Source of the DNA: an uncultured Bacteroides sp.
Lineage (GTDB): Bacteria > Bacteroidota > Bacteroidia > Bacteroidales > Bacteroidaceae
Length of the DNA stretch: 64,000 bases
Direction of reading: 5' to 3'
Assembly (NCBI GenBank): GCA_947646015.1
Contig: CANSEY010000001.1
Location: forward strand, 310,001 to 374,000
Below, piece after piece: positions 1 to 64,000 of this stretch (position 1 is the first letter of the stretch; every line of letters starts with the position of its first letter). The notes below the pieces were generated by a model, which did not search any database, had not been told where the DNA came from, and saw nothing but the letters and a program-made list of their open reading frames with translations. A program made the translations under genes and the position numbers.

Positions 1-892
1 CATAAGGAGAAACATAGCCGGTAGTCAGTGACAATTCATCTGTCCCATAACGGTTCTTTACGGCCAAATTCTTGAAGTCGACATATTCCTGTGCATTCAT
101 CATTTCATAGAAATCGGTTGCATTTGAGAAACCGACAAAACCATCATAGCTTACTTTGACTTTACCACTTTGTCCTTGCTTAGTGGTAATCAAGATAACT
201 CCATTCGCAGCACGCGAACCATACAATGCAGCTGCCGCCGCATCCTTCAATACATCCATAGATACAATATCGGCCGGATTAATATCAGCCAGTGCGTTGG
301 CATTAGCCAAATAAGAGAGATTGCCTGATTCGATAGGAACTCCATCGACAACATACAGAGGAGAAGTACCGGAAGTAATCGAGTTCACACCACGTACCCG
401 CACAATCGGGGCCTGCCCTACACCTGCTGACGGAGTGGTGATACTAACACCTGACGCACGTCCCTGAAGCATCTGATCAAAACTTACACTTGGCACATCT
501 TTCAAAGCGTCCGCTCTTACAGTAGATACAGATGCGGTCACCGTACGAGCACTTTGTGTTCCGTAAGCAACTACCACAACCTCGTCAAGTGCTTTTGAGT
601 CTGTTTTTAATATTACTCTAATATTAGGTGCAATTGCTACCTCAGCGGTCTGCATACCAATATATGAAATCTGCAAAGTCTTTGCAGAACTTGGTATACC
701 AGATAATGTAAATTTACCATCTACATCAGTAATAACACCTACAGTGGTGCCTTTAGCCAATACAGAGGCTCCAACAACTGGTTGCCCGTCTTCTTCAGAA
801 ATAACAACACCTGTTACCTTCTGAGTTTGGGCAGTTACTAGACCTATACCCATAAAAAGGCAAGTCAATAACAGCATTAATTTTCTTTTCAT
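1..892 (-). CDS. Expressed SusC/RagA-family TonB-dependent receptor, N-terminal part
   Basis: This is the 5' part of an outer-membrane receptor that takes up glycans or other ligands with a SusD lipoprotein and TonB energy. The gene runs off the left edge. ATG is at 892. Residues 1-21 are a signal peptide ending VTAQ. A carboxypeptidase-regulatory-like domain follows (about 24-105), then a TonB-box-like DEVVV near 110 and a plug domain with YGSRAANGV. It is the only susC here with start codon, signal peptide and promoter. Codons 68-76 contain the recombination site shared with the three silent cassettes, so the part downstream of that point is exchangeable. Family assignment is certain; the ligand is unknown. 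Confidence 0.93.
   Translation of the reverse strand, partial: MKRKLMLLLTCLFMGIGLVTAQTQKVTGVVISEEDGQPVVGASVLAKGTTVGVITDVDGKFTLSGIPSSAKTLQISYIGMQTAEVAIAPNIRVILKTDSKALDEVVVVAYGTQSARTVTASVSTVRADALKDVPSVSFDQMLQGRASGVSITTPSAGVGQAPIVRVRGVNSITSGTSPLYVVDGVPIESGNLSYLANANALADINPADIVSMDVLKDAAAAALYGSRAANGVILITTKQGQSGKVKVSYDGFVGFSNATDFYEMMNAQEYVDFKNLAVKNRYGTDELSLTTGYVSPY
666..690 (-). repeat. Inversion site in the expressed susC
   Basis: This 25-bp site is identical, in inverse orientation, to the sites at 3125, 7988 and 12880. Its core is a 17-bp near-perfect palindrome (671-687), 8-bp arms CTGCAAAG/CTTTGCAG around one central base. It is read as codons for SSAKTLQIS, the frame that reopens in the silent cassettes. 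This is the probable crossover point. Confidence 0.9.
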
Positions 893-948
893 AAATTCTC
901 TCTTAAAGTTTAACTTTACATTAATTGTTTCTTTACTCTAACAAAATG

Positions 949-978
949 CAAATATATTAAGAAATATGAAACGGACAA
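949..978 (-). promoter_or_regulatory. Promoter of the expressed susC
   Basis: Read on the minus strand there is TATATTTG (949-956), matching the Bacteroides -7 element TAnnTTTG, with TTG 19 bp upstream (976-978). The leader to the ATG at 892 is about 50 nt. A second TATATTTG at 1001-1008 lacks a spaced upstream TTG. The promoter lies inside the predicted invertible segment and so would move with the N-terminal coding part. Confidence 0.6.
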
Positions 979-1345
979 TCATTTTTATAAAAAAACCTTG
1001 CAAATATAACAAATCGTTATCTAAAAGCTCGATTTTATGTCTAATAACATAGAAATCCGCCTTAAAAAACGTAAACGGAGTTTATATTGCTAACATGTTG
1101 CAGGCACTATTCATATACATTTTTGCATATTTTTGTGTGTTTAAGCCTTAATAAGAGCTAAAATAATGCTTGTTTTTCTGTTAAGGAAGTTTTTATAAAT
1201 ATAAATTAGCCACTTTTTCAAAAGTCGAATTAGTTATTTCTATATAAAAAATAGCAGGTTTTAGCAGATATTAAATCTTATTCAATTCTAATATAGTACC
1301 CAAGCACGTCTTATTTGTCCATAGTATTAATTAAAAATAAAGGAA
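979..1345. other. AT-rich divergent spacer between susC and the recombinase
   Basis: No open frame or RNA gene is visible. The stretch separates the divergent susC leader and recombinase. An A-rich tract just before 1346 resembles a Bacteroides translation start region. I see no convincing TAnnTTTG promoter for the recombinase. Confidence 0.5.
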
Positions 1346-2527
1346 ATGGATAAAATTATTTACAGTTTGGTGTATAATAGGAAAAAGAGCCTGAATAAAA
1401 AGGGTATGGCATTAGTACAGGTTGAGGCCTATTTAAACAGAAAAAAGAAATATTTCTCTACCAAAGTTTACTTGAGTCCCGATCAATGGGATTTTAAGAA
1501 GAGAATGGTTAAGAACCATCCTAATGCAGATGCTATCAATCACATGCTTTACGAGTTTATGGCAGAAATAGAGAAGAAAGAGTTGGGATTGTGGCAACAG
1601 GGGAAACAGATTTCATTGGATTCATTAAAGAATTCTATGGAAAATCAAGACGACAGCACTTCATTTATTGCATTTTTCCGCAACGAAATAGCAAAATCTT
1701 CATTGAAGGAAAGTACAAAACGCAATCATCTCTCAACATTAGAATTATTAAGGAGTTATAAGAAGGATGTGTCATTTTCTGAATTGACTTTTGAATTTAT
1801 ATCCTCATTTGATCACTATCTTCAGCAAAAAGGATATCATACTAATACAATTGCGAAACACATGAAACATCTAAAGCGTCATATTAATGTAGCCATAAAT
1901 AAAGAATATATGGAGATACAGAAATATGCCTTTCGGAAATATAAGATCAAGAGTGTTGAGAATAATCATACTCACCTCTCTCCGGAGGAATTAGGAAAGA
2001 TTGAAAGTCTGGAATTGGGGGGACGGTTCACTAAACTGGAAAAGACCAAAGATGCTTTCCTCTTTTGTTGTTATGCAGGATTACGATATTCTGACTTCAC
2101 CAACTTATCCCCTGAAAACATAGTGAAAATGCATCAAGAAACTTGGCTTATTTATAAATCTGTGAAAACGAACACGGAAGTACGTCTTCCGCTTTATCTT
2201 TTATTTGAGGGGAAAGGAATAGAAGTCTTGAATAAATATCAAGATGATCTTGCCGATTTTTTTAAGCTTAGAGATAATTCAAATGTGAATAAGGAGCTAT
2301 TGATCATAGCAAAATTATCAGGGCTAAATAAACGTATTTCGTTCCATACCGCTCGCCATACCAATGCCACATTATTAATATACAGTGGAGTCAATATTAC
2401 TACTGTACAAAAGCTATTGGGACATAAAAGTGTGAAAACAACACAGGTTTATACTAATATAATGGACATAACTATTGTAAGAGACTTAGAAAAGTCTAAA
2501 AATAATCGCAAAGTATCTTATATGTAA
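1346..2527 (+). CDS. Tyrosine recombinase, probable DNA invertase of the susC/susD shufflon
   Basis: 393 residues: an N-terminal arm-binding domain (about 1-95), a SAM-like core-binding domain (about 105-200) and a catalytic domain. The catalytic set is complete: Arg248 in CYAGLRYSD, His334 and Arg337 in HTARH, His360 in LGHKS, and nucleophile Tyr369 in TQVYTN. It is the only integrase next to the inversion sites and lies within the segment that would invert, so it would flip with the promoter. Homologues of this type (Tsr invertases) are known to invert SusC/SusD loci in B. fragilis. Catalysis at these particular sites is inferred from position. Confidence 0.88.
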
Positions 2528-2641
2528 CAAAGATTTGAGTCTTACGTAAATGTATTGACTATTAACATTGTTAACACGAATCACAGTTCTCAAATATCGC
2601 TTCTAGAAAGAACTTGTTTTCTAATTGAAAATCACTAATTC

Positions 2642-2698
2642 TTTGCATGTAGGAAGTTAGTTTTAACATTGCGTTAAAACTAACTTCCTACATGCAAA
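2642..2698. terminator. 26-bp perfect inverted repeat, bidirectional terminator or barrier
   Basis: Arms at 2642-2667 and 2673-2698 are perfectly complementary with a 5-nt loop, about 115 bp after the recombinase stop. Each arm ends in a short A/T run, so it could terminate transcription from both sides. It would insulate the silent cassette from recombinase read-through. Confidence 0.7.
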
Positions 2699-3124
2699 AT
2701 GTAAATGATTTAATTGGCTGTTTATTAAATACATAAGCTTATTAATCCCATTATGGAGAAATTTAGGTTTGTATTCTCTGTCTTTTATATAAATATCAAA
2801 TTAGTAATTATCTTTTTTCATCTCTAAGCCATTTATGTGAGATAATAATAATAGACTGCTTTATGACTTCTTTTTCGTTTGGAACTATTAAGTATAACAT
2901 TCTTTTTTCAGTCGTATACTTTTTAATCTATATTTCATTCACAATAAGCGGATTACATTTACAATAGTGGGAGATCGATATAGGGATTATTTGATTTTTA
3001 TTACTAGCGCTCTTATAATATGTAATTGATATTCAGATATATAATCATTAATATTGTATTATAGGTAAAAGTTCTCGGTATTGCTATAAAACTCTTATAA
3101 TAAAGAAGTTATGATATAATTGTA
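2699..3124. other. AT-rich non-coding spacer before silent cassette 1
   Basis: No gene seen. The last 40 bp resemble the flanks before the sites at 7988 and 12880 (a TTATAA stretch, then an A/G-rich AAGAAGTTA-like run), so homology between cassettes starts shortly upstream of the site. There is an in-frame stop at 3112-3114. Confidence 0.5.
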
Positions 3125-3149
3125 GTTCTGCAAAGACTTTGCAGATTTC
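3125..3149 (+). repeat. Inversion site at silent cassette 1
   Basis: The 25-bp sequence is identical to the site in the expressed susC but on the opposite strand. The 17-bp palindromic core is at 3128-3144. Homology with the expressed gene continues about 50 bp further, encoding YIGMQTAEVAI. Confidence 0.9.
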
Positions 3150-5982
3150 GTACATCGGAATGCAGACTGCTGAGGTAGCAATTAGGCCTGTTGTGAAAAT
3201 TATATTAAAACCAGACACTGAAGTCCTTGATGAAGTAGTAGTAACAGGATATGGTACTTTTAAAAAATCAACTTTTACGGGTGCGGCATCTACTATGGCT
3301 ACAGAAAAGTTACAAGATATACCGACTATGGCCATTGAGGATAAACTTGCAGGTTCTATTCCGGGAGTACAAATCAGTTCATTTTCAGGAGCACCGGGAG
3401 CTACTACATCTGTACGTATTCGTGGAATGGGCTCCATGAATGCAGGAAATGATCCTTTATATGTGATTGATGGTACTCCAGTACAGTCAGGGAATATCAG
3501 TGCTTTTAATACTCCGAATACGGGGGAAGGATATAATAGTACCGGTACCAATGTATTGGCAACTTTAAACAGTAACGATATAGAATCGATAACAGTTATC
3601 AAAGACGCTGCTGCAGCGTCTTTATATGGTTCACGTGCTGCTAATGGCGTTATTGTGATCACCACTAAAAGGGGAGCTACAGGAAAGACTCAGTTCAACT
3701 TCCGTAGCGACTGGGGATTTTCCAATATAGCAGTTAATTACCGTCCGACCTTAAATGGAGATGATCGGCGTGAACTGATTAAGTTTGGTTTGAAAAACTA
3801 TTATATGGATGAAGAAGGCATGACTGCAGCTCAGGCTGAAATTGCCTTGGAAGATGATATTGATGCTTTTGCTGCAAAACCAGTTAATGGTTGGACTAAT
3901 TGGAAAGAGATCTTATTCAAGAATGGCAGTCACCAAAATTACGAAATCAGTGCCCAGGGAGGAACAGAAAAAACCAAATTCTATACATCTTTGGCTTATG
4001 CAAAGCAAGAAGGAATCACTGCACGATCCGGCTTAGAGCGCATGACAGGTAATGCAAATCTTTCTCACGAAACAGGACGTATAAAAGTGGAAGCTTCTAC
4101 TTTATTTTCACGTATTCTTCAAAATATGACTAATGAAGGTACTTCTTTTGCCAGTCCTATCATGAATGCTTTTTGGACTGCATCACCTTCCACTGTACCT
4201 TATAATGAGGATGGAACATTTAGTTCTAATTTTCCTTTAACGAATGGTGCAAATCCTGTGCAAACTCGGACATATAATTATGATCGTAATGCAATTACTC
4301 GTTCTTTCAATACTTTGGCAGCCACTGTTACTCTTTGGGATGAGTTGAAACTACGTGAAAAAATAGCCTTTGATTATACTTCCTCAATAGAGTCTGTATG
4401 GTGGGATCCACGTAGTAATGACGGACGTTCCTCCAATGGCGTATTCCAACGTTATAACCGAACATTGGAAACATTGACAACCCAAACCCAGTTGACTTAT
4501 ATTAAAACATTTGCTCAAAAGCATAATTTAGATGCTTTACTTGGTTTTGAAACTGAAGACTTCACAGACTCGTGGGTATATACTCATGGTTCTCAGTATC
4601 CTGGCTATAAAAATGAAATAGCAAATGCAGGAGAAACATCTTCTAATAGTAACCGTGATAAATCTCGTTTAACTTCTTTCTTAGGACGTGTAAATTATAA
4701 TTTTGATAATACATACTATGCAGGCGTTAGTTATCGCCGTGATGGAAGTTCTCGTTTGTCAAGGGATAATCGTTGGGGAAATTTTTGGTCAATATCCGGA
4801 TCTTGGAGATTTATGCAAGAATCATTTTTAGAGTCTATAAAAAATGTAATAACAGATGGTAAACTCCGTTTGTCATATGGCGTAAATGGGACACAACCAA
4901 GTACTTTTTATAGTTATATGATCAATATGTATAGAGCCGGACAAATTTATAACGGCCAGTCAGGTATGGGAGTTATCGGTATTGGTAGTCCTGATTTGAA
5001 ATGGGAAAAGAATAAAGCTTTTAATCTTGGGTTGGATTTAACCTTTTGGGATCGTTTAAGCCTTACTTTGGATTATTATACGCGTAAAACAAATGATTTG
5101 TTAATGAATAAACGGATTTCGTATGTTCCAGGCTATTATGATCCAATAAGTTTCGCCCCTACTACTTTGCAGAATGTAGGTTCATTAGAGAATAAAGGTG
5201 TTGAAATTAGTCTGTCATCAACAAATATGCAGACTCAGGACTTGATCTGGACAACTACTTTTAACATTGGACATAATAAGAATAAGCTGGTCAAACTGGA
5301 TGGTATTCAGACAGATGAGATTGATGGCGCATTAATACATCGAGTAGGTGAACCATATTATTCTTACTACATGTTTGAATATGCAGGAGTTGATCCGAAA
5401 ACCGGTAATGAGATGTATTATAAAAACGATGGAACCAATGAGACTACAACATTGACTTCTGAAGCGCAGAAAGTAATAGTCGGGCATCATGATCCGAAAG
5501 TAGAGGGAGGATTGACCAATTTCGTAAAATGGAAATTTATTGACCTTAATCTGACACTGACTTATTCATTAGGAGGGAAGGCAGTAGATTATGCAACTTG
5601 GCTACACGATAATGGCGGTACTTATACGTCTTATGGCGCAGTTCCTTCATACTATAAATTGGAAGATATGTGGAAACAGGAAGGTGACAATGCCAAATTA
5701 CCGAAATTTAAATACGGTAATTCACGTGTACTGTCGTCACGTTGGTTGATGCCCACTGACTATCTCCGTCTGAAAAACCTGTCATTGGGTTTCTCTGCCC
5801 CCAAAGGCTTATTGTCTAAGATGGGTATCTCCAAAGCAAGGGTTTACTTCTCTGCTAACAATCTGCTGACTTGGAAATCAAAAGATTTGCTGGTTGATCC
5901 CGAAATGCCGGTAGATGGTTTATGTACTTTCGAAATGCCTGCATTAAGAACATATACATTTGGTCTCGAAATTGGTTTTTAA
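3139..5982 (+). CDS. Silent SusC-family receptor cassette 1, without 5' end
   Basis: The frame encodes about 947 residues of a TonB-dependent receptor but has no ATG start, signal peptide or promoter. It opens after a stop at 3112 and continues the frame of the expressed gene at the shared site. Visible are the end of the carboxypeptidase-regulatory-like domain, a TonB-box-like DEVVVTGYG (about 31-39), the plug with YGSRAANGVIVITT, then a beta-barrel ending FGLEIGF. It is complete at the C-terminus with susD 21 bp downstream. Inversion would supply the missing 67 or so residues. It closely resembles cassette 2 and is intact enough to be a reservoir rather than a decayed pseudogene. Confidence 0.9.
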   Translation: MQISYIGMQTAEVAIRPVVKIILKPDTEVLDEVVVTGYGTFKKSTFTGAASTMATEKLQDIPTMAIEDKLAGSIPGVQISSFSGAPGATTSVRIRGMGSMNAGNDPLYVIDGTPVQSGNISAFNTPNTGEGYNSTGTNVLATLNSNDIESITVIKDAAAASLYGSRAANGVIVITTKRGATGKTQFNFRSDWGFSNIAVNYRPTLNGDDRRELIKFGLKNYYMDEEGMTAAQAEIALEDDIDAFAAKPVNGWTNWKEILFKNGSHQNYEISAQGGTEKTKFYTSLAYAKQEGITARSGLERMTGNANLSHETGRIKVEASTLFSRILQNMTNEGTSFASPIMNAFWTASPSTVPYNEDGTFSSNFPLTNGANPVQTRTYNYDRNAITRSFNTLAATVTLWDELKLREKIAFDYTSSIESVWWDPRSNDGRSSNGVFQRYNRTLETLTTQTQLTYIKTFAQKHNLDALLGFETEDFTDSWVYTHGSQYPGYKNEIANAGETSSNSNRDKSRLTSFLGRVNYNFDNTYYAGVSYRRDGSSRLSRDNRWGNFWSISGSWRFMQESFLESIKNVITDGKLRLSYGVNGTQPSTFYSYMINMYRAGQIYNGQSGMGVIGIGSPDLKWEKNKAFNLGLDLTFWDRLSLTLDYYTRKTNDLLMNKRISYVPGYYDPISFAPTTLQNVGSLENKGVEISLSSTNMQTQDLIWTTTFNIGHNKNKLVKLDGIQTDEIDGALIHRVGEPYYSYYMFEYAGVDPKTGNEMYYKNDGTNETTTLTSEAQKVIVGHHDPKVEGGLTNFVKWKFIDLNLTLTYSLGGKAVDYATWLHDNGGTYTSYGAVPSYYKLEDMWKQEGDNAKLPKFKYGNSRVLSSRWLMPTDYLRLKNLSLGFSAPKGLLSKMGISKARVYFSANNLLTWKSKDLLVDPEMPVDGLCTFEMPALRTYTFGLEIGF

Positions 5983-6003
5983 TAATCTAAAAAGAAAATA
6001 AGT

Positions 6004-7506
6004 ATGAAGAGTACAATATATAAAGCATTGATAGGTGCTACTTTAATCATCGGCCTATCTTCGTGTGTAAACAATTGGTTGGATGTAGAACCAGGCGATC
6101 AAGTCGAAGCAGATGAGGCTGTCACTACAAGTGCTGACCTTTCTTCTGTGCGCGCCGGTATGTATCAGATAATTAAAGGAACATCCGACTTTAAGGACTA
6201 TTATGCTGCCCGTATGTTTTATTACGGTGAGGTACGAGGTGAAGATATGCAAACGGAAAAGTCCGGCAGCCGTTCTCAGCTATGTTATGATATGACCTAT
6301 TCAACAGCTGATAATGCACCCAGTATCTGGCAAACACCTTATATTGTGATTGGACGCGCAAACCGAATTATTGAAGCTGCAGAAAGTGGAAAACTGACTG
6401 ATAAAGAAGAGGCTGCGGATATTATTGCCCAATATGCAGCAGAAGCAAAAGTTGCTCGGGCTATGGCTCATTTTGATTTGGTACGTGTATACGGTAAAAC
6501 ATATACAGCCCCTGATGCTCCCAACTCTTTGGGTATTCCTGTGGTTACCACAGTATTAGGTTCAGATAGTAAGTTAATCAGAAATACAGTTTCTGAGGTC
6601 TACACACAAGTGATTAAAGATTTGAATGAAGCTATAAATTCTAAGGCGCTATCAGAATCTTCTACCCCGGGATATATTAATTTATGGGCAGCAAAGGCTT
6701 TATTATCAAGAGTATACTTAACTCAAGGTGATAATCAAAAATCATTGGATGTTGCTGAAGATATCATTAAAAATTCTCCTTATAAACTTTGGAAGAATGA
6801 AGAATATGTGGGTGCATGGAGTAAAATAAGTGGAGTTCATTCTAACGAGATGCTTTTTGAAATAGCTATCACCGGTTCCACAGACTGGACAGATCGTGAA
6901 GGTATTGCTTACTTATATAATGAAGATGGGTATGCAGACATAATTGCCACTAAAAAATTTCTCGATCTACTTAATGAAGATCCGGATGACGTACGTTTGG
7001 GTGTGTTTTTAGCTCCAACCACTAAAGATTTCAAGAAATTATATGGGACAAATACTGTATTTCTGAACAAATATCCAGCAGATGGACTGAGCGATTTACG
7101 TTATAATAATGTTCCGTTAGTCCGTTTGTCTGAGGTATATTTAAATGCAGCAGAGGCTGCTGCCAAGCTAGGGAATCAGAATGATAAAGCTGTAGAATAT
7201 TTGGATGCAATTGTTAAACGGGCTAATCCGAATAAAACAGTAAAGGGTACAACCGTTACAGTAGATAGAGTTTTATTAGAGAGAAGGAAAGAATTAATAG
7301 GTGAAGGACATCGCTTTTTTGATGCAATGCGTAATAATGAAACCGTTATTCGTTATACATCGAAAGAAGACCAAGGCTGGCAACAAGCATTGAAAGAGGA
7401 AGCACGTAGCTTTAATCGTGATTTCTACAAGACTTTATTACCAATTCCTCAAGATGAAATTGATGCAAATCCGTCAATGAAAGATCAGCAGAATACAGGA
7501 TATTAA
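6004..7506 (+). CDS. SusD/RagB-family surface lipoprotein of cassette 1
   Basis: 500 residues with a lipoprotein signal peptide and lipobox GLSSC (Cys21). SusD folds carry TPR-like helices, and the C-terminal signature ERRKELIGEGHRFFD is clear. SusD proteins cap the SusC barrel and bind the ligand at the cell surface. It starts 21 bp after the silent susC and has its own ATG, but no promoter is visible, so expression should depend on inversion. It is closely related to the protein at 10839. Confidence 0.93.
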   Translation: MKSTIYKALIGATLIIGLSSCVNNWLDVEPGDQVEADEAVTTSADLSSVRAGMYQIIKGTSDFKDYYAARMFYYGEVRGEDMQTEKSGSRSQLCYDMTYSTADNAPSIWQTPYIVIGRANRIIEAAESGKLTDKEEAADIIAQYAAEAKVARAMAHFDLVRVYGKTYTAPDAPNSLGIPVVTTVLGSDSKLIRNTVSEVYTQVIKDLNEAINSKALSESSTPGYINLWAAKALLSRVYLTQGDNQKSLDVAEDIIKNSPYKLWKNEEYVGAWSKISGVHSNEMLFEIAITGSTDWTDREGIAYLYNEDGYADIIATKKFLDLLNEDPDDVRLGVFLAPTTKDFKKLYGTNTVFLNKYPADGLSDLRYNNVPLVRLSEVYLNAAEAAAKLGNQNDKAVEYLDAIVKRANPNKTVKGTTVTVDRVLLERRKELIGEGHRFFDAMRNNETVIRYTSKEDQGWQQALKEEARSFNRDFYKTLLPIPQDEIDANPSMKDQQNTGY

Positions 7507-7540
7507 TCAAGGGAAATATAATCTGTATTTACCATTTAAT

Positions 7541-7582
7541 AATAAGACTACTATATCTGAAACTGGATATAGTAGTCTTATT
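7541..7582 (+). terminator. Terminator of cassette 1
   Basis: 17-bp perfect stem (7541-7557 with 7566-7582), 8-nt loop, arm ending in TTATT. It lies 35 bp after susD. Confidence 0.75.
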
Positions 7583-7987
7583 ATTTATATCTATATGATT
7601 ATGCTGGACAAAGTAAGAACAGAGCCTCTCAAATTAGAAGATATTTAAGAGAATATTCAACATGTATTTTGTGCAAAAATTGAAGAAAGGTAAAATTCCC
7701 TACAATTAGAAATTTTATCAGAAATATATACATGTAAAATTGAGATATTATCTGAAGAATAAAAATGGTAGATTTATTATTGAAATGAACAAACATTATA
7801 GCATTGAGCTTTAGACTGTTATCAAGGTATTGTGAGTACTATATAATGTATCATATGAAGTCTTTTAAAATTTTAGATTATATTATTTAATTGATTATCA
7901 GAATACTAACGCAAGATTTGTATATTTCTACCAAGTTCAATTATCGTTGATAACAATCACATTATAAAGAAGTTAGATCGTGTTACA
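7583..7987. other. AT-rich non-coding spacer before silent cassette 2
   Basis: No gene or RNA seen. The last 30 bp (TTATAAAGAAGTTAG-like) match the flank upstream of the other silent sites. Confidence 0.5.
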
Positions 7988-8012
7988 GTTCTGCAAAGAC
8001 TTTGCAGATTTC
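7988..8012 (+). repeat. Inversion site at silent cassette 2
   Basis: 25-bp identity with the expressed site in inverse orientation; core palindrome at 7991-8007. The next 13 bp (encoding YIGM) are identical to the expressed gene, closer than in cassettes 1 and 3, which might be a trace of a past exchange. Confidence 0.9.
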
Positions 8013-10821
8013 ATATATTGGTATGCAGACTGTTGAAGTAGCAATTAAGCCTGTTGTGAAGATTACGCTGAAGCCTGATACTGAAGTATTAGACGAAGTA
8101 GTTGTAACAGGATATGGTAACTTTAAAAAGTCATCTTTCACGGGAGCAGCATCGAGTATTACAACGGAAAAACTTCAAGACGTTCCTTCTTTGAGTGTAC
8201 AGGATAAACTTGCAGGTTCAGTTGCCGGTGTACAGATTACATCTACTTCCGGACAACCGGGTGCTGTGGAATCTGTGCGTATCCGTGGAATGGGATCAAT
8301 CAATGCCGGTAATGATCCGTTGTATGTGATTGACGGAGTACCTGTAATGACCGGTGACGCCAGTGAATTTACTTACTCTCAGTCTGGTAACAGCTTACTG
8401 TCTACTATTAACAGTAATGATATCGAGTCAATGACAGTAATTAAAGATGCAGCGGCTGCTTCGCTTTACGGTTCGCGTGCTGCAAATGGTGTTATTGTAA
8501 TTACTACGAAAAAAGGGGCTTCAGGAAAATTGAAACTCAATGTAAGGGCTGACTGGGGATTCTCTAACAAGGCTATTGATTATCGTCCTATTCTGAATGG
8601 TGAAGACAGACGTGACATTTTGTATATGGGTTTAAAGAACTATGCTCTAAATTCAGGTAAGGATGAAACTTATGCCGTGAACTATGCAGATAATAATATT
8701 GATAAATATGCTGCAAAACCTTGGAGTGGATATACTGATTGGGAAGATGTTCTTTTCAGAAATGGTTCTCATCAGAATTATGAAGTGAATGCCCAAGGAG
8801 GAAATGAGCGGACTAAGTTTTATACTTCATTCGGATATACTAAACAGGAAGGTATTACACTTCAGTCCGGTTACGAGCGTATTACGGGACGTGCAAATAT
8901 GAGCCATAAGGCGGATCGCGTTACAATCGAGGCAAGTACGATGTTTACGAATTCAACTCAGAACGTAAACTCGGAAGGAACAAGTTTCTCAAGCCCTATC
9001 ATGTGTCTGGCCATGACAGCTTCTCCTTCTACATTCCCATATAACGAAGACGGTACATTCAGCACGAGTTTCCCTGCTTTGAATGGTGCCAATCCCCTTC
9101 AAACTGCAACATATAATTATGATCGCAGTACAATTGTACGTACCCTGAACACACTGTCCGCAACGTGGAATATTTGGGATAACTTGAATATTAAAGAAAC
9201 TTTAGGTTATGATTTTAACCAAACAAATAATCGTGTGTGGTGGGATCCGCGTTCTAATGATGGACGTTCTTCAAAAGGAGTATTTCAGCGCTATATGATG
9301 AACAGAAGCAAATTGAATACTCAAACTCAGCTGACTTATAACAAGACATTTGCGGAACACCACAATATCGATGTATTGTTAGGTTTCGAAACTGAAGATT
9401 ATAAGTACGATTATACCTATACTAATGGTAATACTTATCCATCTTACTTACCGGAAATTACGAATGCAGGCGTTTCTAGAGGTGCCAGTAACATTAACAG
9501 TTATCGAATGACCTCCTACTTGGGACGTTTAAATTATGATTATGCCGGCAAATATTATGTAAGTGGTAGTTTCCGTCGTGATGGTAGCTCACGTTTATCG
9601 AGAGACAGCCGTTGGGGTAATTTCTGGTCAGTATCAGGTTCGTGGAGACTTTCACAAGAAGCATTTATGGAGTCATTATCTAATGTTATTACTGATGCTA
9701 AAATACGTGCTTCTTACGGTGTAAATGGTACACAACCCAAAGACTACTATGGATATATGGGGGTATATGAGTTTGGATATAATTATAATGGGAATGGCGG
9801 TTCGTCAGAGGCACGTTTCTATAATCCCAGTCTGAAATGGGAAAAGAACTATGCTACAAACATTGGTATTGACCTTACATTATTCAATAGATTGACTGTT
9901 TCTGCAGAGTGGTATAATCGTGAAACAAAAGACTTGTTAATGGATAAACCGATTTCTGCAGCAGTAGGTGTTATCAATAGTTCGGGTGTTGCTAATATGC
10001 TCGTTAACGTTGGTTCAATGAGAAACCGTGGTTTTGAATTGGAATTGAAGTCCACTAACATTCAAAACAAAGACCTTCTTTGGACTACTTCTTTGAACAT
10101 AGGACACAACAAGAATAAACTGACCAAACTGGATGGTGAACAACAGGAAATTATCAGTGGAGTTTCTATCCATCGTGTAGGTCAACCATATTACTCAATC
10201 TATGCGTATGAGTATGCAGGTGTCGATCCTCAGACAGGTAAAGAACTGTATTATATAAATGGTGAAGATGGCAGTCGTGAAACAACAACAAATTCTGCTG
10301 CCGCTAATAAAACAATCATTGGTTCTATCGAACCTAAAGTACAAGGCGGATTGACCAATTATGTTAGTTGGAAATTTATTGATTTCAACTTGACCCTGAC
10401 TTATTCACTGGGTGGACATGCTTATGATTACGCCACCTGGCTGCAATCTAATGGAGGTACCTATCATTATTTAGGTAATGTTCCGGCTTATTATAAAATG
10501 GAAGATACTTGGCAGAAAACAGGTGATAATGCCAAACTGCCGCAATTTGCATACGGTAATGCCAATAAAGCTTCTTCTCGCTGGTTGATGTCTACCGATC
10601 ATTTACGTGTAAAGAATATGACCTTGGGATTCACTTTACCTCAAAGTTGGTCGTCTAAAGCCGGTATAAGTAAGTTAAGAGCTTATGTCTCAGGAAACAA
10701 CCTGTTGACTTGGAAGAAAAAGAGCTTGTACGTTGATCCGGAAGTTCCTGTTGACGGATTGTGTACATTCGAAACTCCGGCTCTCCGGACTGTTACATTT
10801 GGTCTTGAAATCGGTTTTTAA
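8002..10821 (+). CDS. Silent SusC-family receptor cassette 2, without 5' end
   Basis: About 939 residues without signal peptide or start, opening in frame at the shared site. TonB-box-like DEVVVTGYG, plug motif YGSRAANGVIVITT and barrel end FGLEIGF match cassette 1, and long blocks such as SHQNYE, WWDPRSNDGRSS and RRDGSSRLSRD are shared. Differences concentrate in loop-like stretches, as expected for receptors with different ligands. Intact to its stop, followed 17 bp later by susD. Confidence 0.9.
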   Translation: MQISYIGMQTVEVAIKPVVKITLKPDTEVLDEVVVTGYGNFKKSSFTGAASSITTEKLQDVPSLSVQDKLAGSVAGVQITSTSGQPGAVESVRIRGMGSINAGNDPLYVIDGVPVMTGDASEFTYSQSGNSLLSTINSNDIESMTVIKDAAAASLYGSRAANGVIVITTKKGASGKLKLNVRADWGFSNKAIDYRPILNGEDRRDILYMGLKNYALNSGKDETYAVNYADNNIDKYAAKPWSGYTDWEDVLFRNGSHQNYEVNAQGGNERTKFYTSFGYTKQEGITLQSGYERITGRANMSHKADRVTIEASTMFTNSTQNVNSEGTSFSSPIMCLAMTASPSTFPYNEDGTFSTSFPALNGANPLQTATYNYDRSTIVRTLNTLSATWNIWDNLNIKETLGYDFNQTNNRVWWDPRSNDGRSSKGVFQRYMMNRSKLNTQTQLTYNKTFAEHHNIDVLLGFETEDYKYDYTYTNGNTYPSYLPEITNAGVSRGASNINSYRMTSYLGRLNYDYAGKYYVSGSFRRDGSSRLSRDSRWGNFWSVSGSWRLSQEAFMESLSNVITDAKIRASYGVNGTQPKDYYGYMGVYEFGYNYNGNGGSSEARFYNPSLKWEKNYATNIGIDLTLFNRLTVSAEWYNRETKDLLMDKPISAAVGVINSSGVANMLVNVGSMRNRGFELELKSTNIQNKDLLWTTSLNIGHNKNKLTKLDGEQQEIISGVSIHRVGQPYYSIYAYEYAGVDPQTGKELYYINGEDGSRETTTNSAAANKTIIGSIEPKVQGGLTNYVSWKFIDFNLTLTYSLGGHAYDYATWLQSNGGTYHYLGNVPAYYKMEDTWQKTGDNAKLPQFAYGNANKASSRWLMSTDHLRVKNMTLGFTLPQSWSSKAGISKLRAYVSGNNLLTWKKKSLYVDPEVPVDGLCTFETPALRTVTFGLEIGF

Positions 10822-10838
10822 TCAAGTAGAAACAATTT

Positions 10839-12353
10839 ATGAAAAAAGAATTTATGAAAAAGATATATAAATCAATAACACTGGTTGCTGCTATTTTAAG
10901 TTTGTCTTCCTGCGGGAATGATTGGCTGGATAGAAAACCTGCCGACGGGATTCCATCAGAAGATGCTATCACTAACTATAATGACGCTCTGACTGCACGT
11001 ACAGGTATGTATGATGGCATTCAGGGAAACTCCAATGCTACCAGCTATTATGGTGCCCGTATGTTTTATTACGGCGATGTTCGTGCTGACGATATGCAGG
11101 CAAGAACTCAAGGTATGCGTTCATCATCGTGCTATGAGATGCTCTACACTGTAGATGACGCTCCTAACATGTGGAATATACCTTATAATGTAATCCGTCG
11201 TGCCAACCGTTTGATCGAAGCGATCAATGAAAAAAAGGTAACCGATGCAACGGAAGCACAAATTGGTAAAATATATTCAGAAGCATTGGTTGTCAGGGCA
11301 TTGGTTCATTTTGACTTGGTAAGAATCTATGGTATGCCTTATACGGCCGACAACGGAGCTTCTTTGGGGGTACCGGTTATCGTGAAACCTTTGGAAAGAA
11401 ATGATTTGCCCTCCAGAAATACAGTGGCAGAAGTTTATACACAAGTTATCACAGACCTGACTGATGCTATTAACTCAGGTTATCTTGCTAAAGATCAGAC
11501 TCCGGGATATATTAATGAATGGGCAGCAAAAGCCTTGCTTACCAGGGTTTATCTGACTAAAGGTGATAATGAGAATGCACTCAAAGTTGCTGAAGATATT
11601 ATAACCAATTCTCCATATAAGCTTTGGACTAACGAGGAATATGTAAATGCATGGTATAAAAGCAATGGAGCGCATACAAACGAAATGATTTTTGAAGTTG
11701 TAAATGCAAGTAATGATGACTGGACTGACCGTAATGGTATTGCTTATTTGCTGAATGAGAACGGATATGCGGATGCAATAGTGACAAAGAGCTTTATGAA
11801 TATGTTGAGTCAGGATCCTAAAGATGTTCGTATAGGTATGGTACTGCCTGCTCAATATGATAAGGATCTTCAAGAAGAATATGGCGATGCGAAAATCTTC
11901 ATTAATAAATTTCCGGCGGATAAAGACGATGTAGGTGAAATGCGTTTAAATAATCTGCCATTACTTCGTCTTTCGGAAGTTTATCTGAGTGCTGCAGAAG
12001 CGGCAGCTAAACTTGGAGGGCATCAGGATAAAGCAGCCAAATATCTGAATGAAATTGTTCAGAGAGCAAATCCGGAGGCCAAAGCCATTTCGGAAGCAGA
12101 TGCTACAGTAGAAAGAATTATTCTTGAAAGGAGAAAAGAAATGATTGGTGAAGGGCAACGTTACTTTGATGCATTGCGCAATAATGAAACAATCGTTCGC
12201 TATAAAGATGAAGGTGATAAGGGATATCATTATTCATTGATTAAAGAATCGCAAAGCTTTGACCGTACCTACTTCAGAGCTATACTTCCGATACCTGTTG
12301 ATGAAACCAATGTGAATCCTAATTTGAGAGCTCAACAAAATCCCGGATATTAA
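10839..12353 (+). CDS. SusD/RagB-family surface lipoprotein of cassette 2
   Basis: 504 residues with a signal peptide and lipobox SLSSC. A second possible start is the ATG at 10854, which gives a shorter N-region. The signature ERRKEMIGEGQRYFDALRNNE is near the C-terminus. Strongly similar to the cassette 1 SusD throughout, including the final QQNPGY. It pairs with the preceding SusC and should be silent until inversion. Confidence 0.93.
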   Translation: MKKEFMKKIYKSITLVAAILSLSSCGNDWLDRKPADGIPSEDAITNYNDALTARTGMYDGIQGNSNATSYYGARMFYYGDVRADDMQARTQGMRSSSCYEMLYTVDDAPNMWNIPYNVIRRANRLIEAINEKKVTDATEAQIGKIYSEALVVRALVHFDLVRIYGMPYTADNGASLGVPVIVKPLERNDLPSRNTVAEVYTQVITDLTDAINSGYLAKDQTPGYINEWAAKALLTRVYLTKGDNENALKVAEDIITNSPYKLWTNEEYVNAWYKSNGAHTNEMIFEVVNASNDDWTDRNGIAYLLNENGYADAIVTKSFMNMLSQDPKDVRIGMVLPAQYDKDLQEEYGDAKIFINKFPADKDDVGEMRLNNLPLLRLSEVYLSAAEAAAKLGGHQDKAAKYLNEIVQRANPEAKAISEADATVERIILERRKEMIGEGQRYFDALRNNETIVRYKDEGDKGYHYSLIKESQSFDRTYFRAILPIPVDETNVNPNLRAQQNPGY

Positions 12354-12374
12354 TTGTGGTTTAATAACATAATC

Positions 12375-12410
12375 AAAAGGCTGCTTTCTAAAAAGGAAGC
12401 AGCCTTTTTT
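12375..12410 (+). terminator. Terminator of cassette 2
   Basis: 12-bp stem AAAAGGCTGCTT (12375-12386) pairing with 12397-12408, 10-nt loop, followed by a T run. A classical intrinsic terminator 20 bp after susD. Confidence 0.85.
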
Positions 12411-12879
12411 ATTACACATGAATTGAATTTCTTATTAGGCTCCATTATGATATTTGTTGTATATTAATCAAGGATGTCATTAATCATTTTACAATCGAAA
12501 GTTATTATCTGTTTTGAGATATCTATGGGAAGTGTTTTGAAAAATACTTATCTCATAAACTATCTGTAATTGTGATACTACCATAAATTTCTACCATTGG
12601 GAAAGGAATAAAATATCTATATAAAGCTAGTCGTCACTTGCTGCCGCGGGAAAAAATAGTAGAATAATAAATGGGATAAATGGTCTTATTACTTCTGATA
12701 ATTAGATTATTACGTAACTTTTATAAGATATATAAAGTGCTACTAATTGAGGTTTTCAGAAAAACAGATCATCTGTAATATGCAGATAATAAGATATTTA
12801 TTAAATACAGTTTCTTTCTACACTAAGTTCAATCTGAATTTGTAATAATCATATTATAAGATAGTTAGCACATACTACA
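12411..12879. other. AT-rich non-coding spacer before silent cassette 3
   Basis: No gene seen. The terminal TTATAAGATAGTTAG-like flank resembles the sequence preceding the other silent sites. Confidence 0.5.
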
Positions 12880-12904
12880 GTTCTGCAAAGACTTTGCAGA
12901 TTTC
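12880..12904 (+). repeat. Inversion site at silent cassette 3
   Basis: 25-bp identity with the other three sites; core palindrome at 12883-12899. The following 30 bp match cassette 1 exactly (YIGMQTAEVAI), although the rest of the receptor belongs to another subfamily. Confidence 0.9.
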
Positions 12905-15860
12905 GTACATCGGAATGCAGACTGCTGAGGTAGCAATTGCACCGGTAATCAAAGTGATATTAAAGACTGATGCTAAGGCACTTGACGAAGTTGTAGTAAC
13001 AGCAATGGGTATCTCAAAAGAGAAAAAAGCGTTAGGATATGCTGTGCAGGATGTTAAAGGAGATAAGCTGACTCAGGCTTCAAGCAGCAACCTTTCCAGC
13101 GCTTTGCAAGGTAAGGTTTCAGGAGTGGAAATATCTCCGTCATCAGGTATGCCGGGTGCTTCTTCTAAAATGACTATTCGCGGTTCACGTTCATTTACAG
13201 GAGATAATACTCCATTGTACGTAGTAGATGGTATGCCTATCTCATCATCTACTGACTTGGACACTTTCAACTCTGTTACAGGCTCCGACTATGCGAACCG
13301 TGCGGTAGATATCGACCCGAATGACATTGAGAGCATCAACATCCTGAAAGGCCAGGCTGCTTCTGCTCTGTATGGTATGCGTGCATCAAACGGTGTGGTA
13401 GTAATCACCACCAAGAGCGGTAAAGGCGCACGTAAAGGTAAACCGGAAGTTACAATCAATACAGGTCTTTCATTCGATAAGGTCTCTACCATGCCCGATT
13501 TCCAAAAAGAATTCGCACAAGGATTCAACGGTGCTTTTAGCCCGTCTGACTCCCGTTCATGGGGACCTCTGATTTCAGAACTTGCCAATGACCCTAAATA
13601 TGGTGGTAACACAGACAACAGTTACACTCAGAAATTCGGAAAGCATCAGGGACAATATTATGTAGACCAACGTGCCAAGGCAGGACTGGACCCATGGGCT
13701 ACTCCCCGTGCATACGACAATGCTAAAGATTTCTTCAATACAGGTGTTACCTGGAACAGCAGTGCAAACGTAGCACAAAGCCTTGATAAAGGAAGTTATT
13801 CTTTGTCATTAGGCAGCACTACAGCAAACGGTATTGTACCTTCAACCGGTATGGATCGTTATAATGCAAAACTGACTGCACAAGCTCAACTGAGCAAGAA
13901 TTGGTCAACTGGTTTCAACGGAAACTTCGTTTATTCTAAAATCAAAAAACAGACCGGTGCCAACAATGGTATCATGGCAACGGTATACGGTGCACCGTCA
14001 AGCTATGATTTAGGCGGTATTCCTTCACACATAGACGGAGATCCTTATACTCAAAATACATACCGTTCTACAGGCGGTTTCGACGGTGCTTATTGGGCAG
14101 TTGAAAACAACTCTTTTAAAGAACGTACTCAACGTTTCTTCGGAAATGCGTTCGCTAAGTATTCTACCGATTTCGGTACAGAAAATCATAAACTGGATGT
14201 AAAATACCAGTTAGGTACCGATGCTTATACCACTAACTATACCGACACATGGGGATATGGACACTCCAACGGAACAGGTAGCATTGAAGAGCAAAGCGTT
14301 ACAAACAATGAAATAAATTCATTGTTAACTGTTACTTATGACTGGAAAATCACTCCGGAACTTGATTTAAACGTGTTATATGGTAATGAATTAGTCGATA
14401 ATTCTTCAAAATACAAATACAATCTCGGAAGTAACTTCAATTTCCCGGGATGGAACCATATAGCTAACGCATCAATCTATTCATCTACAGGAACCTATCA
14501 TCGCGAGCGTACCGTTGGTAATTTTGGTAACATTTCATTAGCATACCGTAACATGTTGTATTTGAATGCAACTGTCCGCAATGATATTGTTTCGTCTATG
14601 CCACGCAACAACCGTTCATTCACTTATCCTTCAGTTTCACTCGGTTTCATTTTTACCGAACTGGAAGCATTGAAGAACGATGTTTTGACTTATGGTAAAA
14701 TCCGTGCTTCTTATGCAGAAGTAGGTCAGGCAGGTACCTATTATCCTTCTTACTATAGAACACCGGTTTACGGCGGCGGATTCTCATCAGGTACTCCTAT
14801 ACAATATCCTATCGGATCAATCAGCTCATATATCCCATACTACAAGATTTATGATCCGAATCTGAAACCCCAAAACACCAAATCATACGAAATCGGTGCA
14901 GACTTCAGTTTCTGGAATGGTTTGATCTCACTGAATTACACCTATTCTCGCCAGAATGTGAAAGATCAGATTTTCGAAGTACCCTTGGCTACTTCTACCG
15001 GATATAGCGAATTGATCACCAATGGTGGTTCCGTACATACCAATTCACACGAAATCACTTTGAGTGTGAATCCAATTCAGACAAAGAACTTCAACTGGGA
15101 TTTCGCATTTAACTTCTCAAAAATCGATAACTACGTTGATAAACTGGCGCCCGGTGTATCAAGCATCATGTTAGGAGGTTTTGTTGATCCGCAGGTACGT
15201 TTGAGCGCAGGAGACAAATTCCCGGTTATCTATGGTACAAGCTATCAAAGAAACGAGGAAGGCCAGATTGTTGTAGATGAAAACGGTATGCCGACATTAG
15301 GTGAAAACAGAGTATTAGGAAATGTATCTCCGGACTTCAGAATGGGCTTCAATACAACATTTGAATTCTACAAATTCCGTCTTTCGGCCGTACTCGATTG
15401 GAAACAAGGTGGATGCATGTATGCCGGATCCGTTTCAACACTCGATTATTACGGTGTTACTCAGAAATCAGCAAACTATCGTAAAGCAGATCACTTCTAC
15501 TTTGAGAAACCGGCCGTTAAACAATTAGCCGACGGTTCTTATGCACCCAACGATATTAAGATCAGCGGTGAAAATGCTTATAACTATTTCGACAGACTGA
15601 GTACAATCTCTGAGGCCGGAGTATATGGTTCTTCATTCCTGAAACTACGTGAAATCGCCCTCAGCTATCCGGTACTGAATAAATCTTATTTAGGAGTTAC
15701 AGTGAATGTCTTTGCACGTAACCTGTTGCTTTGGTCAGAAATGGATAATGGTATTGACCCCGAATCATCACAGGGAAACAACAACATGGCCGGTGCCTTT
15801 GAGCGTTTCTCTCTTCCGGGAACATCAAGCTATGGTTTTGGTATTACAGTTAAATTCTAA
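12894..15860 (+). CDS. Silent SusC-family receptor cassette 3, divergent subfamily
   Basis: About 988 residues without start or signal peptide, opening in frame at the shared site. TonB-box-like DEVVVTAMG, then SKEKKALGYAVQDV and plug motif YGMRASNGVVVITT mark a different SusC subfamily from cassettes 1 and 2; only the first 20 or so residues look like theirs. Codon choice is richer in C-ending codons than in the AT-rich cassette 1, suggesting separate origin. The barrel ends SYGFGITVKF. The partner SusD is 11 bp downstream. Confidence 0.9.
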   Translation: MQISYIGMQTAEVAIAPVIKVILKTDAKALDEVVVTAMGISKEKKALGYAVQDVKGDKLTQASSSNLSSALQGKVSGVEISPSSGMPGASSKMTIRGSRSFTGDNTPLYVVDGMPISSSTDLDTFNSVTGSDYANRAVDIDPNDIESINILKGQAASALYGMRASNGVVVITTKSGKGARKGKPEVTINTGLSFDKVSTMPDFQKEFAQGFNGAFSPSDSRSWGPLISELANDPKYGGNTDNSYTQKFGKHQGQYYVDQRAKAGLDPWATPRAYDNAKDFFNTGVTWNSSANVAQSLDKGSYSLSLGSTTANGIVPSTGMDRYNAKLTAQAQLSKNWSTGFNGNFVYSKIKKQTGANNGIMATVYGAPSSYDLGGIPSHIDGDPYTQNTYRSTGGFDGAYWAVENNSFKERTQRFFGNAFAKYSTDFGTENHKLDVKYQLGTDAYTTNYTDTWGYGHSNGTGSIEEQSVTNNEINSLLTVTYDWKITPELDLNVLYGNELVDNSSKYKYNLGSNFNFPGWNHIANASIYSSTGTYHRERTVGNFGNISLAYRNMLYLNATVRNDIVSSMPRNNRSFTYPSVSLGFIFTELEALKNDVLTYGKIRASYAEVGQAGTYYPSYYRTPVYGGGFSSGTPIQYPIGSISSYIPYYKIYDPNLKPQNTKSYEIGADFSFWNGLISLNYTYSRQNVKDQIFEVPLATSTGYSELITNGGSVHTNSHEITLSVNPIQTKNFNWDFAFNFSKIDNYVDKLAPGVSSIMLGGFVDPQVRLSAGDKFPVIYGTSYQRNEEGQIVVDENGMPTLGENRVLGNVSPDFRMGFNTTFEFYKFRLSAVLDWKQGGCMYAGSVSTLDYYGVTQKSANYRKADHFYFEKPAVKQLADGSYAPNDIKISGENAYNYFDRLSTISEAGVYGSSFLKLREIALSYPVLNKSYLGVTVNVFARNLLLWSEMDNGIDPESSQGNNNMAGAFERFSLPGTSSYGFGITVKF

Positions 15861-15871
15861 AAAGGACAAAA

Positions 15872-17467
15872 ATGAAATCAATATTTAATTTATCAAAAGG
15901 TATCTTGTCTGTGGCATTGATTTCCGTTGCATTTGCTTCCTGCTCGGAAGACACAATGGACAACATCAATAAAGACAAAGACCATACAACCAGTGTTCCT
16001 GCCAAATTCATTTTGGCGGATGTAATCACAGCAACCGCATTTAGCAACATCGGAGGTGACTTTAATACATATTATTCTACTTATGTAGAACATATGGTTG
16101 GAGTGGATAACCAATTGGCAAATGCGGAGAAACGTAACGGAGAGCCCTCGGCATCCTCTACTTTTAACAATGTATGGGGTAATTTATACTCTACACTGAA
16201 GAATGCACGTATCGCTATTAATATCAGTTCTAATGAAGTCACGGGCAATTATACGACAAAAGGTATCGGTGAAGTATTGGCAGCAATTAATGCCGGACTG
16301 ATCGCAGACTCATTCGGTGACACTCCTTTCAGCCAGGCTGCCCTTCCCGAATTAGCAAACGGACAACCTCAGTTTCTGACTCCGGAATTAGACAAACAGG
16401 AAGCAATTTATACTGCTATTATGGAATATCTGGATGCTGCAATTACCGATCTTCCCAAAGGCGATAAAAGTGATGAAATTGGAGAATATGACTTTATATA
16501 TAAAGGTGATGGCGAAGCATGGCTAAAGCTCGCTTATGGATTGAAAGCACGTTATACAATGCGACTATTAGCCCGTTCCTCCTCAAAAGATGCCGATTTG
16601 CAAAAAATTCTGGAATATGTAGACAAATCATATACATCTATTGAAGAACAGGCTGCTTTCTCTATCTATAGTGCAACAAACTTAAATCCTCTATTTGACT
16701 TCCAATGGAGTCGCGACGGATTGGCTGCAAGTAAAAGTTACGCTGACAAGCTAATAGAACGCAATGACCCGAGATTACGCCGCATCTTCTGTATCGGACA
16801 AGGTAAGTTAACTGAAAACGAAAATGCTGTATCTATCCAAGTTACAGGTGCTGATGATCCGAGATTCCTGATGGCAGACAATGGTACGGCAGAGTCTGTT
16901 AAATACGAATATAACACTCCTATCTTCGTATACTCACAAACATGCCCGACCTTACTTATGAGCTATCATGAGTTACTCTTCCTGAAAGCTGAAGCATTAG
17001 CTCGGTTAAATAGAAAGGACGAGGCGGCCAATGCTTTAAAAGATGCTGTAGTAGCAGCCATTGCAAATGCCGAAACAGGAGTTTCAGCTGCATTCAACGC
17101 CCCTACAGTAAAAAGTTATGGAGGTGTTAAAGAAACGACTAAAGCGATTACAGCTACTGAAGCAGAAGAGTATTTCACAAACAATGTAAAACCATTGTTC
17201 GATGCCAATCCGGTAAAAGAGGTAATGGTACAGAAATATATTGCATTCCTTGGAGCTTTCGGCGAAACAACAGAATGTTACAACGATGTACGTCGTTTGA
17301 AAGCAATGGGTGAAGAGTACATCAAACTAGACAATCCCTATAAATTCCCGCTTCGTGCACCTTATGGAGCAGATGACGTAAGTGCAAACCCGAACGTAGA
17401 AGCAGCCTTCGGAAACGGTCAGTATGTATATACCGATCCAGTTTGGTGGGCCGGTGGTAGCCGCTAA
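15872..17467 (+). CDS. SusD-like lipoprotein of cassette 3 (SusD-like 2 type)
   Basis: 531 residues, signal peptide with lipobox FASCSED. NINKD near the N-terminus and a helical body with YHELLFLKAEALARL match the second SusD-like family rather than the RagB-type proteins of cassettes 1 and 2. It ends VWWAGGSR. Its divergence parallels that of its SusC, so the pair moved as one unit. Predicted to act at the cell surface once the cassette is switched on. Confidence 0.9.
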   Translation: MKSIFNLSKGILSVALISVAFASCSEDTMDNINKDKDHTTSVPAKFILADVITATAFSNIGGDFNTYYSTYVEHMVGVDNQLANAEKRNGEPSASSTFNNVWGNLYSTLKNARIAINISSNEVTGNYTTKGIGEVLAAINAGLIADSFGDTPFSQAALPELANGQPQFLTPELDKQEAIYTAIMEYLDAAITDLPKGDKSDEIGEYDFIYKGDGEAWLKLAYGLKARYTMRLLARSSSKDADLQKILEYVDKSYTSIEEQAAFSIYSATNLNPLFDFQWSRDGLAASKSYADKLIERNDPRLRRIFCIGQGKLTENENAVSIQVTGADDPRFLMADNGTAESVKYEYNTPIFVYSQTCPTLLMSYHELLFLKAEALARLNRKDEAANALKDAVVAAIANAETGVSAAFNAPTVKSYGGVKETTKAITATEAEEYFTNNVKPLFDANPVKEVMVQKYIAFLGAFGETTECYNDVRRLKAMGEEYIKLDNPYKFPLRAPYGADDVSANPNVEAAFGNGQYVYTDPVWWAGGSR

Positions 17468-17507
17468 TTAAAAGAATACTTTCTAAAGTATTGACCCAAT
17501 CGAAAAG

Positions 17508-17545
17508 AATGCCCGGATTGCACTATGTAATCCGGGCATTTTATT
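17508..17545 (+). terminator. Terminator of cassette 3
   Basis: 12-bp stem AATGCCCGGATT (17508-17519) with 17529-17540, then TTATT. It closes the shufflon just before the convergent marC-like gene and could serve both directions. Confidence 0.8.
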
Positions 17546-17570
17546 CCTTAAATAATATCCAATTCTTTAT

Positions 17571-18215
17571 TTAAAGCAGCCCCTCTTTCAAGATACCTAC
17601 CAATATCGGGTGTAATCCACTAACAAAACACTCGACTGCAATCACCATCAGGATAAGCCCCATCAAACGCATCATCACATTGTTTCCCGTTTCGCCCAAC
17701 ACTTTGACCAATCGGGTAGAAGCGCGCAATATCAGAAAAGTAATAAAATAAATCAAAGCAATAATGCCAATTAGCGTTCCCTTCATCTCAATCGTATGGG
17801 CATCTTCCATTAGCACGATAGCATTTGCTATTGCGCCCGGACCACAAAGCATCGGTATGGCAAGTGGAGTAATCGAAATATCATCCGCATAAGTTTTAAT
17901 CTCTTCGTCTTTCAATTTCATTGGAGTATACCGGGCCTGCAACATATCAAAACCAATCTTAAAAATGATAACCCCACCTGCAATACGGAACCCATTGGTA
18001 GAAATACCAAAGAACTTAAAAAGGAATTGTCCGGCAAAAACAAATACCATTAAAGTGATAAACGAAACGAAAGTAGCACGGCGAACAACAGCTTGTCGCT
18101 CCTTATCAGTCATACCATGGGTCATGGTCAAAAAGACAGGCATTGTTCCCAAGGGGTTAGTCAACGTAAAGAAAGAGGTAAAACAGAGTAAAGCGAAAGG
18201 TAAGAGAGTGTCCAT
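17571..18215 (-). CDS. MarC/UPF0056-family integral membrane protein
   Basis: 214 residues from the ATG at 18215, chosen because the family starts directly with a membrane segment; an in-frame extension to 18257 would add an unlikely hydrophilic tail. About six hydrophobic helices are visible. The N-terminal FFTLTNPLGTMPVFL and the SITPLAIPMLCGPGAIAN stretch are typical of MarC. The function of the family is not established, despite its name from the mar locus. Single gene, convergent with the shufflon. Confidence 0.88.
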   Translation of the reverse strand: MDTLLPFALLCFTSFFTLTNPLGTMPVFLTMTHGMTDKERQAVVRRATFVSFITLMVFVFAGQFLFKFFGISTNGFRIAGGVIIFKIGFDMLQARYTPMKLKDEEIKTYADDISITPLAIPMLCGPGAIANAIVLMEDAHTIEMKGTLIGIIALIYFITFLILRASTRLVKVLGETGNNVMMRLMGLILMVIAVECFVSGLHPILVGILKEGLL

Positions 18216-18219
18216 AGTT

Positions 18220-18256
18220 GTATTTTTATGCGTTCTATATTGAACGCAAAAATACA
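18220..18256 (-). terminator. Hairpin between the HAD gene and the marC-like gene
   Basis: Inverted repeat GCGTTC-TATATT-GAACGC flanked by complementary A/T runs, giving a longer stem. It follows the HAD gene and overlaps the marC-like promoter region. Confidence 0.5.
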
Positions 18257-18277
18257 ATATATCTATAAATGTTACAA
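18247..18277 (-). promoter_or_regulatory. Promoter of the marC-like gene
   Basis: Minus-strand TATTTTTG (18247-18254) fits TAnnTTTG; TTG lies 20 bp upstream (18275-18277), inside the 3' end of the HAD gene. Confidence 0.5.
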
Positions 18278-18964
18278 TAGTTCCATCAACTCTTTCAAAT
18301 CAGTCACTAAATAAGTAGGACGGAACGGAAAATCGGCACGCCCGGACACATTATAATAGGCCTGATGCATCCCTATGCCATTGGCACCTGTAATATCCGC
18401 TTCCCAACTATCACCTATCATTAGCGATTCACGCAGTTCGGACTGTGTAGCCGACAAAGCAAAATAAAATATTTCCGGCCAAGGCTTCATCACCCCCAGA
18501 TCCTCCGAAAGAATTATTTTATTAAAATAGGTATCGATACCTGACGAACGCATCTTGCGGGATTGCAACTCTCTAAAGCCATTTGAAAGAATATATAGAT
18601 TATATTTGGGTGCCAAATACGAAAGTACCTCTTCTGCATACGGCATTAACCGACTTTTAGTAGGAATGATCGAGAAAAAATCATCAGAATAACGTTTTGC
18701 AAGCATTTCATTATCTATACCAACAGCTTGTAAAGGATATAAAAAACGCTGTCGGTTCAGTTCCTCTTTAGTCACCTGTCCGTTTCCGTACTCAACCCAC
18801 AGCTCCGTATTCCGTCTTTGGTAAAGAGAATAAAAATGAGAGAACGAATCGAAATACTGTCCCAGTCTATATTTGTCATAAACTTCCTCAAACGTATCAT
18901 ACGCATTTTGGGAAAAGGCCCAAAGAGTATCATCCAAATCAAAAAACAGGTTCTTATATTTCAT
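18272..18964 (-). CDS. HAD-superfamily phosphatase, YjjG-like
   Basis: 230 residues from ATG 18964. All four HAD motifs are visible: DLDDT with nucleophile Asp9 and acid Asp11, the LSNGF motif, Lys in MKPWPEIF, and GDSWEADI. The helical cap between motifs I and II and the overall length match YjjG-type nucleotidases, which dephosphorylate pyrimidine and other nucleoside monophosphates. The substrate here is not provable from sequence. Downstream of the lipoprotein gene but separated by a terminator. Confidence 0.88.
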   Translation of the reverse strand: MKYKNLFFDLDDTLWAFSQNAYDTFEEVYDKYRLGQYFDSFSHFYSLYQRRNTELWVEYGNGQVTKEELNRQRFLYPLQAVGIDNEMLAKRYSDDFFSIIPTKSRLMPYAEEVLSYLAPKYNLYILSNGFRELQSRKMRSSGIDTYFNKIILSEDLGVMKPWPEIFYFALSATQSELRESLMIGDSWEADITGANGIGMHQAYYNVSGRADFPFRPTYLVTDLKELMELL

Positions 18965-18994
18965 ATTAAAGTATCGGGTACAGTTCAAAAAGAA

Positions 18995-19025
18995 GGCACG
19001 GACTACTTGCTGTGCAATCCGTGCC
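18995..19025 (-). terminator. Terminator of the coiled-coil lipoprotein gene
   Basis: 8-bp stem GGCACGGA (18995-19002) with 19018-19025, followed on the minus strand by TTCTTTTTG. Confidence 0.7.
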
Positions 19026-19053
19026 CTTATCAGCTATAATTATTTTATACAAT

Positions 19054-19911
19054 TTACTTAACTTGGATAACCAAATACTTAGATACACTCCAGAATTCTT
19101 TCGGGTTTGTGATCTTCAGAGTCAACTGGCCCTTATCATCTTTAACCAGTTCATAAGATTTGGCAGGATGAGTGGTGAGTAACTCAGCACGTTTTGAATA
19201 TAACTTAATCTCCTTAGTAGTACGGATGTCAATCTGAGTAAAATAATCCTTGTTAAAATCGGCACTTTTCAGCACATCTCCTTTTTCAAGAATCTTCTGA
19301 GTCTTAAGTTCCGACTTGGTACCGAACACAAACCATGCGCTATTAATTGCTTTATCCTGCTCAGCTACGGTCTTGGCTTTTGCTTCGTTCTCGGCAGCCA
19401 ACGATTCTTTATCAGCAGTCAGACCGGTTACAGCGGCATCCAATTCCTGAATACGGATATTCTTAGAAGCCAATTCAGCCTGAAGTTCCTCAATACGTTG
19501 AGTTTTGGCAACCAATTCCTGAGTCAAAGACTCAACAGCCTTCTTCAGCTGTGCCGAATTATTCTTACTACTCTTCAACATAGCCTGCAATTTAGCGATC
19601 TGTGCCTTGTTCTCTTCCATCTGTTTTGTGATGAATTCGATATCAGATGCTATTTGCTGTTTTGCAGTAGCAGAGTTCTCAGAGATAGTTCCACGAGTCA
19701 AATCTACGCGACTCTCGGCTGCATTTATTTTACGGAATCCTTCCTGAACCTCATTGAAAGTACCCATCATTTCATCCAATTCGGCGTTCCTCTGGGTCAA
19801 CTCCATCAAAAGAGAATCATTTTCTGCCTTCAGGTCTTTACTTCCACCACCCAGGCCGTTACACGAAGCCAACATAGCTGCGCATACTAATAAAATTGCT
19901 AACTTTTTCAT
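19054..19911 (-). CDS. Coiled-coil lipoprotein of unknown function
   Basis: 285 residues. Signal peptide with lipobox MLASCNG (Cys17), so probably anchored in the periplasm or outer membrane. Residues about 27-185 are almost entirely heptad-like and charged (KAENDSLLMELTQRNAEL onward), a long coiled coil. The C-terminal 95 residues form a separate globular domain starting SAWFVFGTKSELK and ending KYLVIQVK. I do not know a function for this Bacteroidetes family. It has its own terminator. Confidence 0.8.
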   Translation of the reverse strand: MKKLAILLVCAAMLASCNGLGGGSKDLKAENDSLLMELTQRNAELDEMMGTFNEVQEGFRKINAAESRVDLTRGTISENSATAKQQIASDIEFITKQMEENKAQIAKLQAMLKSSKNNSAQLKKAVESLTQELVAKTQRIEELQAELASKNIRIQELDAAVTGLTADKESLAAENEAKAKTVAEQDKAINSAWFVFGTKSELKTQKILEKGDVLKSADFNKDYFTQIDIRTTKEIKLYSKRAELLTTHPAKSYELVKDDKGQLTLKITNPKEFWSVSKYLVIQVK

Positions 19912-19946
19912 ACGATTACATTTTACGTTTTTAAATGAAGTTATTA

Positions 19947-20621
19947 TTAATCGTCTATTCCTGCAAGTACAATCACAATCTCGCCCCGAGGGTCGGTAGC
20001 GGTAAAGTGTTCTATCAGTTCACTCAAAGTGCCGCGAACCGTTTCTTCGTGAATCTTTGAAATCTCACGAGATACAGACACTTGGCGCTCAGGCCCGAAA
20101 TATTCGGCAAACTGTGTCAACGTCTTCAACAAACGATGGGGTGATTCATAAAATACCATCGTCCTGTGTTCATCTACCAGTGATTTTAACTTTGTCATGC
20201 GCCCCTTCTTCTGAGGCAAAAAGCCTTCGAAACAAAATTTCTCGTTTGGCAATCCCGACGCAACCAATGCCGGAACAAAAGCTGTAGCACCCGGCAAACA
20301 TTGCACCTCGATACCGTTACGTACACATTCACGAACCACAAGAAAGCCCGGATCAGAGATTCCCGGCGTTCCAGCATCCGAAATCAAAGCGATTGTTTCG
20401 CCTGCCTTTATTCTATTAACAACACTCTCCACCGTTTTATGTTCATTAAACTTATGGTGGGATTGCATTACATTTTTAATTTCAAAGTGTTTCAGCAAGA
20501 TTCCGGAAGTACGGGTATCTTCAGCCAGAATCAAGTCGGCCTCCTTCAGAACTTTAATAGCTCTGAATGTCATATCCTCCAAATTTCCGACCGGTGTCGG
20601 TACCACATATAGTTTTCCCAT
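19947..20621 (-). CDS. rsmI: 16S rRNA (cytidine-1402-2'-O)-methyltransferase RsmI
   Basis: 224 residues from ATG 20621; an upstream in-frame ATG at 20633 would add four residues. Tetrapyrrole-methylase fold with the RsmI motifs LYVVPTPVGNLEDMT, AEDTRTSGILL, SDAGTPGISDPG and EGFLPQKKGR. The enzyme uses S-adenosylmethionine to methylate the ribose of C1402 in the decoding centre. The C-terminus is shorter than in E. coli, as is common in Bacteroidetes. It follows the acidic hypothetical gene by 19 bp, probably as one transcript. Confidence 0.95.
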   Translation of the reverse strand: MGKLYVVPTPVGNLEDMTFRAIKVLKEADLILAEDTRTSGILLKHFEIKNVMQSHHKFNEHKTVESVVNRIKAGETIALISDAGTPGISDPGFLVVRECVRNGIEVQCLPGATAFVPALVASGLPNEKFCFEGFLPQKKGRMTKLKSLVDEHRTMVFYESPHRLLKTLTQFAEYFGPERQVSVSREISKIHEETVRGTLSELIEHFTATDPRGEIVIVLAGIDD

Positions 20622-20640
20622 ATCTCTCTTCAAATATTCA

Positions 20641-21369
20641 TTATATAAAATGTTTCCTGAGAAGCTCTACAAAATCATTCATAGCTTCATTTTCTTCATC
20701 GACCTTGATCTTTGAAGACAGAAAAACAAGAGCTGCATCCAATGAACTCATTTCACCAATCTGATGCAACACATTATTCATCTGTTCCATACTTCCTCCG
20801 AACAATTCACGGGAGAAGCGAAACGAATCATTCAAGCTGATCGAACGACGCAAATCACCTGCAGTTTTGATACGTTCGGCCAAGATGGGTGAAGAAGCCA
20901 CTCTAGTCTCAACTTTCACAGTCGGTTCCTCTGATTGTGGAACCGATACCGATTCGAATACTTCTTCTTTTTCATCAGCCACAGGATCAAGTTCCACAGT
21001 AGGTACCTGTTCGATAACCGCTTCAGACAAACTCAACGGCCCAGGCTCGACTGCCTCCTGGGAGTCTTCTGCTACTGCGGCTTCTTCGTTTTTTTCTGGA
21101 ATGTCAGCCACAGTTTCTTTTAAAGCCGGGATTTCCACAACCTCTATTGTTTCCGTTACAGGTCTGTTCTCCGGACTTTCAGAAGCGTCGGCCGCTATCA
21201 CAGGCTTTGCATCCAACAGCTCCAATAATGCATCCAGTCGTCCTCGCATTTGCACAATATTTCTTCGTGCCACTCCGCGCAAAACGGAATCCGGTTCGCG
21301 TGAAATGATTTCCATCAGGTACTTAAGCTCCTGAATATCCAGCTCTATGTCGTTCAGCAATGCTTGCAT
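20641..21369 (-). CDS. Conserved hypothetical protein with acidic middle
   Basis: 242 residues from ATG 21369, preferred because codons upstream of it look non-coding and a TACATTTG promoter lies just outside. The N-terminal 55 residues are helical (MQALLNDIELDIQELKYLM). The middle (about 65-150) is low-complexity, rich in Glu, Val and Pro. The C-terminal 80 residues (ILAERIKTAGDLRRSISLND to the end) look folded and conserved. No signal peptide or catalytic motif is seen. Divergent from tdk. I do not recognise a function. Confidence 0.75.
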   Translation of the reverse strand: MQALLNDIELDIQELKYLMEIISREPDSVLRGVARRNIVQMRGRLDALLELLDAKPVIAADASESPENRPVTETIEVVEIPALKETVADIPEKNEEAAVAEDSQEAVEPGPLSLSEAVIEQVPTVELDPVADEKEEVFESVSVPQSEEPTVKVETRVASSPILAERIKTAGDLRRSISLNDSFRFSRELFGGSMEQMNNVLHQIGEMSSLDAALVFLSSKIKVDEENEAMNDFVELLRKHFI

Positions 21370-21402
21370 ATCTACATCTGAATTTCTCTTTGAATGACTT
21401 GG

Positions 21403-21410
21403 CAAATGTA
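21403..21410 (-). promoter_or_regulatory. -7 element for the acidic protein/rsmI transcript
   Basis: Minus-strand TACATTTG matches TAnnTTTG, 34 bp before ATG 21369. No clear TTTG at -33. Confidence 0.45.
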
Positions 21411-21452
21411 GAAATAAATAATGAAAAAACACTGAGAAGCCAATAAAACTAT

Positions 21453-21460
21453 TACTTTTG
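21453..21460 (+). promoter_or_regulatory. -7 element for tdk
   Basis: TACTTTTG, 25 bp before the tdk ATG at 21485, fits the Bacteroides -7 consensus. The -33 element is not obvious. Confidence 0.5.
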
Positions 21461-21484
21461 CAAGCAATTATAACATACATCAGC

Positions 21485-22084
21485 ATGGTATTATTTTCAG
21501 AAGATCATATACAAGAGACTAGAAGAAGAGGAAGAATCGAAGTAATTTGCGGCTCTATGTTTTCCGGAAAAACGGAAGAGTTGATTCGCCGCATGAAGCG
21601 GGCTAAGTTCGCTCGTCAACGTGTAGAGATATTCAAACCTGCCATTGACACCCGCTATTCGGAAGGCGACGTTGTTTCACACGACAGTAATTCCATTTCC
21701 TCCACACCCATTGACTCTTCTGCAAGCATTTTGCTCTTTACATCCGAAATAGATGTAGTAGGCATCGACGAGGCACAGTTCTTCGACAGTGGATTGATAG
21801 ATGTATGCAATCAACTGGCCAATAACGGAGTGCGTGTCATTATAGCCGGATTGGACATGGATTTCAAAGGAGTTCCTTTTGGCCCGATGCCCGCTCTATG
21901 CGCTATTGCCGACGAAGTTTCGAAAGTACATGCCATCTGCGTGAAATGCGGACAGTTGGCCTCTTTTTCACACCGTACCGTAAAGAATGACAAACAAGTT
22001 TTACTGGGGGAAACAGCCCAATACGAGCCGCTCTGTCGGGAATGTTACCAACGCGCTTTACAAGAAGATCGAGAAAAATCATAA
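21485..22084 (+). CDS. tdk: Thymidine kinase (type II)
   Basis: 199 residues from ATG 21485; an ATG-less extension upstream overlaps the promoter. Phosphorylates thymidine with ATP in the salvage pathway. Visible: P-loop [14 protein letters not shown], the DEAQFF catalytic Glu motif, and zinc-lasso cysteines CVKCG and CREC. The lasso residues ASFSHRTV follow. All features match tetrameric TK1-like kinases. tdk is widely used as a counter-selection locus in B. thetaiotaomicron genetics, so an intact copy is notable. Confidence 0.96.
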
Positions 22085-22146
22085 GGACCTCACGGCAGTA
22101 AAGCCAAGTCATACCGATGAGGTCGCACATCAAATATCAGGTTATC

Positions 22147-23286
22147 ATGGAAAGGAAAAAAATTACATTTGATAGTTTCATACGCGGTTCTATCTGCTGT
22201 GCGCTCATTGTGGGATTACTCATACTTTTTAAAAGGCTCAGCGGTGTATTGCTACCTTTTTTCGTAGCATGGCTCATCGCTTATATGATTTACCCACTCG
22301 TCAAATTCTTCCAGTACAAATTACGTTTCAAAAGTAGAATCATTTCTATTTTCTGCGCGTTGTTCAGTATTACCATAGTGGGTATTTCCCTTTTCTATCT
22401 GCTGGTGCCTCCCATGCTTGCCGAAATGGGACGCATGAACGATCTACTGGTAACCTATCTGACCAATGGTACCTACAGTTCCGGCACTGTCCCTCCTACT
22501 CTTTCGGAGTTTATCCACAAGCACATTGACCTTCAGGCACTCAACCGTATCCTGAGTGAAGAGAATATAATGAATACCATTAAAGAAACGGTCCCTAAAC
22601 TCTGGGCCCTTGTCGCGGAATCCATCAATATCCTGTTTAGTGTCTTTGCTTCTTTCATTATTCTATTATATGTAGTTTTTATTCTGCTCGACTATGAGTC
22701 TATAGCCGAAGGCTGGCTACACTTGCTTCCAGGTAAATACCGTACTTTCGCTTCCAATCTGGTGAATGATATTCAGGATGGCATGAACCGTTATTTCCGT
22801 GGGCAAGCCTTTGTTGCTTTTTGTGTAGGGATTTTGTTCAGCATTGGATTCCTGATCATTGATTTCCCGATGGCCATTGCTCTAGGGCTATTTATCGGAG
22901 CACTCAACATGGTACCCTACCTACAAATCATCGGCTTCCTGCCCACCATCGTACTTGCCATCCTTAAGGCTGCTGATACCGGTGAAAACTTCTGGGTAAT
23001 TCTGGCAGGTGCTCTTATTGTATTCATCGTTGTCCAAGCCATTCAAGACGGTTTCCTTGTCCCTCGAATTATGGGAAAGATCACAGGACTCAACCCTGCT
23101 ATTATTCTCTTATCCCTTTCCATTTGGGGATCTTTACTCGGAATGCTAGGCATGATCATAGCACTCCCACTCACCACTTTGATGTTGTCCTATTATCAGC
23201 GTTTCATTATCAACAAAGAAAAAATAAAATATGACAGACACGAAGTCACTGATAATCAATCAGCAGAGGAAAATACTAAAAAATAA
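22147..23286 (+). CDS. AI-2E/PerM-family membrane permease
   Basis: 379 residues from ATG 22147 (an earlier ATG at 22117 adds 10 residues that look like spacer). Seven or eight transmembrane segments are visible, with the family block ALGLFIGALNMVPYLQ and the conserved VQAIQDGFLVPRIMGK. Members export AI-2 in E. coli (TqsA) or act in Na+/H+ exchange in other bacteria; the substrate here is unknown. The hydrophilic C-terminus is lysine-rich. Probably co-transcribed with tdk, 62 bp apart. Confidence 0.85.
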   Translation: MERKKITFDSFIRGSICCALIVGLLILFKRLSGVLLPFFVAWLIAYMIYPLVKFFQYKLRFKSRIISIFCALFSITIVGISLFYLLVPPMLAEMGRMNDLLVTYLTNGTYSSGTVPPTLSEFIHKHIDLQALNRILSEENIMNTIKETVPKLWALVAESINILFSVFASFIILLYVVFILLDYESIAEGWLHLLPGKYRTFASNLVNDIQDGMNRYFRGQAFVAFCVGILFSIGFLIIDFPMAIALGLFIGALNMVPYLQIIGFLPTIVLAILKAADTGENFWVILAGALIVFIVVQAIQDGFLVPRIMGKITGLNPAIILLSLSIWGSLLGMLGMIIALPLTTLMLSYYQRFIINKEKIKYDRHEVTDNQSAEENTKK

Positions 23287-23310
23287 ATGAAACTTTTTTC
23301 ATCCAAAAGC

Positions 23311-23340
23311 TTGCAAATATAAAAAAAGTCACTACCTTTG
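23311..23340 (+). promoter_or_regulatory. Promoter of tRNA-Lys
   Basis: TTG (23311-23313), 19-bp spacer, TACCTTTG (23333-23340): a textbook Bacteroides housekeeping promoter 40 bp before the tRNA. Confidence 0.85.
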
Positions 23341-23380
23341 CACCCGCAATCAGGAAATAACTGATACGCAAATAAGGATT

Positions 23381-23453
23381 GATTCGCTAGCTCAGCAGGT
23401 AGAGCACAACACTTTTAATGTTGGGGTCCTGGGTTCGAGCCCCAGGCGGATCA
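23381..23453 (+). tRNA. tRNA-Lys (anticodon UUU)
   Basis: 73 nt with a full cloverleaf: acceptor GATTCGC/GCGGATC, D arm GCTC...GAGC, anticodon stem CAACA/TGTTG with loop CTTTTAA (anticodon TTT at 23414-23416), T arm CTGGG-TTCGAGC-CCCAG and discriminator A. CCA is not encoded. The gene is intact and is followed by the integrase of the mobile element, so its 3' end is the likely attachment region. Confidence 0.96.
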
Positions 23454-23489
23454 CATAAGAACAAAGCCAAACGGCGACAAAAAAGAGAC

Positions 23490-23526
23490 AAGTCCTACAA
23501 TATCAACGTATTGTAGGACTTTTTTT
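23490..23526 (+). terminator. Terminator after tRNA-Lys
   Basis: 13-bp perfect stem (23490-23502 with 23509-23521), 6-nt loop, T7 tail. Confidence 0.9.
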
Positions 23527-23586
23527 ATGTTTCAGTCTTGCCTGAAAGACAAAAAAGGGGCACGAAAAGACACACTTTAGTATCCA

Positions 23587-23628
23587 AATCGTACCCCCTT
23601 CCCCAAAAAACGATTAGGGGGTACGATT
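23587..23628. repeat. 13-bp inverted repeat before the element integrase
   Basis: AATCGTACCCCCT (23587-23599) and its reverse complement (23616-23628) with a 16-nt spacer rich in A. It lies between tRNA-Lys and int, where arm-type integrase sites or an operator of int are expected. Confidence 0.6.
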
Positions 23629-23725
23629 GTCGGAAAATGGCTTACTTTTGACGTGATTTGTCTATACTCTATTTATCTCATTTTCAGTGATTAAAATTAG
23701 TTTTGCAATCTAAAAAAGTGAGATT

Positions 23726-24955
23726 ATGAAAAATGAAAAGAGTACATTCAGCGTATTGTTTTACCTGAAAAAAGACAAGATGAAAAAGAATGGTTTAGTA
23801 CCCATTCATGCCCGTATCACAATCAACGGCAAACAAACCCAATTCAATACCAAGTTAGAAGTCTTTGAAACTAACTGGAAATCCGGCAGAGCCATAGGTA
23901 AATCTATGGAGATACAAAGGCTTAATTCCATGCTGGACGACATCAAAGCAAATATACGCTCCCACTTCCACAATCAATTAATGCGGGATAGTTATGTTAC
24001 ACCCGAAAGCGTGAAAAATGCACTATTGGGAAAAGAGGAAGAAGCAAATACCATTATTTCTTTTTTTACTCAACACAACGACCAATACAAGAAAAAGGTC
24101 GAAGCGGGAGAAGCGACCCCAAAAACATACAGCAGATACGAACTAACCAAGTTACGCCTGACTGAATACATGAAAGATGAATATCGTGTATCAGATATGC
24201 CGATACGCCAAATCAACAAGGTATTCATCGAGAACTTCTACCTATATATAATAAAGAACCACGATTGTTCCCCCAATACGGCAATGAAGTTTATCCAGCG
24301 TTTCCGCACAGTGATAAACTTTGCACAAGGTACAGGATTGATTACTGCCGACCCGTTCGCCAATTATAAACTGAAATTCGAGTATATAGAAAGAGGGTAT
24401 CTTGACAAAGACGAAATAAGCAGATTGTGCAATAAAGAATTTGCTTCAAAGCGGTTGGAACAAGTGCGGGATATATTCATTTTTAGCTGCTACACGGGAC
24501 TTTCATACGTGGATATATGCGAATTAACCAGCAACGATATACGTTTGGCATTTGATGATAATTTGTGGATTATAAAGAAGCGTCACAAGACAAAAGTAAC
24601 ATCGAATATCCGGTTACTGGATATTCCGAAAGCTATCCTAAATAAATACGAGGGGAAACTTAAAAACGGTCAGCTATTACCAGTTATCAGCAATCAAAAG
24701 ATGAATGATTATTTGAAAGAAATTGCCATCGTATGCGGAATTGACAAAAACGTGACATTTCATCTTGCCCGCCATACGTTCGCAACGACCATTACCTTAG
24801 CGAATGGTGTACCCATAGAAAGTGTTTCTAAAATGCTGGGACACACTGATATTCGCACTACTCAAATATACGCAAAGGTGGTAGATACGAAGTTGAGTAA
24901 CGACATGGAATTATTGGCACAAAAAATCAATATCAAAAGCCCTGTTACTTTATAA
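23726..24955 (+). CDS. int: Integrase of the conjugative element (IntDOT-like tyrosine recombinase)
   Basis: 409 residues: arm-binding domain (about 1-95), core-binding domain (about 105-205) and catalytic domain. His346 and Arg349 (HLARH), His373 (LGHTD) and nucleophile Tyr382 (TQIYAK) are present, but the first catalytic arginine is replaced by serine (Ser260 in CYTGLSYVD). The same substitution is known in IntDOT of CTnDOT, which remains active. Position right after tRNA-Lys and a terminator marks the left end of the element. A short hairpin follows the gene. Confidence 0.9.
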   Translation: MKNEKSTFSVLFYLKKDKMKKNGLVPIHARITINGKQTQFNTKLEVFETNWKSGRAIGKSMEIQRLNSMLDDIKANIRSHFHNQLMRDSYVTPESVKNALLGKEEEANTIISFFTQHNDQYKKKVEAGEATPKTYSRYELTKLRLTEYMKDEYRVSDMPIRQINKVFIENFYLYIIKNHDCSPNTAMKFIQRFRTVINFAQGTGLITADPFANYKLKFEYIERGYLDKDEISRLCNKEFASKRLEQVRDIFIFSCYTGLSYVDICELTSNDIRLAFDDNLWIIKKRHKTKVTSNIRLLDIPKAILNKYEGKLKNGQLLPVISNQKMNDYLKEIAIVCGIDKNVTFHLARHTFATTITLANGVPIESVSKMLGHTDIRTTQIYAKVVDTKLSNDMELLAQKINIKSPVTL

Positions 24956-24962
24956 TAAACCC

Positions 24963-24991
24963 GGAACTGGTCATAGTTTATGACCAGTTCC
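24963..24991 (+). terminator. Hairpin after int
   Basis: 12-bp stem GGAACTGGTCAT (24963-24974) with 24980-24991, 5-nt loop, weak T tail. Confidence 0.6.
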
Positions 24992-25031
24992 TTACCAACC
25001 ACATGCTAATAATCCTATAATTAATTGATAT

Positions 25032-25607
25032 ATGAAATTGTTACCAATTAAAAATACTTGCCTGACATTAGAAGAAGTTAGTCTTATTTTGAAAGCTCGA
25101 TTTACAACAGTACGTTTAGACAAAATCCGGGATATATTTCTCTTTTCCTGCTTCACAGGATTAAATTATAGCGATATTAAAAATCTGACTACAAAGAATT
25201 TAGTCGTTACTCCTAAAGGGAAATACTGGATAAAGATTTATATACAGAAAAGCAGCGTTCCAATGAATATTCCTCTTTTGGATATACCACGTATCATTTT
25301 AGAGAAATACAGTGAATATTCAAATAGCACAGGATTACTGTTGCCTGTACCCAGCATTCAAAAGATGAATTACTACCTTAAAGAAGTAGGCGAAGAATGT
25401 AAAATAGAAAAGCAGCTTACCTTCAATTTCGCAAGACATACGTTCGTTTACACTATTTTAAAGGGTAACGGTTTAGCAACAGAAACAGTAAATAAACTCA
25501 CAGGAAGAAAGTCTTTGAACTGTGGAAAAGTTACTGATTTTCAGCTATACAAGGCAATGGAAAAAGTTTCAGAGAAATTAAAAGAGAACAATATTATTAA
25601 CATCTAA
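25032..25607 (+). CDS. Integrase-like protein with catalytic domain only, degenerate active site
   Basis: 191 residues align with the catalytic half of the neighbouring int: DIFLFSCFTGLNYSD for DIFIFSCYTGLSYVD, MNYYLKEVGEECKI for MNDYLKEIAIVCGI, and FNFARHTF for FHLARHTF. Arm and core-binding domains are absent. The LGH motif has become LTGRKS and the region of the tyrosine is rearranged, so strand cleavage is unlikely. It may be a duplicated remnant or a protein that modulates recombination through the integrase interface. Own ATG, 76 bp after int. Confidence 0.75.
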   Translation: MKLLPIKNTCLTLEEVSLILKARFTTVRLDKIRDIFLFSCFTGLNYSDIKNLTTKNLVVTPKGKYWIKIYIQKSSVPMNIPLLDIPRIILEKYSEYSNSTGLLLPVPSIQKMNYYLKEVGEECKIEKQLTFNFARHTFVYTILKGNGLATETVNKLTGRKSLNCGKVTDFQLYKAMEKVSEKLKENNIINI

Positions 25608-25618
25608 ATGACGAAATT

Positions 25619-26170
25619 ATGGACTTACAAATCATCCAAAGCAAGATTTATGAAATCAGGGGTTGCCGGGTCATGCTCGACAGTGACCTTGCGGCACTTT
25701 ACCAAGTGGAAACAAAAGCATTGAAACAGGCTGTAAAACGTAATATCGACCGCTTCCCGGACGACTTTATATTTCAGCTTACCAAAGAGGAAATGGAATC
25801 TTTAAGGTCACAAGTTATGACCTTAGAAAAAGAAACAGGGGACGAAACAAACTTGAGGTCACAAACTGTGACCTCAAGATGGGGTGGCTCTCGTTATCAA
25901 AATTTTGTGTTCACCGAGCAAGGGGTCGCCATGATTTCATCCGTTTTAAGAAGCGATACAGCCGTTAAGGTGAATATCTCCATCATGCGTGCTTTCGTCC
26001 TCATGCGCCAAATGTCAATCGGTTACGAAGAACTTCTTAAACGCATTGAAGAACTGGAACAGAGTACGGACGCACAATTCAGCGAAGTTTACCAAGCACT
26101 TACCCAGTTACTAAGCAAACCCCAACCAAAACCACGCAAACCGATAGGATATAGAACCTATGACGAATAA
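25619..26170 (+). CDS. ORF6N-domain DNA-binding protein
   Basis: 183 residues. The N-terminal ORF6N/KilA-N-like domain is clear: IYEIRGCRVMLDSDLAALYQVETKALKQAVKRN..RFPDDFIFQLT, then RYQNFVFTEQGVAMISSVLRS. A helical region and a proline-rich tail (QPKPRKPIGYR) follow. Such proteins come from phages and conjugative elements and are thought to regulate or bind DNA; the target is unknown. It starts 11 bp after the truncated integrase, suggesting one transcript. Confidence 0.88.
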   Translation: MDLQIIQSKIYEIRGCRVMLDSDLAALYQVETKALKQAVKRNIDRFPDDFIFQLTKEEMESLRSQVMTLEKETGDETNLRSQTVTSRWGGSRYQNFVFTEQGVAMISSVLRSDTAVKVNISIMRAFVLMRQMSIGYEELLKRIEELEQSTDAQFSEVYQALTQLLSKPQPKPRKPIGYRTYDE

Positions 26171-26274
26171 CGGTTTAAGGTATTCGGTTGTCTAAGGGGT
26201 GTCACCAGTGATACCCCTTTTCAGTTCCCTAAAGTAATGTATCTCAATCACAAATTTTAGCAAAGTTACAGCCC

Positions 26275-26373
26275 GGCGGGGACAAATACCAAATCCGAGC
26301 CGTCCCGGTTTTCTAAAAAATCTCCACACCTACGGGTCGTATTTTTTGAAAAGATATGGTTGAAGTCCCCGCC
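26275..26373 (+). ncRNA. Candidate structured leader motif, copy A (before radC)
   Basis: Nested pairing: outer stem GGCGGGGAC (26275-26283) with GTCCCCGCC (26365-26373), middle stem 26309-26321 with 26340-26353 (A/U-rich), and a terminal ACC-UACG-GGU hairpin (26328-26337) in a conserved core CTCCACACC. Copy B before ardA has the same core with different stem sequences. It could act as RNA leader or as folded single-stranded DNA during transfer. I do not recognise a known family. Confidence 0.5.
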
Positions 26374-26427
26374 AAACTGTGGGTGTCCGGCAAAATTTCT
26401 TATTGTTTAATTTAAAATTCAGTAGTC

Positions 26428-26880
26428 ATGAAAACAACAGAATTTACCATGCCGGAAATCACTATCTCTTATAAAGACAATGTAAAAGCATCCGAAAGAG
26501 TGAAAATACTCTCATCCGAAACGTCCTATTCTTATCTGAAACCGTTCTATGCGGAATGTATGGAACACCACGAGGAAAGCCATGTAATGTTCCTCAATCG
26601 GGCTAACAAGGCTTTGGGCGTTTCCCTTATCTCTAAAGGCGGCATGGCTGAAACGGTTATGGACGTGAAAATCATCCTGCAAACAGCCTTAAAAGTCCAT
26701 GCTTCGGGGATTATCCTCTCACATAACCACCCATCGGGCAACCTGCATCCGAGTGAACCGGACAAACAAATTACCTCAAAAATAAAAGAAGCCTGCAAGA
26801 TCTTGGATTTGCACCTGTTAGACCATATCATCCTGACAGAAGAAAGCTATTACAGTTTCACAGACGAAGGGCTTATCTAA
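26428..26880 (+). CDS. RadC-family JAB/MPN-domain protein
   Basis: 150 residues, the JAB domain only, without the HhH part of chromosomal RadC. The metal-binding JAMM motif SHNHPSGNLHPSEPD is intact, with an upstream catalytic Glu in the N-terminal half. Family members are common on conjugative elements near anti-restriction genes; the biochemical role is unsettled and the link to repair is doubtful. A structured leader precedes it and a terminator overlaps its stop. Confidence 0.88.
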   Translation: MKTTEFTMPEITISYKDNVKASERVKILSSETSYSYLKPFYAECMEHHEESHVMFLNRANKALGVSLISKGGMAETVMDVKIILQTALKVHASGIILSHNHPSGNLHPSEPDKQITSKIKEACKILDLHLLDHIILTEESYYSFTDEGLI

Positions 26881-26891
26881 GCCCTTTTTTT
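26867..26891 (+). terminator. Terminator overlapping the radC stop
   Basis: 8-bp stem AAGGGCTT-ATCT-AAGCCCTT with T7. The TAA stop lies in the loop and right arm. Confidence 0.85.
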
Positions 26892-26976
26892 ACTCTCTCA
26901 TTACCCAATACAAAAAGCCTGATGGCTTTTACTTCTATCCTCTCAAACAAGAGAAAAATTTTCCCTAAAACTGATT

Positions 26977-27111
26977 GGAACATTGTCAAAGGTATATCCG
27001 TGCCTGTTACTGTTCAAATTATTTTTTAGAAATCTCCACACCTGCGGGTAGTATTTCGTAAATAATAATTTGCCCTGTACCATTCCCGAACCTTTGAAAA
27101 GACAATGTTCC
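26977..27111 (+). ncRNA. Candidate structured leader motif, copy B (before ardA)
   Basis: Outer stem GGAACATTGTC (26977-26987) with 27101-27111, next stem CAAAGGT (26987-26993) with 27090-27096, middle A/U stem 27016-27027 with 27060-27071, and terminal ACC-UGCG-GGU hairpin (27040-27049). The core CTCCACACC is identical to copy A while all stems differ yet still pair. Confidence 0.5.
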
Positions 27112-27178
27112 CATTCAGTTAAAGGAAAAATTTATGTGGTGGGCGACAAGCGATGTAAACAATTAAAATTCAAAAGTC

Positions 27179-27712
27179 ATGGAAGCAGTAACATTATCAG
27201 AAGCACAGATTTATGTAGGTACTTATGCCAAGTATAACAACGGTTCGATTTTCGGCAAGTGGTTAGACCTGTCCGACTATTCGGATAAGAACGAGTTTTT
27301 GGAAGCGTGCCGGGAACTTCACAAGGACGAGCAAGACCCGGAATATATGTTTCAGGATTACGAGAATGTACCCGAAAGCCTGATTTCCGAAAGCTGGTTA
27401 TCTGATAAGTTCTTTGAACTCCGGGATGCCATCGAGAAACTAAGCGAAACCCAGCAGGAAGCATTTTTCGTATGGTGCGACCACCACAACAGCGATATAA
27501 GCGAGGAAGATGCGGACGACCTTGTTTCTTCCTTTGAGGATGAATATCAGGGAGAATATAAGGACGAGGAAGATTACGCCTATGAAATCGTAGAGCAATG
27601 TTACGAACTGCCGGAGTTCGCAAAGACCTACTTTGATTATTCGGCTTTTGCCCGTGACTTGTTTATGACTGATTACTGGATGGAAGACGGTTTTGTTTTC
27701 CGTTGTGCCTGA
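27179..27712 (+). CDS. ardA: ArdA-like anti-restriction protein
   Basis: 177 residues, strongly acidic, with the family opening AQIYVGTYAKYNNGSIFGKWLDLSDYSD and EYMFQDYENVP. ArdA mimics B-form DNA and inhibits type I restriction-modification enzymes, protecting incoming element DNA. Clusters of Asp/Glu (SEEDADDLVSSFEDEYQGEYKDEEDYA) fit DNA mimicry. Preceded by structured motif B. One of the element's establishment genes. Confidence 0.9.
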   Translation: MEAVTLSEAQIYVGTYAKYNNGSIFGKWLDLSDYSDKNEFLEACRELHKDEQDPEYMFQDYENVPESLISESWLSDKFFELRDAIEKLSETQQEAFFVWCDHHNSDISEEDADDLVSSFEDEYQGEYKDEEDYAYEIVEQCYELPEFAKTYFDYSAFARDLFMTDYWMEDGFVFRCA

Positions 27713-27720
27713 TTACTAAC

Positions 27721-27740
27721 CGGGTGGAGCAATCCACCCG
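27721..27740 (+). terminator. Hairpin after ardA
   Basis: 8-bp stem CGGGTGGA-GCAA-TCCACCCG directly after the ardA stop, without a T run; possibly an attenuator or mRNA stabiliser. Confidence 0.5.
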
Positions 27741-27755
27741 CAACACACCAAGACA

Positions 27756-27968
27756 ATGAAAGTATATAATAAGATAGTGACTTTTTTACGATGGTTCATA
27801 CTTGCTTTTATCATCTATCAGGCTGCCACCAGCACCGCCGGGACATAGATAGCTTTAATCATAGGCTTTTTTATTCTCCGGTTCTTTCTCCGGTTATTTA
27901 TCTCCGCCGTTTATCTGTTTTGTATGGCGTTTATTTTCATTGTGCTGCTTTCGCTTTTAATTATCTGA
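27756..27968 (+). pseudogene. Small membrane protein gene interrupted by an in-frame TAG
   Basis: ATG 27756 opens 30 codons (MKVYNKIVTFLRWFILAFII...), then TAG at 27846-27848, and the same frame continues 39 codons of strongly hydrophobic sequence (IALIIGFFILRFFLRLF...) to TGA. Read through, it is a coherent protein of about 70 residues with two or three membrane segments. Either a nonsense mutation or two tiny membrane peptides. It sits between ardA and a DUF3873 gene. Confidence 0.6.
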
Positions 27969-27992
27969 TAACTCATTATAAATTATAGCAAT

Positions 27993-28208
27993 ATGGAAAG
28001 TTTAAACAAAAACGGGGTAAGTATTACCCAAACACCGGGAGAAGAAAAATATGTAAAATGCTGTTTAGGCGCATTCAGGGGACAAATCTATTTTCAATAT
28101 GATTACCGCCACACGGATAACGAACTGTTCAGCACCGTTGCCAAAACACTGGACGAGTGCCGCAAACGGCGGGATGAATGGATAGCAAAGAAAGAAAAGG
28201 TACAATAA
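27993..28208 (+). CDS. DUF3873-like small protein
   Basis: 71 residues, soluble and basic at the C-terminus. The pattern GEEKYVKCCLGAFRGQIYFQYDYRHTDNELFSTVAKTLDECRKRRDEW matches small proteins often seen near tra genes of Bacteroides conjugative elements. No catalytic motif; function unknown. 19 bp before the next gene in the same direction. Confidence 0.75.
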   Translation: MESLNKNGVSITQTPGEEKYVKCCLGAFRGQIYFQYDYRHTDNELFSTVAKTLDECRKRRDEWIAKKEKVQ

Positions 28209-28227
28209 CGGTTTAAAAGGTAGATTT

Positions 28228-28707
28228 ATGAAAACAACAGAAGTAAATAAAAAGATTATCGGCAGACGTTGCAAGTGCATATTTACGGGCTTACTGGTAA
28301 CGGGTGTAATTGAAGCCATAGAAGAAAACGAACATTCCGTGCAGGTGAAAGTACGTTTCGACACGCCGCACCAATGGGGTGATGAACTTTATTCTTATGA
28401 CTGGTCTTTCGGACGTAAGGCGGACGGCTTCGGCTCATTGAAATATTTGGAATTGTTACCCGACAAAACAACTTTCGATACAATGGTAGTTACTTTCGGC
28501 GAAGCCATCGGCACACTGGACGGTATTTTCGAGGATGTAAAAACATGGGGTGTCTGTTCCCTGAAAGGCTGGATAGATAGCTACGAAAGCACCCGTTTTA
28601 CGCCCATAGACGTAGATAAGGCGGTTATAACGAGCGAATATAACATGGAATGTGTCAAAGAATGGCTGGAACATAACATACCCGTAAAGAACATTTTAAT
28701 CGGTTAA
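28228..28707 (+). CDS. Hypothetical element protein
   Basis: 159 residues, soluble. The N-terminal third (CKCIFTGLLVTGVIEAIEENEHSVQVKVRFDTPHQWG) looks like a small beta-barrel, while the rest is mixed alpha/beta. I do not recognise the family. Last gene of the rightward ardA group; it ends at a GC-rich hairpin and faces the leftward tra operon. Confidence 0.65.
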   Translation: MKTTEVNKKIIGRRCKCIFTGLLVTGVIEAIEENEHSVQVKVRFDTPHQWGDELYSYDWSFGRKADGFGSLKYLELLPDKTTFDTMVVTFGEAIGTLDGIFEDVKTWGVCSLKGWIDSYESTRFTPIDVDKAVITSEYNMECVKEWLEHNIPVKNILIG

Positions 28708-28714
28708 TGAAGAA

Positions 28715-28734
28715 CGGCGGCAGATTTGCCGCCG
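28715..28734 (+). terminator. Terminator of the ardA group
   Basis: 8-bp stem CGGCGGCA-GATT-TGCCGCCG right after the stop, with a pyrimidine-rich tail. Confidence 0.65.
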
Positions 28735-28810
28735 CTACTTTCTTTCAGTGAGCCGAAGCGGGCAAAGAAAGATAGCAAAGAAACCTTTGTAGTTCCTTAT
28801 AAACAGACAA

Positions 28811-28839
28811 ATGACCGCCGGGTTTGTCCCGGCGGTCAT
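28811..28839 (-). terminator. Terminator of the tra operon
   Basis: 12-bp perfect stem ATGACCGCCGGG (28811-28822) with 28828-28839, 5-nt loop. Lies between convergent transcripts just past the last tra-operon gene. Confidence 0.75.
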
Positions 28840-28857
28840 TACTTAATAAATCCCTTG

Positions 28858-28971
28858 TCATTCCAGTTCTTCGCCCCATAGTTCCACATCGGTAGGGGTA
28901 TTTTTCAGTTCAAATGCAGTGTAACCCCAAAAGAGAGCGAGAAATACAAGGTATGCAACCCATGTTTCCAT
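28858..28971 (-). CDS. Small single-span membrane protein at the end of the tra operon
   Basis: 37 residues: METWVAYLVFLALFWGYTAF forms one membrane helix, followed by an acidic tail ending WGEELE. ATG 28971 lies 2 bp after the traQ stop, typical of operon spacing, and the terminator follows the stop. The real coding status is inferred from spacing and amino-acid pattern; it could be a small transfer-apparatus or entry-exclusion peptide, but nothing proves this. Confidence 0.6.
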   Translation of the reverse strand: METWVAYLVFLALFWGYTAFELKNTPTDVELWGEELE

Positions 28972-28973
28972 TT

Positions 28974-29417
28974 TTATTCCCCCGGTTCTTCCTTACTGTT
29001 ATCATTATTAAAGGAAAACGTAAGTTGTACCAACTGCCCGAAACTATCCTGAAAATACACATCTACCGTTTGTTGGTCGGTGGATGCAGAGGTATAATAA
29101 AGCCGGAATGTTTCACCCGGAAGCGGGTACAGGTCATTCGGCAGTAAAACCGTCCCATCGGACATTTTCAACGTTCCCGTCCCGTCCGGCTGGAAATAAC
29201 GGATGAAATACTTTGTTTCCTCAAACCGCCCGTCCCGGTGAAGCTGACACCTGATTTCGGCAGTTTCACCCACCTTTAATTTTTTCGGCACTGGCATCGT
29301 TTCGATACTGAACGGGTAGGACTGCTGTACATCCACGTTGTCATTACACGCACCTACCAATAACAAGGCGCCCATTACATAGCAGCCTATCAAAATACGG
29401 CTTAAAATCTTTCTCAT
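28974..29417 (-). CDS. traQ: Conjugal transfer protein TraQ (DUF3872 lipoprotein)
   Basis: 147 residues from ATG 29417; ATG 29423 would add two. Signal peptide with lipobox LLVGACND. The body is beta-rich (PFSIETMPVPKKLKVGETAEIRCQL...) as in CTnDOT TraQ. Part of the outer layer of the Bacteroides type IV secretion machine. Penultimate gene of the tra operon; the traP primase gene that normally lies between traO and traQ is absent. Confidence 0.88.
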   Translation of the reverse strand: MRKILSRILIGCYVMGALLLVGACNDNVDVQQSYPFSIETMPVPKKLKVGETAEIRCQLHRDGRFEETKYFIRYFQPDGTGTLKMSDGTVLLPNDLYPLPGETFRLYYTSASTDQQTVDVYFQDSFGQLVQLTFSFNNDNSKEEPGE

Positions 29418-29444
29418 ATACATTATATATAACAGGTTAGTTTA

Positions 29445-30029
29445 TCACATTATTATCTTTAGACCGATACCGAATTGTGTGTGGAACTTTCCGACTGAAG
29501 AACCGAACAGGCATCTTTCCCGTGCGTTAATCAAGAATACCACCCGGTCAGTAATGTAACTCTCCAGTTCCAGTGTCAGCGCACCGCCATAGACAAAACC
29601 GTCCTTATCCGTCAGCATCGAACCATCGGGCAGCAATTTATCTCCCCAGTTGCTTGTTTCATACCCGGCAAGGGCAGACAATCCCAGCGAAAGGAAAAAG
29701 GTTTTCTTCCGGTCTGAAAGGAAGTTCAGGTAATAACCGCCCTCACCTGTAAACTGGCTGACTGGTATCTGCAAATCCTTGTAGGGATAATGCTTTTCGA
29801 GGTATTCCCCGCCGATAACCCACCTGTTCCCGTTCTTGGTATAGGTAGAGAGAGCCGCCCCGAAGTAATAAGCGAAATCACTTTTACTGTTCCAGTGAAC
29901 GCCGTCCGCCATGCCGCCCGTGACCTGCAAACCTTTCATTCCCGGCAGACATCTTTGTGCGTGTGCCTGGTTGAAAGTCAGGCACAGCGCAAAAAGGGAT
30001 ATAATACAACATATCCTTTTCATGTTCAT
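29445..30029 (-). CDS. traO: Conjugal transfer protein TraO
   Basis: 194 residues. Signal peptide (to QAHAQ), then a probable small outer-membrane beta-barrel: alternating aromatic strands (FAYYFGAALSTYTKNGNRWVIGGEYLEKHY) and a C-terminal FGIGLKIIM. Matches TraO of CTnDOT-type systems. ATG 30029 overlaps the traN stop by four bases (ATGA), so translation is coupled. Confidence 0.9.
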   Translation of the reverse strand: MNMKRICCIISLFALCLTFNQAHAQRCLPGMKGLQVTGGMADGVHWNSKSDFAYYFGAALSTYTKNGNRWVIGGEYLEKHYPYKDLQIPVSQFTGEGGYYLNFLSDRKKTFFLSLGLSALAGYETSNWGDKLLPDGSMLTDKDGFVYGGALTLELESYITDRVVFLINARERCLFGSSVGKFHTQFGIGLKIIM

Positions 30030-30934
30030 TTGATTTTAAGTTCATTAATCACTTTGGCTGCCACTATATCCGAATTTTCCACCCGGATAGTTTGGTGTCT
30101 GCCCCCGTTCTTTTCCACCAGTTCGATAACCAATATCTTATCGTCAGGGATAGTGAACTGTGGAATGGTGTACACGGTGCGGACGGTACTTTTGCCACCG
30201 ATAACCAGTATCTCGTTATAACTCCGTACCGGGTCGATAACGGTTTCCTGAATAGCTGTCCTTTTGGCTACTTTCTTATCCACAATCTTGAAGCGGATAA
30301 AATCGGTATCAAACGGTACGTTTGAACTGTTCCTTGTTTGTGTATGGAAGTAGAACAGCCCGTTATGCGAATAAATCCCCTTTACCAAGAACTGCACCCC
30401 GAAACGCTTGCATCCCAAATGCTTTATTTCCCGGTCATTGTTCTTGTAGATGGACTGCATAATCAGCTTTACCAAAAGCGGGCTTTCGTTACCCAGTTCA
30501 CGGAAATAGATGTTCATCCGGGTATGGCTGAAATCCGTTGTGTCCTCATTCTCCAAGAAGTCTTTCATTTCGATGTTCAGCATTTCCGGTTCGTGTGCGT
30601 ACTTCGCATTAAAGGAATAAAAGCTGCCATCCTCACAGATAACGGAAAAGTTTGTTTCACCGGGAAAACCCTCTGTCGTAGCTTTTACCCTGACAACATT
30701 TTCCGCCCCGTCCGCTTTCCCAGCAATAATGTAGTTACTGCCTAAATCCACGTACTTCACGGCAGACGGGAAAATAATATGTACCGTTTTGGCAAACGTC
30801 ACCTGTACGCCGTAAGGTGTCACCATTTGGCGGTAAGGCAGCTTTTTAGTTATGCCCTGATACAAATCGTTACTTTGTGCTTTCATTGAAACCACGCCCA
30901 AAAGCAGGGCAAACATGATAATTAACTTTTTCAT
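30026..30934 (-). CDS. traN: Conjugal transfer protein TraN (DUF4138)
   Basis: 302 residues with a signal peptide ending VSMKAQ. The family pattern PYGVQVTFAKTVHIIFPSAVKYVDLGSNYIIAGKADGAENVVRVKA is clear; the C-terminus contains IPDDKILVIELVEKNGGR. It resembles the VirB9 role: an outer-membrane-associated core component working with TraM. Between traM and traO in the conserved order. Confidence 0.92.
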   Translation of the reverse strand: MKKLIIMFALLLGVVSMKAQSNDLYQGITKKLPYRQMVTPYGVQVTFAKTVHIIFPSAVKYVDLGSNYIIAGKADGAENVVRVKATTEGFPGETNFSVICEDGSFYSFNAKYAHEPEMLNIEMKDFLENEDTTDFSHTRMNIYFRELGNESPLLVKLIMQSIYKNNDREIKHLGCKRFGVQFLVKGIYSHNGLFYFHTQTRNSSNVPFDTDFIRFKIVDKKVAKRTAIQETVIDPVRSYNEILVIGGKSTVRTVYTIPQFTIPDDKILVIELVEKNGGRHQTIRVENSDIVAAKVINELKIK

Positions 30935-30966
30935 TTGGATTGAAATTTTTATGGTTGATAAATAAA

Positions 30967-32352
30967 TTACTGTTGTTTGGCGTAAAGCATCACCTGATAG
31001 TTTGCTTTCAGGTGTACTTTTACCGTTCTGAATTTCTTGGCGAGGTATTGTGATCCGCCCTGCATCAAGCCCCTTGTAATATCCATTGCGACCTGCTGCC
31101 CGGCGGATTGCGCAAAAGAAATACTCGTCCCCAGCCCAGCACCGATGTTCGCCATCGCTTCTTTGGCCGCTTCCTGTTCCAATGACGAGGGAACGGAAAG
31201 CCCCTTTTGCCCGTCACTGTCGTAAACGGCAAGTTCCACCGGAATGATGTTACCCGCATATTCGAGCGAGGACACCAGTATGTCGAGCCGTTCCCCCTGA
31301 ACTTTGGCACTTCCCGATACAAGGCTGTTTTTCGGGACAATGACGTTTCCCGCTTGCAGGGGTTCTAACAGCCGGAGTTTAACGGTCTGCCCGTCCATAA
31401 GTGTTTGGTCGTTATGAACACACGCCCGGATAGTGTTCTTTCCCATCGAATAGCTGCTGCCGACCGCCGTGTTAAATCCATAATTGCGTGGCTTGCCGTA
31501 TTCGGCGATAAATTCGCTGTTGCTCATGGGCTGTTGCAATCCTGAAACCGTCTTGTCCGATACCGATTTTACAGGTGTGGCATTTCCTTTGCCCTGAACA
31601 GGTGCGGATGGTGCGACCTGTGCAATCTGTCCCGGTTGCGGTGGTACGCTTTGCCCGTTCTGTCCGTTCATATACTTTGCCGCCAGTTCGTAAGACTTTT
31701 CCATAAGAGCCACCTGTTCATCCATGCTGCCCGCACCGTTTTCTTTCGCATCGAGCCGGGTTGTGAGTTCTTCCACCTGACGTTTGAGTTCCTCTTTTTC
31801 CTTGTCCTCTTTCGGTGTCTCGTAGAAACTGCCTAACTGACGGTTCATGTCCCGGTAAGCTGCCGCCGAAGATTGGATAGAGGAATGGCTATTGTTCGGC
31901 GCACCCGCCCCGAAATCTATTACATTGGTTTTCGGTTTTTCCGCCGGAGCATCATTTATCAGGGTCAATTCTTCCCCGTTCCCGTTTTCCTCTCCAAGCG
32001 AAAAGGCAAAATCCTGTAAGGAGCGCATTTTGTCCGCCTGTTTGTTCTCCATTTGTTCCTGTTCGTAAGCAGTTTTTTTATCGCTGATTATCCCGTCCCC
32101 TTTGGGTTGCGGAATATCGGCGTTAAATCCGCCCACGTTTTCTACCTTTGTTTCGTCCTTATCGGACGATGCAAAAATCAGGTACATAGACCCTAAGAAA
32201 ACCAGTCCCATAAGCGGGTAAACCAGCATCTTTTTTCGTTGCTGTATCTGCTGTGGGGTCAGTTCTATTTTTTCCTTGTCCTGTTTTTCAGGTTCTTTTC
32301 CCTTTGCCGTTTCCGGTGCGGGAACTTCATTCTTCACTTCTTTTTCTTCCAT
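30967..32352 (-). CDS. traM: Conjugal transfer protein TraM (VirB10-like)
   Basis: 461 residues. Short cytoplasmic lysine/glutamate-rich tail, one membrane helix (about 42-60, MLVYPLMGLVFLGSMYLIF), a long periplasmic linker with coiled coil and Pro/Gln-rich stretch, and a C-terminal beta domain (IRACVHNDQTLMDGQTVKLRLLEPL...). This architecture bridges inner and outer membrane as VirB10 does. Its start overlaps traL by 26 bp. Confidence 0.92.
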   Translation of the reverse strand: MEEKEVKNEVPAPETAKGKEPEKQDKEKIELTPQQIQQRKKMLVYPLMGLVFLGSMYLIFASSDKDETKVENVGGFNADIPQPKGDGIISDKKTAYEQEQMENKQADKMRSLQDFAFSLGEENGNGEELTLINDAPAEKPKTNVIDFGAGAPNNSHSSIQSSAAAYRDMNRQLGSFYETPKEDKEKEELKRQVEELTTRLDAKENGAGSMDEQVALMEKSYELAAKYMNGQNGQSVPPQPGQIAQVAPSAPVQGKGNATPVKSVSDKTVSGLQQPMSNSEFIAEYGKPRNYGFNTAVGSSYSMGKNTIRACVHNDQTLMDGQTVKLRLLEPLQAGNVIVPKNSLVSGSAKVQGERLDILVSSLEYAGNIIPVELAVYDSDGQKGLSVPSSLEQEAAKEAMANIGAGLGTSISFAQSAGQQVAMDITRGLMQGGSQYLAKKFRTVKVHLKANYQVMLYAKQQ

Positions 32353-32632
32353 TGTCTGATTGATTAAAAATGTTCGTACTGTCTTTACTTTGTAGCTGCA
32401 ACAGCCTGATGTGTTCTATCCGCAGGATTTCGCCATCCTCTTTTCCTATCCGGTAAATAGATGATACCGTGAAGTAGATGGATAGCCCGCCGAAGAACAG
32501 GAACATAAGCAGTATGACCGCCAGCCTTATTTCCGGTGTCATGCGCCCGCACAGGTGGCGGAGTTTTTCATCCGCCCAGTCTTGTATGCGGGTAATCGCC
32601 CGATTAACCGGAGAGAGTATTTTCCGTATCAT
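32327..32632 (-). CDS. traL: Conjugal transfer protein TraL (DUF3989)
   Basis: 101 residues with one membrane helix (LAVILLMFLFFGGLSIYFTV). TPEIRLAVILLM and the length fit DUF3989. A small inner-membrane component of the transfer machine; its exact job is not known. Tight coupling: 3 bp after traK, overlapping traM. Confidence 0.85.
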   Translation of the reverse strand: MIRKILSPVNRAITRIQDWADEKLRHLCGRMTPEIRLAVILLMFLFFGGLSIYFTVSSIYRIGKEDGEILRIEHIRLLQLQSKDSTNIFNQSDNGRKRSEE

Positions 32633-32635
32633 GGC

Positions 32636-33259
32636 TTACCGCTTTATGGTGTTCAAATCCTTATTTTCCGTTATCTCGAAACTTTCCATGATAAAGCCGT
32701 GCGGGTTGTTGTCACTTCTAACGGCGTTCAGCAACCGGCAACGGGTGACAAGGCTTCTTTCGGTCACGCTGCTTTCACGGATAATCATTTGCCGGGCATA
32801 GGTAGCCACCGCATAAGGGTACACATCGAAATTGCATGAAACGCTGTCTATCCGTATGGTTTGGCTGATATTGCCCGATATGATACGGTTGTAATATCCC
32901 TTTTCCGAGAGGTCACGGTAATAGTTAAATGCACTCTTATCGGCAAGGAACAGCGACCGTTTGATATTGCTTTCGATAGCGTTCTTATCGGGTGAGAGCG
33001 TAAAAAAGAGTTCGTGGAAACGCTTCACGTGTTCCCTTGCTTCGACCGGACGGTTTTGTGTCAGGTCTTGCGAAAGCGCAAGCATCAACGATTTGCCGCT
33101 ATCCAGTACATAAATCTTTTGCCGTTGCGCTTCGGCAAACGTATAGGAGTTCCAAACGGCATACCCCGTTATCAGGGTACACATGACGACAAACACAATT
33201 CCGAAAAGACGTATCTGTCTGAAACTGGTTTCAATGTTCTTTAAACTTTTAAATTCCAT
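32636..33259 (-). CDS. traK: Conjugal transfer protein TraK (VirB8-like)
   Basis: 207 residues. Short cytoplasmic N-terminus, one membrane helix (about 19-38), then a periplasmic NTF2-like domain typical of VirB8 proteins. FKSLKNIETSFRQIRLFGIVF and the FDVYPYAVATYARQMIIRESSVTERSLVT block mark TraK. It should assemble in the inner-membrane complex with TraJ and TraM. Confidence 0.92.
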   Translation of the reverse strand: MEFKSLKNIETSFRQIRLFGIVFVVMCTLITGYAVWNSYTFAEAQRQKIYVLDSGKSLMLALSQDLTQNRPVEAREHVKRFHELFFTLSPDKNAIESNIKRSLFLADKSAFNYYRDLSEKGYYNRIISGNISQTIRIDSVSCNFDVYPYAVATYARQMIIRESSVTERSLVTRCRLLNAVRSDNNPHGFIMESFEITENKDLNTIKR

Positions 33260-33271
33260 CTTGATTTTTAT

Positions 33272-34297
33272 TTATTGGTTACCTTTGATTAGTTTACCGC
33301 CGACCCTGCCGCCAGCGTTTCCGGTTGCTGCCCCGGCAACCGCCCCGACACCGCTACCCGTTTTATTAGCCGCACTGTTTATGTTCCGGCTCATGTTACC
33401 CATTCCGCCCGCCTGAATGATCCAGTTCGACACGGTGGGAATAGTGAAGTAACCGATGATACCAATCAGCATAAAAATTATGTATACGCTGTTACTCCCG
33501 TCCGGTATGAAATTGGGGTCTGATAGCTCCTGAATATCCTTTTGCAGCATAAGCACCTGTATTCGGGCAAGAATGGAACTGAACAGGTCTGAAACGGGCA
33601 GCCACAAGTAAACGGAAATGTACCTTGTTATCCATTGGGTCAGTGTCGCCTGAAAGCCATCATATACACTGATGGCAAAGGCTATCGGACCCAGTATGGA
33701 AAGGACAATCAAGAAAAAGGTTCGGATAGTGTCTATCACAAGGGCTGCCGATTGAAAGAGCAGTTCCAAAAGTTCCCTGAACCAGTCCCGGACGGATTGC
33801 TTGATATTGTGGGCTGCCCTATCCATGTACATACCGCCCATTGTGGCAATATCTTTGGCAGACCATCCCAATTCGTCAATCTGTTTATCAAAGGCTTCAT
33901 CCGAAACAAGGTAAGCCGTTTCCGGATTGCGTACCATCGCTTCATATTCCAGCTTGTCCTTTTGTTCCCGGTAGGCGTTCATATCGAAAGTTTGCGTTTC
34001 GAGCATATTGTTACCCCCCTTGACTACTGGCGACATAACGCTGTTAATCGTACCCAGTACGAATGTGGGGAAGAACATAATGCAGAAACCAATCACAAAG
34101 GGACGCAGAAGCGGGTAAACGTCTATCGGTTCGGCACTGGCGAGCGACTGCCATACTTTGGCAGCCACATAGAACAAAGCCCCCAGTCCCGCTATTCCTT
34201 TGGCTACCCCCGCCATGTTCCCGCATAACGGCATCATGTCCGTGTACAGACTTCGTAAAATCTGATGCAGGTTATCAAATTCGATTGCTAATAACAT
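33272..34297 (-). CDS. traJ: Conjugal transfer protein TraJ (VirB6-like)
   Basis: 341 residues, polytopic: hydrophobic segments in the N-terminal third and around AALVIDTIRTFFLIVLSILGPIAFAISVYDGF, then YIIFMLIGIIGYFTIPTVSNWIIQAGG and a glycine/alanine-rich tail (GVGAVAGAATGNAGG). Matches the VirB6-like channel protein of CTnDOT. Between traK and traI in conserved order. Confidence 0.92.
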   Translation of the reverse strand: MLLAIEFDNLHQILRSLYTDMMPLCGNMAGVAKGIAGLGALFYVAAKVWQSLASAEPIDVYPLLRPFVIGFCIMFFPTFVLGTINSVMSPVVKGGNNMLETQTFDMNAYREQKDKLEYEAMVRNPETAYLVSDEAFDKQIDELGWSAKDIATMGGMYMDRAAHNIKQSVRDWFRELLELLFQSAALVIDTIRTFFLIVLSILGPIAFAISVYDGFQATLTQWITRYISVYLWLPVSDLFSSILARIQVLMLQKDIQELSDPNFIPDGSNSVYIIFMLIGIIGYFTIPTVSNWIIQAGGMGNMSRNINSAANKTGSGVGAVAGAATGNAGGRVGGKLIKGNQ

Positions 34298-34316
34298 ATC
34301 TTTGATTTATTAGAGG

Positions 34317-34946
34317 TTACCAGTAACGTTCATCCGCCGAGCCGTAAAGAGCCATTACCCGGTCGGTGTCCTTTTTCTTTTTCGCACGCAGGTAGGAAAC
34401 GGAAATGTTCTTGCGGGTATAGTAACTCACCAAATCCCGGTAGTTCCTGATGGCGTTATACGTCCGGTCGATAACGTCCATCCGTTCCTTGTCCGACATG
34501 GAAAGCCCGTTGATGTTCACCACGCTTTTCATTTCTTCCAGCACATCGGAACTTTCCTGCAACAGTTGGGTATAGCCGTAGGCGATGGCGGAAAGTTCAT
34601 CCGGCGTGTAGTTCTCATCCGAAAGCATCTTTTGAAAACTATTCACATAGATGTCGGAAATCTCCCCGATAAGCAGGATAGATTTTTGCACTTTTCGGGC
34701 ATCTTTGACAAGGTTATGCACTGATTTTAAGGCATCGTAATAGTCTTTTCCCTGTTGGTAAATCTTTACGGTTTCCTGAAAATTCTTTATCATGTTCTGT
34801 GCGGTCGATGAAGTCTGAATGATATTCTTTGACGCATTGATAATCCCTTGCGCCAAGTTTCCGGGGTCACTCACTACCCATTGTGCGTTCACTTTTCCGG
34901 CGAACAGGATGCAAACCACGAGCAGCATTATCATCTTTGTTCTCAT
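34317..34946 (-). CDS. traI: Conjugal transfer protein TraI (DUF4141, VirB5-like)
   Basis: 209 residues with a signal peptide (to KVNAQ). A mostly helical periplasmic protein (ITQTS-type coiled segments, KNFQETVKIYQQGKDYYDALKSV) ending in a basic stretch. Matches DUF4141/TraI of Bacteroides elements. Note that this TraI is not the relaxase of F-type plasmids; the relaxase here is MobB. Confidence 0.9.
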   Translation of the reverse strand: MRTKMIMLLVVCILFAGKVNAQWVVSDPGNLAQGIINASKNIIQTSSTAQNMIKNFQETVKIYQQGKDYYDALKSVHNLVKDARKVQKSILLIGEISDIYVNSFQKMLSDENYTPDELSAIAYGYTQLLQESSDVLEEMKSVVNINGLSMSDKERMDVIDRTYNAIRNYRDLVSYYTRKNISVSYLRAKKKKDTDRVMALYGSADERYW

Positions 34947-34950
34947 ACGC

Positions 34951-35307
34951 TTATTTCTTTATGGGTTGATTACTCCGTTTGTATTCTCCGCCGGGTGAAA
35001 GCAGAATCCGGTCGTTCTCCTTATCGTAGGTCAGCAGGACGGAAAGCCCCGTTTCGATGAACAGGTTTCCGTCCTGTTCTGAAATCTGATAGGTTTCCGT
35101 TTGGATAGTTCCCCGGTAGGTCTTTCGATAGGTTGTTACCCTGTATTGCCCGTTTTCTTCAAAAAGGGTAAACGCCGGACGGTTCTTTATGCTTTCCCAG
35201 TCGCCACGCATCGCCCGTAAGCGGTCGGCGTTCGTTTCCTTACAGGAGGAAAGCCCCAGTAACAAGGTGCAAAGCAGCACCGGAAACAGGATTTTTAAAT
35301 GTTTCAT
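34951..35307 (-). CDS. DUF3876 lipoprotein
   Basis: 118 residues, signal peptide with lipobox LGLSSCKE. A small beta-rich, lipocalin-like body (GDWESIKNRPAFTLFEENGQYRVTTYRKTYRG). Common between traG and traI in this class of elements; its role is unknown. Located 4 bp before traI, so in the same transcript. Confidence 0.82.
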   Translation of the reverse strand: MKHLKILFPVLLCTLLLGLSSCKETNADRLRAMRGDWESIKNRPAFTLFEENGQYRVTTYRKTYRGTIQTETYQISEQDGNLFIETGLSVLLTYDKENDRILLSPGGEYKRSNQPIKK

Positions 35308-35334
35308 ACTGATTGTTTTTTAATTATTGATTGA

Positions 35335-37839
35335 TTATTTTTCAGGATTGCGCTTGCTTTCGGCAAGCCGCTTGATAGCCAGTTCGAGGTTACCGCCCAG
35401 CTTTTCGGACAAGGTGAAAAGTTCCATCTTTTCCGTTTCTTCCGTTGTGAACGTGTAATATTCTTCCAAACTCACTTCTGTGGCATATACGGCGGATTGT
35501 GTACCGCCTAAGCCTATCCAAACTTCCTTATATTTCCGGTTGGGATGGTTGGCAAGGTTGATGGAAAGCACCTGTGAACGTTCCTTGTCGGTCAGTCCCA
35601 AAAGGTTCTGTATGCTATCGAATTTATTAAGGTATTTCCGTTGGTCGAGCAGTATCTTACAATCAGAATTGTTTATAATACTCTCTTTTACAATGGGTGA
35701 GGAAATAATATCTTCCACTTCCTGTGTGACTACAATCGCTTCACCGAAATATTTTCTAACGGTTTTGTACAAATATTTTATGTAATCCGCCATATTCGCC
35801 GATGCAATCGCTTTCCATGCTTCTTCAATTAATATTAATTTCCTGATACCCTTTAATTTACGCATCTTATTAATGAACACTTCCATGATGATAATCGTAG
35901 TAATCGGGAACAGGATTTTATGGTCTTTGATATTATCCAACTCAAAGACAATGAAGCGTTTATGCAGTAAATCAAGCTCTTTGTCGGAGTTCAGCAGGTA
36001 ATCGTATTCACCACCTTTATAGTAAGGTTCTAATACATTCAGGAAATTGTCTATATCGAAATCCTTTTCCCGGACGTTCTTTTCTTGCAGGTGCGCCCGG
36101 TAGTCATTCCTCACATACTCGTAGAACGTATTGAAGCAGGGAGTAACGGAACTGTCTTTGGTAATCAGTCCGATATAGGAACTAACAGCGTTCGACAAAG
36201 CCACTTCTTCCGCCCGTGTGGGTGCTTCATCGTCCCTTTTCCACAGGGTCAAGATAAGCGTTTTGATACTCTCTTTCTTCTCAATGTCAAATACCCCATC
36301 CTCTACATAGAAAGGATTAAACGCTATCGGGTTTTCGGTGGTATAGGTAAAGTAAATTCCATCTTCCCCGTGCGTTTTCCGGTTTATCATTTCACACAGA
36401 CCTAAATAACTGTTTCCGGTATCGACCAGCAGGACGTGCGCACCCTGTTCGTAATACTGGCGCACCATGTGGTTGGTGAAGAATGATTTTCCCGAACCGG
36501 ACGGCCCTAAGATAAACTTATTGCGGTTCGTGATAATTCCTTTTTTCATGGGTAAGTCTGAAATGTCAATGTGCAACGGCTTTCCCGTGACCCTATCCAC
36601 CATCTTGATACCAAAGGGGGAAAGCGAACTTTTGTAGTTCGTTTCTTCGGTGAACAGGCAAAGAGCCTGTTCGATGAATGTATAGAAACTTTCTTCCGCC
36701 GGGAAATCCGCCTGATTGCCGGGTATGCCCGCCCAAAACAGGGTCGGCGTATCGGTAGTGTTGTGGCGTGGCTTGCACTCCATAAGTGCGAGCTGTGACC
36801 CCACATCATTTTTAATATGTTTCAGTTCGTCCCGGTCGTCACTCCACGCCATGATATTACAATGGCATCGCACGGAGATAAGCCCCTGTGAATGCGCTTC
36901 GTTCAAATATTCCTCTATCCAAGACTTGTTTATCTGATTGGCACGGCTGTATTTGGAAAGCGAGTGCATATTGCGAGCCATCTTTTCAAACTGTTTCAGG
37001 TTCTCCGTATGGTCGTCAATGAAGATGTACTGGTTATAGATATGGTTACAGGAGAGCAGCACGCCCACCGGAGAAGCAAAAGACAATCTGCAATCGCTCC
37101 GGTCGGTGGATAGCTTTTCATAGCGGGTATCTGTTCCCACTTTGCCCGGCATATCTTCCGCATCCGAAAGGGTATGCAGGCAAAGGATATTGTCGCCAAT
37201 CTTCATTTCGTCAGCACCCAGTGAAATGTCTTTCAATGTGGTGGTGTCGGTTTGTGAGAGTGAAAAGTATTTTTCCACGATACCCGCCGTTTCCTTTGTT
37301 CCGGTTATCTCGTCCGAAGTCAGGCGGGTAAGGGTGATGAAACCGCTATCGTTTATAATGCTTTCAAACTGTCCCACCGCTTCGAGGAACTTTGTAACCG
37401 TTTCCTTGTCCTTTATCTCTTTGGGGACAAGGAAGCCCCGGCAGAGGGTGGAGAAATTACTCTGCATCCGGCTGCGTTCCTTTGTTGTTTTCGTCAGGAA
37501 CAAATAGCAGGTATGGTTTAAGAACGGTCGTTCATTGAAATGCCGTTCAAAGGAACGGGAAAGGAAACTCAAATCATCCTTTTGGATGTCAGGCGCATAG
37601 TTCTCTTTGATGAACCAGTCCTGTTTATGTACGATGCTATAATCAGGCAGCACCTTTACCGCTTTGTTCCAAGCGGAATGTATCGCTTCGTATTCGGCTG
37701 CCGTGACGGTGAACAGTTCGGGCAGTTCCACCCGGAACGCCACCGTTATGTCGGCATCTTTGGAAACGATGCACCCGTTTTCCACCGTGAACAGTGGAAA
37801 CTTGTTTTCCAGCGTGGTAGCTTTTAATATATTTCTCAT
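35335..37839 (-). CDS. traG: TraG, VirB4-type conjugation ATPase
   Basis: 834 residues from ATG 37839 (MRNILKATTLENKFPLF), chosen because it overlaps the traF stop by four bases; a longer frame to 38019 just reads across traF. Walker A GPSGSGKSFF at about 446-455, Walker B region LILIEEAWKAIA, and RteQEVEDII-type motif downstream. It powers assembly and DNA transfer at the cytoplasmic face of the inner membrane. Full length for the family. Confidence 0.95.
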   Translation of the reverse strand: MRNILKATTLENKFPLFTVENGCIVSKDADITVAFRVELPELFTVTAAEYEAIHSAWNKAVKVLPDYSIVHKQDWFIKENYAPDIQKDDLSFLSRSFERHFNERPFLNHTCYLFLTKTTKERSRMQSNFSTLCRGFLVPKEIKDKETVTKFLEAVGQFESIINDSGFITLTRLTSDEITGTKETAGIVEKYFSLSQTDTTTLKDISLGADEMKIGDNILCLHTLSDAEDMPGKVGTDTRYEKLSTDRSDCRLSFASPVGVLLSCNHIYNQYIFIDDHTENLKQFEKMARNMHSLSKYSRANQINKSWIEEYLNEAHSQGLISVRCHCNIMAWSDDRDELKHIKNDVGSQLALMECKPRHNTTDTPTLFWAGIPGNQADFPAEESFYTFIEQALCLFTEETNYKSSLSPFGIKMVDRVTGKPLHIDISDLPMKKGIITNRNKFILGPSGSGKSFFTNHMVRQYYEQGAHVLLVDTGNSYLGLCEMINRKTHGEDGIYFTYTTENPIAFNPFYVEDGVFDIEKKESIKTLILTLWKRDDEAPTRAEEVALSNAVSSYIGLITKDSSVTPCFNTFYEYVRNDYRAHLQEKNVREKDFDIDNFLNVLEPYYKGGEYDYLLNSDKELDLLHKRFIVFELDNIKDHKILFPITTIIIMEVFINKMRKLKGIRKLILIEEAWKAIASANMADYIKYLYKTVRKYFGEAIVVTQEVEDIISSPIVKESIINNSDCKILLDQRKYLNKFDSIQNLLGLTDKERSQVLSINLANHPNRKYKEVWIGLGGTQSAVYATEVSLEEYYTFTTEETEKMELFTLSEKLGGNLELAIKRLAESKRNPEK

Positions 37840-38162
37840 TTCGATGCTTGTTTTAAATGGAATAATCGGGATATGGCTTTGCGGTTGATGATATGGAAAG
37901 GGTGGCTTTTGCGTGCGGACAATTTCATTAACCCATGTGTCCCGTACTTCTCGTTCAGCCGGAATGTCTGCCATACAAGCAGCGTTGCCGAGGTAACGCC
38001 GAAGATGATGCACACCCACTGGTTAATACCCACCATGTACATGATGATGAAAAGCACGAACAGGGCTAACAGCCCGCCCGCAAAAATGAAAAGATACTGG
38101 CTTTTCAACCCTTTAAACTCAACTGGCTTGCCTATCCCCCTATTAATCGGATAGTCTGCCAT
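37836..38162 (-). CDS. traF: Conjugal transfer protein TraF (DUF4133, VirB3-like)
   Basis: 108 residues from ATG 38162 (MADYPINRGIGKPVEFKGLKSQYL). Two adjacent membrane segments (YLFIFAGGLLALFVLFIIMYM and WVCIIFGVTSATLLVW). It fits VirB3-like partners of VirB4 and is translationally coupled to traG through an ATGA overlap. Confidence 0.92.
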   Translation of the reverse strand: MADYPINRGIGKPVEFKGLKSQYLFIFAGGLLALFVLFIIMYMVGINQWVCIIFGVTSATLLVWQTFRLNEKYGTHGLMKLSARKSHPFHIINRKAISRLFHLKQASK

Positions 38163-38172
38163 GTCCGTTCTT

Positions 38173-38469
38173 TTAGAGGAAGAATGAACGCAAGATGGTG
38201 GCAGCCACAATCAAAAAGATACACGCACCGAACCATGAAGCCGCCGTTTTACTGGTATCAGGGTCGCCACTGCTGAACTTTCCATATACTTTCACGCCGC
38301 CAATCAAGCCGACCACCGCACCGATAGCGTAAATTAACTTTGTCGCCGGGTCGAAATAACTGGTTACCATGTTGGTAGCTTCGGTAATACCCGCCATGCC
38401 GTTACCCTGTGCAAAAGCGGAGGATGCAGCCAAAAGCACGGCTGCCGAAAAGAGAACTTTCTTTTTCAT
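38173..38469 (-). CDS. traE: Conjugal transfer protein TraE (DUF4134, VirB2-like)
   Basis: 98 residues with an N-terminal signal (to AFAQG) and two hydrophobic stretches (LIYAIGAVVGLIGGVKVYG and IFLIVAATILRSFFL). Size and layout fit the pilin-like VirB2 position. First gene after a 164-bp leader that contains hairpins and a possible small-RNA target. Confidence 0.92.
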   Translation of the reverse strand: MKKKVLFSAAVLLAASSAFAQGNGMAGITEATNMVTSYFDPATKLIYAIGAVVGLIGGVKVYGKFSSGDPDTSKTAASWFGACIFLIVAATILRSFFL

Positions 38470-38633
38470 TATAAATACATTGTTTTTAAATTGCCGGACG
38501 GGTGGATAGTCCGCCCGGCGGAGTGATTAATAATTGAATTTTTGTGGTTGCGGGGAATGTTCCCCGTGTTCGGGAAAGTTTGTTTTTAACCGTACTCTCT
38601 TTGTTTCATCATCTTATTATTTAAAGTTTACCA
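38470..38633 (-). promoter_or_regulatory. Structured leader before traE
   Basis: The gap between traD and traE has a GC-rich inverted repeat (about 38493-38521) and a perfect CGGGGA-ATGT-TCCCCG hairpin (38551-38566). Between them, 38530-38550 is complementary as RNA to the putative RteR-like region after topoisomerase III (one-base bulge). This suggests a control point inside the tra operon. Confidence 0.45.
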
Positions 38634-39314
38634 TTAAAGAAAATCGTTCATGTCAAAGGCTGCCATTTCATCATTTCCGGCAGCCGGGACAGTAGTGGGT
38701 ACGGGTATCTCATGCTTTTGTAAAAGTTCCGCTACCCGTGACCTGCCCCCGTTAATCTGTTCCACCAGCGAATGAAACAGGTTTGTTTCCGTCCGGCAGA
38801 TGGTTTGCACCGCTTGCCGTTCTTCCGTGTCGGACGCTTGTTTTACCTGAATGACCTGTACCATTTGCCCCAGTTCCCCCAGCGTGATACCCTGTGCCAT
38901 TTCAGGCTCACCGTTTCCCATGTAACAGGCGATTTCTTCCGCTTCGATTTCTTCCGGCGAAACGTCCGTTTCTTGCACACCTTCCGTTTCAAATTCCATT
39001 TCAAATTCGGTTTCAATCGCTTGCGCAGCAGGCGTTTCTATCACCGTTTCATCGCTTTGCGGGACAAATATAGAAGCATTATCAACCCCTTTTGAAAGGT
39101 GTCCTAAGATGTCCCCGTTTGTCCTCATTTGTCCCATCCGGTAACGGCTTGCACCTACAAGGCAATCACCGTTTCCGGTTTTAACGGTCGGTTTGCTTTC
39201 CGGTTGTTCCGGCTGCTTTTTCCTGCCCGTAAACCATGTTCCCAAGCTATCCCGGTATCGCCATAAGAGAACGGCGTAATACAGGAGCGTTCCGATAATA
39301 AACCATTTCAACAT
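38634..39314 (-). CDS. traD: Conjugal transfer protein TraD
   Basis: 226 residues from ATG 39314 (MLKWFIIGTLLYYAVLLWRYRDSL), 1 bp after the stop of the upstream gene; an upstream in-frame TTG is less likely. One N-terminal membrane helix, then a disordered acidic stretch (ETEFEMEFETEGVQETDVSPEE) and a C-terminal helical domain (NLFHSLVEQINGGRSRVAELLQKHEIPVP). Its role in transfer is unclear. The coding sequence contains a 74-bp iteron site. Confidence 0.8.
   Translation of the reverse strand: MLKWFIIGTLLYYAVLLWRYRDSLGTWFTGRKKQPEQPESKPTVKTGNGDCLVGASRYRMGQMRTNGDILGHLSKGVDNASIFVPQSDETVIETPAAQAIETEFEMEFETEGVQETDVSPEEIEAEEIACYMGNGEPEMAQGITLGELGQMVQVIQVKQASDTEERQAVQTICRTETNLFHSLVEQINGGRSRVAELLQKHEIPVPTTVPAAGNDEMAAFDMNDFL
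39061..39134. repeat. TGTCC iteron site 1, inside traD
   Basis: TGTCC occurs at 39100, 39110, 39120 and 39130: four direct repeats with an exact 10-bp period. An inverted GGGACAAATA element sits at 39061, 39 bp from the first repeat. Site 2 (40876-40949) has the same geometry. Confidence 0.75.
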
Positions 39315-39315
39315 A

Positions 39316-39786
39316 TCAGAACGGCTTTTCAAATTTGCTTTCGTACAGTTCGTTTATCTCGTCCTGAAACTGGTCGAAATGCCGGAGCAGGATATTTTCT
39401 ACATAGCTGCTCACGGTCGCCTTGCGTCCGCCGATAACGGTTACGATCTTCATCAGCTTTTCATGGGTGGTACGGCTGACGTATAACGGCTGGCGGTCGG
39501 TCAAGTCCACCCGCATGAAATAGGTTTCCCGGTAATCGCACGGAGCGTTCTTTTTCCGGCGGGCAGGTTCTTTCACGGTCTTTTCTTCCTTTGGTTCTGC
39601 CTTGATTTCCCCTTTATCTGCCGTTTCCACTGTACCAGTTTTATAATCCGGTTTATCCGGTGTTTCTATTTTCGTTTCCATTGCCGCCGATGGCGTTTCC
39701 TGTTTCTTCACGGGCAAGCCCTGTGAGATAATCTCTTTCATAAAATCCTCGTCAATTTGCGGTTTCCCGCCGCTTTGCTTTGCCAT
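39316..39786 (-). CDS. DUF3408 protein (TraB-like), probable ribbon-helix-helix DNA binder
   Basis: 156 residues. Charged, flexible first 85 residues, then a compact C-terminal domain (YRETYFMRVDLTDRQPLYVSRTTHEKLMKIVTVIGGRKATVSSYVENILLRHF). One strand followed by two helices is the ribbon-helix-helix pattern. Placed directly after the ParA-like gene, it could be the DNA-binding partner of that ATPase, with the iteron sites as target. Family assignment is good; the partner role is inferred. Confidence 0.82.
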   Translation of the reverse strand: MAKQSGGKPQIDEDFMKEIISQGLPVKKQETPSAAMETKIETPDKPDYKTGTVETADKGEIKAEPKEEKTVKEPARRKKNAPCDYRETYFMRVDLTDRQPLYVSRTTHEKLMKIVTVIGGRKATVSSYVENILLRHFDQFQDEINELYESKFEKPF

Positions 39787-39790
39787 GTCG

Positions 39791-40552
39791 TTATAGTTTT
39801 ATAAGGTATGCGATTTCGGTTATCAGTTCTTCCATGTTACTACCCTTTACCAGCCGTTTGTCCGCCGGGAACAGCGTAGAACGGAACACGGTTTTACGCT
39901 GTGCGTCCAGTTCTTTCTTGAACCGCTTGGTGTCCGGGATAAATACTTTCATAAGGGGCAGTTCCAGTTCTCCGATGGTCTGCTCATACAGGGTGTAGAG
40001 GTCTGTTTTTTCCCTGCCATCTACCATGTTCCAAAACAGGTGCAGCCCTTGCAGTCGGCACGCTTCATTCTTTACCAGTAGTTTATGGATAGCCACCGCA
40101 AAGGAAAGGCTGCTTTCCAACACTACCCGGTCGGCGGCTATGGGGGTGAAAATGTAATCCATTCCTGAAAGGGAGTGGATAACGCCCTCACTGTTCACCG
40201 TGCCGGGCAGGTCGAAAAAGACCACATCGTAATCCGATCCGGCAGACGCAAGATATTCATCCGCCGTTTTTATCGCTTCGTCCGGTGAACTGCATAGCAC
40301 CGGGTACGCTTTCTTTCCCAACGCTTTGAACTGGTGAAAGGCAAGCTGTTTGTAATAATCATCCCCATTTACCTGTTCGGCATCCCGTTTGCGCATGGCA
40401 CTGATACTATGTTGCGGATAATCGCAATCCACTACCGCCACATTATACCCCTTCAGGTAATACAGGTAACTTGCCACCAACACGGTGAACGTTGTTTTGC
40501 CGACCCCACCCTTTTGGGTGGAGAAAGCCACATACAAGGTTTCTTTCTTCAT
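39791..40552 (-). CDS. traA: ParA-like ATPase (TraA)
   Basis: 253 residues with the deviant Walker A motif QKGGVGKTTF (13-22), switch region AVVDCDYPQHS and FFDLPGTVN Walker B. MinD/ParA ATPases move DNA or complexes on the nucleoid. In CTnDOT-type elements the gene heads the tra operon. Its ATG overlaps the stop of the upstream small gene (ATGA), and the DUF3408 gene is 4 bp downstream. Confidence 0.92.
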   Translation of the reverse strand: MKKETLYVAFSTQKGGVGKTTFTVLVASYLYYLKGYNVAVVDCDYPQHSISAMRKRDAEQVNGDDYYKQLAFHQFKALGKKAYPVLCSSPDEAIKTADEYLASAGSDYDVVFFDLPGTVNSEGVIHSLSGMDYIFTPIAADRVVLESSLSFAVAIHKLLVKNEACRLQGLHLFWNMVDGREKTDLYTLYEQTIGELELPLMKVFIPDTKRFKKELDAQRKTVFRSTLFPADKRLVKGSNMEELITEIAYLIKL

Positions 40553-40854
40553 TGTAATACTGATTTATTGTGATACATCTTTGTTGTTTTCCATCCGTGC
40601 AGGTTGCCGGATGGTTTGCTTTCGTTCCGTGTTGAAAGCTCGAAAGTCGGAATGATTGTTTCCTTTCTGCAAAGGCAGCTTGCTTTCTTTGCAGACCGTT
40701 TTCTTTCCCGATTGAAAGGCTGTTTCTTTTCAATCATTCCATCCGGTTTGTTTTCTTGCTCTCCTGAAAGATTGCAATCTTGAAATCTTGTTTTCAAGTT
40801 TTCAAATCCGCTTTCTTTCCGTCCGCATTTCGCTGCATATTTCAATATATCCAT
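40549..40854 (-). CDS. Small basic protein coupled to traA
   Basis: 101 residues from ATG 40854 (MDILKYAAKCGRKESGFENLKTRF), very rich in Lys, Arg and Ser and with no hydrophobic core. The stop overlaps the traA ATG by four bases, which is the main support that it is real. The underlying DNA has many CTTTCTTT-type runs, so the composition could be repeat-driven. Function unknown; possibly DNA-binding near oriT. Confidence 0.5.
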   Translation of the reverse strand: MDILKYAAKCGRKESGFENLKTRFQDCNLSGEQENKPDGMIEKKQPFNRERKRSAKKASCLCRKETIIPTFELSTRNESKPSGNLHGWKTTKMYHNKSVLQ

Positions 40855-40875
40855 ATTGCTTTCTTTCTTAAATCC

Positions 40876-40949
40876 GGGACAAATAAACGTAGAAAAACAG
40901 CCCCTTTTGAAAGGTGTCCTCAAATGTCCCCGTTTGTCCTTATTTGTCC
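40876..40949. repeat. TGTCC iteron site 2, upstream of the traA operon
   Basis: TGTCC at 40915, 40925, 40935 and 40945 with exact 10-bp spacing, and an inverted GGGACAAATA at 40876, again 39 bp from the first. About 75 bp long and roughly 80% identical to the site in traD. Lies between the tra and mob operons. Confidence 0.78.
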
Positions 40950-40954
40950 TATAA

Positions 40955-41211
40955 CCCGCTATTTCACAGCATCTTTAATACCTGTTACTTTGCAACCGAA
41001 AGGTATCGGTCAGGCTAACCAAGCCCCCGCCGCCGGGAGCGTTCCAATATCCGCTAACTCCAATCCGTCCGTAGGCGGATTTTTATTTGCACTGGCAAAT
41101 AGCAAGGTGTGTTCTAAGCAGCTTGAAATTCTTTCAGCAGCTTTGAACGCCTTGCCCGGACGAAGCCGGGATAGGGTCACTCCGAAGTCGTAACCCTTTA
41201 AAGAAAGAAGC
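40955..41211. other. tra-mob intergenic region, probable oriT
   Basis: The remainder of the 357-bp gap (40855-41211) between divergent tra and mob operons. It holds several inverted repeats: ATCCGC...GCGGAT (about 41048-41080), CCCGG-ACGAAG-CCGGG (about 41155-41171) and AGGGT...ACCCT (about 41173-41196). In related elements oriT lies next to the mob genes. The nick site cannot be fixed from sequence alone. Confidence 0.5.
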
Positions 41212-41649
41212 ATGAAACAGAAAAATGAAAATGCGCCCCGTCCGGGTGGCGCAGGACGAAAACCCAAAGCAGACCCGGCGGTGTTCCGGTATTCTATCAG
41301 CTTCAATGCGATAGACCACGCCCGCTTTTTGGCGTTGTTCGACCAGTCCGGTATGCGCACGAAAGCGCACTTTATCACCGCCCGCATCTTCGGCGAATCG
41401 TTCAAAGTGATTAAAATCGACAAGGCGGCGGTAGAATATTATACCCGGCTGACCGCTTTATATTCCCAGTACAGGGGTATTGCCGTGAATTATAATCAGA
41501 TGGTAAAGGCTCTCAATACCAATTTTTCAGAGAAGAAAGCTCTCGCATTTCTCTATAAACTGGAAAAGGCAACGATGGAACTTGCCGACCTGAACCGCCA
41601 AATTATTGAACTGACCCGTGAGTTTGAAACAAGATGGTTGCAAAGATAA
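41212..41649 (+). CDS. mobA: Mobilization protein MobA (relaxosome accessory)
   Basis: 145 residues. Basic N-terminus (PRPGGAGRKPKADP), then FRYSISFNAIDHARFLALFDQSG, a probable ribbon-helix-helix DNA-binding segment, and a helical C-terminus with AVNYNQMVKALN. Such proteins bind oriT and help the relaxase. The stop overlaps mobB by 16 bp. Confidence 0.88.
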   Translation: MKQKNENAPRPGGAGRKPKADPAVFRYSISFNAIDHARFLALFDQSGMRTKAHFITARIFGESFKVIKIDKAAVEYYTRLTALYSQYRGIAVNYNQMVKALNTNFSEKKALAFLYKLEKATMELADLNRQIIELTREFETRWLQR

Positions 41650-42872
41650 GTGTAGGCAGTTCCCTGTTTGGTGCGCTCGCTTACAACCAAAACAAGGTCG
41701 ATGAAGAACAGGGAAAGGTACTTTTAAGTAACCGTATGTTTGAAAGTGAGGACGGAAATTTCAGCATCCGGCGGTGTATGGAGTGTTTCGATATGCACCT
41801 GCCCGCAGACCTGAAAACGGAAAAACCGATTATCCATATCTCCCTGAACCCGCACCCGGACGATGTGCTTTCCGATAGCCAGCTTGCGGATATTGCCAAA
41901 GAGTATATGGATAAGTTAGGGTACGGCAATCAGCCGTATATGGTGTACAAGCACTGCGATATTGCAAGGCATCATATACATATCGTTTCCATCCGGGTAG
42001 ATGATACGGGCAAGAAGATAAATGATAAGTTCGAACATGTACGCAGCAAACAAATCACCCGTGAACTGGAACAGAAGTACGGGCTGCATCCGGCGGAGAA
42101 AAAGCAGGTAGCCGACCGTCCCGAACTTAAAAAGGTGGACTACCGGGCAGGGGATGTAAAGCACCAGTTATCCAATACGGTGAAAGCCCTTGCCGGAAGT
42201 TACCGTTTCCAGAGTTTCACCGAGTACAAAGCACTGCTATCTATATATAATGTACAGGCGGAAGAAGTGAAAGGGGAAGTGAACGGCAAACCTTATAACG
42301 GTATTGTCTATTCGGCGACCAATGACAAAGGAGAAAAGCAGGGAAACCCGTTCAAATCTTCTTCTTTGGGTAAGTCGGTAGGTTACGAAGCCATCCAAAG
42401 GCACATCAAGAAATCCGCAAAGGACATTCAGGGCAAGAACCTGAAAGAACGCACCCGCCGGACGGTCGGCGCAGTGATGAAATCCATCCGCAGCCGGGAA
42501 CAGTTTATTACGGAGTTGAAAGCGAAAGGAATAGATGTGCTGTTCCGGCAGAACGATACAGGCAGGATATACGGTGTAACATTCATCGACCACGAAAACC
42601 GTACCGTCCTAAACGGTTCTCGTTTGGGAAAGGAGTTTTCCGCCAATGTGTTTAACGACCTGTTTACAGGCTCCCGCAGTTTGACGGGAAACAGTAAACA
42701 GGAAACGCAGGAACACGTACCGGAATTTAACCCGACCGGACACTTTTCAAATACAGGCAAAGCCATTGCGGGACTGTTCAGCCTGTTTTCCGGTGGTGAC
42801 GATACGCCACCCGACAACCGACAAGTTCCACCACCCAAGAAGAAAAAGAAGAAGAAACAAAAACGTATTTAG
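41634..42872 (+). CDS. mobB: Relaxase MobB
   Basis: 412 residues with an N-terminal relaxase domain. The metal-binding histidine cluster ARHHIHIVS is at about 110-118, and a candidate nucleophile Tyr lies in the N-terminal ALAYNQNKV. A long linker with KNLKERTRRTVGAVM follows, and the C-terminus is very basic (PPPKKKKKKKQKRI). It nicks one strand at oriT and leads it through the transfer channel. Coupled to mobA and followed by the coupling protein. Confidence 0.92.
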   Translation: MVAKISVGSSLFGALAYNQNKVDEEQGKVLLSNRMFESEDGNFSIRRCMECFDMHLPADLKTEKPIIHISLNPHPDDVLSDSQLADIAKEYMDKLGYGNQPYMVYKHCDIARHHIHIVSIRVDDTGKKINDKFEHVRSKQITRELEQKYGLHPAEKKQVADRPELKKVDYRAGDVKHQLSNTVKALAGSYRFQSFTEYKALLSIYNVQAEEVKGEVNGKPYNGIVYSATNDKGEKQGNPFKSSSLGKSVGYEAIQRHIKKSAKDIQGKNLKERTRRTVGAVMKSIRSREQFITELKAKGIDVLFRQNDTGRIYGVTFIDHENRTVLNGSRLGKEFSANVFNDLFTGSRSLTGNSKQETQEHVPEFNPTGHFSNTGKAIAGLFSLFSGGDDTPPDNRQVPPPKKKKKKKQKRI

Positions 42873-42892
42873 TAATCCTAAAAAATTCAATT

Positions 42893-44899
42893 ATGCAGAA
42901 TGAAGATGATTTAAGAGGACTTGCAAAGGTCATGGACTTTATGCGGGCAATCAGTATTTTATTTGTAGTGATAAACATTTACTGGTTTTGTTACCAGTCA
43001 TTCCGGGAATGGGGTATCAATATCGGGGTAGTCGATAAAATCCTGCTGAACTTCCAGCGTACCGCCGGGCTGTTCTCCAATATCCTGTACACCAAACTTT
43101 TTTCGGTGGTATTCCTTGCGCTTTCCTGTTTGGGTACAAAAGGAGTGAAAGAGGAAAAAATCACATGGAACAGGATTTATGTATTCCTGATAATCGGTTT
43201 TATCCTGTTTTTCCTAAACTGGTGGTTATTGGTTATGCCGTTACCACTGGCGACAAACACGGCATTGTATATCTTTACCATGACAGCCGGGTATCTTTCA
43301 CTGTTGGCTGCCGGAGTATGGATTTCACGCTTGTTGAAAAATAACCTGATGGATGATGTGTTTAATATAGAAAATGAAAGTTTCGCACAGGAAACACGCC
43401 TGATAGAAAACGAGTATTCCGTAAATCTCCGCACCCGGTTTTATTATAATAAGAAGTGGAACGATGGATGGATAAACGTTGTATCGCCCCAACGTGCGTC
43501 CATCGTTGTTGGAAATCCGGGCAGCGGCAAGTCTTTTTGTGTTATCAACCAATTTATCAAACAGCAAATTGAAAAAGGCTTCGCAATGTATCTGTATGAC
43601 TACAAATTTCCCGATTTATCGGAAATAGCTTATAATCATTTACTTAACCATTTGGACGGATATAAGGTAAAGCCTAAATTTTATATCATTAACTTTGACG
43701 ACCCACGCAAAAGTCACCGATGCAACCCGATAAATCCGGCATTTATGACGGACATATCGGACGCATACGAAGCCAGTTATACAATAATGTTAAATTTGAA
43801 TCGCAGTTGGATCACGAAGCAGGGGGATTTTTTCGTAGAAAGCCCGATTATCCTGCTCGCTTCTATCATTTGGTATTTGCGCATCTATCAGGGTGGTAAG
43901 TACTGTACATTCCCGCACGCCATCGAGTTTCTGAACAAGAAGTATGCCGATACATTCACGATATTAACGAGTTATCCCGAACTGGAAAACTATCTTTCAC
44001 CGTTCATGGACGCATGGGAATCCAATGCGCAAGACCAGTTACAGGGGCAGCTTGCAAGTGCTAAAATTCCTCTTTCGAGAATGATTTCACCCGCCTTGTA
44101 TTGGGTAATGACAGGGGATGATTTTTCACTGGATATAAACAATCCGGAAGAACCTAAGATATTGGTGGTAGGCAATAATCCCGACCGCCAAAATATCTAT
44201 TCCTGTGCTTTGGGACTGTATAATTCCCGTATCGTGAAGCTGATAAACAAGAAGCACCAACTCAAAAGTTCCGTGATAATTGACGAGTTGCCGACAGTAT
44301 ATCTTCGGGGACTGGATAACCTGATAGCAACGGCACGAAGCAATAAGGTAGCGGTCTGTTTAGGATTTCAGGATTTCAGCCAGTTACGCCGGGATTATGG
44401 GGATAAGGAAAGCAAAGTTATCGAAAATACGGTAGGTAATATCTTTTCCGGTCAGGTGGTTTCCGAAACGGCAAAAACGCTTTCAGAACGTTTTGGAAAG
44501 GTATTACAGAAACGACAAAGTATGACTATCAACCGGAATGACAAATCAACCTCTATCAGTACGCAAATGGATAGCCTGATACCGCCCAGTAAAATATCCG
44601 GCTTGACACAGGGTATGTTCGTGGGTGCGGTCTGCGACAGTTTCGATGAAAGGATAGAGCAGAAAATATTCCATTGCGAGATTGTGGTGGATAACGAACA
44701 GGTGAAGCGGGAAACAGCCAACTATAAGAAGCTGCCCCAAATTATAGATTTCAGGGACGGGGACGGGAACGACCGGATGCAGGAAGAAATACAGGCGAAT
44801 TACAACCGGGTCAAGCAGGAAGTCCAGCAGATTATCACGGACGAAATCGAAAGAATTAAGAACGACCCGGATTTACAACATTTGCTGAAAGAAAATTAA
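42893..44899 (+). CDS. mobC: Coupling protein MobC (VirD4/TraG-type ATPase)
   Basis: 668 residues. Three or four N-terminal membrane helices (to about 150), Walker A VVGNPGSGKSFCV at about 203-215, Walker B region SSVIIDELPTVYLRGL, and the T4CP motif VCLGFQDFSQLRRDYG. It links the relaxase-DNA complex to the secretion channel. Ends at a hairpin facing the defence genes. Confidence 0.93.
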   Translation: MQNEDDLRGLAKVMDFMRAISILFVVINIYWFCYQSFREWGINIGVVDKILLNFQRTAGLFSNILYTKLFSVVFLALSCLGTKGVKEEKITWNRIYVFLIIGFILFFLNWWLLVMPLPLATNTALYIFTMTAGYLSLLAAGVWISRLLKNNLMDDVFNIENESFAQETRLIENEYSVNLRTRFYYNKKWNDGWINVVSPQRASIVVGNPGSGKSFCVINQFIKQQIEKGFAMYLYDYKFPDLSEIAYNHLLNHLDGYKVKPKFYIINFDDPRKSHRCNPINPAFMTDISDAYEASYTIMLNLNRSWITKQGDFFVESPIILLASIIWYLRIYQGGKYCTFPHAIEFLNKKYADTFTILTSYPELENYLSPFMDAWESNAQDQLQGQLASAKIPLSRMISPALYWVMTGDDFSLDINNPEEPKILVVGNNPDRQNIYSCALGLYNSRIVKLINKKHQLKSSVIIDELPTVYLRGLDNLIATARSNKVAVCLGFQDFSQLRRDYGDKESKVIENTVGNIFSGQVVSETAKTLSERFGKVLQKRQSMTINRNDKSTSISTQMDSLIPPSKISGLTQGMFVGAVCDSFDERIEQKIFHCEIVVDNEQVKRETANYKKLPQIIDFRDGDGNDRMQEEIQANYNRVKQEVQQIITDEIERIKNDPDLQHLLKEN

Positions 44900-44902
44900 G
44901 TA

Positions 44903-44924
44903 ATCAGGTGGTTTTCCACCTGAT
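44903..44924. terminator. Bidirectional terminator mobC / thsB
   Basis: 9-bp perfect stem ATCAGGTGG-TTTT-CCACCTGAT between convergent genes, with A/T-rich flanks. Confidence 0.8.
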
Positions 44925-44932
44925 TTATAATA

Positions 44933-45454
44933 TCAATATATAGTTTTAGAATTATATGGTACATTACTATTTACTCCATAATATGCGATGGCATATTTAA
45001 TTTTGTCTTGAGTGAAAGGTATATGTACCACTTTTGCCGTATTATTTACGACATATTCTTTTAACTTTTTAGGTAATCTCTGAATTAACCTTTCAGTTAG
45101 ATAGGAGAAATTAGTTTCACCAGTATAAGCTACAATAATAGGTAAATTGTAATCATTAACCGCTGTTTCTATTTCCCAATTAAGTAATCCTCTATTATAA
45201 TTGGTTTCATTAGAGATTATTACTAACATATTTTTGGAATTACGCATTCTTTCTCTTAATCTATTTCGCAATGTGATGTCACAACTCGTATCTCTAACAG
45301 CATACGTTTTCTCGTGACTATTAACAAAGTTAAAATCACATTTATTTGAATTTTGCCACATTTTCAATGTGTTAAAATACTTGTAATCACTATTTGCAGG
45401 ACAGGGTTCTCCTTGTCCATCAAATGCCACATATGTACCACTTCTGTAAGCCAT
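44933..45454 (-). CDS. thsB: TIR-like protein (ThsB-type, Thoeris defence)
   Basis: 173 residues, soluble. The TIR-like (DUF1863/MTH538-type) fold is indicated by GTYVAFDGQGE, SDYKYFNTLKMWQ, and RNSKNMLVIISNETNYNRGLLNWEIETAV, with the conserved Glu in WEIETAV. In Thoeris systems the TIR protein senses phage infection and makes an ADP-ribose-based signal. It is the second gene of a pair, 10 bp after a macro-domain membrane protein, which supports the assignment. Phage defence has not been shown for this locus. Confidence 0.8.
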   Translation of the reverse strand: MAYRSGTYVAFDGQGEPCPANSDYKYFNTLKMWQNSNKCDFNFVNSHEKTYAVRDTSCDITLRNRLRERMRNSKNMLVIISNETNYNRGLLNWEIETAVNDYNLPIIVAYTGETNFSYLTERLIQRLPKKLKEYVVNNTAKVVHIPFTQDKIKYAIAYYGVNSNVPYNSKTIY

Positions 45455-45464
45455 GATAGTCGTT

Positions 45465-46298
45465 TTAATTTAAAAGTTTATTATTGTAGTATTCTTCTAT
45501 AAGATTAAGATTTACATTTTTCATCATAGAAGAATGTATGATAATATTTAATCCTTGTGGAAGAGAATTTGAGTTCATAAATTCAAAACAGGTTAAAGTA
45601 AATAGCAATATTCTTTGTGCTGGTTTTTTTATACCGCTTTGTCCTGTACCCATCAATGGCATATAGATAGGACGGCTATTTGCATTTTTATTGAGACAAA
45701 TACTCAAATTATAAATAACATCCTTAAATTCGTGTGTATCAATATATGCATGGTCATCTTTATCAAAATGTGTCATTGCAAGAAGTATATAACAATTCTT
45801 TCCATCACGAATTTTTGCACATGTTCCTAAAGCATATTTTTTATTTTTTCCACCATTTTTTCTTTGATCATTTTCTTCAAATGCAATTCCGGTCAATGAC
45901 TGCTCTATTTTATCATCTAACTCTTGTAACCTATCACCAAAATATTGATTTATAAATTTACCATGTATAGTATTTTTTGCAATAATTATATCATTAACAA
46001 TCGTATCAAAGTATTCATTTACAGGAATAACTATTACGCCTTCAAATTTGAAAAGGTCTCCTTCCGTTACGGTCACAATGAATTTAGAATCTAATTGTAA
46101 TATGATTTTTTTCTTCCTCTGTATCTGATATAAGCCATAACATATACATATTGCTAAAATCATTAATCCACCAGCCAAAGTCTCATATATGGATAGTTTT
46201 GTGGTATTCCAATCACAGATAAAAACAACCAAAGTTGCAACTGAAGATAGTGCGGCAAGGGCTGCGATAAATTCTTTCCAAAAGAGTTTAATTATCAT
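45465..46298 (-). CDS. thsA: Membrane-anchored macro-domain effector (type II ThsA-like)
   Basis: 277 residues. Two N-terminal membrane helices (about 10-28 and 40-58), then a macro-like domain: FEGVIVIPVNEYFDT at the start and IYMPLMGTGQSGIKKPAQRI as the glycine-rich ligand loop. This TM-TM-macro layout is that of type II Thoeris ThsA, where a nucleotide signal bound by the macro domain triggers the membrane part and stops growth. AT-rich compared with the transfer genes on both sides, suggesting later acquisition as cargo. Confidence 0.8.
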   Translation of the reverse strand: MIIKLFWKEFIAALAALSSVATLVVFICDWNTTKLSIYETLAGGLMILAICICYGLYQIQRKKKIILQLDSKFIVTVTEGDLFKFEGVIVIPVNEYFDTIVNDIIIAKNTIHGKFINQYFGDRLQELDDKIEQSLTGIAFEENDQRKNGGKNKKYALGTCAKIRDGKNCYILLAMTHFDKDDHAYIDTHEFKDVIYNLSICLNKNANSRPIYMPLMGTGQSGIKKPAQRILLFTLTCFEFMNSNSLPQGLNIIIHSSMMKNVNLNLIEEYYNNKLLN

Positions 46299-46417
46299 AC
46301 TTTATATTACTTATTTATAGCATAATGTGAACTTTAATACAAAGAAAAGAAATTTATTGCACATTATCGTACAATATGATGAATTTATATTGAACGCTTG
46401 TTTGTTTTTGTTTATGG

Positions 46418-46457
46418 GGACAAATGAAGCCAAACGAAGACTAATGAAGCCACCCCT
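46418..46457. repeat. Degenerate iteron site 3 before the DUF3945 operon
   Basis: In opposite orientation to sites 1 and 2: GGACA at 46418, then AGCCA, AGACT and AGCCA at 46428, 46438 and 46448, again every 10 bp. The first repeat (GGGACAAATGA) equals the reverse complement of site 1. It lies 120 bp before ATG 46539. Confidence 0.5.
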
Positions 46458-46538
46458 TCCCAAATCCTTAAATATACTCTATTTCATCCGTACTTTTACT
46501 TCCGAAATTTTTATTTACTCACTAAAATTCAAAAAGTT

Positions 46539-48068
46539 ATGGATGTAAACACAGCCAGCCAATCCACCACTGACGAACAGATGATGGATATTCTTCTTGT
46601 ACTGGATAAGGAAAAAAAGACAATCAGCGCAGTGAAAGGCGTGGATGAAAACGGGGAACTCCAAACCGTAGCACCGGAGAATAACAGCGAACTTCTGAAA
46701 TTCGACCGTCACGGCGATTTCTTTTCCAACTTCTTTTCCAACATGATGAACCAGTTGAAGAACCCGACCCGTTTTAACTTCTTCAAAATCCCCAAAATTG
46801 AACTTCCCAAGATTACACCGATAATCAGGGACAACTTCGACCATCCGACACCTGAAAATGAAGCGGACATAGCACGCTACCGGGTAACACCCGAAACACA
46901 GAAACAGGAAGTGAAGAACGAACAACCGAACCAAACACAGCAGCAAGTACAGCAACCGCAGCAGGAAGCAACGGCACAAGCACCGCAGCAACCTGACAAA
47001 AGCAAGTATGTTATCGACCCTGACAAGGTGGACTGGGAAGCCTTGAAAAACTTCGGGCTTTCCAAAGAACAGCTTGAAAAGGCAAAGGCTTTAGAACCCA
47101 TGTTAAGGGGGTACAAGTCGCCCGGTGCGTTCTCCATCGCAGGAAACTACAATTCCGCCATTATGAAACTGGACGCACGCCTGTCTTTTCGGCATGACAA
47201 GGACGGGAATGTGGTTTTGGCGATACATGGTATCCGCCAAAAGCCGGAACTTGAACGTCCGTTCTTCGGGCATGAATTTTCCAAAGAGGATAAAGCCAAT
47301 CTTCTTGAAACGGGCAATATGGGACGCATAGTAAACCTGAAAAACTATATCACGGGGGAAATGATACCCTCTTTCGTCAGCGTGGATAAGGTGACAAATG
47401 AATTGGTTTCCATGCGTGCAAGCAGCGTCCAAATCCCTGATGAAATAAAGGGTGTCAAACTGAACAAGGAACAACAGCAAGCCTTACGGGAGGGAAAAGG
47501 GGTATTCCTTGAAAATATGATTTCCAACCGTAAAAATCCCTTTTCCGCAACCGTTCAGGTCAATGCCGACAAGAAAAGTCTGGAATTTATCTATCCCAAT
47601 GCCAAACAGTCACAAGAGCAACGACAGAAACAGGAACAGCCGAACAGCCTTGTTACCAGTGACGGTGTAACCATCCCCAAGAGTATTTCAGGAATAGAAC
47701 TATCCCGCCAGCAACAGCAGGATTTAGTCAATGACAAGACCATCTTTGTTGCCGGGCTGAAAGACAAGCGGGGGGTCGAATACGATGCTTACATTCAGGT
47801 GAACCACGACAAGAAGAAACTCGGCTTTTACAGTGATAACCCCAGTTTTGACCGTTCAGCCGTGAAAGAGATTACTCCGGCAAGCAAGAACCGTACACAG
47901 GTAGCGGTCAATTCGGAGGGCAAGACCAACGAAGCCACCAAGAAGGTGAAAGAACCCTTGAAAAAGGGTCAGGACAAGCCCACTGAAAAACAAAAGACCA
48001 AGCAGGATAAAAAGGAAAAGCAGGAGCAGACGGACAAACCCAAACAAAGCAGGGGACGCAAAAGATGA
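46539..48068 (+). CDS. DUF4099/DUF3945-type protein
   Basis: 509 residues. N-terminal domain (about 1-110), a glutamine-rich linker (TQKQEVKNEQPNQTQQQVQQPQQ), a central domain starting PDKVDWEALKNFGLSKEQLEKA, and two DUF3945-like repeats (SSVQIPDEIKGVKLNKEQQQALREGKGVFLENM and KSISGIELSRQQQQDLVNDKTIFVAGLKD). The C-terminus is very basic. Often found directly before topoisomerase III on Bacteroides elements; role unknown, perhaps DNA-binding in excision or transfer. Confidence 0.82.
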   Translation: MDVNTASQSTTDEQMMDILLVLDKEKKTISAVKGVDENGELQTVAPENNSELLKFDRHGDFFSNFFSNMMNQLKNPTRFNFFKIPKIELPKITPIIRDNFDHPTPENEADIARYRVTPETQKQEVKNEQPNQTQQQVQQPQQEATAQAPQQPDKSKYVIDPDKVDWEALKNFGLSKEQLEKAKALEPMLRGYKSPGAFSIAGNYNSAIMKLDARLSFRHDKDGNVVLAIHGIRQKPELERPFFGHEFSKEDKANLLETGNMGRIVNLKNYITGEMIPSFVSVDKVTNELVSMRASSVQIPDEIKGVKLNKEQQQALREGKGVFLENMISNRKNPFSATVQVNADKKSLEFIYPNAKQSQEQRQKQEQPNSLVTSDGVTIPKSISGIELSRQQQQDLVNDKTIFVAGLKDKRGVEYDAYIQVNHDKKKLGFYSDNPSFDRSAVKEITPASKNRTQVAVNSEGKTNEATKKVKEPLKKGQDKPTEKQKTKQDKKEKQEQTDKPKQSRGRKR

Positions 48069-48253
48069 TAGCGGTATTAATCCTTATCCCGGTTGTCGGT
48101 TTCGTCCTGTTCGTTCGTGCCTGTTTCAAAACAGACTGGAAAGCCATAGACGAACAGAACCGACAATTTTATGCAGATGGTTATCACATCTACTATGACC
48201 GGAAAATCCTAAGGCAAAAAGAAGTGGAACAATTAAAATCAAAATTAGAATGA
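48065..48253 (+). CDS. Small membrane protein between DUF3945 and topoisomerase genes
   Basis: 62 residues: one N-terminal membrane helix (MIAVLILIPVVGFVLFVRACF) and a charged helical tail. It overlaps both neighbours by four bases (ATGA), so it is translated as part of the operon. Function unknown. Confidence 0.7.
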   Translation: MIAVLILIPVVGFVLFVRACFKTDWKAIDEQNRQFYADGYHIYYDRKILRQKEVEQLKSKLE

Positions 48254-50331
48254 TTGCAGTAATCGGAGAAAAACCAAGCGTGGCAAGGGATATTGCCCGC
48301 ATTTTAGGAGCGAGTGAAAAACAGGATGGCTACCTTTCAGGTAACGGGTATCTCGTTACCTGGGCGTTCGGCCATCTTGTAGGATTGGCAATGCCGGAAG
48401 CCTACGGCATACAGAGTTTCCGCCGGGAAAGCCTACCTATTATCCCGGATAGTTTTCAACTTACACCCCGACAAGTGAAAGCGGAAAAGGGGTACAAGGC
48501 TGACCCCGGAGCGTTGAAACAGCTAAAGGTAATCAAAGAGGTATTCAGCCAGTCGGACAAGATAATAGTCGCTACGGATGCAGGGAGAGAGGGAGAACTT
48601 ATATTTCGCTATATCTACCAGTATATCGGATGCGACAAGCCTTTTGTCCGTTTATGGATAAGCAGCCTTACGGACAAGGCAATCCGTGAGGGACTGCAAA
48701 ACCTGAAAGCCGGTAGCCTGTATGATAACCTGTTCCGTTCGGCACAGGCACGTAGCGAAGCGGATTATTTGATTGGAATAAACGCAACACAGGCTTTAAG
48801 CGTGGCAGCCGGACAAGGAATATTCTCTTTGGGACGGGTACAGTCGCCCACGTTGGCAATGATATGTACCCGCTTTTTGGAGAACAAGAACTTTGTCCCG
48901 CAAAAGTATTGGCAACTGAAATTACAGTCGGCAAAGGATGATATAGCTTTTACGGCACTATCCTCAGATAAATACGATATGCAGCAGATCGCCATCGACA
49001 CGCTGCAAAGGATAAAGGAAGCGGAAACGGTACGGGTGAAATCCGTAGAACGTAAAGAAGTGAATCAAGAACCGCCCTTGCTCTATGACCTTACCACGCT
49101 GCAAAAGGAAGCGAATACGAAACTGAATTTTTCCGCAGATAAAACATTATCCATCGCACAAAAATTATACGAGGGTAAACTTATCAGCTATCCCCGAACC
49201 GGAAGCCGTTACATATCACAGGACGTATTCGAGGAAATCCCGGAACGGTTTATTAATTTGGAGCAGTACACCCGCTTTTCCGGGTATGCCGCAGGGATGA
49301 AAGGCAAAGCCTTAAATCCCCGTTCCGTAAATGATGGCAAGGTAACAGACCACCACGCCTTGATTGTAACCGAAAACTTGCCCGGCAAGATGGAAGCGGA
49401 CGAACAGGCAATCTATGATCTGATAGCCGGACGGATGTTGGAAGCCTTTTCTGAAAAATGCGTCAAAGACGTTACCAGTGTAACGCTGGAGTGTGAAGGG
49501 TCGCTTTTCACTGTTAAAGGTTCTGTAACCAAGTCCGCCGGATGGCGTGCCGTATTCGGTGAGAAAGAGGACGGGGAAGATAACACCGCTTTACCCGTGA
49601 TGCAGGACGGTAACAGTCTGCCGCTTTCCGGTATTGAACTGTTGGAGAAGCAGACCAAGCCCAAACCGTTACACACGGAAAGCAGCCTGCTTTCTTCGAT
49701 GGAAACGGCGGGTAAGGAACTGGAAAACGCAGAACTGAAAGCAAGCATGAAAGACACGGGTATCGGTACACCCGCAACAAGGGCAGCCATTATCGAAACG
49801 CTGTTTTCCCGCCAGTACATCATCCGGGAGAAAAAGAACCTTGTCCCGACCGAGAAAGGGCTTGCCGTTTACAACATCATCCGGGACAAGAAAATAGCGG
49901 ACGTAGAAATGACGGGCATGTGGGAAAATACGCTTGCCAAAATAGAAAGCGGGGAAATGAACCCCGACACGTTCCGCAAAGGTATCGAGGTGTACGCAAG
50001 GCAAATCACGGCTGAACTTTTGGATGTTCAGCTTTCGTTCGCTTCGGGTGGTAATTGTGTCTGCCCGAAATGCAAGACCGGACGTATTCTGTTTTATCCG
50101 AAAGTCGCCAAGTGTTCCAATGTGGATTGTTCCGTTACCATCTTTCGCAACAAGAGCGAAAAGCAGCTAACGGACAAACAGATTACCGAACTGGTGACTA
50201 CCGGGAAAACCGGGCTAATCAAAGGGTTCAAAAGTAAAAACGGCAAAGTCTTTGACGCTTCACTTGCTTTTGACGGGCAGTTTAATGTTACTTTCGTATT
50301 TCCTGAAAAGAAAGGAAAGCCCCAAAAATAA
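48250..50331 (+). CDS. topB: Type IA DNA topoisomerase III (Exc-like)
   Basis: 693 residues. TOPRIM start AVIGEKPSVARDIARILG with DAGREGELIFRY acidic residues, catalytic Tyr314 in LISYPRTGSRYIS, and a C-terminal four-cysteine zinc motif (CPKCKTGRILFYPKVAKCSNVDC). In CTnDOT the equivalent gene (exc) is needed for excision in vivo conditions of the native element. It ends the operon begun at 46539; a putative small-RNA region and terminator follow. Confidence 0.94.
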   Translation: MIAVIGEKPSVARDIARILGASEKQDGYLSGNGYLVTWAFGHLVGLAMPEAYGIQSFRRESLPIIPDSFQLTPRQVKAEKGYKADPGALKQLKVIKEVFSQSDKIIVATDAGREGELIFRYIYQYIGCDKPFVRLWISSLTDKAIREGLQNLKAGSLYDNLFRSAQARSEADYLIGINATQALSVAAGQGIFSLGRVQSPTLAMICTRFLENKNFVPQKYWQLKLQSAKDDIAFTALSSDKYDMQQIAIDTLQRIKEAETVRVKSVERKEVNQEPPLLYDLTTLQKEANTKLNFSADKTLSIAQKLYEGKLISYPRTGSRYISQDVFEEIPERFINLEQYTRFSGYAAGMKGKALNPRSVNDGKVTDHHALIVTENLPGKMEADEQAIYDLIAGRMLEAFSEKCVKDVTSVTLECEGSLFTVKGSVTKSAGWRAVFGEKEDGEDNTALPVMQDGNSLPLSGIELLEKQTKPKPLHTESSLLSSMETAGKELENAELKASMKDTGIGTPATRAAIIETLFSRQYIIREKKNLVPTEKGLAVYNIIRDKKIADVEMTGMWENTLAKIESGEMNPDTFRKGIEVYARQITAELLDVQLSFASGGNCVCPKCKTGRILFYPKVAKCSNVDCSVTIFRNKSEKQLTDKQITELVTTGKTGLIKGFKSKNGKVFDASLAFDGQFNVTFVFPEKKGKPQK

Positions 50332-50340
50332 GATGGAAAT

Positions 50341-50433
50341 CGTTATATTTGCCACGGAAAGTTTCATTATAGATAAATTTATAATTGAAATTTTTGTGGT
50401 TGAAGCACCCGGAGGGATACCGGGTGCTTTTTT
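50341..50433 (+). ncRNA. Candidate RteR-like small RNA downstream of topoisomerase III
   Basis: The 100 bp after topB have no gene, an AT-rich stretch with ATAATTGAAATTTTTGTGG, and an intrinsic terminator. In CTnDOT the tra-repressing RNA RteR is encoded just downstream of exc. The segment 50381-50402 would pair with tra mRNA at 38530-38550 apart from one bulge. Identification rests on position and this pairing only. Confidence 0.4.
50403..50433 (+). terminator. Terminator after topB
   Basis: 10-bp stem AAGCACCCGG (50403-50412) with 50420-50429, 7-nt loop, T6. Confidence 0.9.
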
Positions 50434-50435
50434 AA

Positions 50436-50957
50436 TCACTCTCCTTTATATCGGTAGGTCAGGCAAACGACTTGATTATCCAGTATCTTGTTTTGGGTCA
50501 GTTCCCACTTCGACCCGAATGTTTTTCCTATGAACCTGATACCGTCCCCCAGCATGACCGGAACAATATACAGGGTTATTTCATCCAGCAGGGACGCTTC
50601 GATCAGCGAGGTTATGAACTTGCCGCCACCGATAACCTGAATATCGGTTTCCGAACTTGATTTAAGTTCATTGACCGCACGTAACGGCATATCGGTAAGA
50701 AAGGTTACATTCTTCTTTTCCGTCACATTGGTATCGTAGTGGGACACTACAAAAGTCTTTTTACTTTTGTACGGCCATCCGCCCCAATGTTCAAAAATAT
50801 AAGTATAGGTATTCGCACCCAGTAGCAGGTAATTTGCAACTTCGTATTCTTTATTCAACAAAGCTTTCACATTTTGGGGCATCCAGTCCAGTTCATTGTC
50901 CGGTGTTGCGATAAACCCGTCCAGAGATACGGCGATATTCGCTTTTATTGGCTTCAT
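50436..50957 (-). CDS. RibD C-terminal/DHFR-like reductase
   Basis: 173 residues from ATG 50957 (MKPIKANIAVSLDGFIA), the usual start of the family; a longer frame to 51005 is less likely. Motifs NIAVSLDGFIATPDNELDW, LLGANTYTYI, and IQVIGGGKFITSLIEASLLDEITLYIVPVMLGDG match NADPH-binding RibD_C/DHFR-superfamily reductases. The substrate is unknown; this group is not the antibiotic-resistance DHFR (dfrA) type. Cargo in the element. Confidence 0.85.
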   Translation of the reverse strand: MKPIKANIAVSLDGFIATPDNELDWMPQNVKALLNKEYEVANYLLLGANTYTYIFEHWGGWPYKSKKTFVVSHYDTNVTEKKNVTFLTDMPLRAVNELKSSSETDIQVIGGGKFITSLIEASLLDEITLYIVPVMLGDGIRFIGKTFGSKWELTQNKILDNQVVCLTYRYKGE

Positions 50958-51344
50958 ATTATTGGGTATTAAACAGTTTATAATCCTTTTCAAACTGTTC
51001 GCCAATATCTAAAAAAGAAGCGTGGCACTCACACTGCTTCGATACGAGGTACTGGCATACCCAAACAAGGAAACAGGCAAGACCACGCTATGATAAACCA
51101 TAGCATAAACCTTGCGCTGAAAATCCCCTTGTTTTGAAAAGTGCCAGTTTTCGCATCGGGACGTTCGGCGAACGTATATGTTATATATAAAGGCGAAATC
51201 ACAGGTTACTGTTCCGTCGCCGTTATTTTCTTATGTAACTTTTGCAAAGTTAGCTAAATACCTGAAAACTCCGGCATACAAGACGAAGAAATCCTGCCTT
51301 ATCTCACGACAAAACAGGATTGAAAGCTATTAGAAAAGAAAAAA
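50958..51344 (-). other. 387-bp non-coding region with strong secondary structure
   Basis: Nested inverted repeats: CTGGCA (51052-51057) with 51142-51147, AAACAAGG (51063-51070) with 51127-51134, an inner GCTATG-ATAAAC-CATAGC hairpin (51087-51104), a perfect palindrome ACGTTCGGCGAACGT (51161-51175), and GGCGA...TCGCC (about 51192-51221). No frame is open on either strand. It could be an untranslated RNA, a leader, or a replication or excision site for the neighbouring Xis/primase genes. Strand undetermined. Confidence 0.45.
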
Positions 51345-51623
51345 TTAATCGGTTTTCTCACGGATTAACTTGTGTACGTCGGTTGCACGGTAATAACACC
51401 TGCCATCCAGCATAAGGTAAGGGAGTATTCCTTTTTTCCGGTAACGGGTCAGTGTCCGGGGGGCTACTTTCAAGAGCAGGCACAAGTCCTGATTATCCAG
51501 CAGTTCTTCACCATCCAAGCAGTTACGCCCGTTTATTACCCGGTCTATCTTCTTGTCCTGCATATCGAACCTATCCATGATACGTTCCATCCATGCGGTA
51601 AAATCTTCTTTGTCTATATACAT
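51345..51623 (-). CDS. Helix-turn-helix protein, Xis2d-like
   Basis: 92 residues with a MerR/excisionase-type winged helix: LLDNQDLCLLLKVAPRTLTRYRKKGILPYLMLDGRCYYRATDVHKLI. Such small proteins (Xis2c, Xis2d) help IntDOT excise the element and regulate transfer genes in CTnDOT. 13 bp after the primase-helicase gene; separate from int, as in CTnDOT. Confidence 0.82.
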   Translation of the reverse strand: MYIDKEDFTAWMERIMDRFDMQDKKIDRVINGRNCLDGEELLDNQDLCLLLKVAPRTLTRYRKKGILPYLMLDGRCYYRATDVHKLIREKTD

Positions 51624-51635
51624 AAGGCTGCCTGA

Positions 51636-53675
51636 TTAAATTAAACCAATCATAAAATAACTTTGGTTGGAAGGGTCTTTGATAATAATATCCTTTTCCC
51701 GCATGAAGCGGATATAGCTTTTTGCGGTGCGTTCTTTCACGTCCAAAATTTGCTGTATCTGTTCGCACAGGTCTATGTAGGTGATATGTTCCTGTCTGCC
51801 GAACACGTCACGGGCAACGCCGACCAGTTCCTTTTCCTTGCGTTTCTCTTTTTCCTCACGGGTCTTTTCACCCCTGTAAAGGTGCATTCCGGCTGCCTTG
51901 TCCCACGAAAAGAGCATTAAGGGAACATCCAGCGGGCTGCCATCCCTTACTTTCAGGGCTTTTACCACAGACAAAGCCGGATCTTCGTCTTTCTCTATGG
52001 AAAGGATGGCAGCCGCTTTTCGTTGCAGTTCCGAGCCTAAATGCCCCCGGAGCTTTAAGCCGTTGGGTATGAAATGCAGCACACAAATGATACAGGTCTT
52101 ATATATTCCTGCCAGTCGGTACAGTTCATCTATGATTGCCACACTTTCCGCTTCGTCATTGGCACACCGCACAAGGTCGGCGATACCGTCTATCACCACC
52201 AACTGAATACCATCGTACTGGTAATAATATCTATCCATGCTCTGAACAATGGCGTGCAGACGTTCCTTGCGGGACATACCCGTAAGGCAGAAAGCCTTAA
52301 ATTCATCGGGCTTGTCTGTCTGTTTCGCCCTTTTTATCAGGTTGGTTACATTCTTGAACAGTTGTACTTCCGATTGTTCCGTATCATAAAGCAGGACGGC
52401 TTTATGTTTCGTGTTCTCACTTACATTGATACCCAGCGTATCAACCTGCACATTTGCCGGACGGATTGAACCCGCCACAAGTGCTGCCACATAATTACTT
52501 TTCCCTGTTCCCTCTCCGCCAGTGATGCAACACAAGTTCCCCTGTGTTCCCAGTGGAACGTCACCCGCCGAAATGATTTCCTGCGCTTTTGCCGGAGGAT
52601 TATTAAAATCAATCTCACACGATTTAAGCATAGTCATTGTTTCATTATAGATTGTATCTAAGAAGTCGATAAATAGCTTGATAAAGTTCTCCCGGCTGTT
52701 GCCCGCCCGGAAATAATCAGAAATATCCTTTTCAGTTTTTGTTCCCTGCAAAGGCAGTAACAACTGTTTCACCCCGTATTCACAGAGTTGTTTCTCATGC
52801 TTTCTTGCGCTTTCTAATCCGGTCGCATCCATATCATAAAGCAATATGATATGTTTGAACCGGAATGTGAGTTTATAGATTATATTAGGCGGGACGGTTA
52901 CCGTTTCGCTGTTAAAGCAAATCGCATGGAAACCATGTGCTGCCAGCGACATGACATCTTTTTCCCCACCCGTAATAAACAGGGTATCGCCTTTGCTGGG
53001 TAGTTGTTCCAGCCCGAAGCAATAGTTCTCGCCGATATTTCCGCCATACAGGAAGCGGGTCTTGGAAAACGGTCTGTACAGTTTGATGAAACGTTTGTTC
53101 TTATATCCGTAAATAGGTTCTTCCTTAGAGGAAGAATAAGAAAACGGATTGCCCTCTGCATTTTCACTTTGGAACTGAACCACTGAACAGACCTTATACT
53201 GTTCCAGTATTTCAGGGGTAATGCCGTATGGTTGCCAGTATTCCAGTTCGGAAGCGGTAAATTTCCTCTCCTTAAATGTGTAGGGTCTGCCAATACGTTC
53301 TACCGGAACAGGCACAGGCTTTTCCAGTTCCTTAAACGCTTGGGGCACAGGCATCGGATTACCCTCTGAAATCCCCAATGACAAATCCCGGTCAATAATC
53401 TGCAAAATCTCGATGAAGTCCCCTGAATTGTTACAATCCAGCCCTTTGAGCCTACCTACGAAAAAGAAACAGTCGCCGGAATAGCTGTCATTCCCGAAAT
53501 CTTTCAGCTTATAACTATTGCTACGGCGGTCAAAATAGATGTTACAGGACGCTTTGCTGTCCTCATACAACGGATTGAGAAAATTACGCCCCACACGCCA
53601 TGTACCCGAAATGTAGTGCTTGAACACGTTCAGACCGTTATTTGTCCTCTCTAAGATTTCTTCTTTCCTTAACAT
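51636..53675 (-). CDS. Primase-helicase fusion (TOPRIM plus RecA-like ATPase)
   Basis: 679 residues. The N-terminal part resembles a primase zinc/RepB-like region, TOPRIM is at about 220-310 (LFITGGEKDVMSLAA and IILLYDMDATGLESA), and a RecA/DnaB-like ATPase has Walker A CCITGGEGTGKSN at about 385-395 and Walker B QLVVIDGIADLV. The end is a winged-helix-like domain. It may allow replication of the excised circle or complementary-strand synthesis after transfer, a useful role because traP primase is missing. Overlaps the upstream HTH gene by 38 bp. Confidence 0.85.
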   Translation of the reverse strand: MLRKEEILERTNNGLNVFKHYISGTWRVGRNFLNPLYEDSKASCNIYFDRRSNSYKLKDFGNDSYSGDCFFFVGRLKGLDCNNSGDFIEILQIIDRDLSLGISEGNPMPVPQAFKELEKPVPVPVERIGRPYTFKERKFTASELEYWQPYGITPEILEQYKVCSVVQFQSENAEGNPFSYSSSKEEPIYGYKNKRFIKLYRPFSKTRFLYGGNIGENYCFGLEQLPSKGDTLFITGGEKDVMSLAAHGFHAICFNSETVTVPPNIIYKLTFRFKHIILLYDMDATGLESARKHEKQLCEYGVKQLLLPLQGTKTEKDISDYFRAGNSRENFIKLFIDFLDTIYNETMTMLKSCEIDFNNPPAKAQEIISAGDVPLGTQGNLCCITGGEGTGKSNYVAALVAGSIRPANVQVDTLGINVSENTKHKAVLLYDTEQSEVQLFKNVTNLIKRAKQTDKPDEFKAFCLTGMSRKERLHAIVQSMDRYYYQYDGIQLVVIDGIADLVRCANDEAESVAIIDELYRLAGIYKTCIICVLHFIPNGLKLRGHLGSELQRKAAAILSIEKDEDPALSVVKALKVRDGSPLDVPLMLFSWDKAAGMHLYRGEKTREEKEKRKEKELVGVARDVFGRQEHITYIDLCEQIQQILDVKERTAKSYIRFMREKDIIIKDPSNQSYFMIGLI

Positions 53676-53997
53676 ACAGTTTGTGGTTGGTTATCAGGTT
53701 ACGCATACATTCGTCATTGCTTTTGATTAAACGGCTTTCAAGCAGCCGTTTAATTTCTCCTATTTTATAGAAATTGCGTCCCCGGATGGTGGAGTAGGCT
53801 ATTTCTCCTTTGGAGCGAAGCCGTTGCAGCGTGCGGTCACTTATTTTCAGGAAAGTACATACTTCGTAACTATCCACCCAAATATCATCCTCATTCTCCT
53901 TGCAGTCGTCCTGACGGGAAAATACATAGTTGGCAATCACGTTGATTTTTGCCATCAATTCCTTAAAGGCTTTTGTTTCTACTGTTATTACGTCCAT
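53638..53997 (-). CDS. Helix-turn-helix protein, Xis2c-like
   Basis: 119 residues from ATG 53997 (MDVITVETKAFKELMAKINVIANYV), which fits the family; an upstream in-frame start runs through the rteC terminator. The HTH is WVDSYEVCTFLKISDRTLQRLRSKGEIAYSTIRGRNFYKIGEIKRLL. Overlaps the next gene, forming an operon xis2c-primase-xis2d. In CTnDOT this operon is switched on by RteC, whose gene lies just upstream. Confidence 0.85.
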   Translation of the reverse strand: MDVITVETKAFKELMAKINVIANYVFSRQDDCKENEDDIWVDSYEVCTFLKISDRTLQRLRSKGEIAYSTIRGRNFYKIGEIKRLLESRLIKSNDECMRNLITNHKLYVKERRNLREDK

Positions 53998-54049
53998 TTC
54001 ATTAACTAATTGATTTGCGGCAAAGTTGGGCGGTTCGGGAAAATAAAAA

Positions 54050-54073
54050 GCCACAGGTGAACCCACCTGTGGC
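54050..54073 (-). terminator. Terminator of rteC
   Basis: 10-bp stem GCCACAGGTG-AACC-CACCTGTGGC followed on the minus strand by TTTTTATTTT; 29 bp after the rteC stop. Confidence 0.9.
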
Positions 54074-54101
54074 GAAATAAAATTTGTTAATCGAAGAAAG
54101 C

Positions 54102-54959
54102 TCACTCCTGTTCTTCCATCCGGCGCAGTAAACGTTTTTGCAAGGTGTTCAGGTAATGTGTCCGGTCATTTGTGCGTGATTTAAGCTCCATGTAGGTATG
54201 GTAGAAATCACCTAAATCTATGTCGAATATGTCTTCAAAGTAAGATACAATATCCTTAATATCAACCGTTCCCTTATTGAAATCGCCATTGGTGTAGAGT
54301 GCGTAGATAAGTTCCACCAATGCCCGTTTTGTCCCCGTCCATTGGAGCAGCTTCTTGATATTCCCGTTTTTGACCTGCTGACGTTGAAAACGCCGTTCAA
54401 GTTCATTCAATCGGTTGGTGAGATAAATGGCAAACAGTTCGAGGGCTAATATTTTGGCTACCTTATAATCATAACTGGTGCTGAACTGTGGGTCTGCTTC
54501 ATAATAGAAATTGTCTATAAGTATATGAATATCAGGTTTCCCACGCAGGAAATATTTATGGTCTAAATAGGTGGCTTTTGTCCGGTAATACTGGTAGAAA
54601 CTTATATTGCGTTGGAAATGCGCCAAAATACGGTCGGTTTCCGCCATAATGAACGCCTTTTGCGTTTCTTCGCTGCCGTTGGGAAAACGTAGTTCAAACT
54701 GGTAAACCGTATTGTAATAGATGATTTTACTCGCTATCACGGGCTTTTGTTCTTTGAAGAAACAAATTTCTTCTTCCTTGCTGGTGAAAGAGTAGGAAAT
54801 GATAAAGGTTTTCAGCTCCCCCGTGATTTCTTGCAGGTAGTCAATGACCTGCTTACACAAGCTGAAAGGGTCGTTATTGTTATCTTCAAAGTCCTGTATC
54901 TGCAAATCGACCTTTTGCAAAAGGTCGGTAAAGTATTCATTCAAATTCTGTTGTCCCAT
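54102..54959 (-). CDS. rteC: RteC-family regulator
   Basis: 285 residues matching RteC of tetracycline-regulated Bacteroides elements: CFFKEQKPVIASKIIYYNTVYQFELRFPNGS and WTGTKRALVELIYALYTNGDFNKGTVDIKDIVSYFEDIFDIDLGDFYHTY. The C-terminal half contains the winged-helix DNA-binding domain. It should activate the downstream Xis operon. The usual partners rteA, rteB and tetQ are not in the window, so its induction must differ from CTnDOT. Confidence 0.92.
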   Translation of the reverse strand: MGQQNLNEYFTDLLQKVDLQIQDFEDNNNDPFSLCKQVIDYLQEITGELKTFIISYSFTSKEEEICFFKEQKPVIASKIIYYNTVYQFELRFPNGSEETQKAFIMAETDRILAHFQRNISFYQYYRTKATYLDHKYFLRGKPDIHILIDNFYYEADPQFSTSYDYKVAKILALELFAIYLTNRLNELERRFQRQQVKNGNIKKLLQWTGTKRALVELIYALYTNGDFNKGTVDIKDIVSYFEDIFDIDLGDFYHTYMELKSRTNDRTHYLNTLQKRLLRRMEEQE

Positions 54960-55042
54960 AATTAATCGTTCCTTTATTAATCGGGTGCAAAGTTACAGGC
55001 TTTAAATCAGTACTTTATACTTCATTTTTCACATTCTATTCT

Positions 55043-55879
55043 TCACAGCGTGCAATTTTTTGTTTTTTGCGCTTTTCTTCGTATCTCGCCCGGCGTGTCG
55101 AGCAGGTACTTCTTGCAGAAGTCGTTCAGGTTCGATGTGGATGAAAACCCGGTCATGAACGCCACTTCGGTCAGCGTGTGGTTTGTATTTTTCAGGTAAT
55201 GTTCCACGTCCCTTGCCCGTTCTATCTTTATCCACTGGCTTGTCGTGTACCCTGTCATTTTCTTTAGCTTCCGGCGGAACGCACCGTATTCCATGCCGCA
55301 CTTCTCCGCCAGCTTTTCAGCGTCGTACACCCTGTAACCCTTCAACCGTACCATTTCCACGAAAGTCTGCCTGCCGAGTTCCGGCAACATACGTTCTACG
55401 TGTCGCAGCTCCTTTTCCGTTACCAGCAGGGTACTGTCCTTTACCGGATGCAATCGCAGGCGGTGGAAGGCGTAGCACACCGTATTGTACACGTCGCACA
55501 GGTGTTTCCGTCCCGGACGCATCCAGTGCAGCGCATCGCAGTACACTAACAGTTCAGGCACATCGTCCCTGTAACGGTGCTGTTCCGCCAGTTCATCCAG
55601 TATTTGGTAATGGGTGGTCGATAGTCCCAGCAGGATAATTATCTCCTTGTAATCCTTATATTCGGCGATAGTCGGCACTTCCGGCAACGCTTTCAGTGTG
55701 CCACAAATGCACTGACACAATTTCCCGTCCTTGCTGAACGGTTCCAGTTCCAAGTAGTTATTCATGTTCCGGTTGTTATGCCGCAGCCACTTTATTTTAT
55801 CTCCCAGTTCCTTAATATGCTGTATAAGGTCATTGTCGAGATTGTTTGCTAATAGTAATGATGTAATCTGTTTCTCCAT
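55043..55879 (-). CDS. AraC-family transcriptional regulator
   Basis: 278 residues. Two C-terminal helix-turn-helix motifs: AEKCGMEYGAFRRKLKKMTGYTTSQWIKIERARDVEHYL and TLTEVAFMTGFSSTSNLNDFCKKYLLDTPGEIR. The N-terminal 175 residues are helical and not a known sensor domain. It may be the input that replaces RteA/RteB upstream of rteC, or it may control the immunity array. Separated from rteC by 83 bp. Confidence 0.88.
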   Translation of the reverse strand: MEKQITSLLLANNLDNDLIQHIKELGDKIKWLRHNNRNMNNYLELEPFSKDGKLCQCICGTLKALPEVPTIAEYKDYKEIIILLGLSTTHYQILDELAEQHRYRDDVPELLVYCDALHWMRPGRKHLCDVYNTVCYAFHRLRLHPVKDSTLLVTEKELRHVERMLPELGRQTFVEMVRLKGYRVYDAEKLAEKCGMEYGAFRRKLKKMTGYTTSQWIKIERARDVEHYLKNTNHTLTEVAFMTGFSSTSNLNDFCKKYLLDTPGEIRRKAQKTKNCTL

Positions 55880-55921
55880 ATTTAATAACTTGTGTTGTTC
55901 TGTTATCCATATTCTCCCCGC

Positions 55922-56476
55922 TTAGCGTTGCCACCCGAATATCAGGTAGCATACCGCCAAATATACAATCAAAAAGATAAGAAATTTTATCCGCATTTTC
56001 TTTTCCTGCGGGGTGGGATGCAGCCATTTGACAATGCGTGTACGCATCGTCAGGGGACGGGGCATCATAACTTCGGCAAGTTCCTCAAAAGACTTGCAAG
56101 CGAAAATCGTTTGCCGGAAATCTTCCGCGCTGTCCCAGCATTCTTCCTCGAACCACCATCCTTTGGGGTATCTCTCCGCTATCCTCTCTTGCAGTTGGCG
56201 CAGGGAGAAAGGTTCGGTAGTATCTTCATACTCCGTTTCGTAACGAATCATCCCCGTGTGCATCCCCGTGAATCCGTGTATGCCTTTCCATCCGGTCATA
56301 TAGGAACGTTTGACGGTGTACTTTGTCCCGGTGGAATCTATCACTATCTCACCCTTCCACCCGTCAGCCTCTTTCAGTATGGCAAGCTGCGTGGTTTGGT
56401 TCTCCTCCCAAAAGGTGTAAACCATATTCTCGTCCGGGCTGAACTCAAATATCGGATATTTCAATTTCGCTTTCAT
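55922..56476 (-). CDS. Immunity-array protein with C-terminal membrane segment
   Basis: 184 residues. The soluble N-terminal part (MKAKLKYPIFEFSPDENMVYTFWEENQTTQLAILKE...) is followed by FSLRQLQERIAERYPKGWWFEEECWD and a C-terminal membrane helix (IKFLIFLIVYLAVCYLIFGW). I do not recognise a family. Distal gene of the array, with no hairpin repeat separating it from the next gene upstream; both may form one cassette. Toxin partner unknown. Confidence 0.65.
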   Translation of the reverse strand: MKAKLKYPIFEFSPDENMVYTFWEENQTTQLAILKEADGWKGEIVIDSTGTKYTVKRSYMTGWKGIHGFTGMHTGMIRYETEYEDTTEPFSLRQLQERIAERYPKGWWFEEECWDSAEDFRQTIFACKSFEELAEVMMPRPLTMRTRIVKWLHPTPQEKKMRIKFLIFLIVYLAVCYLIFGWQR

Positions 56477-56489
56477 TATTTCCTTTGGT

Positions 56490-56984
56490 TTATTTTTTTG
56501 TTGTTACATAGATTACAAATAATGATAACAGATCAAATAAGGTAGGAATCATCCACAACAGCCACATAGGAATCGCATCCTTCCATATACTTTGTCGGTA
56601 GTGGTGCTTGATAGCCGCCACCCTGTTTTTTCTGTATCTCAACAAACACCACAGATCCGGCGGAAGTGCTATTGCAACAAATATTGGAAAAAGAAAAATC
56701 ACTACCTCCAGTATCGGATGAAGATTATCCGTTAAATTTATTTTCACCAATATATCTCCCAGTATATTGGTATAGTGAGGAGCAAAAAAAGGTAGAAGCG
56801 GAAAGAAAACAAACCCGATCCAATACAATGTTATTAACATATTGCCTGAACTTCTTGGATATTTCTTGCTGTATCGCTCTCCCTGATAATAGAGGTAGTC
56901 AACAAAGTTGTACCTGTAATTTCGTGCTTGCCGGGTTATCCGGTTACGCTCAAAATAATTATCCGTTTTTTTTATGTCTTTCAC
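56490..56984 (-). CDS. Polytopic membrane protein of the immunity array
   Basis: 164 residues with three or four membrane helices (MLITLYWIGFVFFPLLPFF, LEVVIFLFPIFVAIAL, MWLLWMIPTLFDLLSLFVIYV). It starts with GTG at 56984, overlapping the TGA of the interrupted gene upstream by four bases (GTGA). Membrane immunity proteins commonly neutralise toxins acting on the inner membrane or periplasm, but no family is recognised here. Confidence 0.65.
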   Translation of the reverse strand: MKDIKKTDNYFERNRITRQARNYRYNFVDYLYYQGERYSKKYPRSSGNMLITLYWIGFVFFPLLPFFAPHYTNILGDILVKINLTDNLHPILEVVIFLFPIFVAIALPPDLWCLLRYRKNRVAAIKHHYRQSIWKDAIPMWLLWMIPTLFDLLSLFVIYVTTKK

Positions 56985-57283
56985 TTGGTCAGGAAATAGT
57001 TGTTTATCATACTTTTTACTTCTTCGAGCCAGTTCTCCCGCTGTTCTGCCGAACTGTCCGCAGCCACACGGTACATTCTCCGGTCAAAAATGGTAACTCC
57101 GCAAAAATCGAAAATGCAATCTTTCCAGATACGTTCCAAAGGATCGCCGAACACCTCATTTTCCCGCTTTTCGGGAGTATTCGACGTGTTGAAAACAAAA
57201 TTACCGATACTTTCATCTTATATTCTTTTTGTTTTATTTTGATTGACTATTGCTTTCTGTTTTGCTATCTGTTCTCGAATCAT
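56981..57283 (-). pseudogene. Array gene interrupted by an in-frame TAA
   Basis: ATG 57283 opens MIREQIAKQKAIVNQNKTKRI, then TAA (57218-57220), and the same frame runs 78 more codons (DESIGNFVFNTSNTPEKRENEVFGDP...) to a TGA overlapping the start of the next gene. Together they read as one protein of about 100 residues. No good alternative start exists between, so it is probably a nonsense-inactivated gene whose coupling to the downstream gene remains. Confidence 0.6.
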
Positions 57284-57307
57284 GTCAATTCCTGTTTTCA
57301 CTAATTG

Positions 57308-57742
57308 TCAGTAACTATACGGACTTTTGAAAACAATATGATCCGCTACTCCGAGTTCCTTTCGTTTGGTTTCAAATTCCTGTCGGGTTAGAGGACCGAA
57401 AAAGTTATCCTGTGCATCCCACGTCTGTGTATTGTCTATCGGGATGATGCAATATTCCGTTATACTTTTATCGTAGGTGGTGAAAAGGCTGTCCCGTCCC
57501 GTTCTCGGCACTTCCTTGTATTTCTTTGTGATGATGAAATGCTCATCGTTGCCCACTTCATACACACCATGTCCCCCGATGCCCGCATAGATGTCGGAAG
57601 CGTTATGGTAACATACTCCCAAATCTTCCATCGAGTCTACGGCTATCAGGTAATAGTTACCCGTGATTTGACGTTTGTAAACTAATGTTCCGCAACTGGC
57701 AATACCAAGCAACAATACAATATATACTATCCATCTTTTCAT
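57308..57742 (-). CDS. DUF3997-like lipoprotein, predicted immunity protein
   Basis: 144 residues, signal peptide with lipobox GIASCGT. The body GNYYLIAVDSMEDLGVCYHN...YAGIGGHGVYEVGNDEHFIITKKY resembles DUF3997 proteins seen near toxin-immunity loci. An envelope-anchored position would fit blocking a toxin in the periplasm. Followed 24 bp later by the interrupted gene without a repeat between, so these distal genes look like a multi-gene cassette. Confidence 0.65.
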   Translation of the reverse strand: MKRWIVYIVLLLGIASCGTLVYKRQITGNYYLIAVDSMEDLGVCYHNASDIYAGIGGHGVYEVGNDEHFIITKKYKEVPRTGRDSLFTTYDKSITEYCIIPIDNTQTWDAQDNFFGPLTRQEFETKRKELGVADHIVFKSPYSY

Positions 57743-57762
57743 TTCTATCGTTTATTATGTAA

Positions 57763-57803
57763 TTCTGCTAACAGCGTTTAGCTGTTTAGGTGATTGTTAT
57801 AAA
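57763..57803 (-). repeat. attC-like repeat 7 (short form)
   Basis: Array strand: ATAACAATCACC, then a hairpin AACAGC-TAAAC-GCTGTT with an extended stem, ending earlier than the other copies. The most divergent repeat of the set. Confidence 0.6.
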
Positions 57804-57804
57804 C

Positions 57805-58236
57805 TTATCTTATTCCTTTCAATTCTTCTTTCATTCTTCCTTTTAGATGAAAATAAGCCAGCACGCCAAGGGCGTTGAATAATGCGGTTTCATCTTGATT
57901 GCGCCCTAATGCGTTATAGAATTTTGCAACATTCCGATAAGCCAATATTAGAAAGATTAAATAAACGACAACTAAAATTCCCCCACTGAATACAAGCGTA
58001 CAAATACCTATCAATGAATTTCTATTGTATGCTTTATACTGTTTTTCAGCTTCATCATAATCGTAGTTTGTTAAATAACCAAATTGTTGCAAATCTTCTC
58101 TGCTCCACCCTCTCTCTCCCAATAAGTTGATAGCATAATCACGAAGTTTATCATCATAGCCATAACGCTTATAATTTTTCACTACGTCTATCAACTTGTC
58201 ATTATCAAATTTATTAAGAATTTCAAAGTCTTCCAT
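57805..58236 (-). CDS. Predicted immunity protein with two membrane helices
   Basis: 143 residues. A soluble helical N-terminal part (LNKFDNDKLIDVVKNYKRYGYDDKLRDYAINLLGERGWSREDLQQFG) is followed by a long hydrophobic stretch (SLIGICTLVFSGGILVVVYLIFLIL) and a basic amphipathic tail. Not a family I recognise. A cassette on its own, bounded by hairpin repeats on both sides. Confidence 0.65.
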   Translation of the reverse strand: MEDFEILNKFDNDKLIDVVKNYKRYGYDDKLRDYAINLLGERGWSREDLQQFGYLTNYDYDEAEKQYKAYNRNSLIGICTLVFSGGILVVVYLIFLILAYRNVAKFYNALGRNQDETALFNALGVLAYFHLKGRMKEELKGIR

Positions 58237-58253
58237 ACAGCTTCATTTATGTT

Positions 58254-58303
58254 TATAATGGTTTGGTGAGGAACAGCGTTAAGCTGTTATCTCGACCTTG
58301 TTA
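58254..58303 (-). repeat. attC-like repeat 6
   Basis: Hairpin AACAGC-TTAAC-GCTGTT with flanks TAACAAGGTCGAG and CCTCACCAAACC. The TAA of the upstream gene is part of the repeat's TAACAAG motif. Confidence 0.75.
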
Positions 58304-59194
58304 AATGTTTAATTCCTTGCATATCTTTTTATATTCATCTCCCCACAAATTGGCAAAGCATCTACCTTTTGATTTTACCTTAGCGGCAGTAAAATATTCC
58401 TTTGCCTTATTTATATCCTCATTCTTATAGTAACAGACAGCCACATAATAATCTTTTTCGCCTGAATCAATACGACCATCCGATACAAAATCAAAAGTAT
58501 CAAAAACCCTCGCCCAGTGTAGAGCCATTGTATATTCCTGCATTCGCAAGTATGTAATTACCATGTCACATAACAGATGATAGCCCAAATTTTGTGCTGT
58601 TTTAGGTTCGGGCAACATATCCCAATAGCGTTTGATTAAGTCAATCATCTTTTCATGTTCATGACTTTCGCAAAGTGCGGTTTCGTCTATATATTGATTG
58701 AACAGGTCTCCGTCTTCATCGAAAGCGGGAAATACTTTTGTTTTAGCAGTAATTGTTTTTGAAGAGGATTTTTTCTGTTTCAAATCCACATTTTCAGAAA
58801 GCCACTGCAAATACTTTTTCCCATTTTTGAATATCTTTTTTCCTTCAATCATATAGGTGCGGAGAAGAAACTCTTTTGCATTATTATAATCTTGCAATTC
58901 AAAATAGTTTTCTCCTATGCGTAGTAGAATGAAAGGATTATCTATCTCTCCTAATTTGTAACATCGGCAGAAATAATTTAATGATGTTCCATAATCCTGC
59001 ATCATAAAGTAGGCATCGCCAACAGAAGCGGAAAGCCAAATATAGGCATCCCATTTTTCTTTAGGAAGAGGGAGTAGTTCTTCGGCTTTCTGAAAAAAGA
59101 CCATAGCATTTTGATAATCTTTATCATCCATTGCCTTATTTCCTTGCTTTGACAATTTCTCTATTTGATCGTATAGTGTGTTTGGTAGTTCCAT
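58301..59194 (-). CDS. TPR-like repeat protein of the immunity array
   Basis: 297 residues made of tetratricopeptide-like helix pairs: GNKAMDDKDYQNAMVFFQKAEELLP, GDAYFMMQDYGTSLNYFCRCYKLG, GENYFELQDYNNAKEFLLRTYMIEGKK, and a C-terminal VCYYKNEDINKAKEYFTAAKVK. TPR proteins occur among predicted immunity proteins as binding scaffolds. No signal peptide, so cytoplasmic. Its stop codon overlaps the downstream repeat. Confidence 0.75.
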   Translation of the reverse strand: MELPNTLYDQIEKLSKQGNKAMDDKDYQNAMVFFQKAEELLPLPKEKWDAYIWLSASVGDAYFMMQDYGTSLNYFCRCYKLGEIDNPFILLRIGENYFELQDYNNAKEFLLRTYMIEGKKIFKNGKKYLQWLSENVDLKQKKSSSKTITAKTKVFPAFDEDGDLFNQYIDETALCESHEHEKMIDLIKRYWDMLPEPKTAQNLGYHLLCDMVITYLRMQEYTMALHWARVFDTFDFVSDGRIDSGEKDYYVAVCYYKNEDINKAKEYFTAAKVKSKGRCFANLWGDEYKKICKELNI

Positions 59195-59205
59195 ATAATT
59201 GCATT

Positions 59206-59258
59206 TAATGGGTTGCAGCTTGCCGCCGTTAGGCGGAACAGGTGCATGTTATCCGCTT
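59206..59258 (-). repeat. attC-like repeat 5 (GC stem type)
   Basis: Array strand: ATAACATGCACCTG, then a perfect stem CCGCC-TAAC-GGCGG and CAAGCTGCAACCCATTAA. Same ends and loop as the other copies but another stem sequence. Confidence 0.75.
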
Positions 59259-59273
59259 AATTTATTTCCATAA

Positions 59274-59744
59274 TCATAAATATGGAAGTTCATTATTTTT
59301 AATTCTATCCATTTGTGTTTTGAACAATGGAATAAAAGCCATTGCATCAAAATCTTGAAAGCGGTCTTTGTATTTTTTCAACATTTCGCAAACGTAATTA
59401 CAAATATCAGTGCAGAGTTTTTGCCTAATTTCATCTTCTGTCAAATTCAAGTAGTCATCCAAAGCAAACATTTGGTCAATAACAAGCTTTTCTTTTGCCT
59501 TTATATACCGAGCATACGACTTTAGTTTGCCTTTTTCTATTTCGCTTTGATGAAATAACCTTAAAACAACTAATAACGCAGTATTATGATTTTCTGCTTT
59601 ACGCAGTTTATCATTTATTGAATTTTGCCAAGTCCAATCATTGAAATTATCAATAATGTAGTTTGCTACTCTTTTTATTATTTGTCTTTGTAATTCTACA
59701 GCAACGAAATGTAATTCATACGTTGCACTTATAAATCTTACCAT
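59274..59744 (-). CDS. Predicted all-helical immunity protein
   Basis: 156 residues, helical and soluble (FVAVELQRQIIKRVANYIIDNFNDWTWQNSINDKLRKAENHNTALLVVLRLFHQSEIEKGKLKSY). No motif I can name. Single-gene cassette with a repeat on each side. Confidence 0.65.
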   Translation of the reverse strand: MVRFISATYELHFVAVELQRQIIKRVANYIIDNFNDWTWQNSINDKLRKAENHNTALLVVLRLFHQSEIEKGKLKSYARYIKAKEKLVIDQMFALDDYLNLTEDEIRQKLCTDICNYVCEMLKKYKDRFQDFDAMAFIPLFKTQMDRIKNNELPYL

Positions 59745-59760
59745 GATGTTATTTTTAGTG

Positions 59761-59815
59761 CGGATAATGGTTTGGTGAGAAACAGCGTTCTGCTGTTGTC
59801 TCGACCTTGTTAGCT
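59761..59815 (-). repeat. attC-like repeat 4
   Basis: Array strand: GCTAACAAGGTCGAGAC, hairpin AACAGCAGAACGCTGTT (stem AACAGC/GCTGTT with AGAAC loop), TCTCACCAAACCATTATCC. Starts 8 bp after the upstream stop codon. Confidence 0.75.
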
Positions 59816-59822
59816 ACGTTCC

Positions 59823-60452
59823 TTATTGCTCCATTTTTCGTTTTACAATATCTATAAACTCCTCTTTAGTCATGAACTTATTTAGGAAATCTTCCAATGT
59901 TCCTTCATTAGTAACCTCTGTAAAAAACACCTCATGGTCTGTGCCCCACACTATTGGATTGTCGGGATTAAGGTCTGATAAACAGATGTAATGATAATTG
60001 GGATAACTCTCTGTACAAAGCAATCCCACAAAGTTAGGAGTGGCACAGTTTGAATGTTGGATGATTTCGTCCAAATCTACATCATCATCATCGGAAAACC
60101 AATCATTCCAATCTTCAAAATCTTTCGTGCCTTTTTGAAGTGGAGTGAAAGGTTTAGCTACCCAAAATAATTGTCCACGAGGTTCTTCACTTAATGTATA
60201 GTAGGCATCTACCATTTTCTTATAAAATGCCTCTCTATCATAATTGAACAATTCTATATTTTCATCCACCCAATCACCTACACCCATAATTGGCTCTGTG
60301 TCTTCGGCAGACAACCAAGGCGTATCTATTGGCTTTTTATACAATGCTGTATTGAAAGTTATGGCGCATAAATCTTCCTGTAAAGACATTCCTTTTACAT
60401 TGGCAATATTACCACCTAATTGCTTTATTCGGTTTATAATTTCCTGTTTCAT
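59823..60452 (-). CDS. SUKH (SMI1/KNR4)-like predicted immunity protein
   Basis: 209 residues, acidic, cytoplasmic. The C-terminal part ATPNFVGLLCTESYPNYHYICLSDLNPDNPIVWGTDHEVFFTEVTNEGTLEDFLNKFM follows the SUKH pattern (presentation of small and polar residues, WG-D-H, aromatic cluster, terminal helix). SUKH proteins are the widest immunity superfamily in polymorphic toxin systems. No matching toxin gene nearby, typical of orphan acquired immunity. Confidence 0.65.
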   Translation of the reverse strand: MKQEIINRIKQLGGNIANVKGMSLQEDLCAITFNTALYKKPIDTPWLSAEDTEPIMGVGDWVDENIELFNYDREAFYKKMVDAYYTLSEEPRGQLFWVAKPFTPLQKGTKDFEDWNDWFSDDDDVDLDEIIQHSNCATPNFVGLLCTESYPNYHYICLSDLNPDNPIVWGTDHEVFFTEVTNEGTLEDFLNKFMTKEEFIDIVKRKMEQ

Positions 60453-60470
60453 GACTTTTATTCGTTTGTA

Positions 60471-60522
60471 GCTAATGGTTTGGTGAGAAACAGCGTTTAG
60501 CTGTTAGATCTACCTTGTTACC
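60471..60522 (-). repeat. attC-like repeat 3
   Basis: Array strand: GTAACAAGGTAGATCT, hairpin AACAGC-TAAAC-GCTGTT, TCTCACCAAACCATTAGC. Begins 9 bp after the upstream gene stop. Confidence 0.75.
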
Positions 60523-60530
60523 AATATAAT

Positions 60531-60962
60531 TTATAAGGAAACAGATATCCATTTTTGCTTCCATGAAGAATATCTTTTCTTAGAATCCAAAAGCCATTTG
60601 CCTTTTTTCAGTAAGAATATATATTGCATCTTTTCTTGCATAGGCTCTTCTCTGTATGTGTGAACTACAATTTTATTTTTTCCTTCATCTACTATATCGG
60701 TTATTTTCTCTTCATCAACATCATATTCATAAGAACCTTTCACACCATAAGATATACTGTTAGGTTTGCCATACTTTCGTTCACGAGGAGTACAGTAGGT
60801 CAAAAAGATTTTTGATACCAATTCTTTTTGCTTGTTAAACTGTTCTTCAAATGAGAGTTCACTCTGTTTTTCAATATCATTACATGTAACTTCCCATTCG
60901 TGCATATTCTGCATGAATTGAAGCAACAAATTTTGTATAGCTTCTTTTAGTTCTGTTTCCAT
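60531..60962 (-). CDS. NTF2-fold-like predicted immunity protein
   Basis: 143 residues. A helical N-terminal half (LLLQFMQNMHEWEVTCNDI...) and a strand-rich end (KIVVHTYREEPMQEKMQYIFLLKKGKWLLDSKKRYSSWKQKWISVSL) match the general shape of NTF2-fold immunity proteins, including the WLLDSKK strand. Single-gene cassette. Fold assignment is by pattern only. Confidence 0.6.
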   Translation of the reverse strand: METELKEAIQNLLLQFMQNMHEWEVTCNDIEKQSELSFEEQFNKQKELVSKIFLTYCTPRERKYGKPNSISYGVKGSYEYDVDEEKITDIVDEGKNKIVVHTYREEPMQEKMQYIFLLKKGKWLLDSKKRYSSWKQKWISVSL

Positions 60963-60981
60963 ATCTGTTCTATATTATTGG

Positions 60982-61030
60982 TAATGGGATGCAGCTTGCC
61001 GCCGTTAGGTGGCACAGGTGCTTGTTATCG
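60982..61030 (-). repeat. attC-like repeat 2 (GC stem type)
   Basis: Array strand: GATAACAAGCACCTGTG, stem GCCACC-TAAC-GGCGGC with one mismatch, then AAGCTGCATCCCATTA. Directly abuts the stop codon of the upstream gene. Confidence 0.75.
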
Positions 61031-61534
61031 CTACATTTGGCTAATGCAATTGGTTAATATACCGCTAATCTCCTTACAGTCGCCAACTAATTCTTCCAAT
61101 TCGCTTTCATCCATAAAATCTGCTAATTCATATTCTTGTGGGGCATTTATAAATTTGTTCAGACCACTTAGAAGTAGCATTGCATCATCTTTTGATGTAG
61201 AAATAGAAAAGAAATTAGAATATTTGCTATTAGGGTCTAATTCTTTTATATCAACCTTTCCATTTTTTATACTTTCCAGTAAAATGGCAGACAAGTCTAT
61301 TATTACATCAATAGCCATATCGAAATGCGGTTCGTAAGACTCATTTATGCTAAAATAAACATCTCCTCCATTCACCGAGTTTTCTTTTAATAAGGTATTC
61401 AAATGAATATCGGATAAAATTTTGCTTAATTCTAAGTTGCTTTGTTTCTGACTTCCGAAATAGTCCAGCAATAGAAAGGTATCATCGCATCCACCGACAT
61501 AATTGCCCCACCATTTTTTAATGTAAAGTTCCAT
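61031..61534 (-). CDS. Predicted immunity protein, family unknown
   Basis: 167 residues from ATG 61534 (MELYIKKWWGNYVGGCDDTFLLLDYF). Soluble, alpha/beta, acidic at the C-terminus (YELADFMDESELEELVGDC). The WWGNYVGG-D-LLLDYF opening is seen in uncharacterised proteins close to polymorphic toxin loci. Single-gene cassette between two repeats of different stem type. Confidence 0.65.
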   Translation of the reverse strand: MELYIKKWWGNYVGGCDDTFLLLDYFGSQKQSNLELSKILSDIHLNTLLKENSVNGGDVYFSINESYEPHFDMAIDVIIDLSAILLESIKNGKVDIKELDPNSKYSNFFSISTSKDDAMLLLSGLNKFINAPQEYELADFMDESELEELVGDCKEISGILTNCISQM

Positions 61535-61564
61535 ATTCAATATTTTTTAGTTTGTAATTTATTT

Positions 61565-61619
61565 AGCGATAATGGAATGGTGAGGAACAGCGTTTAGCTG
61601 TTATCTCGACCTTGTTAGC
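61565..61619 (-). repeat. attC-like repeat 1
   Basis: Array strand: GCTAACAAGGTCGAGAT, hairpin AACAGC-TAAAC-GCTGTT, CCTCACCATTCCATTATCGC. First repeat after the recombinase-proximal gene. Confidence 0.78.
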
Positions 61620-61625
61620 AAAATA

Positions 61626-62420
61626 TTATACCCATTCTAATATTGGGTTAGGTCTATGAACAAGATACTGTTTATTACCCGGAATTGAAAATGTTATTCC
61701 TGTAATGCGATTTCGTTCAAGTTCCTCTTTTAATTTGTCAGATATATAGATCATCCATGAAAAGTCGGGTATTTGAAATAAATCCATTGAAAAATCAAAA
61801 GAACGATTAAAATATATTTTATCAACTCGTTCAAAACTCCAATACTCCTCGGATAAAGTAGATATTTGTTTTTGATTTTTTTCTCTTAGCTTTGCTGTTT
61901 CAGATAACTTATTTATCATTTCCGATATAGTTTTGTTATGTATAGGCAAGTTCTCTACATCTTTTCTATCTCTGACTAAGAGATATTCTCCTGCATTTGT
62001 TTTTATCCGAATATTAGATTTTTCATAATCAATCATTCCTAATATATTATTTTGAATATAGGTAAAGTCATAATGTAGAGCGTAATAGTTGGCATCTACC
62101 TTATTCCTTTTTTTAGGCATATAAACATCTACATTAAAAAACCGATGTTCGGGTAAAGAACAAAGTTCTATGATGTTTTTGACCTTTTCGGATATACACA
62201 AATGCTCTATCGGACTGAAAATAAAATCATTCAGCCTATTAAATTCCACATCATCATAAATCCTAATTTCAAGATTTAAGTCGGGAATTTGTTCAGGATA
62301 TGCACCGTTTTCTTTAATATATTCTCTCAAAGAGAATTTTGGTTGCTTTTTCCAATAGTTCTTTGTAAACTCCGCAGAACTTGTGTCCTCTACTTCTAAT
62401 ACATAGTATCCTTTGTTCAT
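61626..62420 (-). CDS. Predicted immunity protein, DUF1629-like
   Basis: 264 residues from ATG 62420 (MNKGYYVLEVEDTSSAEFTKNYWKKQPKF); an upstream GTG at 62456 is weaker. Mixed alpha/beta, soluble. The opening KGYYVLEVE and PDLNLEIRIYDDVEFNRLNDFIFSPIEHLCISEKVKNII resemble DUF1629 (Imm11/Imm43-like) immunity proteins. First cassette after the recombinase, the position where newly gained cassettes are expected. Confidence 0.6.
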   Translation of the reverse strand: MNKGYYVLEVEDTSSAEFTKNYWKKQPKFSLREYIKENGAYPEQIPDLNLEIRIYDDVEFNRLNDFIFSPIEHLCISEKVKNIIELCSLPEHRFFNVDVYMPKKRNKVDANYYALHYDFTYIQNNILGMIDYEKSNIRIKTNAGEYLLVRDRKDVENLPIHNKTISEMINKLSETAKLREKNQKQISTLSEEYWSFERVDKIYFNRSFDFSMDLFQIPDFSWMIYISDKLKEELERNRITGITFSIPGNKQYLVHRPNPILEWV

Positions 62421-62494
62421 AGACTTTCTGTTTTTGCTAATGTATTCAATAACCACACCTTATGGTGTAGTTCCTAATCTCTAATATCCACACC
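62421..62494 (-). other. Recombinase-proximal junction, attI-like position
   Basis: 74 bp between the recombinase stop and the first cassette ATG. It contains CACACCTTATGGTGT and a second ACACC further along, so a small hairpin can form, but it does not share the AACAAG/CCATTA ends of the array repeats. By analogy with integrons this is where a primary attachment site should be. Confidence 0.35.
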
Positions 62495-63598
62495 TCACGA
62501 ATCATCCAGTGTATCAAGTGGATTGGGTATGCTTGATTTATGGGCACTCGTTACATGAAGATATATACTTGTTGTCTTAATGTCATTGTGCCCCAGCAAC
62601 TCCTGTATGGTTCTTAGATCAGTACCTTGTTCCAGTAAATGGGTAGCGAAAGAGTGACGGAGCATGTGTACATGTACCCGATGTTTGATACCTGCACGTT
62701 CGGCAGCTTCTTTCAGTATTTTCACCAATGCACTTGCCGAATATTGCTCACCGGAAGTATCACCCTCAAACAGCCATTTCTTCGGACGGTACTCTTTGTA
62801 ATATGTTCGTAGCTCATTCAATACTTTTTCTGATAACAATGAATAACGGCACTTTTTCCCTTTACCCATTATGCGTACTAACATCCGTTCGCTAATGATG
62901 TCTTTCGGGGTAAGGTTCAGCAGTTCGCTTCTTCTTAGTCCGGCAGAATATATCAGCGAAATCATGCAATGATGTTTCAAGTTAGGCAAACAGGAGAGGA
63001 TACGGCTTATCTCATTACGGCTAAGCACTTCGGGCAGTGTCTTGTACTCTTTGGCACGTGTAATTCCGCCGTAATATTGCCGCTTGCCACCTTTTACTTT
63101 CTCGTAGTAGAACTTGATAGCGTTAATGCGCATATTCTGTTGTGACACGGAGATTTTTTTCTCATTTACCAAATAAAGTATATAGTGATTGATGTCCGCC
63201 ACTTTCAGACGGTCAATGTTACGCCCTTTGTGATACTCCATGAAATCACTGAAATAAATCCTGTAAGTCTTGATTGTCGAGGGACTGTAACGCTTCTGTT
63301 CCAGTAATTCCAAATAGCCTTTCGGCAGCACGTATTCACGTTGGGGTTTAGGATGACGAACATATACCCGGCTGTAATCAATATAAGCGTGGGGAGAGTA
63401 ACGAGTGTAGAACTCCGAAAGCCGGAAAGTGGATGCTTGTATGTATGCACTTCCGTTCCCGATTGTTTTAATTCCTTTGTCTTGCGAAAGTAGCAAGGCA
63501 ATAGTCTGATTATCGGCATATTCTATCCGTATATAATCCTGACCGTCTATATTTTGTTTTGTCAGTACGATACTTCCCCGTTGTTTGCTTGCATCCAT
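62495..63598 (-). CDS. XerD-type tyrosine recombinase of the immunity array
   Basis: 367 residues. An N-terminal extension (about 1-105, ending PKPQREYVLPKGYLELLEQKRYSPSTIKTY), a SAM-like domain (about 110-190), and a catalytic domain with complete residues: Arg in YSAGLRRSELLNL, Lys in MGKGKKCRYSLL, HMLRHSFATHL, LGHNDIKTTSIYLHV. Quite different from int and from the shufflon invertase. Array genes follow in the same direction, a layout reported for recombinase-associated immunity clusters in Bacteroidales. Confidence 0.9.
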   Translation of the reverse strand: MDASKQRGSIVLTKQNIDGQDYIRIEYADNQTIALLLSQDKGIKTIGNGSAYIQASTFRLSEFYTRYSPHAYIDYSRVYVRHPKPQREYVLPKGYLELLEQKRYSPSTIKTYRIYFSDFMEYHKGRNIDRLKVADINHYILYLVNEKKISVSQQNMRINAIKFYYEKVKGGKRQYYGGITRAKEYKTLPEVLSRNEISRILSCLPNLKHHCMISLIYSAGLRRSELLNLTPKDIISERMLVRIMGKGKKCRYSLLSEKVLNELRTYYKEYRPKKWLFEGDTSGEQYSASALVKILKEAAERAGIKHRVHVHMLRHSFATHLLEQGTDLRTIQELLGHNDIKTTSIYLHVTSAHKSSIPNPLDTLDDS

Positions 63599-63648
63599 GT
63601 AGGGCTTGTTTTATAACATTACAACTCTCATTAATTAAATGATATTGC

Positions 63649-63656
63649 CAAAGTTA
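63649..63656 (-). promoter_or_regulatory. -7 element of the array recombinase
   Basis: Minus-strand TAACTTTG fits TAnnTTTG, 51 bp before ATG 63598. A -33 TTTG is not clear. It may drive both recombinase and array. Confidence 0.45.
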
Positions 63657-63755
63657 TAAAACTATCCCGAATAAAGTAAACGAACGTTTTCTTTTTATCT
63701 TTTTTTTGCACAGACAATTAGGGCAGCAAGGGGAGCAGCGTTCAATGGAGACTGT

Positions 63756-64000
63756 TTAGCGTTTCAACAAGGAGTAAACAGCATGTAAATGTTTGGAGAG
63801 TTTTTCGGTGTTCAGTCCACCTAAAAAAGACATTTCAAAGGATAACCCCATGTAAACCTGCCGGAACATGACTACCGCATCCTCCACATCCACATCCTCT
63901 CTTAGTTCTCCGGTAGCTATGGCACGTTGTATAGCGGTACGCCAGTAAGCATAATCAACTTCTACAAGATTACGGAGTTTTTCTTTTGCATCAGGATCGT
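63756..64000 (-). CDS. TetR/AcrR-type regulator, C-terminal part
   Basis: About 81 codons ending ...EKLSKHLHAVYSLLKR at TAA 63756; the 5' part is beyond the window. The helical sequence with TAIQRAIATGELREDVDVEDAVVMFRQVYMGLSFEMSFLGG resembles the ligand-binding half of TetR regulators (the ATGELREDVDVEDA block is typical). Whether it belongs to the element or the chromosome cannot be told. Confidence 0.7.
   Translation of the reverse strand, partial: DPDAKEKLRNLVEVDYAYWRTAIQRAIATGELREDVDVEDAVVMFRQVYMGLSFEMSFLGGLNTEKLSKHLHAVYSLLKR

Follow-up and report, generated by a model that had tools for sequence, protein, structure and literature searches.

The tyrosine recombinase gene and the small genes adjoining it in the window, i.e. 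the whole stretch of 64,000 nucleotides analyzed, very probably form an integron-like cassette platform, in which the recombinase uses an attI-like site together with hairpin sites and which is spread by an ICE. As the sequence-only reading had proposed, the array is located inside such an element, for which TraJ, TraM, TraG, a relaxase, a coupling protein, RteC, an integrase and end repeats were identified. The ICE comprises 41 kb. Its left end is marked by a 23-bp direct repeat (23577-23599, plus strand) near a tRNA-Lys gene (23381-23454), while the right copy lies just beyond the window at 64689-64711 (positions 689-711 of the flanking sequence L001). The tyrosine integrase of the element (Pfam) is encoded at 23726-24955 on the plus strand. 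By its predicted integrase, relaxase, tra genes and end repeats, the element is classed as CTnDOT-like.

The array is headed by the predicted XerD-type recombinase, a protein of 367 aa encoded at 62495-63598 on the minus strand (Pfam Phage_integrase, 4e-39). An alignment revealed the invariant residues R222, K246, H311, R314, H337 and Y346, which we take to be catalytic. The protein possesses an extra N-terminal domain of about 90 aa; a separate fold of the N-terminal 79 residues was set aside (pLDDT 77.6, with 41-51 in the four remaining models). Its closest PDB chain was 2a3v, the IntI integron integrase (1.8e-36, match split in two). All matches to NCBIfam models remained under the cut-off, the IntI model yielding 195.6 bits against a required 265. 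Between the catalytic Lys and His, the recombinase is approximately 42 residues shorter than 2a3v, and the spacing counted by hand was 65 residues, compared to 66 in the XerC-like 4a8e and 107 in IntI. Neither the 2a3v alignment nor the structure model (pLDDT 83.6) contained the integron-specific I2 insert, an extra helix. Directly after the recombinase stop codon, an attI-like site was detected (62441-62494, minus strand). It consists of the hairpin ACACC-ATAA-GGTGT and about 15 further nucleotides, and its end (...TACA) meets the TTA of cassette 1. This site is kept in arrays with differing first cassettes, identity falling at position +3 in 90 pairs selected for an attI identity of at least 80%. 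Matches of the backbone to the loci L003 and L125 run down to 62438 and 62437, respectively, and then end. The site adjoining the recombinase is regarded as the putative insertion point of cassettes.

The row of small genes running in one direction below the recombinase, described from the sequence before, contains seven one-gene cassettes, which lie between the recombinase and the ICE genes (56984 downward) and whose site-bounded genes span 57805-62456. All of them are located on the minus strand. Cassette 1 (61573-62440) harbors an Imm11 gene (61626-62456, ATG at 62420) and a site at 61573-61617; its ends, TTAGCAAAA and TTTTGCTAA, are complementary over 9 nt, and members of its cluster occupy position 5 in L003, 3 in L011 and 12 in L113. 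Cassette 2 (60985-61572; Imm68 gene 61031-61540, site 60985-61027) and cassette 3 (60476-60984; Imm-NTF2 gene 60531-60962, site 60476-60520) also have complementary ends of 9 nt and are present in L003 and L026, respectively. Genes of unknown type are contained in cassette 4 (59768-60475; 209 aa, 59823-60452, site 59768-59812), which is shared with L003 and L113, and cassette 5 (59209-59767; 156 aa, 59274-59744, site 59209-59251), both with ends of 8 nt. They are followed by cassette 6 (58259-59208), which has a TPR gene (58301-59194), a site at 58259-58303 and ends of 7 nt. Cassette 7 (57758-58258) encodes a protein of 143 aa (57805-58236) with hydrophobic stretches recognized by eye; its ends match over 8 nt, the 3' end of its site (approximately 57758-57799) is decayed, and it is 93-94% identical to L003 and L125 at the nucleotide level. 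A polarity of the array with older cassettes in distal position, suggested by this shared cassette, was dropped because more sites follow cassette 7 in L003.

Downstream of the decayed site, a gene with a weak similarity to DUF3997 (57308-57742, minus strand; E 0.009, under the cut-off) possibly represents a relic cassette that lacks an intact site. The last two genes of the row, at 56490-56984 and 55922-56476 (both minus strand), revealed no cassette sites with the covariance model and match sequence beyond the last site in L125 (86% nt) and L017 (90% nt), respectively. Hence, they probably belong to the ICE backbone, and the "at least nine" cassette genes of the sequence-only reading are reduced to seven bounded by sites. 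The immunity-like content it had described was confirmed by Pfam for Imm11 (previously named DUF1629), Imm-NTF2 and TPR, and Imm68 was added as a gene it had overlooked; the DUF3997 assignment remained under the cut-off and no window gene matched SUKH models at E<=0.1. The claim that the array is without toxins was checked with Pfam and NCBIfam on the window genes.

Every cassette terminates in a hairpin site (TAAC...CA/TTA), mostly 42-50 nt long, so that the hairpin repeats suspected between the genes are present, and beyond chance. On the gene strand of 36 sequences, a structural finder detected 185 sites downstream of the recombinase and one upstream; six were found on the opposite strand. 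In the window, it gave seven sites, at least one of which is false, lying inside a gene. A finder for bare AAC...ATT motifs was too loose and was kept out of the statistics. A covariance model produced 378 matches at E<=1, and among the best 300, all fell into 52 sources (the window, its flank L001 and array loci) and none into 46 others, which are L005, closely related but devoid of an array, and 45 loci whose Xer-like recombinases are more distant, many of these loci having little downstream sequence. Beside more distant Bacteroidota recombinases, several with little downstream sequence, such sites were not found; these include four with an N-terminal extension (L045, L052, L054, L064). Viral contigs contained distant recombinases only (18 loci, best 43%), and a search of 56000-64000 against Rfam gave no match. 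Beyond TAAC...ATT, the site sequence is weakly conserved. All 11 stem pairs exhibited compensatory change, and 87.3% of the stem cells were paired, compared to 58.1% in shuffled and 31-44% in slid alignments. Cells with a double change amounted to 317 against 105.9 after shuffling, while the number of pairs with a double change (11 vs 10.2) and of further pair types (27 vs 30.4) did not exceed the shuffles. The indications that the non-coding strand is the one that folds were modest: its fold was the stabler one in 189 of 256 cases, and the wobble tally pointed the same way (A.C 38 vs G.U 7, half from one column). Mismatches of A.C versus G.T beyond the end arms were uninformative because of base composition.

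The two ends of each cassette are reverse complements of each other, over 7-9 nt in the window and mostly 8-10 nt across cassettes. This makes sense only if the ends are joined, as in an excised circle with a folding single-stranded site. In the 36 sequences, 89 of 117 neighboring site pairs, all taken unselected, had complementary ends (mean of 2000 shuffles 3.1, highest 11), compared to two of 169 controls consisting of the flanks of the same site. In 16 further stretches, the values were 44 of 76 (shuffled mean 1.9, highest 7) and 0 of 95; under a 900-nt limit picked post hoc, the former became 42 of 48. Closing the cassette ends around their own site made the fold stabler in 253 of 256 cases and left it equal in three, a gain following partly from the selection of cassettes with complementary ends.

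According to the proposed mechanism, the recombinase would work at the attI-like site next to its stop codon as well as at the hairpin sites of the cassette ends. A cassette would exit as a circle with its own two ends joined. A single strand of the joined site, perhaps the non-coding strand, would then fold back on itself; in the resulting hairpin, the outer box (NNNNNTAA/TTANNNNN) would be followed by an unpaired spacer, the inner box and the loop. The recombinase would link this hairpin either to attI or to a further site, exchange occurring just 5' of TT. The ICE would carry the whole platform to new hosts. It is conceivable, albeit improbable, that a Xer-like enzyme recombines ordinary double-stranded sites and that hairpins and complementary ends are by-products. 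The Xer-like Lys-His spacing (65 residues vs 66 in 4a8e) and the missing I2 would suit such an enzyme, yet the sites share little beyond TAAC...ATT while their pairing is maintained by compensatory change, and the complementary ends, hundreds of nucleotides apart in the array, would meet in the circle.

The cassette borders of the platform could be determined near base level by means of the complementary ends, the attI-like site and a step in identity, which bears out the integron-like organization initially suggested. Within cassettes, identity was 0.83-1.00; beyond their borders it mostly lay at 0.23-0.6, and the change fell at A/TT (121 and 125 pairs). Letter-identical cassettes were found in different loci in 38 pairs; in 13 of them both flanks differed, and one of these 13 is common to arrays of two recombinase subfamilies. 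Left and right neighbors differed in 51 of 56 multi-member clusters, locus ends being counted as neighbors. The same recombinase/ICE flank (95-96% nt) holds different arrays in L003, which has some cassettes in common with the window, and L125; L017 has flanks of 82-91% and other cassettes. A fixed gene order, named beforehand as contrary to cassette turnover, was thus not seen among these different species or genomes. Within the genus, 21 of 23 recombinase-positive genomes contained sites, compared to nine of 135 others (p 4e-17, treating genomes as independent). Of the nine site-positive genomes without a recombinase match, four were examined: one array had a frameshifted recombinase, and in three no recombinase gene was seen within the stretch read.

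Shuffling of cassettes through homologous recombination at scattered hairpin repeats, with the recombinase as a chance neighbor, would be compatible with these latter arrays and with the similarity of sites of one type (two type B copies are 92% alike). Such shuffling is nevertheless very unlikely, given that cassettes with different site types adjoin in all sorts of order, that identity steps at a single point, that recombinase and sites co-occur and that the attI-like site acts as a border despite a sequence unlike the cassette sites. That each cassette is a small transposon mobilized by a transposase elsewhere can practically be dismissed: every unit does have inverted ends of mostly 8-10 nt, but these vary among cassettes, so that no common transposase could read them, and the sites stand head to tail on one strand (185 after the recombinase vs one before and six opposite), with ORFs in the site direction (on the expected strand in 254 of 256 cassettes). 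Counting against the cassette platform itself are the recombinase without I2, the site-positive genomes without a recombinase, the two covariation measures that stayed level with the shuffles, the modest signal for the non-coding strand and the pairs without complementary ends (28 of 117 and 32 of 76), some of which are due to missed or false sites.

Since the cassettes are single genes, largely of the immunity type, the array would gather protection against toxins of neighbors. Cassette exchange would explain how gut bacteria acquire such defences. The sequence-only reading had assigned the array to the rAID (recombinase-associated acquired interbacterial defence) clusters, which are defined operationally in PMC12247911 as a recombinase homologue upstream of at least two co-directional genes with less than 41% GC. 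This is supported by the recombinase homologue and seven co-directional genes, the six cassettes measured showing 29-36% GC. The homology is to the recombinase of L126 (46% identity over the full length). With dual-SUKH proteins as the products of its ORFs 5 and 10, L126 is probably the reference rAID locus of B. fragilis NCTC 9343, for which such proteins have been described (PMC12247911). L126 has the same attI-like site and cassette anatomy as the window, two of 14 rows of its end-complementarity chain, near ORF 5, being spoiled by a false site within the gene. What the window and rAID loci have in common are the recombinase, co-directional low-GC immunity genes, mobility and conserved intergenic motifs, here represented by the sites and the covariance model; what separates them is the recombinase subfamily. 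In the 2025 account, the construction of rAID loci is an "area of active research" and the gain of second gene copies not yet clear (PMC12247911). The cassette anatomy offers a concrete mechanism for this assembly, with a predicted exchange point, and the site model and complementary-end rule provide a direct means to list rAID cassettes and to seek toxin partners.

The attC core consensus of integrons is RYYYAAC...GTTRRRY. Of this core, the sites described here have the AAC, but 255 of 256 carry an A directly ahead of TT, giving ATT where attC has GTT. They also differ in their length, mostly 42-50 nt, and the enzyme of the window lacks I2 and carries the N-terminal domain. Integron integrases use the I2 helix on folded attC sites (PMC7790495). 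Whether recombination of single-stranded cassettes must always involve this helix, as the rule has it, is called into question by the anatomy described here. The chromosomal integrons of Treponema are likewise different, having an IntI-type integrase and residing on spirochaete chromosomes (PMC3607928). A large survey reports one new complete integron in Bacteroidetes proper, in Salinibacter (PMC9024848), and Bacteroidota are listed among integron-bearing phyla (PMC9668308). As the passages concerned are silent on rAID, an entire class might have escaped notice. Titles and abstracts in a search outside which most subscription journals lie did not describe attC-like folded cassette ends in Bacteroidales. 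We consider it rather likely that there is a Bacteroidales class of integrons with an I2-less Xer-like recombinase, an N-terminal domain of its own, folded single-stranded sites and ICE-borne cassettes, largely of the immunity type, that are common to two or more recombinase subfamilies. Such a class would amount to an acquirable memory of toxins and would have been overlooked because enzyme and site core are both unlike the targets of integron searches. With integrons, the arrays share single-gene cassettes, an attI adjoining the recombinase, the occurrence of arrays without a recombinase and imperfect hairpins with covarying stems as sites, which comprise an outer and an inner box, an unpaired spacer and unpaired bases. 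In both, exchange is placed at X/TT, and the ends complementary in the circle, mostly 8-10 nt here, compare with 9-11 nt in attC (PMC2727003).

The small genes of the array lie 3′ of a tyrosine recombinase gene (367 amino acids; 62495-63598, minus strand; Phage_integrase, 4e-39) and share its direction. Reading of the intergenic DNA revealed two types of sites, A and B, with the sequences TAACAAGGTCGAGA..TCTCACC..CATTA and TAACAAGCACCTGT..GCAAGCTGCA..CATTA. According to DNA folding, both types can form hairpins; for type A, coding-strand z values ranged from -3.8 to -5.6, and for type B they were -0.4 and -1.6, compared to -3.5 and -3.6 on the other strand. At each gene, a few bases after the upstream site (TTA N5-6) recur as their reverse complement just before the downstream site (N5-6 TAA). 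The seven units of the window have complementary ends of 9, 9, 9, 8, 8, 7 and 8 nt, approximately 0.46-0.91 kb apart; across a single site, complementarity does not hold in these units. The two ends of a unit become neighbours only upon closure into a circle. Of the sequence-only reading, which had proposed an integron-like array of at least nine cassettes with hairpin borders, the sites and hairpins were confirmed, and the number has to be corrected to seven units with complementary ends. Two distal genes counted there (56490-56984 and 55922-56476) are probably not cassettes, because their sequences match the comparison loci L125 and L017 beyond the last sites of these loci.

A site finder was applied to 36 sequences (the window and the comparison loci L003-L036 and L046), with TAAC, a hairpin and ATTA as its sole criteria. 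Downstream of the recombinase, 185 sites were detected on the gene strand; one further site lay upstream and six on the other strand. At least 5 complementary nt were present in 89 of 117 distinct consecutive site pairs, compared to a mean of 3.1 and a maximum of 11 in 2000 shuffles, and the flanks of the same site were complementary in 2/169 cases. A second set contained 16 stretches outside the set-up of the finder, though already viewed beforehand (12 of the second recombinase subfamily and four arrays in which no intact recombinase was visible). Here, 95 sites on the array strand stood against one, and 44 of 76 pairs had complementary ends (shuffled: mean 1.9, highest 7), as did 42/48 pairs no more than 900 nt apart and none of the 95 same-site flanks.

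Directly 3′ of the recombinase stop codon, an attI-like site is located, composed of a small hairpin and approximately 15 nt ending with A or G before TT. For 90 pairs of the same attI type (chosen at ≥80% identity) with different first cassettes, identity was 0.89 at +2 vs 0.31 at +3. The recombinase loci L003 (95.98% nucleotide identity) and L125 (95.1%) match the window flank down to 62438 and 62437, respectively, and then differ. Cassettes fell into 163 clusters, of which 56 had two or more members; in 51 of the latter, left and right neighbours differed, locus ends being counted as neighbours. The flanks of 143 cassette pairs at least 92% identical differed on both sides in 112 cases, on one side in 22 and on neither in nine. 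At the left border, identity reached 1.00 for the first T, the preceding CA, which is shared, had 0.96 and 0.84, and positions further left mostly had 0.26-0.62 (one motif position, 0.82); at the right border it was 0.98-1.00 through TTA, then 0.23 and later 0.26-0.77. Among 38 letter-identical pairs in different loci, which include L027/L028, the twin arrays of one genome, both flanks differed in 13, one in 16 and none in nine. L046 and L118, two arrays with recombinases of different subfamilies, have an identical 635-nt cassette in common. In L118 it adjoins an attI ending in G, and since this G remains outside the cassette, the exchange is placed just 5′ of TT.

Compensatory changes were found in 11/11 stem pairs of 22 diverse sites (out of 25 non-redundant ones). 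A covariance model gave 378 matches (E ≤ 1) in 52 sources and none in 46 control loci. In an alignment of 97 distinct rows from the best 150 of these matches, which leans towards the model, 87.3% of cells were paired vs 58.1% after shuffling and 31-44% when slid, and 317 cells vs 105.9 showed double changes; pairs with a double change (11 vs 10.2) and further pair types (27 vs 30.4) did not exceed the shuffles. Joining a cassette's own ends round its site shifted the mean folding energy of 256 cassettes from -8.1 to -12.4 kcal/mol, with higher stability in 253 and never a loss, which partly follows from choosing cassettes with complementary ends. In 255/256 sites, C.A lies at the exchange point when the coding strand is folded; for the opposite strand, this corresponds to a G.T wobble. 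The non-coding strand was more stable in 189/256, and A.C exceeded G.U in the stems (38 to 7, half from one column). Wobble, stability and A.C excess together hint at the non-coding strand as recombination substrate, as PMC2727003 and PMC8946536 describe for integrons.

The highest NCBIfam scores of the window recombinase were 213 bits for XerA/integron integrase (cut-off 220) and 196 bits for integron integrase (cut-off 265). The best PDB chain was 2a3v (IntI; 1.8e-36), with an alignment split in two pieces. Counted from the PDB alignment, the catalytic Lys and His are 65 residues apart vs 107 in 2a3v and 66 in 4a8e, and the predicted model (pLDDT 83.6, pTM 0.57) has no extra helix between them; its N-terminal domain is beta-beta-alpha-beta-beta-alpha-beta. 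The enzyme therefore seems to function as an integron integrase would, but lacks the hallmark of these enzymes. It is conceivable that folded sites would have to be recognized by something else, perhaps the N-terminal domain.

A chain search, which rewards complementary ends so that its counts are not independent evidence, yielded 273 cassettes, distributed over 50 of 54 sequences; the complementary ends span 7 nt or more in 256 of them. The median length of these 256 is 588 nt, their GC content 32% vs 49% for the recombinases, and the longest ORF is on the expected strand in 254. Among the Pfam matches listed for 150 representative proteins (E ≤ 0.001; 25 of 55, families overlapping) were SUKH-1 (8), SUKH-6 (6), PoNi (5), Imm-NTF2 (5), leucine-rich repeats (5), Imm5 (3), Imm22 (3), Imm43 (2), Tdi1 (2), Imm11 (2) and one Y2 transposase. 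Thus, many cassette proteins cannot be assigned to a named family, and they may include a toxin. One cassette consists of the Y2 (IS91-like) transposase gene (array L022:11194-14320, also in L004 and L014); it has the ends TTCAAGGCA/TGCCTTGAA and a hairpin site of its own, and L022 harbors two copies in tandem.

The proposed location on an integrative conjugative element (ICE) was borne out, as a 41-kb element is delineated by conjugation genes, a relaxase, RteC, an integrase and two 23-bp repeats (at 23577 and 64689). The element is located near a tRNA-Lys and carries the array close to its right end. A Thoeris-type ThsA macro-domain protein (45465-46298; Pfam 2.9e-47, PADLOC 1.7e-72) is further cargo. 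L125 (G017:C1:2375000-2392000) contains the recombinase flank and a small array beside a junction matching window 23371-23734 on the tRNA-Lys side; matches to the window's tra region were absent in the 17 kb read, and the locus looks like an ICE remnant. A second array of the window's genome on C64 (L002, G000:C64:2395-7929) has nine cassettes between ten sites; eight of the cassettes have 8-11 complementary nt, both subfamilies are represented among the site types, and the 12 kb read contain no recombinase. In L149 (G023:C1:1734000-1752000), about a dozen cassettes lie next to a recombinase with matches in two frames. Within the genus (158 genomes; recombinase of both subfamilies E ≤ 1e-60, sites E ≤ 1e-4), 23 genomes had the recombinase and 30 the sites; the two coincided in 21 genomes, while 2 had the recombinase alone, 9 the sites alone and 126 neither. 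In an even draw of the order, 4/393 genomes, including the window's own, contained sites; in the family, 16/301 matched the second recombinase at E ≤ 1e-90, a threshold taking in both subfamilies.

In L126, a locus whose recombinase belongs to another subfamily than that of the window, ORFs 5 and 10 encode dual-SUKH proteins (70% identical to each other), as PMC12247911 describes for the recombinase-associated acquired interbacterial defence (rAID) cluster of B. fragilis NCTC 9343; L126 probably is this cluster. An attI-like site comparable to that of the window is present in its array, together with hairpins and with ends complementary over 7-11 nt in 12/14 rows; a false site spoils the other two. 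The outer arms are common to both dual-SUKH cassettes; their diverged hairpins and the four intervening cassettes make a recent duplication in tandem less likely, an issue left open in PMC12247911. Sites, complementary ends, attI, borders and reuse uphold the assignment to an integron-like cassette array of rAID type, and from their sequences rAID arrays, including that of the window, look like integron-like cassette arrays. The window array falls outside integrons proper by two tested features, the lack of I2, the integron-integrase-specific insert, and of the GTT core, while its way of working appears to match.
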